Notes under the pieces: model-generated
Databases searched by the model: none
What the model saw: only the letters and a program-made list of their open reading frames with translations
Told to the model about the DNA's origin: nothing
Origin: a virus
Reading direction: 5' to 3' (one strand)
DNA length: 27,333 bases
Virus record (IMG/VR): IMGVR_UViG_3300020192_000069
Coordinates: 1 to 27,333 of that record
Translations under genes and position numbers: made by a program
Shown here: positions 1-27,333 of the stretch, piece by piece
Layout of the letters: the number at the start of each line of letters is the position of its first letter
Numbering within the stretch: the stretch's first letter is position 1

Positions 1-15
1 GTCTTTGTTTTCCAT
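1..15 (-). CDS. Start of a gene cut by the window edge
   Basis: An ATG at position 15 on the minus strand opens five codons (MENKD) before the window ends. It would continue the leftward early operon after the 52-aa gene that stops at 39. There is too little sequence to assign a product, and the call rests only on position and orientation. Confidence 0.25.
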
Positions 16-38
16 AAGTTTAATTGTTAGTTAATAAT

Positions 39-197
39 CTATTTCTTTTCGTCAAAATAACAATCGCCACCATAAAGAACAGGGCAATCTGAGCATTGAC
101 AATTCTCACCACGACCCATAAGAAAGGTAACTTCTTTTTCTATTCTTGGTGAATGTTTTGTTTTTTTAATTACTATTTTTTTAGTTATAAGTTGCAT
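39..197 (-). CDS. Small cysteine-rich protein, 52 aa
   Basis: An ATG at 197 opens a 52-codon frame ending in TAG at 39. The first half is lysine-rich and basic. The second half holds a compact cysteine cluster, C-x-C-x2-C-x7-C (NCQCSDC then GGDC), which could bind a metal such as zinc, but no family is recognised. It lies 7 bases downstream of the stop of the 129-aa gene, in the same leftward operon. The continuous frame, tight packing and non-random composition support a real gene. The function is unknown. Confidence 0.55.
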   Translation of the reverse strand: MQLITKKIVIKKTKHSPRIEKEVTFLMGRGENCQCSDCPVLYGGDCYFDEKK

Positions 198-204
198 ATA
201 TTCC

Positions 205-594
205 TTAATTACCTAATAGTTCCCTGATAAAACTTTTTGTCTCCTCTGACTGGTCGTTGAAGTTGTCTTTGGATAGGTTCCACATATCAATCAATTCCCC
301 ACCTCTATTGCTTGGTTTCATATTCATCTTTGCCTCGATTGCCCTCAACACCACTCCTAGTGTGATAGGTTTGCCGAGGATTGAAGTCAAAGCATCACCA
401 TACCTAGTTTCAAAGACCGTATTATCCTTATGAAGACAAAACATTCTCATTCCGTCCATTCTAATAAACTTACCTTTTGTAAAAACTGGATTGTTTAAGT
501 TGTTACTAATTTTAGTTACCTCACACCCAAATTCCAAATCCATAATACTTGGAACTAATTCTTGTATTCGTTTTATTGTTTCTTCGTGGGTCAT
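205..594 (-). CDS. Hypothetical phage protein, 129 aa (MTHEET family)
   Basis: This is a soluble protein of unknown function that begins MTHEETIKRIQEL and ends EETKSFIRELLGN. No catalytic motif, membrane segment or signal peptide is visible. It belongs to the leftward early operon of small genes. Its first 17 bases are repeated almost exactly at two other places in the operon (starts at 1038 and 1344), which points to local duplication and decay. From memory the general look (MTHEET, LxFGC near residue 20) resembles small accessory proteins common in environmental phages, but no function is assigned. Confidence 0.7.
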   Translation of the reverse strand: MTHEETIKRIQELVPSIMDLEFGCEVTKISNNLNNPVFTKGKFIRMDGMRMFCLHKDNTVFETRYGDALTSILGKPITLGVVLRAIEAKMNMKPSNRGGELIDMWNLSKDNFNDQSEETKSFIRELLGN

Positions 595-600
595 ATAGTT

Positions 601-1038
601 TTATATGGATAGGTAAAATCCTTTTAATTTTGGGAGTGCGTGCAATACCGCTTCAATTTCTTTCTTATTTATTTTAGTAGCACCAATATAGTCCCGTAAT
701 AAAATTACCAGACCTTTCTCGCTAAGACCTGACTCTTTTATTTGTCTAAGTGAATTTTCGATGGATAATATCGCCTGTGGGGTTACTATTGGCTCTTTTT
801 CTTTAGCTAGTTCTTTGATTTCATCATCAGAGTACAGTGCTAGTAATGGAGATGTATCAATAAAGGTCTTTGAATACCTTGTCCAACTCTTTGTTCCATC
901 CCAGCGAACACTACAATATTCAGTGTTAGACTCCTTTGTATATCCTAGTCTTTGTCCTTTGAATGTTTCTATTCCCTCTTTTGTATATTGACATCTAATT
1001 TCTTTTTTTTTCATATTTATTGTTTCTTCGTGGGTCAT
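601..1038 (-). CDS. Hypothetical phage protein, 137-145 aa
   Basis: No family is recognised. Two starts are possible. ATG at 1038 follows the upstream stop closely (TAA, one base, ATG) and encodes MTHEETIN before the main body. ATG at 1014 gives a protein beginning MKKKEIRCQYTKEG. The MTHEETIN prefix is a copy of the start of the neighbouring 129-aa gene, so the ancestral start may be 1014. The body has an N-terminal stretch with Cys, Trp and Tyr that looks like a small beta domain, then a helical C-terminal half. It is one of a string of tightly spaced leftward genes. Confidence 0.6.
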   Translation of the reverse strand: MTHEETINMKKKEIRCQYTKEGIETFKGQRLGYTKESNTEYCSVRWDGTKSWTRYSKTFIDTSPLLALYSDDEIKELAKEKEPIVTPQAILSIENSLRQIKESGLSEKGLVILLRDYIGATKINKKEIEAVLHALPKLKGFYLSI

Positions 1039-1039
1039 A

Positions 1040-1273
1040 TTATTCTTTAACCTTAATAGTAATATAAGCTTCTGTTTTTTCATCGTCTATCCAGTGCATA
1101 ACTTCTCTTTCTTCCCTAGTTATTTCTACGTTTTCTTTTCCGACAAGCTCTTGAGTCGTCTGTACTAACACATTTACACTCAAGAATCCTCTAAAATCTA
1201 TCAAGAAGTTATCTATGTTCTCAGCATTGACTACATTTAATATATCTTCTATTGTTTTTAAGTCGTGTTCCAT
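1040..1273 (-). CDS. Hypothetical protein, 77 aa
   Basis: A small acidic protein starting MEHDLKTIEDILNVV. An N-terminal helical part is followed by a strand-rich end (EAYITIKVKE). The stop is one base before the ATG of the next gene, so translation is probably coupled. No signal peptide, membrane segment or known motif is visible. It is probably a phage accessory protein expressed early, and its function is unknown. Confidence 0.55.
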   Translation of the reverse strand: MEHDLKTIEDILNVVNAENIDNFLIDFRGFLSVNVLVQTTQELVGKENVEITREEREVMHWIDDEKTEAYITIKVKE

Positions 1274-1296
1274 ATATTTATTTCTTAATCTTAATG

Positions 1297-1344
1297 TTAG
1301 TTAATAATCCCTCCGATAAATGTTTTAGTTTCTTCGTGGGTCAT
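1297..1344 (-). pseudogene. 15-aa remnant copy of the MTHEET gene
   Basis: ATG at 1344 overlaps the stop of the upstream 69-aa gene as ATGA and encodes MTHEETKTFIGGIIN. Its first residues match the start of the 129-aa protein (205-594), and its end resembles that protein's C-terminus (EETKSFIRELLGN). This is what an in-frame internal deletion joining the two EET motifs would leave. It is probably a decayed duplicate that keeps start, stop and coupling. It could still be translated as a micropeptide. Confidence 0.4.
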
Positions 1345-1550
1345 AGGGTTTTTATATTACCTGTTACAAGTTCCTCATTCTCATAAAGTACCCTCTCAAA
1401 AATATCTAAAATATACTGTGCTTCATACAATTGTCCTTCCGCATATTCAATGGATGTTTTTGGTAATTTGTCTTTTATCATTCCATCTCTTCGTACTCTT
1501 AATGCTACTTCAATAGATTTTAGAAAGTTGTGTATTTGCTTTAATTTCAT
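1341..1550 (-). CDS. Hypothetical protein, 69 aa
   Basis: A small helical, charged protein (MKLKQIHNFLKSIEVALRV at the start). Its ATG overlaps the stop of the upstream 54-aa gene as ATGA, and its own TGA overlaps the next ATG in the same way, so it sits in a translationally coupled chain. No motif is recognised. A short helical bundle is likely. The function is unknown. Confidence 0.55.
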   Translation of the reverse strand: MKLKQIHNFLKSIEVALRVRRDGMIKDKLPKTSIEYAEGQLYEAQYILDIFERVLYENEELVTGNIKTL

Positions 1551-1711
1551 ATAGTTATGTTTCTTATATTACTGTGGATAATGTAGCGATAGAGTCCTGG
1601 TACTTTTGTTGCGTTACCCCATACTTTATCACGACGACGCTTTTGAGCTTTTTTGATATTGTCGGGGAATTGGTAGAGTTGTTTACCTTCGGAGTTAAAT
1701 AATTTTGTCAT
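1547..1711 (-). CDS. Small basic hypothetical protein, 54 aa
   Basis: ATG at 1711 opens a 54-codon frame ending in TGA that overlaps the next ATG (ATGA at 1550-1547). The protein is basic, with a KKAQKRRRDK cluster near residues 20-29, and begins MTKLFNSEGKQLY. The bases just upstream (about 1712-1730) are nearly identical to those upstream of the DUF4116-like gene starting at 2203, so the leader has been duplicated. Basic charge could mean nucleic-acid contact, but no family is recognised. Confidence 0.5.
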   Translation of the reverse strand: MTKLFNSEGKQLYQFPDNIKKAQKRRRDKVWGNATKVPGLYRYIIHSNIRNITI

Positions 1712-1723
1712 GATTTTAATTCT

Positions 1724-2203
1724 TTATTTAATAATCTTTATATCAGCAACATCAACTCCAAATTTTTCAGCAATTTCATCAAGTGTTATTTCAGTAATTT
1801 CTTGTTTGAACATATTTGAATTTACATATTGCAATGACCATCCATCTTGTTTTACTGCTCCCAAACATAGTTCAGGTGTTTGTTCTTTTACATATTGCAA
1901 TGCATTTCCATTTTGTTTTACTGCTTCAAAACATAGTTCAGGTGTTTGTTCTTTTACATATTGCAATGCATATCCATTTTGTTTTACTGCTTCCAAACAT
2001 AGTTCAGGTGTTTGTTCTTTTACATATTGCAATGCATCTCTATTTTGTTTTACTGCTTCCAAACATAGTTCAGGTGTTTGTTCTTTTACATATCGCAATA
2101 CATATCCATTTTGTTTTACTGCTTGCATTGCTTCATTTCCAGCTAAATTACATTTATTTAAAAGTACATCGTATTCTTTTTTGTAGTCTTGTAGTTTTGT
2201 CAT
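1724..2203 (-). CDS. DUF4116-like repeat protein, 159 aa
   Basis: After a 27-residue helical head (QDYKKEYDVLLNKCNL), the protein is made of 22-aa units of the type AVKQNGYALQYVKEQTPELCLE, four full copies plus a partial fifth (residues about 28-127). A unique tail begins NSNMFKQEITEI. The units resemble the DUF4116 family (AVKQNG..LQYV), helical repeats of unknown function, mainly known from bacteria and large viruses. The next gene (2216-2827) has nearly the same head and tail and six full units, so the two are tandem duplicates that differ in repeat number. They are likely protein-binding solenoids. Confidence 0.75.
   Translation of the reverse strand: MTKLQDYKKEYDVLLNKCNLAGNEAMQAVKQNGYVLRYVKEQTPELCLEAVKQNRDALQYVKEQTPELCLEAVKQNGYALQYVKEQTPELCFEAVKQNGNALQYVKEQTPELCLGAVKQDGWSLQYVNSNMFKQEITEITLDEIAEKFGVDVADIKIIK
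1823..2122 (-). repeat. 66-bp tandem repeats in the 159-aa gene
   Basis: About 4.5 tandem 66-bp units encode the 22-aa DUF4116-like motif. Copies differ at only a few bases, mostly at the codons after AVKQ (NGY, NRD, NGN, DGW). Low divergence indicates recent expansion or ongoing homogenisation. Confidence 0.85.
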
Positions 2204-2215
2204 GATTTTAATTCT

Positions 2216-2827
2216 TTATTTAATAATCTTTATATTAGTAACATCAACTCCAAATTTTTCAGCAATTTCATCAAGTGTTATTTCAGTAATTTCTTGTTTG
2301 AACATATTTGAATTTACATATTGCAATGCATCTCCATCTTGTTTTACTGCTTCCAAACATAGTTCAGGTGTTTGTTCTTTTACAAATTGCAATGCATATC
2401 CATTTTGTTTTACTGCTTGCAAACATAGTTCAGGTGTTTGTTCTTTTACATATCGCAATACATATCCATCTTGTTTTACTGCTTCAAAACATAGTTCAGG
2501 TGTTTGTTCTTTTACATATTGCAATGCATCTCTATTTTGTTTTACTGCTTCAAAACATAGTTCAGGTGTTTGTTCTTTTACATATTGCAATGCATATCCA
2601 TTTTGTTTTACTGCTTGCAAACATAGTTCAAGTGTTTGTTCTTTTACATATCGCAACGCATTTCCATTTTGTTTTACTGCTTCAAAACATAGTTCAAGTG
2701 TTTGTTCTTTTACATATTGCAATACATATCCATTTTGTTTTACTGCTTGCATTGCTTCATTTCCAGTCAAATTACATTTCTTTAAAAGTGCATCGTATTC
2801 TTTTTTGTAGTCTTGTAGTGTTTCCAT
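2216..2827 (-). CDS. DUF4116-like repeat protein, 203 aa (paralogue)
   Basis: Paralogue of the 159-aa protein encoded next to it. The head is METLQDYKKEYDALLKKCNL, followed by six full 22-aa units and a partial seventh (residues about 28-171), then the same tail from NSNMFKQ. Variable positions are concentrated after AVKQ and at the end of each unit (LCFE, LCLQ, LCLE). The start is two bases after the stop of the transglycosylase frame, so it belongs to the same leftward transcript. The function is unknown. The solenoid architecture suggests binding of a host or phage protein. Confidence 0.75.
   Translation of the reverse strand: METLQDYKKEYDALLKKCNLTGNEAMQAVKQNGYVLQYVKEQTLELCFEAVKQNGNALRYVKEQTLELCLQAVKQNGYALQYVKEQTPELCFEAVKQNRDALQYVKEQTPELCFEAVKQDGYVLRYVKEQTPELCLQAVKQNGYALQFVKEQTPELCLEAVKQDGDALQYVNSNMFKQEITEITLDEIAEKFGVDVTNIKIIK
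2315..2746 (-). repeat. 66-bp tandem repeats in the 203-aa gene
   Basis: Six complete 66-bp units plus a partial seventh, closely matching the units at 1823-2122. Together the two genes carry about a dozen near-identical units within 1 kb, a likely hotspot for recombination and for assembly error. Confidence 0.85.
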
Positions 2828-2829
2828 TG

Positions 2830-3198
2830 TTATTTGTTATATGCTAGTAATACTTTTTGACTATATGCGCAGCTATCGTAGCGTACACCTTTTGAATTGA
2901 TACCGGATTTACACTTTGAAGTATTCCCTTGATTCCAGATTAGACTTATATTTTTTGGGCTATGTCCTTCATTAAGTAGCTTCTGTATCTTCATAGTAGC
3001 GATGTACTCTTCGTTGATTTCAGTGAAGGGTAGTACTTTTCCTTCGATTTCTTTTGAGTTTGCTATAAAGGTCGCTCCCATAAATTGATATCTTCCTTTC
3101 TCTCCCGATAACCCTCGCCTATTGAAGTTGTTGTTGCTTTCAGTTTTGGCGATAGCGTGTGCTAGTTTGCGAGCTTCGGGAGTGATTATAAAGAAACC
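2830..3198 (-). CDS. Lytic transglycosylase (SLT-like) domain, frameshift product
   Basis: The frame encodes a lysozyme-fold muramidase or transglycosylase: AIAKTES (probable catalytic Glu), GEKGRYQFM (as in transglycosylases), SLIWNQG (like the AYNxG motif) and a C-terminal YSQKVLLAYNK helix. It is open from 3228 but has no ATG, GTG or TTG before the internal ATG at 3081, which would cut off the catalytic Glu. Its frame is -1 relative to the membrane-anchored gene 3186-3569, which it overlaps. A -1 slip near 3198-3207 would fuse the two into about 246 aa with the enzyme outside the membrane. The alternative is an ATA start at 3189 (ATAA overlapping the upstream stop). Two cysteines suit an exported protein. 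The role would be host cell-wall breakdown at lysis. Confidence 0.75.
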   Translation of the reverse strand, partial: GFFIITPEARKLAHAIAKTESNNNFNRRGLSGEKGRYQFMGATFIANSKEIEGKVLPFTEINEEYIATMKIQKLLNEGHSPKNISLIWNQGNTSKCKSGINSKGVRYDSCAYSQKVLLAYNK

Positions 3199-3569
3199 TT
3201 TTCTTTTCGTATTGCTTCCAGTTTTATTTCAATCTCTGTACTACTTGCCTTGTACTCTGCATCAAGTTTAGATTTTTGCTTTGTAAGGATGATGTATTCT
3301 TCGGCGAGAGCTGCTTGTCTTTGGATATTTGCACGTTCCTCTGGTGTGAGTGCATCTTCTTTGATTGATACATCTTTACCCATAACTACGTTTTTAAACA
3401 CTTGAGGGTCCGCTTGATATGCGTTGTATGAGTAGATAATCACTCCGATAAGTACAATAATTGCAAGTACTTTTATAAGTGCAAAACCTTTGGTGTATGT
3501 ACTTTTGTACTGGTTACTTCCTCGTTTTTTTGTTTTTTTCTGAGAGTCTAGATAATGTGTAATTTTCAT
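3186..3569 (-). CDS. Membrane-anchored coiled-coil protein, N-part of a probable endolysin
   Basis: 127 aa in the zero frame. The N-terminus is strongly basic (residues 1-28), followed by a hydrophobic helix at about 29-50 (LIKVLAIIVLIGVII) and then a charged alpha-helical, coiled-coil-like region (LTPEERANIQRQAALAEEY onward). The positive-inside rule predicts N-in, C-out topology, a signal-anchor. The gene ends at TAA 3188-3186, inside the transglycosylase frame that follows in -1. A fusion would resemble a signal-anchor endolysin. Without fusion the protein could act as a spanin or membrane accessory. It is the first gene after the operator promoter at 3611-3639. Confidence 0.7.
   Translation of the reverse strand: MKITHYLDSQKKTKKRGSNQYKSTYTKGFALIKVLAIIVLIGVIIYSYNAYQADPQVFKNVVMGKDVSIKEDALTPEERANIQRQAALAEEYIILTKQKSKLDAEYKASSTEIEIKLEAIRKEKVSL
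3198..3207 (-). other. Candidate -1 frameshift site
   Basis: On the minus strand the overlap holds AAAAGAAAAG, read in the zero frame as (CG)A AAA GAA AAG. Slipping back one base re-pairs AAG as AAA and continues as GGT TTC TTT into the transglycosylase frame. It is an A-rich run rather than a perfect X-XXY-YYZ heptamer. No stimulatory pseudoknot was modelled. An indel in the assembly would give the same picture. Confidence 0.45.
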
Positions 3570-3610
3570 ATTTTTATGTAGCGTTTTACTGTTCCCTTTG
3601 CTACTACATA

Positions 3611-3639
3611 AGTATACTTGTACAATTGTACATATACAA
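3611..3639 (-). promoter_or_regulatory. Early promoter with TGTACA operator
   Basis: On the minus strand: -35 TTGTAT (3639-3634), a 17-bp spacer and -10 TATACT (3616-3611). The spacer is filled by the palindrome TGTACAATTGTACA (3619-3632). The first start codon downstream is at 3569. The same layout recurs at 5083-5111, so a repressor probably blocks RNA polymerase at both. Confidence 0.65.
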
Positions 3640-3643
3640 CTAA

Positions 3644-3654
3644 GTTATCCACAG
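3644..3654 (-). promoter_or_regulatory. DnaA-box-like element upstream of -35
   Basis: Plus-strand GTTATCCACAG, containing the classical DnaA box TTATCCACA at 3645-3653, lies four bases upstream of the -35 of the leftward promoter. Related GTTATCCCCAG copies sit 3-4 bases from the -35 of promoters at 5115-5125 and 26282-26292. Confidence 0.5.
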
Positions 3655-3666
3655 TTTTACATTACA

Positions 3667-3831
3667 CTAATTCTTATTCTTTTTGTCAAGTTTCTCTTGT
3701 TGCATCTTTTGCTTTGTTGCTTCACGAATAAACGCTGATTGCATAGTGCGCCCCAATGTCTTGTCCATATACGTTTTTGTTACCACGTCTTCGATGTAAT
3801 GAATCGAGACATATTTGTTTGCATTTTTCAT
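3667..3831 (-). CDS. Small hypothetical protein, 54 aa
   Basis: ATG at 3831, three bases after the stop of the exonuclease gene, opens 54 codons to TAG at 3667. The N-terminus is strand-like (NKYVSIHYIEDVV) and is followed by a helix ending in a lysine-rich tail (KQKMQQEKLDKKNKN). The strand-helix order loosely recalls ribbon-helix-helix proteins, but the match is weak. It is the last gene of the leftward unit that starts at the 5083-5111 promoter. The function is unknown. Confidence 0.5.
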   Translation of the reverse strand: MKNANKYVSIHYIEDVVTKTYMDKTLGRTMQSAFIREATKQKMQQEKLDKKNKN

Positions 3832-3834
3832 ACT

Positions 3835-4446
3835 TTAAAATTCAATAAGTGTTGCTAATATATCGTTTACTTCCTTAAGGAAGACATGTTCTTTTGCTTC
3901 TAGTTCTGCTATTTTTTCTGTAAGCTCTGTGCGAGTTGTGCGGATAATGTGAATAGGGTGTGAAGGTATATCAGGATTGTATGCAACAAAGTCAAGCCAT
4001 AGGAGAGTGTTGTTGACTACAAAGTACTGTACTACTTGCCAAATATAATCATCGGGAATTTTATTCTCAAGCCAGTACTTTATGTAGTTTTTATGTTCTG
4101 GACATTTAACTTCAATTGCTCCAAAATCACCTACAAGACCATCAGGACTATTCCCAAGGTATTGTTCACTATCGTGTTCACAAAAACCTACGCGTTCTAC
4201 TTGTGTACCTGTTGCTTCTTCGTACGCTCCTATTGCAAACTCTTCTAACCTGTTACCGCGGGCGATTGGGTGTTCATTCTCGTACTCTTCATCAGTAACT
4301 TTCAAACGCTCTCCGACAATGTCGTAGATTGATTCTTGTCGAGCTTTCGGTGTCCCCATGAGTCCTTTTGCTTGCGTACCGGATACAACACCAAGTTTTA
4401 TTTGATGCCATTCAGGTGTCTGTTGCTGCATGTTGTGTTTCTTCAT
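3835..4446 (-). CDS. YqaJ/lambda-type recombination exonuclease
   Basis: 203 aa with the pattern of the YqaJ viral recombinase (PD-(D/E)XK) family: TPEWHQIKLGVVSGT (W13, the usual W..R/K..G.T entry motif), RGNRLEEFAIGAYEEATG (acidic E68/E69), then GNSPDGLVGDFGAIEVKCP with catalytic D102, E112 and K114. The length is normal for the family. Enzymes of this type digest the 5' strand of linear dsDNA and feed a single-strand annealing protein. The 149-aa protein just upstream occupies the place where such a partner often sits. The role is probably phage recombination or concatemer replication. Confidence 0.85.
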   Translation of the reverse strand: MKKHNMQQQTPEWHQIKLGVVSGTQAKGLMGTPKARQESIYDIVGERLKVTDEEYENEHPIARGNRLEEFAIGAYEEATGTQVERVGFCEHDSEQYLGNSPDGLVGDFGAIEVKCPEHKNYIKYWLENKIPDDYIWQVVQYFVVNNTLLWLDFVAYNPDIPSHPIHIIRTTRTELTEKIAELEAKEHVFLKEVNDILATLIEF

Positions 4447-4447
4447 A

Positions 4448-4897
4448 TTATTTAATTGTTTTTTTAGGCTTTACAATTTTAGGTGAAGGAACACTAACAG
4501 GTACTACGACGCTAGTAGGTACTACGTACCTACCTGTCATCTGATTCACTGCACTCTTAATCTCAGGATTTTGACGTTCTAATTCTGAGAATTTAATCCA
4601 CACTATTTTTAACTCTTCAAGAGTCTTTGCTTCTTGTGCTTTTGCAATAGCGCCTTTTATATTTACATGCACACCAATAGGTGCAATGTTCTTAGTGTAG
4701 TAAATGTTGTGCTGTTCAATAAAATGGTTTTTATATTTATTGATACTTTCAAGCATTTCATCTTCACTTCCAAAACGCGTACCCTGTGCAGTCACAAGTG
4801 ATATTGATGCGTTTAATGAGTTGAAGTACGCAATACTCATTCCCTTGCGCCATTGTGCATCTTGTATAAGTTTTTGTTGATTGGTATCGTTATTCAT
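4448..4897 (-). CDS. Unknown 149-aa protein beside the exonuclease
   Basis: The stop is one base before the exonuclease start, so the two are coupled. The N-terminus is helical (WRKGMSIAYFNSLNASISL). A central stretch, AIAKAQEAKTLEELKIVWIK, resembles the small helical C-terminal segment seen in several RecT-like recombinases, and the C-terminus is a low-complexity Val/Pro/Lys tail. No complete RecT or Erf domain is visible. An annealing-protein partner is a hypothesis based on position. Confidence 0.55.
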   Translation of the reverse strand: MNNDTNQQKLIQDAQWRKGMSIAYFNSLNASISLVTAQGTRFGSEDEMLESINKYKNHFIEQHNIYYTKNIAPIGVHVNIKGAIAKAQEAKTLEELKIVWIKFSELERQNPEIKSAVNQMTGRYVVPTSVVVPVSVPSPKIVKPKKTIK

Positions 4898-5052
4898 ATA
4901 TGTATATTTAATAATTCTTCGTCTGTGCTATCTTTAAAAGGAATTTCATCACTACTATCATCATCCTCGTCCATTTTTTCGGGGAGTATGATCTCTTCAT
5001 TATCAAGACAATTAGGGTCAAATCCGGATGGGTAAAAGTCTTTTTCACTCAT
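4894..5052 (-). CDS. Small acidic protein, 52 aa
   Basis: ATG at 5052 encodes 52 residues, and the TGA overlaps the next ATG (ATGA, 4897-4894). The protein is very acidic, with a MDEDDDSSDE run in its second half. It is the first gene after the operator promoter at 5083-5111. Its start region is tandemly repeated (ATGAGTGAAAAAC, then ATGAGTGAAAAAG), and the first copy (ATG at 5065) ends after six codons. It could be a DNA mimic or protein-binding peptide, but the function is unknown. Confidence 0.55.
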   Translation of the reverse strand: MSEKDFYPSGFDPNCLDNEEIILPEKMDEDDDSSDEIPFKDSTDEELLNIHI

Positions 5053-5082
5053 GTTTTTCACTCATTTATCTGATATATATAG

Positions 5083-5111
5083 AGTATAATATGTACACCT
5101 GTACAAGTCAA
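5083..5111 (-). promoter_or_regulatory. Early promoter with TGTACA operator
   Basis: On the minus strand: -35 TTGACT (5111-5106), a 17-bp spacer and -10 TATACT (5088-5083). The spacer contains TGTACACCTGTACA on the plus strand (5092-5105), the same TGTACA-N2-TGTACA arrangement as at 3619-3632. A GTTATCCCCAG element lies at 5115-5125. It drives the acidic protein, the 149-aa protein, the exonuclease and the 54-aa gene. Confidence 0.7.
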
Positions 5112-5126
5112 GAAGTTATCCCCAGA

Positions 5127-5498
5127 TTATAGTTTAACCTCATATATTGATATTTCTCTTGCTTTTTCAAATGACAGTGACTTCATAGTTTTTTTGCACT
5201 CTACTATCTTAAAAGCAAGTATAAAAAAGACGCACTTAGGATACTTAATAGCCACATATGAAGCTAGCCCAGGGGGAGTTGAAATAATATCGCATGTTTT
5301 TAGGCGGAGATCCGCATCACTCCATTTGATAACCAGTCCACTTTCTTCGGCAGCAAGAAGCCCCGGGAGTTGTTGAGGCTCGAAGTTCGAGAGATTAAAA
5401 CGATTGGTGAGGGTACTCTTTATCTCAATATGTCCGTATATCTTTTTTAATGATATGTACTTTTCTATACGTGGAGTAATGTTTGCTTCGTGTTTCAT
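5127..5498 (-). CDS. RecU-like Holliday junction resolvase or PD-(D/E)XK nuclease
   Basis: 123 aa. The segment from GHIEIKSTLTNRFN to NFEPQQLPGLL has the RecU/resolvase arrangement: E-x-K (E25, K27), then a loop with Phe/Asn and a Glu-x-Gln-Gln motif at the start of a helix, followed by CDII (D69) and a hydrophobic strand (YVAIKYP). The ATG overlaps the helicase stop (ATGA, 5498-5495), so the two are translated together. The likely role is cutting branched replication intermediates before packaging. A more general nuclease is the alternative. The usual N-terminal Asp motif is not obvious. Confidence 0.6.
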   Translation of the reverse strand: MKHEANITPRIEKYISLKKIYGHIEIKSTLTNRFNLSNFEPQQLPGLLAAEESGLVIKWSDADLRLKTCDIISTPPGLASYVAIKYPKCVFFILAFKIVECKKTMKSLSFEKAREISIYEVKL

Positions 5499-6772
5499 AC
5501 AGTATTAGTCATTATCTTTTCTTGAAAATCCTCTCCTGCAAGTATTGTTTTATGACATGCTTCGTCCATACCTCCTTTTGTAATAAGTGATATGTAAAGA
5601 TTTTTCTTAATTGCATCCGCACGTTGTACGCGACCTAAACTTTGATTGTAGTTACGGTGTCGATTTGATTTTGATGCGTGTATAACAGTCGGGCAACTCT
5701 TCCATTCCCAGCCTGCACTTATCCTTGCCGAGCACACAATGATGCACTTCTCAAGTTTTTCCGCGTCTTCAAGGAGTGTTTTACGGTCTTTTGTAGCCCC
5801 TGTAAGGGTAAGGACATGGTAGCCCTGGTCTGTAAGTGATTTTTCTATTGCCTCTATCTGTCCAATGTAGTCTGCAAAAATGAGAAGCTTCGGGAACTCT
5901 TCTGCGTACTTCAAAATGAGAGGTATTTTTTCAGTATCATAATATATTGTTTTTCGTACAATGTGGTCGACACGGTCATTTGTTGTAACGAGTTCTGCAT
6001 CATACCGTACCCCATTCTCTATAGACCTCAGTGCGGTCCTTAGTGCCATAGGGTCAGCTACCGTTCTTTGTAGGTGTCGTATCTCATCCTTTTGAGCTTT
6101 AGTGAGTTCCACATACTTTTCAATGAATGTCTGAGGTGGTACGTCAAAGAAAGATGAAAGTGCCCCAAAATACCCGAGTTTTAGTAACGATTCCGCAAGT
6201 CGATCTTTCGATGACTGGTCTTTCTTTGGAAGCCATATACTACGATACCCCATCTTTACTTGCGTATAGAACACTGAACGAAAGTTGGTATAGTTCCAAT
6301 TCTTGCCTAGCAGTCGTGCTATTGCGAACACATGCATCGGTTTACTTGCAGGTGTGGCTGAGAGCATGTAAAAACGCATTGGCTGGTACTTTGCAAGGTA
6401 CGCAACAAGTGCATCATGCATTTGTGAAGTTTTTGCAATTTGTACCCCTTTACGTTGTATAGTATCAGGAAGTATTCCAAAGAAGTTATCAGCCTCGTCT
6501 ATGATGAGAGTATCTGCCCCTCCGTATATCATCCAGTTTTTCCTAAAGTCTTCTTTACTCACTACTTTTATATCGAGCTGTATATCGAACGTAGTAAGAT
6601 TGCGCTCGAATGTTTGATCGTCACGTCCTTGTTTTTCACAGACAATGAGGGTGTAGCCGCGAGCGAGAGTGAGCGCGAGAAGTGATTTTCCAGTCCCTGT
6701 TCCAAACCCTAAAAGGGTATGCGTAGGATCGTCGTCGATAATACGTTTTTGGTGATCAAAAAGAGGGATCAT
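5495..6772 (-). CDS. SF2 DEAD-type DNA helicase
   Basis: 425 aa with a full set of superfamily 2 motifs: Walker A GFGTGTGKS (residues 22-30), motif II DEAD (92-95), motif III LSATPAS (137-143), a second RecA-like domain with LLIFADY and LTGAT, and motif VI QSLGRVQRAD near the C-terminus. The general layout is of the SNF2/UvsW type, an ATP-driven translocase acting on branched or double-stranded DNA. It overlaps the RecU-like nuclease gene by four bases and follows the small RHH regulator by six bases. Together they form a replication/recombination unit transcribed leftward from 6917-6944. Confidence 0.9.
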   Translation of the reverse strand: MIPLFDHQKRIIDDDPTHTLLGFGTGTGKSLLALTLARGYTLIVCEKQGRDDQTFERNLTTFDIQLDIKVVSKEDFRKNWMIYGGADTLIIDEADNFFGILPDTIQRKGVQIAKTSQMHDALVAYLAKYQPMRFYMLSATPASKPMHVFAIARLLGKNWNYTNFRSVFYTQVKMGYRSIWLPKKDQSSKDRLAESLLKLGYFGALSSFFDVPPQTFIEKYVELTKAQKDEIRHLQRTVADPMALRTALRSIENGVRYDAELVTTNDRVDHIVRKTIYYDTEKIPLILKYAEEFPKLLIFADYIGQIEAIEKSLTDQGYHVLTLTGATKDRKTLLEDAEKLEKCIIVCSARISAGWEWKSCPTVIHASKSNRHRNYNQSLGRVQRADAIKKNLYISLITKGGMDEACHKTILAGEDFQEKIMTNTV

Positions 6773-6778
6773 GTTAGT

Positions 6779-6910
6779 CTATTTATTTAATTTTGCTATA
6801 AGATTCTCAATTAACTTTTTAATCGTTATATTTTTTTTAAATGCAAGTGCTCGTAGTTGTTGATGTATTTCTTGAGATACTCGTATACTTTTTGTCTTTA
6901 TTTTGTTCAT
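6779..6910 (-). CDS. Ribbon-helix-helix regulator, 43 aa
   Basis: ATG at 6910 gives 43 residues of minimal Arc/CopG type: a basic N-terminal strand (TKSIRVSQ), helix 1 (EIHQQLRALAFKKN), a turn, and helix 2 (TIKKLIENLIAKLNK). Dimers of this fold read short palindromes through the N-terminal strand. The gene sits at the divergent early promoter region and is the only clear transcription factor in the window. It is therefore the natural candidate to bind the TGTACA-N2-TGTACA operators, though this is inference. A longer upstream frame exists, but the ATG at 6910 fits the -10 box and the domain boundary. Confidence 0.75.
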   Translation of the reverse strand: MNKIKTKSIRVSQEIHQQLRALAFKKNITIKKLIENLIAKLNK

Positions 6911-6916
6911 ATATAT

Positions 6917-6944
6917 ATCATACACTATATAGAGTTTTCCACAA
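6917..6944 (-). promoter_or_regulatory. Leftward promoter, leaderless layout
   Basis: On the minus strand: -35 TTGTGG (6944-6939), 16-bp spacer, -10 TATGAT (6922-6917), then exactly six bases before the ATG of the RHH gene. Transcription would start at or next to the A of the start codon, leaving no leader. Confidence 0.55.
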
Positions 6945-6958
6945 GTTAATAAGTATAT

Positions 6959-6988
6959 TTGCATTTTAAAATAGATACGTTGTATACT
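6959..6988 (+). promoter_or_regulatory. Rightward promoter, leaderless layout
   Basis: -35 TTGCAT (6959-6964), 18-bp spacer, -10 TATACT (6983-6988), then six bases (ATAGCT) before the ATG at 6995. It is divergent from the RHH promoter, with only about 14 bp between the two -35 boxes, so one bound protein could control both. Confidence 0.6.
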
Positions 6989-6994
6989 ATAGCT

Positions 6995-7909
6995 ATGCAA
7001 AATAATAATGTGATTACTGACTGGCTTCATCACCGAAAAATAACCGATAAAGTCATTGAAGACTTCACTATCGGTACTGATACTAGTGGTCGCATTATTA
7101 TTCCCATACGAAACAGTGACGGAGATTTTGTTTTTAATAAATATCGACGTAATCCATTACGTGAAGAAGGAAATAAATATACCTATGAATCAGGAGGAAG
7201 TGTTACCCTTTTTGCATACGACAAAGCAAAATCCTATGATACCATACTTTTTTGTGAAGGTGAAATTGATGCACTTGTTGCATGGAGCGCAAATATTCCA
7301 GCGGTATCTTCAACAGGTGGTGCAATGTCATTTAAGCAGGATTGGATAGAGTATTTCTCTACTAAGAGTATTATCTTGTGTTTTGATAATGACGAAGCTG
7401 GAGGCAATGGTATGGCAAAAGCACTTGAAATTGTCCCTCATGCAAAAATACTCTTTTTACCCGATCGTCCAGGCGTAAAGGATATATCTGATTATGTGAC
7501 TAGTGGGGGTAATTTACAGACCCTTTTACAAAGCGCAGTACGATTATCTTCAATGGAGGCAATTATTGCTCACAGAAATGATCGTGTTGCACTATGGCAA
7601 TCAACTTTTTTTCATGATGCCTATATTCGATATTATACTGAAAAACCAAAACAATCTCGTGATGTTGGTATACGAAGTGATGACAGGGTAATTCGTGCAA
7701 AGCAGTATCCTATTGATACATTAGTGAGTTTTACTGTTGCAGGAAAAGCAAAATGCCTTTTTCATAATGAAAAAACACAGTCAATGCACTATTATGCTGA
7801 TACTAATGTTTGTTATTGCTTTGGGTGCAGTAAGCGTGCTGATGCTATTGATATATATATGATTCTTCATAACTGCTCATTTTTAGAAGCAGTGAGTGCA
7901 CTACAATGA
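6995..7909 (+). CDS. Primase-like protein: TOPRIM first, CHC2 zinc finger last
   Basis: 304 aa from ATG 6995. Residues about 30-170 form a DnaG-type TOPRIM domain: a lead-in RIIIPIRNSDG, acidic motif LFCEGEID (E88), and CFDNDEAG (D131, D133). Residues 254-304 form a CHC2-type zinc finger: C254-x2-H257, then C275-x2-C278 with an extra C273 and the typical KRADAIDIYM follow-up. In DnaG and T7-type primases the zinc finger comes first, so the order here is reversed. A distinct RNA-polymerase domain N-terminal to TOPRIM is short or missing. It is followed with a four-base overlap by a P-loop ATPase, so primer synthesis at the fork is the likely role. Confidence 0.8.
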   Translation: MQNNNVITDWLHHRKITDKVIEDFTIGTDTSGRIIIPIRNSDGDFVFNKYRRNPLREEGNKYTYESGGSVTLFAYDKAKSYDTILFCEGEIDALVAWSANIPAVSSTGGAMSFKQDWIEYFSTKSIILCFDNDEAGGNGMAKALEIVPHAKILFLPDRPGVKDISDYVTSGGNLQTLLQSAVRLSSMEAIIAHRNDRVALWQSTFFHDAYIRYYTEKPKQSRDVGIRSDDRVIRAKQYPIDTLVSFTVAGKAKCLFHNEKTQSMHYYADTNVCYCFGCSKRADAIDIYMILHNCSFLEAVSALQ

Positions 7910-9153
7910 AACTCATTGACCTAAAAACAAAGATACAAGAGTATCAGTATATGGAGGACACTGACATCATAGATATCTCACTTGCTTCTATTATTGCTAC
8001 ACGACTTTGTTTAGGTGACCCAGTATGGATGATTCTTATTGGTCCATCTTCTGGGGGTAAGTCGCAGATATTGCGTCCACTTGCACTGACTGATCCAAAA
8101 TTCCTGCACCGCGTTGATGATCTTACTGAAAACACCTTTCTATCAGGTGGCAATATACAAGGTGGGGGGGATATATCACTTCTTACAAAAATTGGTGAAA
8201 AAGGCATGATTGTTGTATCAGATATGACAGTGATTTTTTCAAAAGCAAAAGAGAGTCGAAATGCTATCCTTTCACAACTTCGTATGATTTATGACGGTGA
8301 AATAATAAAGTTTGTCGGTAATAAACCACAACCATTGTCATGGCGTGGCAGTCTTGGAATCCTTGCAGGTTCAACACCATCTATTTATGCTCACTTTGAG
8401 GAAGTTGCTGACATGGGAGAACGTTTTATTTATTATCGTATGAAGGAATATGATGCAGAAAAGGCTACCAGACTTTCTATGAAGCGTACTATTTATGGAA
8501 AAGAACTCGATACTGTGCTATCTAATCTTTATATTGAGTATTTAAAAGAAGTTATCCAATTACATAAGCATGAGGTCATTGTAATACCAGAAGACCTACA
8601 AAATCGTATTATTAGTATCGCTATGCTTTCTGAGAAGATACGCACTACAAGCCATGTAGATTTCAAAGACCGTGCTATTGATAAAATCCCAGTACCTGCT
8701 ATGCCAATGCGTGTTGCACTTCAATTAACGGCATTAGCGAAGGGGTTGTATATCATGCGTAAACATGAAGGTGGAGAGCTTGTAGAAGCTGATATCCATA
8801 TGATTAACTGGTGTGGTTATTCACTTGCAAATGAAGAGAAAAGGGCATGTTTAAAGATATTAGCTACTATTCCTTATAATAGTGTATTGAGGACACAAAT
8901 TATTGCTGATGATATTGGTATTACTACCACTGTTATTAACATGACACTACAGAATATGGCAGCAACAGGTGTATTGAAGCGTACAGGTGATGTTAATGGA
9001 CTTTCATGGAGAATACAACGATTACAAGATTGGGAGCTTATTAGAGAGATTGAGGGCATTAAGAATGAAAGTAAATATAAAGATCGTGAGATTTCTATTG
9101 AAGAAATTGAAGAGACCAAAAATGCCGCACAAAGTGTGTACGATTCCTTTTAA
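7906..9153 (+). CDS. P-loop ATPase, likely replicative helicase
   Basis: 415 aa. Walker A is GPSSGGKS (residues 46-53) and the Walker B-like strand is MIVVSD (D106). Further polar motifs lie in RGSLGILAGSTPS. The last third (from about residue 290) looks like a winged-helix domain (LRTQIIADDIGITTTVINM). The arrangement resembles MCM/AAA-type or DUF3987-like phage replication ATPases rather than hexameric DnaB. The start overlaps the primase stop (ATGA), which supports a primase-helicase pair. The gene is followed by a terminator at 9185, so it ends this operon. Confidence 0.75.
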   Translation: MKLIDLKTKIQEYQYMEDTDIIDISLASIIATRLCLGDPVWMILIGPSSGGKSQILRPLALTDPKFLHRVDDLTENTFLSGGNIQGGGDISLLTKIGEKGMIVVSDMTVIFSKAKESRNAILSQLRMIYDGEIIKFVGNKPQPLSWRGSLGILAGSTPSIYAHFEEVADMGERFIYYRMKEYDAEKATRLSMKRTIYGKELDTVLSNLYIEYLKEVIQLHKHEVIVIPEDLQNRIISIAMLSEKIRTTSHVDFKDRAIDKIPVPAMPMRVALQLTALAKGLYIMRKHEGGELVEADIHMINWCGYSLANEEKRACLKILATIPYNSVLRTQIIADDIGITTTVINMTLQNMAATGVLKRTGDVNGLSWRIQRLQDWELIREIEGIKNESKYKDREISIEEIEETKNAAQSVYDSF

Positions 9154-9184
9154 ACAATAGAACATTGTGAAACGTTTTTGTCAA

Positions 9185-9219
9185 AAAATACCCTATATAT
9201 GGGTATTTTGTCGTTTTTT
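9185..9219 (+). terminator. Intrinsic terminator after the replication operon
   Basis: A nine-base stem, AAAATACCC (9185-9193) with GGGTATTTT (9201-9209), closes a loop TATATAT and is followed by GTCGTTTTTT. The A/T flanks mean it may also work for the opposite strand. It lies 32 bases after the ATPase stop. Confidence 0.7.
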
Positions 9220-9248
9220 GGTATATCTATATATATCAAGATAGAAAG

Positions 9249-9322
9249 GAGCTTGACTATTGACACTATTTTTGATAAGCTCATAGCAACGCTATAGCGC
9301 GCTATAGCATAGCGGAGAGCTT
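9249..9322. other. Structured intergenic segment with an 18-bp perfect palindrome
   Basis: GCTATAGCGCGCTATAGC (9291-9308) is a perfect palindrome. Around it, GAGCTT (9249-9254), AAGCTC (9277-9282) and GAGCTT (9317-9322) allow two mutually exclusive stems, and CGCTAT (9290-9295) can pair with ATAGCG (9309-9314). This could be an attenuator-like RNA switch ahead of the late genes, a protein-binding site, or a replication feature. No coding frame is convincing across 9154-9485. Confidence 0.5.
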
Positions 9323-9418
9323 TTCTAAATTAAGTGTGGTGTAATTTTAAACGGTTTTGTGTTGGAATTACTTCTGTGTTTCACGCTGTAGGTGTTGTCG
9401 TAGTTTTTTCGAATCTTG

Positions 9419-9427
9419 TGGTATACT
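9419..9427 (+). promoter_or_regulatory. Extended -10 promoter for the SSB/late unit
   Basis: TGGTATACT is a TG-extended -10 (TATACT at 9422-9427) with no clear -35. A similar TGTGGTATGAT lies before the terminal tail-fibre gene at 26348-26358, and TGATATAATAAAAGC at 16152 resembles TATACTAAAAGC here. Confidence 0.55.
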
Positions 9428-9435
9428 AAAAGCAA

Positions 9436-9457
9436 GGCATCCTCGAAAAGGAGAGCC
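9436..9457 (+). promoter_or_regulatory. 5' leader hairpin before the SSB-like gene
   Basis: GGC and TCCT on the left pair with AGGA and GCC on the right around the loop CGAAA. The right arm contains AAAGGAGA, a good Shine-Dalgarno sequence, but the ATG at 9486 is too far away for normal use. It may stabilise the mRNA or sequester the motif. Confidence 0.35.
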
Positions 9458-9485
9458 GAATACTAATAAAAATAACAATAAAAAT

Positions 9486-9875
9486 ATGACTGATTATAAT
9501 AACGTTTTTAATTCGGATAACATCCCAGAATCAAACTGGTTCAAATTTGAGAACGTTGGGGACAAGATAGCTGGTGAGGTTGTTGGACTTGAGCATAAAG
9601 ATGCAAACGGACAATTGCCTGCACAACGCGTATTTACACTCAAGACAGCGAACGGTGTCGTCAACGTAGGAATTTCTATGACAAAGGACTACATCATCCA
9701 GCGAACTAATATGGTTAAGCTAGGGGATATTGTAGGATTTGATTTCAAAGAGAGTATTCCTGCAAAAGTGAAAGGATATTCTCCTGCAAAGTCAATTGAG
9801 GTGTATGTAACAAAGGGATCAGCACAAGAAGGAACATCCCTTGGAGATACTACTAGCGAAGAATCACCATTTTAA
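9486..9875 (+). CDS. SSB-like single-stranded DNA-binding protein
   Basis: 129 aa. Residues about 20-110 look like a small OB-fold beta domain (WFKFENVGDKIAGEVVGLEH, then FTLKTANGVVNVGIS, and a KLGDIVGFDF strand). The C-terminus is acidic and ends EESPF, like the DDxPF tail that bacterial and phage SSBs use to recruit partners. Classical SSB signature residues are not evident, so this is a structural analogy. It is the first gene of the rightward unit after the promoter at 9419, and is followed by a 66-aa gene two bases later. Confidence 0.55.
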   Translation: MTDYNNVFNSDNIPESNWFKFENVGDKIAGEVVGLEHKDANGQLPAQRVFTLKTANGVVNVGISMTKDYIIQRTNMVKLGDIVGFDFKESIPAKVKGYSPAKSIEVYVTKGSAQEGTSLGDTTSEESPF

Positions 9876-9877
9876 AT

Positions 9878-10078
9878 ATGGATCAACCAAAAATGGGACA
9901 AAATACTGCAATACAAATTCTTGTAAACGCAGCAGAGGCAGCATGTCAGAAAGGAGTATTTACCCTCAAGGACGCTAGACTAGTTGCAGAAGCAGTAGAG
10001 GTATTCCAAGTACCTGAAACACCAGAGGAAGTACCCGCAACACCAGAACAGACAAAAGTATCAAAAAACAAGAAGTAA
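9878..10078 (+). CDS. Hypothetical protein, 66 aa
   Basis: A helical central part (AIQILVNAAEAACQKGVFTL and DARLVAEAVEVF) is followed by a Pro/Glu/Thr-rich linker and a lysine tail. It starts two bases after the SSB-like gene. Such short proteins are common next to phage SSB genes or ahead of the terminase. The function is unknown. Confidence 0.6.
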   Translation: MDQPKMGQNTAIQILVNAAEAACQKGVFTLKDARLVAEAVEVFQVPETPEEVPATPEQTKVSKNKK

Positions 10079-10081
10079 CAT

Positions 10082-10135
10082 ATGGCAAAAGGAAACAGCT
10101 CACAACAGAAAGATAAAAAGAAACCTAAGAAATAA
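10082..10135 (+). CDS. 17-aa basic micropeptide
   Basis: ATG at 10082, three bases after the previous stop, encodes MAKGNSSQQKDKKKPKK. Very short lysine-rich MAKGN-type peptides recur in bacterial and phage genomes from memory. The ATGGC start context matches other real genes here. Translation is plausible but unproven. Confidence 0.4.
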   Translation: MAKGNSSQQKDKKKPKK

Positions 10136-10207
10136 TAATAAAATAAATTTTATCCTCTAACCATATATGACGTAACACATATGTGGAAAGAGATATGAAA
10201 ATTATTA

Positions 10208-10216
10208 TGCTATAAT
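10208..10216 (+). promoter_or_regulatory. Extended -10 promoter for terminase genes, leaderless layout
   Basis: TGCTATAAT is a perfect extended -10 (TATAAT at 10211-10216), followed by six bases (GTCAAT) and the ATG at 10223. No good -35 is visible, as expected for an extended -10. The upstream gap 10136-10207 otherwise holds only A/T-rich sequence with a CACATATGTG palindrome. Confidence 0.6.
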
Positions 10217-10222
10217 GTCAAT

Positions 10223-10651
10223 ATGATGGATAGACTACTAAACCCACAACAAGAGCTATTTCTCTCAGAGTATTTAAACCCTAAATCCCCTAATTTTTCC
10301 AATGCACTACAAAGCGGATTAAAGGCAAAATACTCTCAACAATATTCAGAGAACATAACTCATTTATTGCCTGACTGGCTATCGGAATCCATGGGTGATA
10401 TGAAACGTCTAAGAAAAGCTGAAAATATACTAGATAAAACGCTAGACATGGAATCAGTTGATGAAGAGGGAAAGGTAGACAATCAACTATTAAAGACACA
10501 AACAGATACAGCTAAATTCTTTGCAGAAAGACTTAATAAACAAAAATACTCAACTAGATCAGAGCAAACTGGTAAAGACGGTAAAGATTTATTACCTGAA
10601 ACTATGACCGAAGAAGATAGGAAAGCATTACTAGGTTTAATAGGGAAATAA
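10223..10651 (+). CDS. Terminase small subunit (probable)
   Basis: 142 aa. LNPQQELFLSEYLNPKSPNF followed by SNALQSGLKAKYS is the usual terminase small-subunit beginning (helix-turn-helix-like packaging recognition). The remainder is helical with a charged tail (MTEEDRKALLGLIGK). It is seven bases upstream of the large subunit. The start could be ATG 10223 or the next codon, ATG 10226. The first matches the -10 spacing. It recognises phage DNA and regulates the TerL motor. Confidence 0.75.
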   Translation: MMDRLLNPQQELFLSEYLNPKSPNFSNALQSGLKAKYSQQYSENITHLLPDWLSESMGDMKRLRKAENILDKTLDMESVDEEGKVDNQLLKTQTDTAKFFAERLNKQKYSTRSEQTGKDGKDLLPETMTEEDRKALLGLIGK

Positions 10652-10658
10652 GATATAG

Positions 10659-12140
10659 ATGACAAAAGACCAATATAAAGCAGGACTATCCAAAATGCTT
10701 TCTGGTACATCACTAGAACGCAGAACATTAGCCGAACAATCGTTTGGTTTGTTTGCACTATATTACTTTCAAAACTACTTTAAATACTCACTAGCAGACT
10801 ATCACTATGACTTTATAGATGACCTTCAAGATTTAACCGAAGGTAAGATTAGAGAGGTAGCCTGGATTGCTTACAGAGAATCGGCAAAAACTACAATGGC
10901 TAAGCTCTTTATCATGTGGATGATAGCTTATAATAAGAAACGCTATATCAACGTGGATTCCTTTGACCGAGAGAACGCTGAACGGATATTGTTTGATATT
11001 GCCTACGAACTAACTAACAACGCAAGACTAAATGCTGACTACTCTACATTATTCTCAAAGAGACGTGCAATAGACGAAATCAAACAGAACCGTATCAACA
11101 ACTTTGTTACAGAGAATGGTATTCGTGTGGAGGCACACAGTACACAGGAATCAGTCCGAGGACGTATTCACTTAAATCAACGACCAGACTTCTTATTGCT
11201 AGATGATATAGAAACGAACAAGACAAAAGACTCACAAGCGTATACAAAGCAAGTCAAAGACCATATCAGTGAAGCAATGGCAGGTATGAGTCCTGACGGC
11301 TGTATATTATATCTTGGAAACTTTATTACAGAGTATGGGAACATTCAATACATTTTTGATCGAGCAAAGATTGACAAAGGTATTCGTGTCCGAAATATAC
11401 CAGTAATGGCTGATGGAGTGCCTTTGTGGGGCTCAAAATACGCCCTTACAGACGAGGAAGCAGAAAAGACAGGTAAAGTATCAATTGAGGATAAACAACG
11501 TCAACTAGGGTATCTGGTGTTCTCATACGAGATGATGAATCAACCTATCGATGACTCTCTTGCAGAATTTAAAAAAGAACACGTACAAATAGTTACCGAA
11601 GAGGAAGTTAGAAAAAAAGACACGAACTGCTATATCACAATCGATAGTGCAGTATCAGAAAAGGAAAGTGCAGACTACACAGGAATAACAATTAACCGAG
11701 TAGACCTACAAAACAAGTGGTATATATACACTTATCGCTTGAAAGTAAACACAAAGGAGTTGATTGACCACCTATTCTATTTGCATAAAACATATAGCCC
11801 TAAGATGATAGGACTCGAAGAGACTACATTTACTATGGCAATACAACCTTTCTTACAAGAAGAAATGAGTAAAAGACATTATCCATTCTCTGTAACAGCT
11901 TTGAAACATAAAGGCGTGCAGAAAGAAACTCGTATCAGGGGATTAATTCCACGTTGGGAGAATAACAGTATCTTTCTAGTAGGCTCAAACCTAGAACTAT
12001 TAGACGAGATGAGAACGTTTCCGAGAGGTCAAAACGATGATGTTTTAGATAGTTTGGCGCACCAGTTGCACAATGCACATAAGCCGTACTACAAACCAGA
12101 CTTTGAAGCAAATAAGCCCGAAATAAATAACGCAATATAA
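10659..12140 (+). CDS. Terminase large subunit
   Basis: 493 aa with an N-terminal packaging ATPase and a C-terminal RNase-H-fold nuclease. Walker A is the variant RESAKTT (residues 73-79), as in many TerL proteins. Walker B is FLLLDDIE (178-185, D182/D183, E185). The nuclease acidic residues are D329 (ITIDSAVS), E387/E388 (IGLEETTF) and D460/D461/D464 (NDDVLDSLAHQ). The length is normal and both domains are complete. It pumps DNA into the prohead through the portal and cuts the concatemer. Confidence 0.95.
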   Translation: MTKDQYKAGLSKMLSGTSLERRTLAEQSFGLFALYYFQNYFKYSLADYHYDFIDDLQDLTEGKIREVAWIAYRESAKTTMAKLFIMWMIAYNKKRYINVDSFDRENAERILFDIAYELTNNARLNADYSTLFSKRRAIDEIKQNRINNFVTENGIRVEAHSTQESVRGRIHLNQRPDFLLLDDIETNKTKDSQAYTKQVKDHISEAMAGMSPDGCILYLGNFITEYGNIQYIFDRAKIDKGIRVRNIPVMADGVPLWGSKYALTDEEAEKTGKVSIEDKQRQLGYLVFSYEMMNQPIDDSLAEFKKEHVQIVTEEEVRKKDTNCYITIDSAVSEKESADYTGITINRVDLQNKWYIYTYRLKVNTKELIDHLFYLHKTYSPKMIGLEETTFTMAIQPFLQEEMSKRHYPFSVTALKHKGVQKETRIRGLIPRWENNSIFLVGSNLELLDEMRTFPRGQNDDVLDSLAHQLHNAHKPYYKPDFEANKPEINNAI

Positions 12141-12198
12141 TACTATTGACATTGTAGTATATTGTATGTTGTTGTACGTAATACACTTGCAAATAATT

Positions 12199-12226
12199 TT
12201 GTACGTTATGTCATACGTGTTATATT
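12199..12226 (+). promoter_or_regulatory. Promoter before the 87-aa gene, leaderless layout
   Basis: TTGTAC (12199-12204), 16-bp spacer, TG-extended -10 TATATT (12221-12226), then six bases and the GTG at 12233. Nearby TTGTACGTAAT (about 12172) and TTGTACGTTAT (12199) form a direct repeat that could be a binding site. Confidence 0.45.
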
Positions 12227-12232
12227 TACCAT

Positions 12233-12496
12233 GTGATAAAACCTAAAACTTTTCAACTAAAAGGAAAGATAAACGAAGTAGCATTTTCTAAAAGAACTTC
12301 TGACATAAAAAAAACTTTACTAGAAATTAAACCAGAGTTTGTGTTAACAGATTGTTATTTTACACTTTCTACAGGTAGCGGAAGCAGTAAAATTAGTACA
12401 GAACGCAAATTAAACTTAATGCAAAGTAAAAAAATCTTTAACAATGAAGATAATATGGATATATTTATAATAAACTTAACCCAAGAGTACGTATAA
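12233..12496 (+). CDS. Hypothetical protein before the portal, 87 aa
   Basis: GTG at 12233 (the ATG two bases upstream hits TGA at once). The protein has short beta segments (FVLTDCYFTLSTGSGSSKIS) and a helix, without a recognised family. It ends in TAATGG, overlapping the portal ATG by one base, so translation is coupled. The end EDNMDIFIINLTQEYV resembles other small proteins found between terminase and portal in environmental phages. The function is unknown. Confidence 0.6.
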   Translation: MIKPKTFQLKGKINEVAFSKRTSDIKKTLLEIKPEFVLTDCYFTLSTGSGSSKISTERKLNLMQSKKIFNNEDNMDIFIINLTQEYV

Positions 12497-14289
12497 TGGA
12501 AAATACACAAACACCTTTTGAATATATAAAGATGCAAGAAAATGCATTTAGAGTAGATAGAGTACCATTGACCAGAAGTAAGTCTTGGAGTATGTATGAG
12601 CACATTGAACGTTGTACAAACGTGGCAAACGCTTGGTTCAATAGAGGAAGTAATGAAGACGGTTTACGTCCGTACAATGACATTGTCACCCCTATCATTG
12701 ATGTCGCGTTTCGTTCGGAAGGATTTGATGTAAAAGACATTGTCCCTTTTGTTAATGACTCAGACTCTTATCATCTCTCGCTCATAGTTAAAAAATACCA
12801 CCCACAATGGGCTAGAAAAAATGAGCTTGATACTTTTATTGATGAAGTAGTAGAGAACTCTATCATCTATGACCTGGTAGTAGTAAAAGACATAAACAAT
12901 ACTCGTCCAGAAGTGATTGATATCAAGACAATAGCATTTTGTGATCAAACCGATATAATGGCTGGTCCTATTTGTATTAAACATAACTATACAATCGCCG
13001 AGTTAGTAGAATTTAAAGGAAAATGGGATAACGACAAGATTGACCAGGCTATTGTAATGTCTTTGTACGAGAAGAAAGAACCCCTTGCAAATGACCAATC
13101 AATAAAAACACCTGGTAAGTACGTAGAGGTATACGAATTACGTGGTAATTTGCCAGAATCATGGATATACCCAGATGCAAAGCCGTTTGAATACTGTAGT
13201 CAAATGCACATAGTGTGTTATTACACTGATAATGAAGGTAAGAGCCAGGGAATTACCCTATATAAAGGTAAAGACAAGCCATTGTCTGATAGATTCAAAA
13301 CTCTTAAAATTGATACAGTGCGTTCAAAGGGTAGAGCTTGTGGTCGTTCTATCGTTGAAAGACTATTTGAGCCACAAGTATGGAATAACTACGCAGGTAT
13401 AAAGCTCAAGGAAATGATAGACAACTCTGTAAACCTACTACAGACAGACAGTGAGGAGTACGGAAACCAAAAGATAAGCTCTTTGAAGAATAATACTATC
13501 CTAAAGCATGAGCCTGGGAGACCTATATCAAGAGTAGATATGAATATGCAGAATATTCCTACTATTCAAAACTTCCAAATAGGACAAGAGAATCAAGCTC
13601 AGAAGCTAGGATCTGCATCTGATGCGTCACTAGGTAAAAATCCAGTATCAGGCACTCCATTCTCTACTACCAATGCACTTTTACAACAAGGCGAGGGGAC
13701 GCACGAGTACCGACAAGGTAAAATCGCTACATTCTTCTCAGATGTACTATATCGTGACTTGATTCTAGGTTATTTGGTCAAGGATTTAAACAAAGGCGAT
13801 ACATTCTCAGAGGTTTTATCACTTGATGAACTACAGGAAGTAGCAGAGATTATATCGAATAGCAAATCAGCTAAAAAGGAAAGGGAAATCATCCTATCTG
13901 GTCGAGCTGTCACACGAGAAGAAATCGATTCATACAAGTACGTATTTAAACAAGACTTTTTGAAAGGTGATAGTCGTAAGTTCTTTAAAGAATTTAAAGA
14001 TGCATTTAAAGAAGTACCAATTAAAGTATTTGTTAACATATCAAGTAAACAAAAGAATATGGCTGCAAATGCAGATAAACTTTCAAACTTAATATCAACA
14101 TTCTTACAAGCAGGTATACCGTTTACAGGAATGTCAAAGGCTATCAATGAACTTCTTGAAAATTCAGGACTCTCACCGATAAACTTTAGTCAAATAGTAA
14201 ACCCACCTCAGACAGCACCTGTAGCGCCCGAGGCATCAGGAGCCCCCGGAGTACCCGAGACCGCTGGGGTAGCCGAAGCAATATTATAA
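12496..14289 (+). CDS. Portal protein
   Basis: 597 aa, directly after TerL and its 87-aa neighbour. The length, position and composition fit a podovirus or siphovirus portal: an N-terminal alpha/beta wing, a central stem region with KGRACGRSIVERLFEPQVWNN, and a C-terminal helical crown followed by a Pro/Ala/Gly-rich tail (PEASGAPGVPETAG). The ring is the DNA entry channel and the docking site for TerL. No truncation is visible. Confidence 0.85.
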   Translation: MENTQTPFEYIKMQENAFRVDRVPLTRSKSWSMYEHIERCTNVANAWFNRGSNEDGLRPYNDIVTPIIDVAFRSEGFDVKDIVPFVNDSDSYHLSLIVKKYHPQWARKNELDTFIDEVVENSIIYDLVVVKDINNTRPEVIDIKTIAFCDQTDIMAGPICIKHNYTIAELVEFKGKWDNDKIDQAIVMSLYEKKEPLANDQSIKTPGKYVEVYELRGNLPESWIYPDAKPFEYCSQMHIVCYYTDNEGKSQGITLYKGKDKPLSDRFKTLKIDTVRSKGRACGRSIVERLFEPQVWNNYAGIKLKEMIDNSVNLLQTDSEEYGNQKISSLKNNTILKHEPGRPISRVDMNMQNIPTIQNFQIGQENQAQKLGSASDASLGKNPVSGTPFSTTNALLQQGEGTHEYRQGKIATFFSDVLYRDLILGYLVKDLNKGDTFSEVLSLDELQEVAEIISNSKSAKKEREIILSGRAVTREEIDSYKYVFKQDFLKGDSRKFFKEFKDAFKEVPIKVFVNISSKQKNMAANADKLSNLISTFLQAGIPFTGMSKAINELLENSGLSPINFSQIVNPPQTAPVAPEASGAPGVPETAGVAEAIL

Positions 14290-14309
14290 ACAAAAAATAA
14301 CGACATATT

Positions 14310-14642
14310 ATGAAATCATACTTAAACGAAATAGAAATAGAAAAGATAGAAAAGTTTTGTGAAGATACAACACTACTCGAAGCAGTGAGAAAGGTTCTGC
14401 TACAAGGATTGTACTCACATGGAGTAAACAAAGCAGGAGAATCATCAGACCCATTGATTAACGGAGCATTTTCATTAGTGTCAATGTCAGTAAATAATCC
14501 AATCACGAACGAGCTTCTTGGTGAGCAGTTGAAAGCACAATGGGCAGGAATCAATGCCCTGCACAATGCTTTCAATGATTTGCAGAGTATTAAAACAGAA
14601 AAAAAAGAGGCAGTCGAAAGCCTTTATAACGTAGCAGAATAA
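14310..14642 (+). CDS. Small protein between portal and capsid genes, 110 aa
   Basis: Helical throughout, beginning MKSYLNEIEIEKIEKFC. Conserved-looking parts are VLLQGLYSHG and PLINGAFSLVSM. It sits 20 bases after the portal and 10 before the beta-repeat virion protein, so it is probably a minor head or assembly component. No named family is recognised. AAAAAAGAGG (about 14600) is part of its coding sequence. Confidence 0.65.
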   Translation: MKSYLNEIEIEKIEKFCEDTTLLEAVRKVLLQGLYSHGVNKAGESSDPLINGAFSLVSMSVNNPITNELLGEQLKAQWAGINALHNAFNDLQSIKTEKKEAVESLYNVAE

Positions 14643-14652
14643 TAATAATAAT

Positions 14653-16119
14653 ATGGCATTAGAAAAACAATTCACCGAATCAACAAGAGTAGCAACAGGA
14701 CAAGGCAAACTCCAAAGACTTATTATCAACTCTCACACATCAGGAACGTTGAGAATCTTTGATGGAACAGAATCAGGAGTGGTATCAACAACAGTACTCA
14801 CTAGTGCAGGTGCTTCGGTACCAGCAAACTACGGAACATCAACCTTAACGTCAACAGGCGCAAGCGTAGCGGCAACTCACGCAGTATCAGTCTTGACTGG
14901 AGATGCTATCGTAGCAACAAACGTGATGGTTATCGGTACACGAACATATACATTCGTGGCGACCTTAACAGGTGTAGCAGACCAAATCTTAGTCGGAGCA
15001 AATCTAACAGCAACACTTCTTAACGCAAGGAACGCTATCAATGCAACACCAGGAGTAGGTATGCTCGGAGTAACGTACGGCTTTGGTACAGTAGTAAACA
15101 CACAAGTACGAGCAGTCGCTTCAGACGCAACGACTCTTACAGTACGAGGAATTGTCCCTGGCTCATCACTCGATACAGTAGCAACCACAGGAACAGCTAT
15201 CAGGACTGTATGGGCTGATACTACACTTGGAGGAGGCACAGGAGCTTCAGACGCAGGTGTAACCACAGCAAATGCAACAGTGACAATCGGAACTACGGTT
15301 TACACTCAAGTAGATGCCCTGTCTCAAACATACGGAGCTCCAGCAGTAGCGTATCAATTCCTACGTGGTGCAAGTGAAGCGACAATGCTCGATAATCTAA
15401 AGAAATCAGTTAACGCATCAGGAACTGCAGGTACAGATTACTCAACAGGAACTTTGGTACACCCAGACATCGTAGGTTCTACACTTACAGCTACGACGCT
15501 CGTAGTACGCACACGGTCACATGGAACAGCAGCACAAGTAGCAGTATTAAATGCAATTGCAACTACTGATACAATGGCTAACCTAGCTTGGGGTGCAGCA
15601 ACAATCACTGGCACAGTAACATCAGACGCAGCAACATTCACTATAGGTAGTGTTCAGTACACAGCGGTTATAACTCTAGCAGAAACGCTAGGACTACCAG
15701 CAATAGCTAATCAAATTCTTTGGGTAACATCAGAGGCAGTATTCTTGGACAACGTAAAATTAGCAGTAAACCTTTCAGGTGTAATGGGAACTGATTACGG
15801 AACTGGTACAGCAGAACATCCATTAGTAGTAGCAACAACCAATACAAACACAGCTCAGACTTTCAATTCAAAAAATACTGGTGTTGCAGGAAACTCTATT
15901 GCAACAACGGAGACTATAGCTAACTATTCTTTCACCTCTACAGTAATGGGTTCAGGTGCTGGAGCTACAGGTTCCATTATAGTAGACACAATGACCTTTA
16001 GTGCAGTAGCTACTACAGGTGAGAGATATATCAATTTTGGAGGTATGGACTTTGCAAGAGGACTATATCTAGTAGTCGGAGGAACATTGAATGCAACAAT
16101 TAGCTACGATTTAGATTAA
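14653..16119 (+). CDS. Virion decoration/fibre protein with an inserted beta-repeat array
   Basis: 488 aa, Thr/Ala/Gly-rich and beta-only. The N-terminal 40 residues (LIINSHTSGTLRIFDG) and the C-terminal 50 (MTFSAVATTGERYINFGG, then LYLVVGGTLNATISY) together match one small domain common in phage virions. Between them lie two short TSTGASV repeats (residues 48-80) and three domains of about 115 aa (84-196, 203-318, 323-436), each with a TIG..YT strand, a TxLDNxKxAVN helix and a TxxTxAN end. The pattern suggests later insertion of Ig-like or bacteriophage tail-type beta domains. It is likely on the capsid surface or fibres and may bind the host. Confidence 0.7.
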   Translation: MALEKQFTESTRVATGQGKLQRLIINSHTSGTLRIFDGTESGVVSTTVLTSAGASVPANYGTSTLTSTGASVAATHAVSVLTGDAIVATNVMVIGTRTYTFVATLTGVADQILVGANLTATLLNARNAINATPGVGMLGVTYGFGTVVNTQVRAVASDATTLTVRGIVPGSSLDTVATTGTAIRTVWADTTLGGGTGASDAGVTTANATVTIGTTVYTQVDALSQTYGAPAVAYQFLRGASEATMLDNLKKSVNASGTAGTDYSTGTLVHPDIVGSTLTATTLVVRTRSHGTAAQVAVLNAIATTDTMANLAWGAATITGTVTSDAATFTIGSVQYTAVITLAETLGLPAIANQILWVTSEAVFLDNVKLAVNLSGVMGTDYGTGTAEHPLVVATTNTNTAQTFNSKNTGVAGNSIATTETIANYSFTSTVMGSGAGATGSIIVDTMTFSAVATTGERYINFGGMDFARGLYLVVGGTLNATISYDLD

Positions 16120-16151
16120 ATAAATTGTAGTTTCAAACAATATATAGCAAG

Positions 16152-16160
16152 TGATATAAT
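16152..16160 (+). promoter_or_regulatory. Extended -10 promoter before the scaffold gene
   Basis: TGATATAAT (TATAAT at 16155-16160), followed by AAAAGC as in the promoter at 9422. An 86-base leader follows, containing a small hairpin ACCT-CAAA-AGGT (16180-16191), a direct repeat ACGGTTATnnTACCT-like (16169 and 16198) and a seven-codon frame (16206-16229). Confidence 0.5.
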
Positions 16161-16205
16161 AAAAGCATACGGTTATACTACCTCAAAAGGTGAATTATTA
16201 CGGTT

Positions 16206-16229
16206 ATGATACCTACCAACAATCATTAA
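16206..16229 (+). other. Possible 7-aa leader peptide
   Basis: ATG ATA CCT ACC AAC AAT CAT TAA encodes MIPTNNH. AAAAGGTGA, the best Shine-Dalgarno-like sequence in the late region, ends 12 bases upstream. It may regulate the scaffold gene that starts 18 bases after the stop. Confidence 0.25.
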
Positions 16230-16246
16230 TTTAAAAACATATCATT

Positions 16247-16792
16247 ATGGATAATGAAAACAATGGAGAAGAATTTATCGACGATGTTGATAAATCAAAC
16301 GAAGAGAATAACGAAAGCAATGAAAGCAATGAAAGCAACGAAAGTGTATATATTTCCAAAGAGGAATATGAAAAACTTACTAGCGAAATTGGTTCACTCA
16401 AAAGGTCACTTAAAGGTTTTAACAAATCTAGTGACAACGAAAAAAGAAACAAATCAGGTGAATTAGACTATGGACAAAAAGCGTTCTTAGTAGCGAATGG
16501 AATTAAAGATAGTGAAAACAAACTAGTGGAAGAAGCCATAAAAAATACAGGTGGAACCCTAGAAGAAGTACTAGCTAACCCTTACTTTCAATCAAAACTT
16601 AAAGAAACCCGAGAATTAGTAATGACAACTGATGCAACACCTAAAGGTAGTCGCTCAGGCAGTATTCCAACAGACTCTGTAGAATACTGGTCAGCAAAAC
16701 CTATAGAAGATGTGCCACAAGATATGCGTATCAAGGTAGTCAATCATAAACTAAAACAAGGTGGGTCTAATGGACAGTTTTACAATTCATAA
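16247..16792 (+). CDS. Scaffold protein (probable)
   Basis: 181 aa. The N-terminus is acidic and disordered with four NES repeats (residues 22-33). A coiled-coil helix follows (YISKEEYEKLTSEIGSLKRSL), then basic and helical segments and a C-terminal SVEYWSAKPIEDVPQDMRIKVV. This acidic, helical, coiled-coil composition, immediately before the capsid gene, is typical of head scaffolds, which template procapsid assembly and then leave. The C-terminal basic part (VVNHKLKQGG) would contact the capsid shell. Confidence 0.75.
   Translation: MDNENNGEEFIDDVDKSNEENNESNESNESNESVYISKEEYEKLTSEIGSLKRSLKGFNKSSDNEKRNKSGELDYGQKAFLVANGIKDSENKLVEEAIKNTGGTLEEVLANPYFQSKLKETRELVMTTDATPKGSRSGSIPTDSVEYWSAKPIEDVPQDMRIKVVNHKLKQGGSNGQFYNS
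16310..16345 (+). repeat. Four 9-bp NES codon repeats
   Basis: AACGAAAGC-type units repeated four times in frame, encoding Asn-Glu-Ser. This is a slippage-prone, disordered acidic linker in the scaffold. Confidence 0.85.
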
Positions 16793-16803
16793 ACTAAAGT
16801 CAT

Positions 16804-16840
16804 CTGATTAAATATTATTATTATTATTAAATTTAATCAG
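16804..16840 (+). terminator. Hairpin between scaffold and capsid genes
   Basis: CTGATTAAAT (16804-16813) pairs with ATTTAATCAG (16831-16840) around an A/T loop. No U-tract follows (GGGTAGTAAAA), so it may be an mRNA processing or stability element rather than a true terminator. It would help set separate scaffold and capsid levels. Confidence 0.4.
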
Positions 16841-16864
16841 GGGTAGTAAAAAATCACTATAAGA

Positions 16865-16870
16865 TATAAT
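16865..16870 (+). promoter_or_regulatory. -10 element before the capsid gene
   Basis: TATAAT, about 16 bases upstream of the inferred capsid start, would give a leader of about 10 bases. No convincing -35 is seen. A separate strong capsid promoter is plausible because MCP is needed in large amounts. Confidence 0.4.
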
Positions 16871-16886
16871 ACTACCTAACAACACC

Positions 16887-17744
16887 ATCGCCGTCATACC
16901 AACAATCGAATACGAAACAAAGCTTCAGGAACGTCTAGGCGCTCCAACAGTTTGGAAAGAAGTGTGTACTGTAAAGTATACAAACAGTGGAATCTGGCGA
17001 AACCCTTACCTAACTGACTCAACAGTCGGAACAGGTACTCGTGGAGCAGGTTACACATCTACAGCAATTGATACAGTAGATGATACTGTAACAATCAGTG
17101 CTTACATTTATTCAGCAGAACACATCGACGATGCAGACCTTGCACAAAAGACATTCTCTGACTTTATGGAAATCGCAGATCGTATGGGTAAAGTTCTTAA
17201 CGAAAGAATGGAAACTCTTATGCTTGCAGAACACGCAGCATTAACAGACTTCGGAGGTTCATCTATCGGACTCGGAGGTGCAGCAACAGACGCTATTACA
17301 GTTTCAATCTCTAACGTAAAGAAAATCATTTCTTCAATGAAGCGTGTTATCCGTGCAGCAGGAGGAAATGACAAAATGAACAGTGACGGAGCATTTATCA
17401 TCTGGCGTGAAGCTGACTATGAGCTCGTAGAACTACTTGCTACATCAGAAGGTTTCAACACAGCAGACGATGTTCTAAAGAACGGTATCAAACAAGGTTT
17501 CAAATATCTAGGCGTAGAGCACTACTCAACATCACGAAATGTGGCAGGTCACGTTTTCGGTGGTGTTAAGAAAGCTCTTGCAGTAGGTATCGTCAAATCA
17601 ACATACGGAAAAATGAAGACTTTGGTCAACCCAGTTGTATCAAGTGCTCAGATTTCTGGTGTAGGACTTGAATCTCGTATTGACCACAAATACAAGGTTT
17701 GGAATAACATGAAAGCCATCTTGCTCGATATTAACGTTGCTTAA
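16887..17744 (+). CDS. Major capsid protein; no ATG/GTG/TTG at the expected start
   Basis: The frame is open from 16863 and codes for AVIPTIEYETKLQERLG followed by APTVWKEVCTVKYTNSG, a typical capsid N-terminal arm, well before the first canonical start (GTG 16962, which would remove it). The natural start is ATC at 16887, giving 285 aa as (M)AVIPTIEY. ATC GCC mirrors the ATG GC context of neighbours. The rest has HK97-type features: an alpha/beta axial domain (ISNVKKIISSMKRVIRAAGG) and AFIIWREADYELVELL. It is placed right after the scaffold. It forms the icosahedral head. Confidence 0.85.
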   Translation: MAVIPTIEYETKLQERLGAPTVWKEVCTVKYTNSGIWRNPYLTDSTVGTGTRGAGYTSTAIDTVDDTVTISAYIYSAEHIDDADLAQKTFSDFMEIADRMGKVLNERMETLMLAEHAALTDFGGSSIGLGGAATDAITVSISNVKKIISSMKRVIRAAGGNDKMNSDGAFIIWREADYELVELLATSEGFNTADDVLKNGIKQGFKYLGVEHYSTSRNVAGHVFGGVKKALAVGIVKSTYGKMKTLVNPVVSSAQISGVGLESRIDHKYKVWNNMKAILLDINVA

Positions 17745-17788
17745 TTAAAAGCATTGTAATTCTTTATTAACCTAAACGAATATATATC

Positions 17789-18187
17789 ATGGCAGTAACA
17801 TCAACACAAAATCCAAGACTTGACCAACCTATTCTTAATGCACCTACATACATTCATACTCCAGTAGCTATCAACTCAACAGCGACAGCTACCGCAGAAC
17901 AAGTGTCATCTGGGTATATTACGTCTACATCAGCAGCTGCTACTTCAATCACAATGCCTACAGGTACACTGTTGGGAGCGAGATTGGGTGCCGTACGAGG
18001 TACAACATTTGATTTGTACATCGACAACACAGCAGGTGCAAATATAGTAACAATCGTAGTAGGAGTGAACGCTATCCTATCAGCATTAGGAGGTACATTG
18101 ACTCTAGTTTCAGGAGTAACTGGACAGGCACACTTTAGACTTATGTTCTCAAGTGCAACAGCATACACGATTAGTCGTCTAGGCTAG
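17789..18187 (+). CDS. Small beta-rich virion protein, 132 aa
   Basis: Thr/Ala-rich beta protein with VSSGYITSTSAAATSITMPTG-like strands and a GTTFDLYIDNTAGANIVTI pattern widespread in phage virion proteins. It follows MCP directly and would be a head decoration or fibre-like protein. It ends in TAG. The function is known only by context. Confidence 0.65.
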   Translation: MAVTSTQNPRLDQPILNAPTYIHTPVAINSTATATAEQVSSGYITSTSAAATSITMPTGTLLGARLGAVRGTTFDLYIDNTAGANIVTIVVGVNAILSALGGTLTLVSGVTGQAHFRLMFSSATAYTISRLG

Positions 18188-18208
18188 AGCAATAACGTAA
18201 TTTCTTAA

Positions 18209-18258
18209 CTTTGCCCATCCACAAGGTGAGCAAAGACTAGGACATTAACAAACCCTAG
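18209..18258 (+). promoter_or_regulatory. Two hairpins in the leader of the neck gene
   Basis: CTTTGC (18209-18214) pairs with GCAAAG (18230-18235) around a loop that contains CAAGGTGA. CTAGG (18237-18241) then pairs with CCTAG (18254-18258). The TTG start lies nine bases later. The structures may control translation from this weak start. Confidence 0.4.
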
Positions 18259-18267
18259 CATAAAACA

Positions 18268-18975
18268 TTGGTATTCTCAGACACATCAACACAATTAGGA
18301 ATTTTACAAAGAGCCAGGAAACTAGCTCGTGTAGACTCTACACAATGGGCAACAGCAGACGTAGTCGGTTCTTGTAATGATTATTTAGATAAAATCTTTA
18401 ACTATGGATTTTCTTTGCATAAAAAGTTTAATTTAGACGACAGTAACCACACAAAATTACCTATCGGTACAACAAATCTAGTTCAAGACCAGTCCTATTA
18501 CTCATTCCTAACAGACGAGCAGGGAAATCGGATCGTAAACATCACTAGAGTTGAAATTGGAGATGTAAACCTCACTCAAATAGACGAAAGAGACATAAAT
18601 GACGTAACTCTTACCAATTATTTGAGCGTAGCAGGTAAGCCAGTAGAATATGACAAAGTAGCAGACAATATCATCAGAATATATCCAAAATCTGATGTAA
18701 ATACTACAGCTGGTATCACTTACTACTTCCAGAGAGCACCATCATATTTTACAGCTTCAGATACAACCAAAGAGCCTGGCATTCCTGCATCACTTCATAG
18801 AGGATTTGTAGTAAAATCAGCCTATGACATCGCCCTAGCTTTGGGACTACCAAACGTCAATATACTAGCGCAAGAAGCAGAGAGAGAATGGCAGGAGGTA
18901 GTAAAAGAGTTTAAAGTACGAACAGCAGGTGATAAAGCTCTTATTTTAGAAACAGAGTATTTGGATTCAAGATAA
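18268..18975 (+). CDS. Head-tail connector (neck) protein
   Basis: 235 aa from a TTG start (MVFSDTSTQLGILQRARKL). Helical N-terminus, a strand-rich middle (QDQSYYSFLTDEQGNRIVNI) and a C-terminal helical segment (LHRGFVVKSAYDIALALGLPN). This is the usual plan of gp6/gp11-type neck or tail-tube adaptor proteins. Position after MCP and before tail genes supports the role: it would close the portal and join head to tail. Confidence 0.7.
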   Translation: MVFSDTSTQLGILQRARKLARVDSTQWATADVVGSCNDYLDKIFNYGFSLHKKFNLDDSNHTKLPIGTTNLVQDQSYYSFLTDEQGNRIVNITRVEIGDVNLTQIDERDINDVTLTNYLSVAGKPVEYDKVADNIIRIYPKSDVNTTAGITYYFQRAPSYFTASDTTKEPGIPASLHRGFVVKSAYDIALALGLPNVNILAQEAEREWQEVVKEFKVRTAGDKALILETEYLDSR

Positions 18976-18976
18976 A

Positions 18977-19165
18977 ATGATAACAAACATTACAAAACCT
19001 ACGACTTCAGTGGAAAACCTAACCAAAGTAAATATTGGGGAGGTTTTGGACACTGCTTTATTAACTTGGGCAACTGAGACAAGAACTTGGAATGCGACAG
19101 TATCAATTATTAGTAACCTAGCAAGGCAATCTAGTAGCGTAACTAACGTGGCTAAACCAGCATAA
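18977..19165 (+). CDS. Small virion-cluster protein, 62 aa
   Basis: It starts one base after the neck gene's stop. The protein begins ITNITKPTTSVENLTK and ends SSSVTNVAKPA, so the two ends share a degenerate NxTKPxTS motif like small repeat units seen in phage minor structural proteins. It has an LLTWATETRTWNATVS core. It is probably a neck or tail accessory. Confidence 0.6.
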   Translation: MITNITKPTTSVENLTKVNIGEVLDTALLTWATETRTWNATVSIISNLARQSSSVTNVAKPA

Positions 19166-19166
19166 T

Positions 19167-19748
19167 ATGCCAACAGGAATTTATACAAGAATATATAAGA
19201 ACCCCAAAGGAATACGTACTAACACAGGTAGGACGCATTTTCAGACGGGTCACATCCCTGCAAATAAAGGCATTAAAAGACCTGGAATTGGTGGTGTTAA
19301 AAAAGGGAATATTCCGTGGAATAAGGGAATCAAATCTCCCTATATTGTTTGGAATAAAGGAACAGCTAAACCTAAAATAAAAAGAACAAAAGAAGAAACC
19401 AGAAAAGCGTTAAGTTTATCTCATCTAGGAAAAATGACAGGTTCATTAAATCATAACTGGAAAGGTGGTGTAACCCCAATTCATAATAAAATCCGTGCAA
19501 GCATAGAATACAAATTATGGAATCAAGCAGTTTACGCTAGAGATGGATATACTTGCCAAAAAACTGGCATTAAGGGTGGAAAATTAGTATCACACCATAT
19601 TCTTAACTTTTCCTCTCATACTGAATTACGTTTCGCTATAGATAATGGGATAACTCTTTCACGAGAATCCCACGAAGAATTTCATAAGATATATGGCAAG
19701 AAAAATAATAGTCGCAAGCAATTAGAAGAATTTTTAAACAGTAAATAA
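19167..19748 (+). CDS. HNH homing endonuclease with NUMOD3 repeats
   Basis: 193 aa. The N-terminal half holds several PxNKG/WNKG motifs and a NUMOD3-type SHLGKM...NHNWKGG (residues 85-101), which bind DNA. The C-terminal half is an HNH nuclease: DGYTCQKTG (C130), HH143-144, ID160N and a final HEEFHK. Free-standing homing endonucleases of this type copy themselves into related phages. The gene fits precisely between two virion genes (one base each side), so it is a selfish insertion rather than a virion component. Confidence 0.85.
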   Translation: MPTGIYTRIYKNPKGIRTNTGRTHFQTGHIPANKGIKRPGIGGVKKGNIPWNKGIKSPYIVWNKGTAKPKIKRTKEETRKALSLSHLGKMTGSLNHNWKGGVTPIHNKIRASIEYKLWNQAVYARDGYTCQKTGIKGGKLVSHHILNFSSHTELRFAIDNGITLSRESHEEFHKIYGKKNNSRKQLEEFLNSK

Positions 19749-19749
19749 T

Positions 19750-20484
19750 ATGGCAACGGTAATCACAACAATAGCAGGTACAGATGTAATTTCTACATCA
19801 AGGACAACAATAAATTCTAATTTTAGTTCTATTTTGGCAGAGAAAATTGAGCTTGATTATCTTTCAACAGATACAACGTTAGCAGCAAACAGTGACACTA
19901 AAATTGCTACTCAAAAAGCAGTGAAGACATATATCGACACTTCAGGTGGTGCTAACGCTAGTGAAACTATAAGAGGTATCGTAGAAGAAGCTTCGGATGC
20001 CGAAGTCACAGCAGGAACAGCAACGGGTGCTACAGGGGCTAAGCTCTTTGTAACACCTGCGAAGTTGGCGACTAGATTGACTACAGTTCTCGCTACATAT
20101 CAGTTGTCATTGGTTTATAAAAACGGAATAGCAACAAGAACAATAAACACAGCTTCGGGGTCTCAAACAATTGCCCATGGAGTAGGTAAAGCACCAACAC
20201 ATGTAAGAATGGTAGCAACGTGTAAATGTAACCAACCAGGTTCAAGACTTACGTCTAGCTGGGGTTCTTATAACGGAACCACAACATCTGCTGTTTGGAA
20301 CGATATATATGTAGGTTCTTCTACTTCTTATGAAGCTGGAAATACTACAAGTCAAATAATAGTTATGAACGGAGAGCAGGTTGCCACAATAGCAGTAGAC
20401 GCTACAAATATAACCTTAACTTGGACAAGGTCGGGTTCTTCATCAGGAACAGATATTCAAATAATTTGGGAGGCAGAAGCATAA
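19750..20484 (+). CDS. Tail fibre protein
   Basis: 244 aa. The N-terminal part (SSILAEKIELDYLSTDTTLA and IATQKAVKTYIDTSGGA) is the common fibre-attachment motif of phage tail fibres. A TGATGAKLFVTPAKLATR repeat-type segment follows, and then a beta-rich C-terminus ending TWTRSGSSSGTDIQIIWEAEA, probably the receptor-binding or trimeric tip. It overlaps nothing and is two bases after the HNH gene. Confidence 0.75.
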   Translation: MATVITTIAGTDVISTSRTTINSNFSSILAEKIELDYLSTDTTLAANSDTKIATQKAVKTYIDTSGGANASETIRGIVEEASDAEVTAGTATGATGAKLFVTPAKLATRLTTVLATYQLSLVYKNGIATRTINTASGSQTIAHGVGKAPTHVRMVATCKCNQPGSRLTSSWGSYNGTTTSAVWNDIYVGSSTSYEAGNTTSQIIVMNGEQVATIAVDATNITLTWTRSGSSSGTDIQIIWEAEA

Positions 20485-20485
20485 C

Positions 20486-22243
20486 ATGAAACAAGTAGAA
20501 ATCAAGCAAAATAACTTCTCAGGTGGAGTATCAGATGATGCTCGTGCTTCTACTGCTTCTCAATTTATAATCAGTAAAATGTTTGATATTTTTTCATCTC
20601 CGAACAAGCTAATTCCTTATCGTTCTTTTGAAGCAGATACAAACGACGGGGCCACTGCTACAGGGATGAAACAGTATGTTGTTAGAGATTATTTGTACTC
20701 ATCTACATCAACGATACTTTATGGACTAGGTCAAACAGCTGGAGGACTTACTAAAATTGTACAAAAAGCAGATGCAACAATGGGTAACTGGTCACTACCT
20801 GCGTCTTCAGAAGGAAACGGAACAGTTAGAAATGGTTGTTTTGTAGAATACAAAGATTATCTCTGGGGCTTTCAAGGAACAACTCAAGTATGGAAATGGG
20901 GATTGCTTTCAGGTACTCCAGCTATAACAAACAGTGCAGGAACTGTCGGAACTGTCTTTAACACAGTAACAGCAGTAGCCGTAAACGCAGGAGGCACAGG
21001 CTACAACATAAATGACGTTTTAACTATCACTCAAGGAAGCAACAATGCAAATGTTATCGTTACAGCAATAACTGGTGCAGGGGTAGTCTCAACAGTAACA
21101 ATCCTACAAGCAGGATTTAATCGTACTGTAGCAAGTGCATTAGCAACGACTGTAAGCCCCTCAGGAGGCACAGGATGCACTATAAACATCTCTACAGTAG
21201 GTAATGTATCAAATGCTATTACAAGCGTGGCACAGGGGCTTGTAGCAAAGGATGACAACCTATATTTACCATACAACAACATACTAGCTAGGGTTTACCC
21301 ATCAGGCACAGTCCAAGACCAAGCATTGAAACTACCAACAAACTTAAAGATAACTTCAATCTGCAACTTCGGTAACTACCTAGCTATCGGGTGTTCACCT
21401 ATTTCAATATATAATGGAGTATCAAAAGTATTTCTATGGAACTTAACTTCACCAGACATTCAGGAAGTCATTGACTGGGGCGAAGGGGAATTGCGAGTGC
21501 TAGAAACTATCGAAGGAATGATTATTGGTATTACTGATAGATTCTTAAATAACAGTTCAGGTGCAGGGCGAGGTTCACTAATCATACAAGGCTACGCAGG
21601 TGGCTCACCTCAAGTACTAAAAGAAGTGTTTACATCAAGATTAAACAATATAACCATGCCTTTATCAAAAGCGGTAAAAAATAATCGTGTTTTTTTCTCA
21701 GCTAAAATAATGACAAATGAAGCAGGAACAGAATATCATGAGGGTATATGGTCATTTGGTAGAAAAAATGCTGGCTATCCTTTTGCATTGTCTTTGGACT
21801 ATGTAAATTCAGGTATTACAACAGCAGGTATTCAAGCCTTTGGTAGTGCAGCAAACTTCTTCTTTATTACACACTCAACCGACGGCTCTATATCTAAAAC
21901 TGATGACACTGCGGTGTATACCGAAACATCTATTTTTGAAACACAAATACTAAACTTTGGAAACTCAGAGATAGAAAAAAAACTTGAATCTATAAAGGTA
22001 TCTTTTGAGAGACTACTATCAGGGCAAACTTTGACTGTTAAAATTAAGGCAAACGATGCAACGTCATTTACTACAGTTGGGAGCTTCAGTACGATAGATA
22101 CAATATCAAAGACTTTTAACAATATAGAAGCAACTACACTCAATTTTCCTTCTGCTAAAGAGTACAAAATCCGTCTTGAATCAACAGGAGGACTTCAAAT
22201 AACTTCTTGGGTAGCAACAGCAACCATTTTGACAACTATATAA
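20486..22243 (+). CDS. Tail hub/stabilisation protein, beta-propeller-like
   Basis: 585 aa. The beginning (NNFSGGVSDDARASTASQF) and the many tandem beta strands resemble phage tail-hub proteins such as T7 gp12 and P22 gp10. Residues about 160-240 form an inserted domain (GGTGYNINDVLTITQGSNN, then ILQAGFNRTV...GGTGCTINI) common in phage structural proteins. The rest gives a propeller-like series (LDYVNSGITTAGIQAFG and FFITHSTDGSISKTD). It forms the tail tip around the connector. The insertion may extend the surface for receptor contact. Confidence 0.65.
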   Translation: MKQVEIKQNNFSGGVSDDARASTASQFIISKMFDIFSSPNKLIPYRSFEADTNDGATATGMKQYVVRDYLYSSTSTILYGLGQTAGGLTKIVQKADATMGNWSLPASSEGNGTVRNGCFVEYKDYLWGFQGTTQVWKWGLLSGTPAITNSAGTVGTVFNTVTAVAVNAGGTGYNINDVLTITQGSNNANVIVTAITGAGVVSTVTILQAGFNRTVASALATTVSPSGGTGCTINISTVGNVSNAITSVAQGLVAKDDNLYLPYNNILARVYPSGTVQDQALKLPTNLKITSICNFGNYLAIGCSPISIYNGVSKVFLWNLTSPDIQEVIDWGEGELRVLETIEGMIIGITDRFLNNSSGAGRGSLIIQGYAGGSPQVLKEVFTSRLNNITMPLSKAVKNNRVFFSAKIMTNEAGTEYHEGIWSFGRKNAGYPFALSLDYVNSGITTAGIQAFGSAANFFFITHSTDGSISKTDDTAVYTETSIFETQILNFGNSEIEKKLESIKVSFERLLSGQTLTVKIKANDATSFTTVGSFSTIDTISKTFNNIEATTLNFPSAKEYKIRLESTGGLQITSWVATATILTTI

Positions 22244-22244
22244 T

Positions 22245-22502
22245 ATGGATAATACAAAACTAGAAGAAAAAATAAATAAGTTAACAAAAGACCTCACTGA
22301 TTTAACCAACGAGGTGTACAGTAACAACTTTTCAGCTAGTCAAGACTTTCAAAAGTATTCTCGCTTCAATACAAGATTGAAAATCCCTCATTATGATACG
22401 GTGCCATCAATCGGTGAAATAGGAGAAATTATAGAAGTGGATGGAAAATTGAGAATATGCAATATTGCAAACACTTTTGTGATAGTTGGAGGACAATCTT
22501 AA
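22245..22502 (+). CDS. Small tail-associated protein, 85 aa
   Basis: The start is two bases after the hub gene. A helical coiled-coil N-terminus (EEKINKLTKDLTDLTNEVYS) is followed by a conserved-looking C-terminal part (SRFNTRLKIPHYDTVPSIGE, then IIEVDGKLRICNIANTF). This arrangement recurs in phages as a small fibre-base protein. It is likely a tail component or chaperone. Confidence 0.6.
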   Translation: MDNTKLEEKINKLTKDLTDLTNEVYSNNFSASQDFQKYSRFNTRLKIPHYDTVPSIGEIGEIIEVDGKLRICNIANTFVIVGGQS

Positions 22503-22545
22503 TGTACTTATACAATAAATAATATATAATAAATGTAATAATATA

Positions 22546-24279
22546 ATGGCAACTAAAACATCTAACAACATATCAACTAAAACAGGAAATTTTAAAGTTT
22601 CTAATAGTCCGACAGCAACTCAAGGTACATCTAGTGCAGCAAACAGGTCATTGCAAATGTCTCTTAATGCAAAAGGTGCAAACCTAGCAGTGGACGGCAA
22701 ATACGGTCCTGCAACCGCAGCAGCTTTTAAAACATTTGGAGGAGGAGGTACAAATAACTCAGGAAATTCAGGAAACTCAAACAACTTAAGAAATACAGGG
22801 AACACATCAACAAATAATAATTCAAACGTTATCACTCCAAATGACTTGAGAAGTACAAATACACTCAATTTACCTTTTGGTAGAAACCCAAGTGCTATGG
22901 ACTTCACTACTATGACGAATAGTGCAAATGCATCTACTGGTTTTATGAAAGACAAAAATGGAGGATTGGTACTACCACCCCAAACTGGAGCGCCTGGAGC
23001 GCCTGGAGGCGTCGCACCGACAGCTATTAGTGATTTGCTTACTTCACTTAATGCGAGCTTCAACAATGCACCCTCACAAGAGAGTATGTTCATGAAAGCA
23101 AGAGAAAATTCACAGCTAGTAGAAAAACAAAATATGGTATCTACTCTTACAGGACAGCTCAATCAAATCACAGCGTCAGGACAGGCAAATCAACTATCTA
23201 CCGTAGGACAAGGCAGAGGCATCCCAGAAGCCATCCTAGGTGGTCAGCAAGCTCAATTTGCAAGGGAGACAGCTATACAGTCACTACCAGTTGCAGCTCA
23301 ACTAGCGGCGGCACAAGGTAACCTTGAAATGGCACAGCAAAACGTAAATACTCTTTTCAGTATCTATACAAAAGACGCAGAAAACAAAAGAGACTTTTAT
23401 AATAACCAAGCTATGGCAATTTATGGTGATGCTTCTAAAAAAGAACAGGCTATATTAGATGCAAATATAAGACAGAAAGAAAGAGAGTATGCAAAATCTA
23501 TAGCTGATGATAAAACAAAGGAAGATATGATACTTAATGCTTTTTCTCAAGGAGCTTCTAGTGCTATAACAACAAAGGCACTAGCTGTTGTAACAAAAAA
23601 GGGAAGCCCACTTGAAGTAGCTAAAGCACTAGGAGTTTATTCAGGAGATTATCTTGGAAATGAGGCTAAAAGAGCTTCAATTCGTTCTAGCAACGCTAGT
23701 GCGGCAAACAGTAATGCCAGTGCAGCTAAAACTAGGGCTGAACAAGGATTGCTCGGTACTCCTGGTAGTGGAAAACCTCCAACTGAGGGACAAGTGTTAA
23801 GTGCAGGTTTTGCAGAGAGAACCAAACAAGCTAATGATATTATTGATAGTAAGGCAGATATGTTCAAAAAAATGAGTTATGTAGATTTCAAACTAGCCGA
23901 ATCTAAAAGTCAAATTGCAAACGCATTTATGTCTCCCGATGTAAGACAGGCGGCACAAGCTATGAGAAATTTCATAACGGCTAAACTTCGTAAAGAATCT
24001 GGGGCAGCTATTGCACAATCAGAATTTGACGATGCAAGAGTTCAGTATTTCCCAGCATATAAAGATGATGCTACTACCCTTGCAAATAAAAAAACATTAA
24101 GAGATTCCGTACTAAATAATTTAATTACAGGTGCAGGAAGTGCATACACACCACCATTACCAGTAACCAATGGAGTCGCACCCTCAGGTAATACTTGGTC
24201 TCTACCTAGTGCTTGGGGAAAAATTAACAATGGTCAAGGGGTAACAACGTCGGGTCATTCATTTACAATAATTCCATAA
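22546..24279 (+). CDS. Internal virion protein with peptidoglycan-binding domain
   Basis: 577 aa. Residues 35-64 (LQMSLNAKGANLAVDGKYGP) form a PG_binding_1-like domain, usually attached to cell-wall enzymes. Asn/Ser/Gly-rich linkers follow. A long helical core (about residues 160-420) leads to a conserved NFITAKLRKESGAAIAQSEF motif near residue 470, which I recall from ejection proteins. Podoviruses push such proteins into the cell with the DNA to cross the wall and membrane. The wall-binding head would help tether it. Codon use matches its neighbours. Confidence 0.7.
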   Translation: MATKTSNNISTKTGNFKVSNSPTATQGTSSAANRSLQMSLNAKGANLAVDGKYGPATAAAFKTFGGGGTNNSGNSGNSNNLRNTGNTSTNNNSNVITPNDLRSTNTLNLPFGRNPSAMDFTTMTNSANASTGFMKDKNGGLVLPPQTGAPGAPGGVAPTAISDLLTSLNASFNNAPSQESMFMKARENSQLVEKQNMVSTLTGQLNQITASGQANQLSTVGQGRGIPEAILGGQQAQFARETAIQSLPVAAQLAAAQGNLEMAQQNVNTLFSIYTKDAENKRDFYNNQAMAIYGDASKKEQAILDANIRQKEREYAKSIADDKTKEDMILNAFSQGASSAITTKALAVVTKKGSPLEVAKALGVYSGDYLGNEAKRASIRSSNASAANSNASAAKTRAEQGLLGTPGSGKPPTEGQVLSAGFAERTKQANDIIDSKADMFKKMSYVDFKLAESKSQIANAFMSPDVRQAAQAMRNFITAKLRKESGAAIAQSEFDDARVQYFPAYKDDATTLANKKTLRDSVLNNLITGAGSAYTPPLPVTNGVAPSGNTWSLPSAWGKINNGQGVTTSGHSFTIIP

Positions 24280-24283
24280 TAAT

Positions 24284-26167
24284 ATGCCTAAAATACAATT
24301 TTCAAACGGACAAATAATAGAATTTAAAGATATGCCTTCAATGGAGGATATTGATTCGGCTGCGAAATCACTAAACCTGCAACCACTATCTCCTGAAACT
24401 CAAAATCAACCAGAACCAGTAAAAAGAAGCCTCGGAGAAAAAATACTTAGTTTTACAGGTGGTGAAAAGATAGCTCAAGGGTTAGGACAAGCTATAGCTA
24501 ACCCAAGAATTGCAAGAGAGCAAGAAGAAATACAAAAACAGCAAATGGAAATTCAAGGCAACTTAATAAAAGCTATTAAAGCAAAAAGATCAACAGGAGA
24601 AGATGCTACTAAACTTGAAAAAGCTCTAGCAGATTTAAGTATGCAAATATCCGACACAGGAAACCAAACAGGTGAATTACTTAACCAGAAAGGATTAACA
24701 ACAAAACAAGTATTGGGTGATGCTTTACAATTAGGAACTACTGTTGCAAGTGTCGGAACTTATGGAGCAGGTGCTAAAGGGCTTGTAACGGGTACTTTAG
24801 GAAAAGCCACACCAAGTGTAGTTTCAGGGGTAACACAAGCTACTTCTTTTGGTCGAGGCTTCATGCAAGGAGCTAAAACTGGAGCAATATCTGGTGGAGC
24901 TTTTGGAACAGCTACAGGTGTATCTCAGGGGCTACAAAAAGACAAAGATTTGGGCGGAATTATAGAGGAAGGACTATTAACAGGAGTAGGTGGTTTAGTA
25001 TCTGGAGGTATTTTAGGGGGTCTTATTAGTGGAACTTCGGGAGTTATAAAAGGTAGACAATTAAGAAATGAAGTTTTAAATAAACAAATAGAAGTAGGTC
25101 AAAAAACTGCTGTAGATATGACAAAACTTACACCTCAACAAAACAAAGCAATCGAAATTGCAAAACAACAAGGTTATGACGCAAGTGATATAGACTTTAT
25201 GATGTCTATGACATCAACAGACAAAGTAATCGCTAACAAACAAGTTGCAATGGCTATTGAAGCAAGTAAAAACAAAAGATTTATCGAAAGACCAATAGAC
25301 TTAGTAGGGGAAGGGTTTGTTGAAAAAGCAAAAAACTTTGAAGCATTAAATGTTAAGGCAGGTAAAGCTGTTGAAACCACTGCTAAAACTCTAAAGGGAC
25401 AGAGTGTAGATGCCCTACCTGTACGAGAGAAAGCATTATCGCTATTAGAAGATGCTGGGGTGTTTGCAAATTCTGATGGAACACCAAACTGGTCAAAATC
25501 TATTTTCAGCAAAACGCCAGACCTTAAAAACAAGTTAATGAAAACACTGTCTGATTTACCAGCTGGAGAAATGGATGCGTACGATTTGCACAATTTCAAA
25601 AAAAGTATTGATGAAGTTGTTAACTATGGGGTTAAAGGAGAAGGACTAAAAGGGAAGTCTGCAAGCATATTAAAAGCGATAAGAAACTCAGCTGATGAAA
25701 TACTAGATACTACGTTTGATTCTTATAATACTGCGAATACAGATTTTAAGATAACGAGAGAGGTGTTGGATGAAGCAAAAGACCTGTTTGGTAAAAAGAA
25801 CGGATTTAGTAAAGAGAAGGGTGGTCAAATTATGCGAGCTGTTTTTTCAAACAAAGATAGTAGAGGTAGAGTATTAAAATTACTTGGAACTTTTGACGAG
25901 GTAGGTGCAAAATATGGAATAAAGACTACTGACAACTTAGTAGACCAAGCTCTCTTTACTGAAATACTAGAAGATATTTATGGAACTCAAGCGACAACTT
26001 CATTACAAGGTCAAGTAGCAAGAGCAGTTAAAGGAACTCAGAGAGTGATTGAAGGAGTAAGAGACCCATTAAAAGGAGCTGGAGATTTATTAGCAACTGG
26101 AGCAGAGAATCTTCTAGGTATATCTGACGAGAATAAGAAAAAAATCTTATCAGCCTTAATTAGATAA
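24284..26167 (+). CDS. Internal virion/ejection protein, 627 aa
   Basis: The N-terminus (MPKIQFSNGQIIEFKDMPS) is the small module seen at the start of many phage internal proteins. Residues 75-125 form a coiled coil, and residues 145-255 form a Gly/Ala-rich hydrophobic stretch (GGLVSGGILGGLISGTSG) suited to insertion in the membrane. The remaining half is helical with charged segments (MTKLTPQQNKAIEIAKQQG). The DNA-ejection channel role is by analogy with T7 gp15/gp16 and P22 gp16/gp20. Its last 12 bases overlap the reverse 28-aa gene. Confidence 0.65.
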   Translation: MPKIQFSNGQIIEFKDMPSMEDIDSAAKSLNLQPLSPETQNQPEPVKRSLGEKILSFTGGEKIAQGLGQAIANPRIAREQEEIQKQQMEIQGNLIKAIKAKRSTGEDATKLEKALADLSMQISDTGNQTGELLNQKGLTTKQVLGDALQLGTTVASVGTYGAGAKGLVTGTLGKATPSVVSGVTQATSFGRGFMQGAKTGAISGGAFGTATGVSQGLQKDKDLGGIIEEGLLTGVGGLVSGGILGGLISGTSGVIKGRQLRNEVLNKQIEVGQKTAVDMTKLTPQQNKAIEIAKQQGYDASDIDFMMSMTSTDKVIANKQVAMAIEASKNKRFIERPIDLVGEGFVEKAKNFEALNVKAGKAVETTAKTLKGQSVDALPVREKALSLLEDAGVFANSDGTPNWSKSIFSKTPDLKNKLMKTLSDLPAGEMDAYDLHNFKKSIDEVVNYGVKGEGLKGKSASILKAIRNSADEILDTTFDSYNTANTDFKITREVLDEAKDLFGKKNGFSKEKGGQIMRAVFSNKDSRGRVLKLLGTFDEVGAKYGIKTTDNLVDQALFTEILEDIYGTQATTSLQGQVARAVKGTQRVIEGVRDPLKGAGDLLATGAENLLGISDENKKKILSALIR

Positions 26168-26242
26168 CCGAGAGTTTAAAAAGCCAACAAATAGTCCGAT
26201 GACTATCCACCAAAAAAAGAATTTTAAGATAAAAATTATCAT
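26156..26242 (-). CDS. 28-aa transmembrane microprotein
   Basis: ATG at 26242 gives 28 residues, of which about the first 22 are hydrophobic (MIIFILKFFFWWIVIG at the start, then LFVGF), ending NSRLSN. Translation would start six bases after a GATTAT -10 with a TTGACT -35, a leaderless layout. It is the only reverse gene in the late block and has its own promoter, a pattern typical of a 'moron' gene (host-altering gene inserted in virion operons). A membrane toxin, superinfection exclusion protein or holin-like role is possible. It overlaps the end of the ejection gene by 12 bases. Confidence 0.45.
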   Translation of the reverse strand: MIIFILKFFFWWIVIGLFVGFLNSRLSN

Positions 26243-26248
26243 ACCTAA

Positions 26249-26277
26249 ATAATCTACTATACCCAATGATAAGTCAA
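26249..26277 (-). promoter_or_regulatory. Reverse promoter for the microprotein
   Basis: -35 TTGACT (26277-26272), 17-bp spacer, -10 GATTAT (26254-26249), six bases, then ATG. The GTTATCCCCAG element (26282-26292) lies four bases upstream of the -35, as at the two early promoters. Confidence 0.5.
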
Positions 26278-26297
26278 ATAAGTTATCCCCAGGTAAA

Positions 26298-26311
26298 ATT
26301 CTGTACAGAAT
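26298..26311. promoter_or_regulatory. ATTCTGTACAGAAT palindrome
   Basis: A perfect 14-bp palindrome with a central TGTACA, between the reverse promoter and the forward tail-fibre promoter. It contains one half of the TGTACA-N2-TGTACA operator, so the same regulator might bind. The surrounding 26293-26389 otherwise holds no gene. Confidence 0.4.
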
Positions 26312-26349
26312 ATCAAAAAGCAATAAAAGCTAATAAAAAGTAATATTTG

Positions 26350-26358
26350 TGGTATGAT
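26350..26358 (+). promoter_or_regulatory. Extended -10 promoter for the terminal tail fibre
   Basis: TGGTATGAT in the context TTTGTGGTATGAT, matching CTTGTGGTATACT at 9415-9427. No clear -35. The leader is about 25 bases and ends AAGGCAAC before the ATG at 26390. Confidence 0.55.
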
Positions 26359-26389
26359 ATAAACACTTATTATAACTAACTAAGGCAAC

Positions 26390-27333
26390 ATGGAAAACAA
26401 TCTCAAACATTTTCAAAAACTAGCAAGAGTCCTACATCCTAACAATGTATTAACTCCAGAGGACTTGGAGCAAATCATGGTGGGTATCATGGAAATAATG
26501 GTTTCTTTTAAACAAGGAAACGAAAAAATGAACAAGGAAACCAAAGAACTTGTTACTGACGGATATGAAAAGATAGTTGAAGCATACAATACTATAAAAG
26601 ACATTGAAGTTTCTGTTGCAAAATCTAAAAATGATACAGACTCTATAGCAACTAAGACTTCAAAGAAATTTGATGCACAAGCTAAAGAACTTAAGGCAAT
26701 GGTAGAAGATTTCATGTCTATGAAGCCCTTAAACGGAGTAGACGCAGATGAGGAGGCAATAGTAGAGAAAGTACTAGAAAAGATAATTATTCCAGAATTT
26801 AAAGAGACTATTTTAGATACAGCAGAAGATATTGCTAGTAAACTTGAATCACTTAAAGATGATGAACGATTAGACTTCTCAGCTCTTAAAAATGTACCAG
26901 AAATAACACAAAGTAAGGCAAACGGTGGTGGATGGAGAAATCTATCTCTACTTCAAGATGTAAAAATAACTACCCCACTCAATAACCAGCTATTAAAATA
27001 CAACTCTACTACCTCACAATGGGAAAATGGTACAGGTGGGGGAGCGTCAACCCTTGCAGATGTAGCTACAGGTTCAACCACCACACCAAACTCCCTCTAT
27101 ACTATGACCTCTACTATCCCAGTGGAGTTTAGACGTTCAGCAGGTGCATCGTTATTGTTTTTGGATGAAACAACCGGAAATGTAGGCATCGGTGCAACTG
27201 CACTTACAACATCTCGTGTAAGTATTGCTGATACAACTCTTGCAGGTTCAGGTGCCTTGGCGGGAACGCTATTAAATTTGGCGCAGACTTGGAACACAAC
27301 AGGTACACCAACAGCGATAAAATTGAATATAAC
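26390..27333 (+). CDS. Tail fibre/spike protein, 3' end outside the window
   Basis: An open frame from ATG 26390 to the window edge (314 codons) with no stop. Residues 1-190 are helical and acidic with coiled-coil segments (MVGIMEIMVSFKQGNEKMNK, then KLESLKDDERLDFSALKNV). After about residue 190 it changes to Thr/Gly-rich beta sequence with motifs of repeat-based fibre shafts (STLADVATGSTTTPN, GNVGIGATALTTSRVSI). It is likely the receptor-binding fibre, continuing in a beta-helical or chaperone-capped tip. Because it is cut, the host range cannot be read. Confidence 0.75.
   Translation, partial: MENNLKHFQKLARVLHPNNVLTPEDLEQIMVGIMEIMVSFKQGNEKMNKETKELVTDGYEKIVEAYNTIKDIEVSVAKSKNDTDSIATKTSKKFDAQAKELKAMVEDFMSMKPLNGVDADEEAIVEKVLEKIIIPEFKETILDTAEDIASKLESLKDDERLDFSALKNVPEITQSKANGGGWRNLSLLQDVKITTPLNNQLLKYNSTTSQWENGTGGGASTLADVATGSTTTPNSLYTMTSTIPVEFRRSAGASLLFLDETTGNVGIGATALTTSRVSIADTTLAGSGALAGTLLNLAQTWNTTGTPTAIKLNI

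Follow-up and report, generated by a model that had tools for sequence, protein, structure and literature searches.

The window analysed here is the whole 27,333-nt stretch of IMG/VR virus record IMGVR_UViG_3300020192_000069. On its minus strand, the 3' end of a gene for a predicted membrane anchor is overlapped in the -1 frame by an open frame for a predicted lytic transglycosylase, and the following features were assigned to this region.

3186 to 3569, minus strand: zero-frame anchor gene, 127 aa (ORF call, hydropathy, homology and AlphaFold)
2830 to 3228, minus strand: predicted SLT-type lytic transglycosylase domain in the -1 frame, with no standard start (ORF, alignment of 17 homologues, AlphaFold and fold comparison)
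3189 to 3194, minus strand: putative slip site TCT TTA, just before the zero-frame stop TAA; the only junction sequence common to the relatives L038, L054 and L060 described below
3198 to 3207, minus strand: A4GA4G run, the slip site of an earlier, sequence-only reading of this DNA; not conserved, 15 nt from the structure
3102 to 3182, minus strand: branched stem, predicted stimulatory RNA, 6 nt past TTA (folding, shuffles, synonymous null and pairing probability)

The anchor gene and the enzyme frame

The anchor gene starts at ATG 3569 and ends at the zero-frame stop TAA 3188-3186. The N-terminus of its product has a net charge of +7 ahead of a single hydrophobic segment (residues 28-46), and the C-terminal part is predicted to be a helix of about 50 residues that reaches the junction (AlphaFold helices 22-53 and 76-126; mean pLDDT 70). 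The enzyme frame is open from 3228, just past TGA 3231-3229, until TAA 2832-2830, and it overlaps the anchor frame by 43 nt in the -1 relation. The earliest ATG, GTG or TTG in this frame is ATG 3081, which lies 3' of the AIAKTES and GRYQFM motifs; a downstream frame that overlaps in -1 and has no start of its own is what is expected of a frameshift gene. At about 3200, the codon-usage coding signal leaves the anchor frame and continues in the enzyme frame, and a -1 slip at any point of the overlap gives a product of 246 aa. The sequence-only reading had described these two frames, an enzyme frame without ATG, GTG or TTG before the catalytic motifs, its -1 overlap with the end of a gene encoding a basic N-terminus, a signal-anchor helix and a coiled coil, and a slip product of about 246 aa; the present analysis bore out these points and the coordinates.

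Some features of the surrounding DNA were also noted. Two exact palindromes, TGTACANNTGTACA, are located at 3619-3632 and 5092-5105, each in front of a minus-strand operon, where 0.12 would be expected if one mismatch is allowed; a single regulator probably uses both as operators. A pair of neighbouring DUF4116 repeat paralogues with different repeat numbers is encoded at 1724-2827 on the minus strand. A primase-like protein (6995-7909, plus strand) has its Toprim domain ahead of a CHC2 zinc finger at the C-terminus, whereas DnaG usually has the opposite order.

By itself, the window enzyme sequence gave almost no match in Pfam, PHROGs or PDB, and it fell below the gathering score of PF06737 (14.3 bits vs 27), which is a recognition score and not a biological property. 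A distant homologue in L037 (36% identity) bridges the enzyme to the SLT and Transglycosylase domains. In the 17-member homologue alignment, E18 and YQFM are invariant, this catalytic-type Glu being situated in KTES; 15 of the 17 members matched PF06737 (E down to 9e-10) and 14 matched SLT (E down to 1e-7), and the alignment profile matched mycobacterial Rpf enzymes, with E18 aligned to the ES of RpfC. The AlphaFold model of the domain (pLDDT 95.7) could be aligned with Campylobacter Cj0843 (Z 13.3, 112 residues, rmsd 2.6) and also with Slt, MltC, MltE, MltF and phiKZ gp144. Helix 1 begins at about residue P5 of FIITP..., directly past the junction both in the model and in the homologues. The lysozyme/SLT fold and the conserved catalytic Glu, two marks of the class, were both found in the alignment and the model, and the enzyme is a predicted SLT-type lytic transglycosylase.

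Relatives with the same arrangement and selection across the junction

The same arrangement was found in the following relatives on separate contigs.

L038 (IMGVR_UViG_3300025018_000089): relative with anchor and enzyme in -1
L053 = L054 (3300012030_000051 and 3300023049_000004): two contigs, junction sequence identical
L060 (3300023049_000003): relative with anchor and enzyme in -1

In each of them, an ORF with a basic N-terminus, a transmembrane segment and a coiled region is overlapped at its 3' end in -1 by the enzyme frame, in which no ATG, GTG, TTG or CTG is found ahead of the catalytic motif. The sequence-only reading had proposed that homologues be aligned to see whether they carry both parts in one frame, and had named homologues with a separate standard start for the enzyme as evidence against a frameshift; neither was found in L038, L053=L054 or L060. 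These relatives were reached solely via the distant L037 domain and small alignments: single-sequence searches of viral contigs with the anchor or the enzyme gave no match, tblastn against phages and plasmids gave none, and among genome contigs neither the enzyme nor the terminase had a relative. Among the relatives of the window terminase (L002-L036), most of which are too short to reach the gene, none has the fusion.

The window anchor is 24-25% identical to the N-terminal parts of L038, L054 and L060, with EFQ.QQ.LLAEEIYINEQ in the relatives aligned to NIQRQAALAEEYIILTKQ in the window; the enzymes of the window and this clade are about 45% identical, and the DNAs of L038 and L054 are about 83% identical. 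The terminase of the relatives has no detectable kinship to that of the window, although an empty search is weak evidence; together with the low identity, this indicates from sequence comparison that the four distinct sequences belong to two independent lineages, L038, L054 and L060 forming one clade. The occurrence of four distinct sequences in two lineages is decisive against an assembly or sequencing indel that split one plain gene, an alternative kept by the sequence-only reading and conceivable for the window as a single metagenomic contig. Three distinct relatives on separate contigs share the shift and its position and lack a compensating indel, and L053 and L054 are two contigs of identical sequence at the junction, so that we regard an indel as very improbable.

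Substitutions were compared among L038, L054 and L060 in the 60 nt before the overlap, in the 36-nt overlap of this clade and in the downstream part. Upstream of the overlap, 8/16, 8/16 and 7/9 of the differences fell at position 3 of the anchor frame, and downstream of it 29/44, 42/69 and 37/55 fell at position 3 of the enzyme frame. The overlap itself had 3, 3 and 0 differences, vs a divergence of roughly 13-27% in the flanks. At the overlap, the coding constraint thus changes over to the enzyme frame, which the substitution pattern indicates to be under strong purifying selection; a -1 architecture conserved with selection in both frames, as found here, is characteristic of a frameshift gene. 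The absence of a standard start codon might also suggest a decaying gene in which the enzyme frame is an untranslated remnant, but the purifying selection (29/44 to 42/69 differences at the enzyme-frame third position), the retention of all catalytic-type residues and the confident fold leave this explanation with a negligible probability.

The anchors of the window and the relatives have mean Kyte-Doolittle values of 2.2-2.7, 21-37% small or polar residues and a net charge of +5 to +7 on their N-terminal side, and they are followed by a stalk of 81-123 residues (81 in the window). A hydrophobic anchor with positive charges on its N side predicts a cytoplasmic N-terminus and an external C-terminus. 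The sequence-only reading had called the protein SAR-like. SAR endolysins, e.g. P1 Lyz and P21 R, have a weakly hydrophobic anchor, and a weakly hydrophobic segment rich in small and polar residues was not found in the window or its relatives. Since the anchor segments are ordinary and strongly hydrophobic, and there is no sign of a release mechanism, the SAR label is unsupported; by its sequence, the segment is a signal anchor of the common, strongly hydrophobic kind, with a long helix behind it. The other part of that claim, a membrane-anchored and externally placed enzyme, is a prediction well supported by the homologues, the substitution pattern and the RNA structure.

The SLT domains of L039-L052 and L062 were considered as frame-fused counterparts and rejected, as they lie in a single frame inside long, mostly virion-type proteins. 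The same SLT-type domain is N-terminal in long virion-type proteins of other phages (L043, L047-L049, L051 and L052, at about 5001-5380). L049 belongs to L024, a terminase relative of the window, which suggests that the SLT-type domain moves between virion and anchor contexts.

Putative slip site and predicted RNA structure

The junction reads GAA AAG GTT TCT TTA TAA TCA CTC CCG in the window and GAA CTC GTG TCT TTC GGG TCA GCC CCG in L038, and the element GTN TCT TT(A/C) is common to the window, L038, L054 and L060. An IMG/VR DNA scan for GTNTCTTTNNNNTCANNCCCGNNGCTC matched these relatives only. The X XXY YYZ heptamer is common but not obligatory for -1 frameshifting. This canonical heptamer is absent from the junctions (T TCT TTA in the window and G TCT TTC in the relatives); since the classical tandem heptamer is lacking, we infer the exact slip codon, TCT TTN, from the shared sequence. 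Re-pairing of the single codon TTA or TTC to TTT would be possible without a heptamer. No conserved upstream Shine-Dalgarno-like stimulator was found at the junctions of the window and the relatives. In the whole window, there is no obvious Shine-Dalgarno motif before the predicted genes, and A/T-rich sequence precedes the starts. A +2 shift was considered and judged less economical.

The slip had been placed by the sequence-only reading in the A4GA4G run, which is present in the window at 3207-3198 (AAAAGAAAAG). This placement is probably wrong, because the relatives lack the run and its spacing to the structure is 15 nt, vs 6 nt for TCT TTN. The same run, together with TTTCTTT, would be a candidate for transcriptional slippage that alters the mRNA by one base; however, the junction of the relatives, GTGTCTTTCGGGTCAGCCCC, has no homopolymer longer than 3 except one C4 within the stem, and we consider this explanation less economical and very improbable, as is the indel.

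A branched stem is predicted downstream of TCT TTN in 4/4 sequences, in line with the suggestion of the sequence-only reading that a downstream stimulatory RNA structure be modelled. In the window, it consists of an outer stem CTCCCGA/TCGGGAG, a second stem AGCTC/GGGTT and an inner hairpin TAGC-ACAC-GCTA; the relatives have GCCCCG/CGGGGC plus CGCTC/GGGCG or similar (L054 and L060) or GCCCC/GGGGC (L038), and among the enclosed hairpins TAGC-N4-GCTA is common to the window, L054 and L060. In each of the four sequences, the distance from TTN to the stem is exactly 6 nt, within the expected range of about 5-9 nt. The window element has a z of -4.4 against dinucleotide shuffles, and under a synonymous-codon null, energy and outer stem jointly gave p values of 0.002, 0.003, 0.003 and 0.017 in the four sequences (0.002 for the window); for the first 40 nt, the folding nulls take no account of the second reading frame. 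The 95-nt stretch from the stem start is the most stable of the sliding windows (rank 1/187) in L038, L054 and L060, and ranks 5 in the window, where the best stretch starts 9 nt earlier and overlaps it. The long-range pairing probability of the window stem is at least 0.99. The position of the outer stem alone is not rare (9-22% under the synonymous null), and it is less surprising because the conserved amino acids favour the stem. The 3' arm of the outer stem falls on other codons in the window than in the clade, which is why RNAalifold, given a MAFFT alignment, missed this stem.

Proposed translation of the gene and comparison with known systems

A -1 frameshift, as proposed by the sequence-only reading, is well supported by the homologues, the substitution pattern and the RNA structure, and we put the probability that programmed -1 ribosomal frameshifting joins the two frames into a single gene at roughly 85%. 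This reading is supported directly by the conserved -1 architecture, the missing starts, the switch of constraint, the predicted RNA at a fixed spacing and the enzyme fold, and from it we infer the slip codon, the product ratio, the topology and the role in lysis. Translation would start at ATG 3569 and produce the basic N-terminus, the signal anchor and the helical stalk. At TCT TTA TAA (3194-3186) most ribosomes would presumably terminate, giving an enzyme-free 127-aa anchor, and some, held by the branched RNA and the stop codon, would slip back one base (TTA to TTT), resume at ATA and add 119 residues of transglycosylase, giving the 246-aa protein. In the relatives, the slip would take place at UCU UUC GGG; the Leu or Phe tRNA probably re-pairs to UUU. 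The anchor would put the enzyme outside the cytoplasmic membrane on its 81-residue stalk, so that peptidoglycan could be reached without a signal peptide or a holin. A role of the enzyme in lysis is likely. At another locus, the L038 phage encodes an amidase-like wall enzyme (L069, 3655-4992, minus strand, between the portal and protease genes, from sequence inspection), and the frameshift enzyme may therefore be a second muralysin there.

The enzyme could instead be a separate protein, translated by reinitiation at the unusual start codon AUA (or AUC) after termination, an alternative that the sequence-only reading had raised. The overlap of ATA with the zero-frame stop that it pointed out does occur in the window (ATAA, 3189-3186) as well as in the relatives (ATAG), ATGA couplings, which this overlap resembles, are present elsewhere in the operon and the window (e.g. 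1547-1550), and the capsid gene of the same phage apparently starts at ATC, which makes unusual initiation possible. However, the fit to the relatives is poor: their ATA is several codons deeper than in the window, at domain residue 10 within helix 1 and past the conserved SPxAQR. In addition, the enzyme would be made without export, and the branched stem at a fixed spacing, the hyperconservation of the overlap and the co-inheritance of the anchor would be left unexplained. We consider such initiation unlikely.

The major-capsid-like gene (16887-17744, plus strand) has ATC at its start position, as do L002 and, more distantly, L026; the corresponding codon is ATG in L005, L006, L007, L030, L031 and L036, GTG in L003 and L017, and TTG in L027 and L034. 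The capsid gene appears to be initiated at AUC.

If programmed frameshifting is correct, a conserved frameshift that attaches a muralytic enzyme to an anchor would be a new mode of lysis control. We see about an even chance that a -1 frameshift at a non-canonical UCU-UUN site (next to the stop codon in the window), in phages of at least two unlike lineages and with a branched stimulator, sets a fixed ratio of enzyme-free anchor to anchor-enzyme, so that translation would control how much wall cutting takes place or when. Gene callers would overlook such enzymes or start them too late to include the catalytic residue, as a start at ATG 3081 removes the catalytic Glu. The non-canonical slip site and the branched stimulator would be easily testable.

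Most known cases of programmed frameshifting in dsDNA phages concern tail and capsid genes, and bacterial Slt/Mlt enzymes are secreted or lipoproteins. The window enzyme shares the fold, the catalytic-type Glu and the domain length of SLT-type lytic transglycosylases (Slt70, Cj0843, MltC/E/F and phiKZ gp144), but differs from Slt/Mlt in being predicted to be joined by a frameshift to a type II signal anchor. SAR endolysins (P1 Lyz and P21 R) likewise export a muralytic domain with an N-terminal signal anchor, whereas the window anchor is strongly hydrophobic, has no sign of release and would be frameshift-made.

In the open-access literature, we found no case of frameshifting that makes a membrane-anchored transglycosylase or another lysis-type enzyme; the available sections of a major frameshifting review (PMC5009743) do not mention endolysin, lysozyme, holin or peptidoglycan, and the PRFect paper (PMC10885494) mentions lysis for MS2 only. 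In MS2, where the lysis gene is coupled to the coat gene by frameshift/termination (Kastelein 1982, via PMC10885494), access to a lysis-type gene is likewise by way of an upstream frame that overlaps it, but the MS2 lysis protein is started separately, whereas a fusion is predicted in the window and the enzyme frame is startless. The -1 frameshift signal of IS911, a bacterial-type system with a three-way-junction stimulator (PMC5009743), resembles the window in that the slip site is followed by a branched RNA similar to a three-way junction, although IS911 makes a transposase and uses another slip sequence, and no Shine-Dalgarno stimulator was seen in the window system. In the -1 programmed frameshifting of phage tail-assembly chaperone genes (Xu, Hendrix and Duda 2004, via PMC5506516 and PMC5009743), a dsDNA phage also shifts near the end of the upstream gene and makes a short product and a C-terminally extended fusion, whereas in the window a membrane anchor is predicted to be extended by an enzyme that cuts peptidoglycan, instead of a tail chaperone being made, and the canonical heptamer is absent.

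What the first reader, a model, noticed from the sequence alone, without database searches (positions are those of the whole stretch)
6995..7909. Primase with reversed domain order (TOPRIM before CHC2 zinc finger)
The TOPRIM motifs (EGEID at 88-92, DNDEAG at 131-136) come before a C-terminal CHC2-type zinc finger (C254, H257, C275, C278). In DnaG and T7-like primases the zinc finger is first. This may be a circular permutation and may define an unusual phage primase lineage. The zinc finger reads template sequence, so its new position would affect primer site choice.
Basis: partly seen in the sequence, partly recalled or inferred. Interest (0 to 1): 0.65.

Follow-up and report, generated by a model that had tools for sequence, protein, structure and literature searches.

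The report
Phage primase with zinc domain last
A group of uncultured phages carries a DNA primase whose zinc-binding part, normally at the front, sits at the back, next to the gene for its probable helicase partner, and the sequences suggest that this rearrangement happened once and has been kept.

Summary
The 304-residue protein at 6995-7909 (+) is a DnaG-type RNA-polymerase/TOPRIM domain (1-216), a disordered linker (217-228) and a complete CHC2 zinc-binding domain (229-304). Pfam, AlphaFold plus structure comparison and 37 distinct proteins with the same order agree. A -10-like element ending 6 nt before the ATG, conserved among relatives, fixes the N-terminus, so no front zinc finger is missed. 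A TOPRIM tree puts all 19 sampled permuted proteins in one clade. Three of its four nearest relatives carry the zinc domain as a separate gene, and the C-terminal zinc domains group with such stand-alone ones, not with N-terminal ones. Fusion of a stand-alone CHC2 gene behind TOPRIM is therefore likelier than strict circular permutation. The next gene (7906-9153; 4-nt overlap in 24 of 37) is an AAA+ ATPase whose model best matches MCM helicases. In five records a CHC2 domain precedes that ATPase without TOPRIM. Most likely this is a two-subunit primosome. No paper I found describes the order. The effect on priming is untested. New variant of a known kind.

The parts
6983..6988 (+). -10-like hexamer TATACT ending 6 nt before the ATG (predicted leaderless start)
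   Evidence: 34 of 35 distinct permuted-primase starts have at least 4/6 matches to TATAAT 5-8 nt upstream, against 22.5% of 6020 other ATGs
6995..7909 (+). permuted DnaG-type primase gene, 304 aa
   Evidence: translation, Pfam, family alignment A3
6995..7642 (+). RNA-polymerase/TOPRIM domain, residues 1-216
   Evidence: AF2 model; VIA match to T7 gp4 residues 73-268, Z 18.7, and to A. aeolicus primase 2au3 residues 116-373, Z 18.2
7256..7270 (+). TOPRIM motif EGEID, residues 88-92
   Evidence: E88, G89, E90, D92 invariant in A3
7385..7402 (+). TOPRIM motif DNDEAG, residues 131-136
   Evidence: D131, N132, D133, A135, G136 invariant in A3
7643..7678 (+). flexible linker, residues 217-228
   Evidence: pLDDT below 50 at 217-228
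7679..7906 (+). C-terminal CHC2 zinc-binding domain, residues 229-304
   Evidence: Pfam PF01807; VIA Z 8.7 to B. stearothermophilus DnaG zinc-binding domain 1d0q_A, model 221-304
7754..7828 (+). zinc ligands C254, H257, C275, C278
   Evidence: invariant in A3; motif in 37 of 37 distinct proteins
7906..9153 (+). AAA+ ATPase with C-terminal winged helix, 415 aa; starts in the 4-nt overlap ATGA (7906-7909) with the primase stop; probable replicative helicase partner
   Evidence: AF2 model; MCM AAA+ domains fill the 50 listed VIA rows, best Z 18.1; 4-nt overlap in 24 of 37 distinct permuted genes

Best explanation
The gene encodes a working DnaG-type primase in which the zinc-binding domain stands at the C-terminus instead of the N-terminus, most likely because a stand-alone CHC2 gene became fused behind a zinc-less TOPRIM primase gene once in this phage lineage. 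The TOPRIM domain makes the RNA primer. The CHC2 domain, on a flexible linker, binds the single-stranded template and selects the start site, either folding back on its own catalytic domain or serving a neighbouring subunit. The product is made together with the AAA+ ATPase encoded next (overlapping stop and start), and the two probably form a two-subunit primosome: the job that phage T7 gp4 does in one chain. Shown here: domain identity, order, conservation, one clade for the sampled permuted proteins, gene order, folds by prediction. Inferred: zinc binding, primer synthesis, contact with the ATPase, helicase activity, route of fusion.
For: Pfam and fold evidence for both domains. Catalytic acidic motifs and zinc ligands kept in 35 of 37 distinct proteins. 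TOPRIM tree: 19 of 19 PERM rows in one clade (95/90), joined to L044-L047 (90/89). CHC2 tree: 18 PERM rows plus 5 stand-alone rows in one clade (99/95), apart from 33 N-terminal rows. L045, L046 and L047 carry separate CHC2 genes (open stretches of 101, 128 and 111 codons) and TOPRIM fused to another ATPase in a second gene (AAA_25 by Pfam in L045). ATPase-seeded scan: 45 of 55 loci have the permuted primase followed by the ATPase (with L005 and L040). The junction overlaps by 4 nt in 24 of 37. ATPase residues K52, D106, T157, R173 and R269 are invariant in 18 of 18.
Against: No biochemistry. The CHC2 tree has 95 columns and an unsettled bootstrap, and L022's CHC2, which has no TOPRIM, falls inside the permuted rows, so gain and loss of TOPRIM cannot be ordered with confidence. 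The join to L044-L047 is below the starred threshold. Two proteins (L164, L181) lack the DNDxAG string. The ATPase matches no Pfam AAA family above cut-off, so its helicase role rests on a predicted fold.
Confidence: 0.75

Rival explanations
1. The C-terminal CHC2 domain serves mainly the downstream AAA+ ATPase (loading it or tying it to DNA), and TOPRIM is an exchangeable N-terminal add-on; priming site choice is not its main task.
For: In five of the 55 ATPase loci a CHC2 domain with a helical-looking N-terminal region and no TOPRIM stands directly before the ATPase (L132, L133, L134, L140, L179), and no TOPRIM was found elsewhere in those five records. CHC2 next to ATPase is thus kept where TOPRIM is not.
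Against: 45 of 55 loci have TOPRIM in the same chain, with catalytic residues conserved. The five records may be fragments (search note). A stand-alone CHC2 could work with host DnaG.
Confidence: 0.2
2. True circular permutation: tandem duplication of a ZBD-TOPRIM gene, then loss of the first ZBD and the second TOPRIM.
For: The end product has the order expected from such a route.
Against: The nearest TOPRIM relatives have no ZBD found in the chain and three of four have a separate CHC2 gene; C-terminal ZBDs group with stand-alone ones. No duplicated intermediate was seen among the ORFs examined (the one 'both' row, L005, is upstream read-through).
Confidence: 0.15
3. The TOPRIM protein is a nuclease or decaying primase rather than an active primase.
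For: TOPRIM occurs in nucleases and topoisomerases too (general knowledge); the fold list includes RNase M5 and topoisomerases at lower Z.
Against: The DnaG-type N-terminal half is present: the model aligns from residue 1 to primase and Twinkle chains at Z 13.8-18.7, against 10.7 or less for other TOPRIM proteins. A CHC2 domain is the primase zinc domain.
Confidence: 0.05
4. Artefact: the gene is a mis-joined or mis-started piece of an ordinary primase.
For: One relative, L171, is indeed a broken copy.
Against: 37 distinct proteins with the same order from many contigs, a conserved N-terminus and a conserved -10-like element before the ATG.
Confidence: 0.02

Closest known systems
DnaG (bacterial primase)
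   Same: RNA-polymerase/TOPRIM fold and CHC2 fold
   Different: DnaG has ZBD, then RPD, then helicase-binding domain (passages of PMC6163395); here the ZBD is last and stands where the helicase-binding domain would be
Phage T7 gp4 primase-helicase
   Same: closest RPD fold (5ikn_D, Z 18.7, 181 aligned, 3.0 A; tied with several DnaG rows); primase and ATPase made together
   Different: gp4 is one chain, ZBD first, RecA-type helicase (recalled); here two genes, ZBD last, ATPase of MCM-like fold
Split phage primases with a stand-alone CHC2 gene (here L045-L047; stand-alone zinc ribbon in group 2 jumbo phages, passage of PMC7824862)
   Same: nearest TOPRIM relatives and same CHC2 clade for L045-L047
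   Different: two separate genes, and TOPRIM is fused to a different ATPase (AAA_25 by Pfam in L045)
Fused TOPRIM-ATPase proteins L090, L101, L182
   Same: homologous ATPase (E 2e-31 and 2e-22 for L090 and L101; 5e-32 for L182)
   Different: single chain; N-terminal zinc-finger-like segment, degenerate by eye in L090 and L101 and with four cysteines in L182; no C-terminal CHC2
MCM helicases
   Same: AAA+ fold of the downstream ATPase, best Z 18.1
   Different: no MCM N-terminal domain; no Pfam MCM match seen

Membership tests
DnaG-type primase | RNA-polymerase domain with TOPRIM fold | tested here: met
   VIA Z 18.2 to 2au3, 198 aligned, 3.4 A; Z 18.1 to 5guj, 190 aligned, 3.4 A; Pfam Toprim_2
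DnaG-type primase | acidic metal-binding motifs of TOPRIM | tested here: met
   EGxD and DNDxAG in 35 of 37 distinct proteins, the window's included; L164 and L181 lack DNDxAG
DnaG-type primase | CHC2 zinc-binding domain present | tested here: met
   PF01807 E 6.7e-11; 15 of 15 members; Z 8.7 to 1d0q_A, 84 aligned, 3.5 A
DnaG-type primase | zinc-binding domain at the N-terminus, before the RPD (stated for the family in PMC9198812, passages) | tested here: not met
   ZBD at 229-304, after TOPRIM
DnaG-type primase | C-terminal helicase-binding domain | tested here: not met
   protein ends with the ZBD at residue 304
DnaG-type primase | primer synthesis at specific template sites | not testable with these tools
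   needs biochemistry
T7 gp4-type primase-helicase | helicase domain in the same chain | tested here: not met
   no helicase domain in the 304 aa; separate ATPase gene
MCM helicase (downstream ATPase) | MCM-type AAA+ fold | tested here: met
   all 50 listed VIA rows are MCM chains, best Z 18.1; 9gjw_4 270 aligned, 4.2 A; predicted model only
MCM helicase (downstream ATPase) | N-terminal DNA-binding domain before AAA+ | tested here: not met
   model residue 1 or 2 aligns at chain residue 288 or later in all 50 rows; nothing lies N-terminal to AAA+ in the 415 aa
MCM helicase (downstream ATPase) | sequence match to the MCM family model | tested here: inconclusive
   no MCM family among the 25 of 37 families shown for 18 members; none for the window protein

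The most novel reading that the evidence does not exclude
In this phage lineage the CHC2 domain has become the tether between a bacterial-type primase and an MCM-fold, possibly 3'-to-5', helicase: it occupies the C-terminal place of the helicase-binding domain and is kept next to the ATPase even where TOPRIM is absent. This would be a primosome of hybrid make-up in which start-site recognition and helicase docking are combined in one moved zinc domain.
Probability: 0.25. Interest if true: 0.7.

Novelty: new variant of a known kind. Interest (0 to 1): 0.55.

Why it matters
DnaG-type primases are described as ZBD first, RPD second. A whole lineage with the ZBD last is a natural test of whether covalent position matters for start-site choice and primer length, or whether the ZBD is only a tethered module, as in-trans models hold. 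The pairing of a bacterial-type primase with an ATPase of MCM-like fold, by stop/start overlap, also offers a small two-gene system for studying how primase and helicase are coupled.

Tried and rejected
Wrong start or hidden N-terminal zinc finger: rejected. Same order in annotated phages: of the INPHARED matches for which I placed both domains, CHC2 came first in all 10 records (8 by comparing: GU936714, NC_015463, MT836986, AGRM01000002, MT835469, MT837412, BK070063, BK070092; plus MT837613 and MW247147 by reading the genes). This is 10 of 2529 matching records, not a census. KC821618 has TOPRIM after a four-cysteine motif and no C-terminal CHC2. Prophage or host copies: 16 loci from genome contigs, none with CHC2 after TOPRIM; host unknown. 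The plasmid search gave no place covering 80% of the query. The ATPase has no match in INPHARED at E 0.01 and no solved-structure sequence match beyond winged-helix and, as I judge, chance rows. Rfam and tRNA scans of the window were empty. A sigma-70 two-hexamer scan did not list the -10-like element.

Papers: eight searches for permuted, C-terminal-zinc or split primases or MCM-like partners listed no description of this order; a ninth was on in-trans use of the zinc domain. Passages were read in PMC7824862, PMC6163395, PMC9198812, PMC5512222, PMC5862659 and PMC3012046; other titles were seen only in listings. Absence from these open-access papers does not show absence from print.

L171 was first taken as a split intermediate; its two pieces lack about 40 residues between them (A3 positions 164-204), so I read it as a damaged copy. 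A fold search of the viral library listed only TOPRIM-type primases and similar proteins; I did not check their domain order.

Full report
What is there. The window is a 27,333-base virus record of unknown host. The finding is an open reading frame at 6995-7909 on the + strand, 304 residues. Pfam places Toprim_2 at 87-167 (E 2.9e-12) and the CHC2 family at 251-303 (E 6.7e-11), both above cut-off. The PHROGs primase/helicase family phrog_239 matches residues 6-181 from profile position 113 onward, while others, such as phrog_360, match only the C-terminal CHC2 part. So the protein seems to begin where ordinary primases have already passed their zinc finger.

Structure. AlphaFold2 on a 15-row alignment gave mean pLDDT 88.3 with one stretch below 50, residues 217-228. 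VIA-align placed residues 1-216 on the RNA-polymerase domains of T7 gp4 (5ikn_D, Z 18.7, 181 aligned, 3.0 A) and A. aeolicus primase (2au3, Z 18.2, 198 aligned, 3.4 A), and residues 221-304 on the zinc-binding domain of B. stearothermophilus DnaG (1d0q_A, Z 8.7, 84 aligned, 3.5 A). Each half is a complete known domain; only the order is unusual. The profile of the family also finds 2au3 with its two domains in the opposite order.

Relatives. A single-sequence scan of IMG/VR gave two loci. With alignments, scans gave 17 loci and 80 kept of 471. I sorted the ORFs with HMMs built from A3. Together with the ATPase-seeded scan there are 67 permuted ORFs with 37 distinct cores. At the same limits no CHC2-first protein appeared, which reflects the strictness of those limits, not rarity. 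The TOPRIM motifs and the zinc motif are all kept in 35 of 37. Over 114 TOPRIM ORFs, redundancy included, a zinc motif by regex lies in front in 60, behind in 25, on both sides in 1 and was not found in 28; the 'both' case is L005, whose upstream open stretch is read-through.

The true N-terminus. In 34 of 35 distinct loci with 30 bases upstream, the start ATG lies 5-8 nt after a hexamer with at least four matches to TATAAT (often preceded by TGn, spacing mostly 6), against 22.5% of 6020 other ATGs in the same loci; TA---T holds in 30 of 35 against 7.1%. The start was chosen as the ATG nearest to the profile's first position, and the best of four spacings was taken in both sets. Spacing 6 would put the transcription start on the A of the ATG, so the mRNA is probably leaderless (inference). 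This argues strongly that nothing is encoded in front.

Origin. In a TOPRIM tree of 100 rows the 19 permuted rows are one clade (95/90), joined with lower support (90/89) to four split primases, L044-L047. L045, L046 and L047 carry a stand-alone CHC2 gene upstream and a TOPRIM gene that continues into another ATPase (AAA_25 by Pfam in L045); L044 starts at its contig end. In a CHC2 tree of 56 rows the permuted domains and five stand-alone ones form one clade (99/95), apart from 33 N-terminal domains; the script dropped up to thirteen named rows with other kinds of zinc motif before the tree was built. That tree has only 95 columns and its bootstrap had not settled. The simplest reading is that the zinc domain first became a separate gene and was later fused behind TOPRIM. 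L022's TOPRIM-less CHC2 falls inside the permuted rows, so a later exchange of TOPRIM for a helical region, or the reverse, is possible.

The partner. The next gene (7906-9153) overlaps the primase stop by 4 nt; the same overlap occurs in 24 of 37 distinct cases, the other 13 lying 1-788 nt apart. It has no family match beyond weak winged-helix and other sub-threshold hits. Its model (pLDDT 87.3) matches MCM AAA+ domains in all 50 listed VIA rows, best Z 18.1; Foldseek also lists the BchI chelatase subunit. A Walker A lysine, a Walker B aspartate, a sensor-like threonine and two candidate arginines are invariant in 18 of 18; these motif names are my reading of the alignment. It lacks the MCM N-terminal domain, so I call it MCM-like in fold, not an MCM. 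Of the 55 ATPase loci, 45 have the permuted primase before it, 5 have a CHC2 protein with a helical-looking N-terminal region and no TOPRIM, 3 have too little upstream sequence, 1 (L171) has a broken permuted gene, and 1 (L182) is a fused TOPRIM-ATPase; L005 and L040 are counted as permuted. Near-identical contigs are included in these counts, and L161 and L179 are two ends of one contig. No TOPRIM was found elsewhere in the five TOPRIM-less records, though these may be fragments.

How it probably works. The TOPRIM half polymerises the primer; the CHC2 half reads the template and helps start synthesis; the ATPase moves along DNA and carries the primase. A flexible linker and in-trans use of the ZBD, reported for other primases (title of Corn et al. 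2005 in a reference list; content recalled), explain how the order can change without loss of function. That the ZBD stands at the end next to the partner gene, and stays beside the ATPase where TOPRIM is absent, suggests that it may also contact the ATPase; this is inference.

Novelty. Stand-alone primase zinc ribbons are in print for group 2 jumbo phages (PMC7824862, passages), and MCM-family helicases in phages and bacterial mobile elements are too (PMC5862659, passages). I found no description of TOPRIM followed by CHC2 in eight searches, but the library is open-access only and domain databases may list the architecture. I rate it a new variant of a known kind.

Noticed in passing
window 6983-6994 and related loci; also window 10208-10222: -10-like elements 6 nt before ATG suggest leaderless transcripts for the primase operon (34 of 35 loci at spacings 5-8); a similar element (TGCTATAAT, 6 nt) precedes the gene at 10223.
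   Followed up: partly
L022 3297-4001 (same contig as L133), L132, L134, L140, L179: CHC2 domain joined to a helical-looking region instead of TOPRIM, directly before the same ATPase; a similar stand-alone protein is annotated in Siphoviridae sp. ctPCi537 (MW202577).
   Followed up: partly
L090, L101, L182: Single proteins that fuse a zinc-finger-like N-terminus, TOPRIM and the homologous MCM-like ATPase.
   Followed up: partly
window 1724-2203 and 2216-2827 (-): Two neighbouring genes of tandem DUF4116 repeats (Pfam E 5.6e-39 and 7e-55) with a 66-bp DNA period, 92-93% matches within each array.
   Followed up: partly
L171 1917-2773: A permuted primase gene broken by a frame change with about 40 residues missing between the pieces.
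   Followed up: no
L164 797-1837, L181 4048-5001: Permuted primases that lack the DNDxAG string of TOPRIM; activity may differ.
   Followed up: no
window 3835-6772 (-): A YqaJ-type exonuclease (Pfam E 1.6e-22) and a DNA helicase lie on the opposite strand upstream of the primase; a similar helicase-like ORF lies upstream on the opposite strand in L002 (by eye).
   Followed up: no
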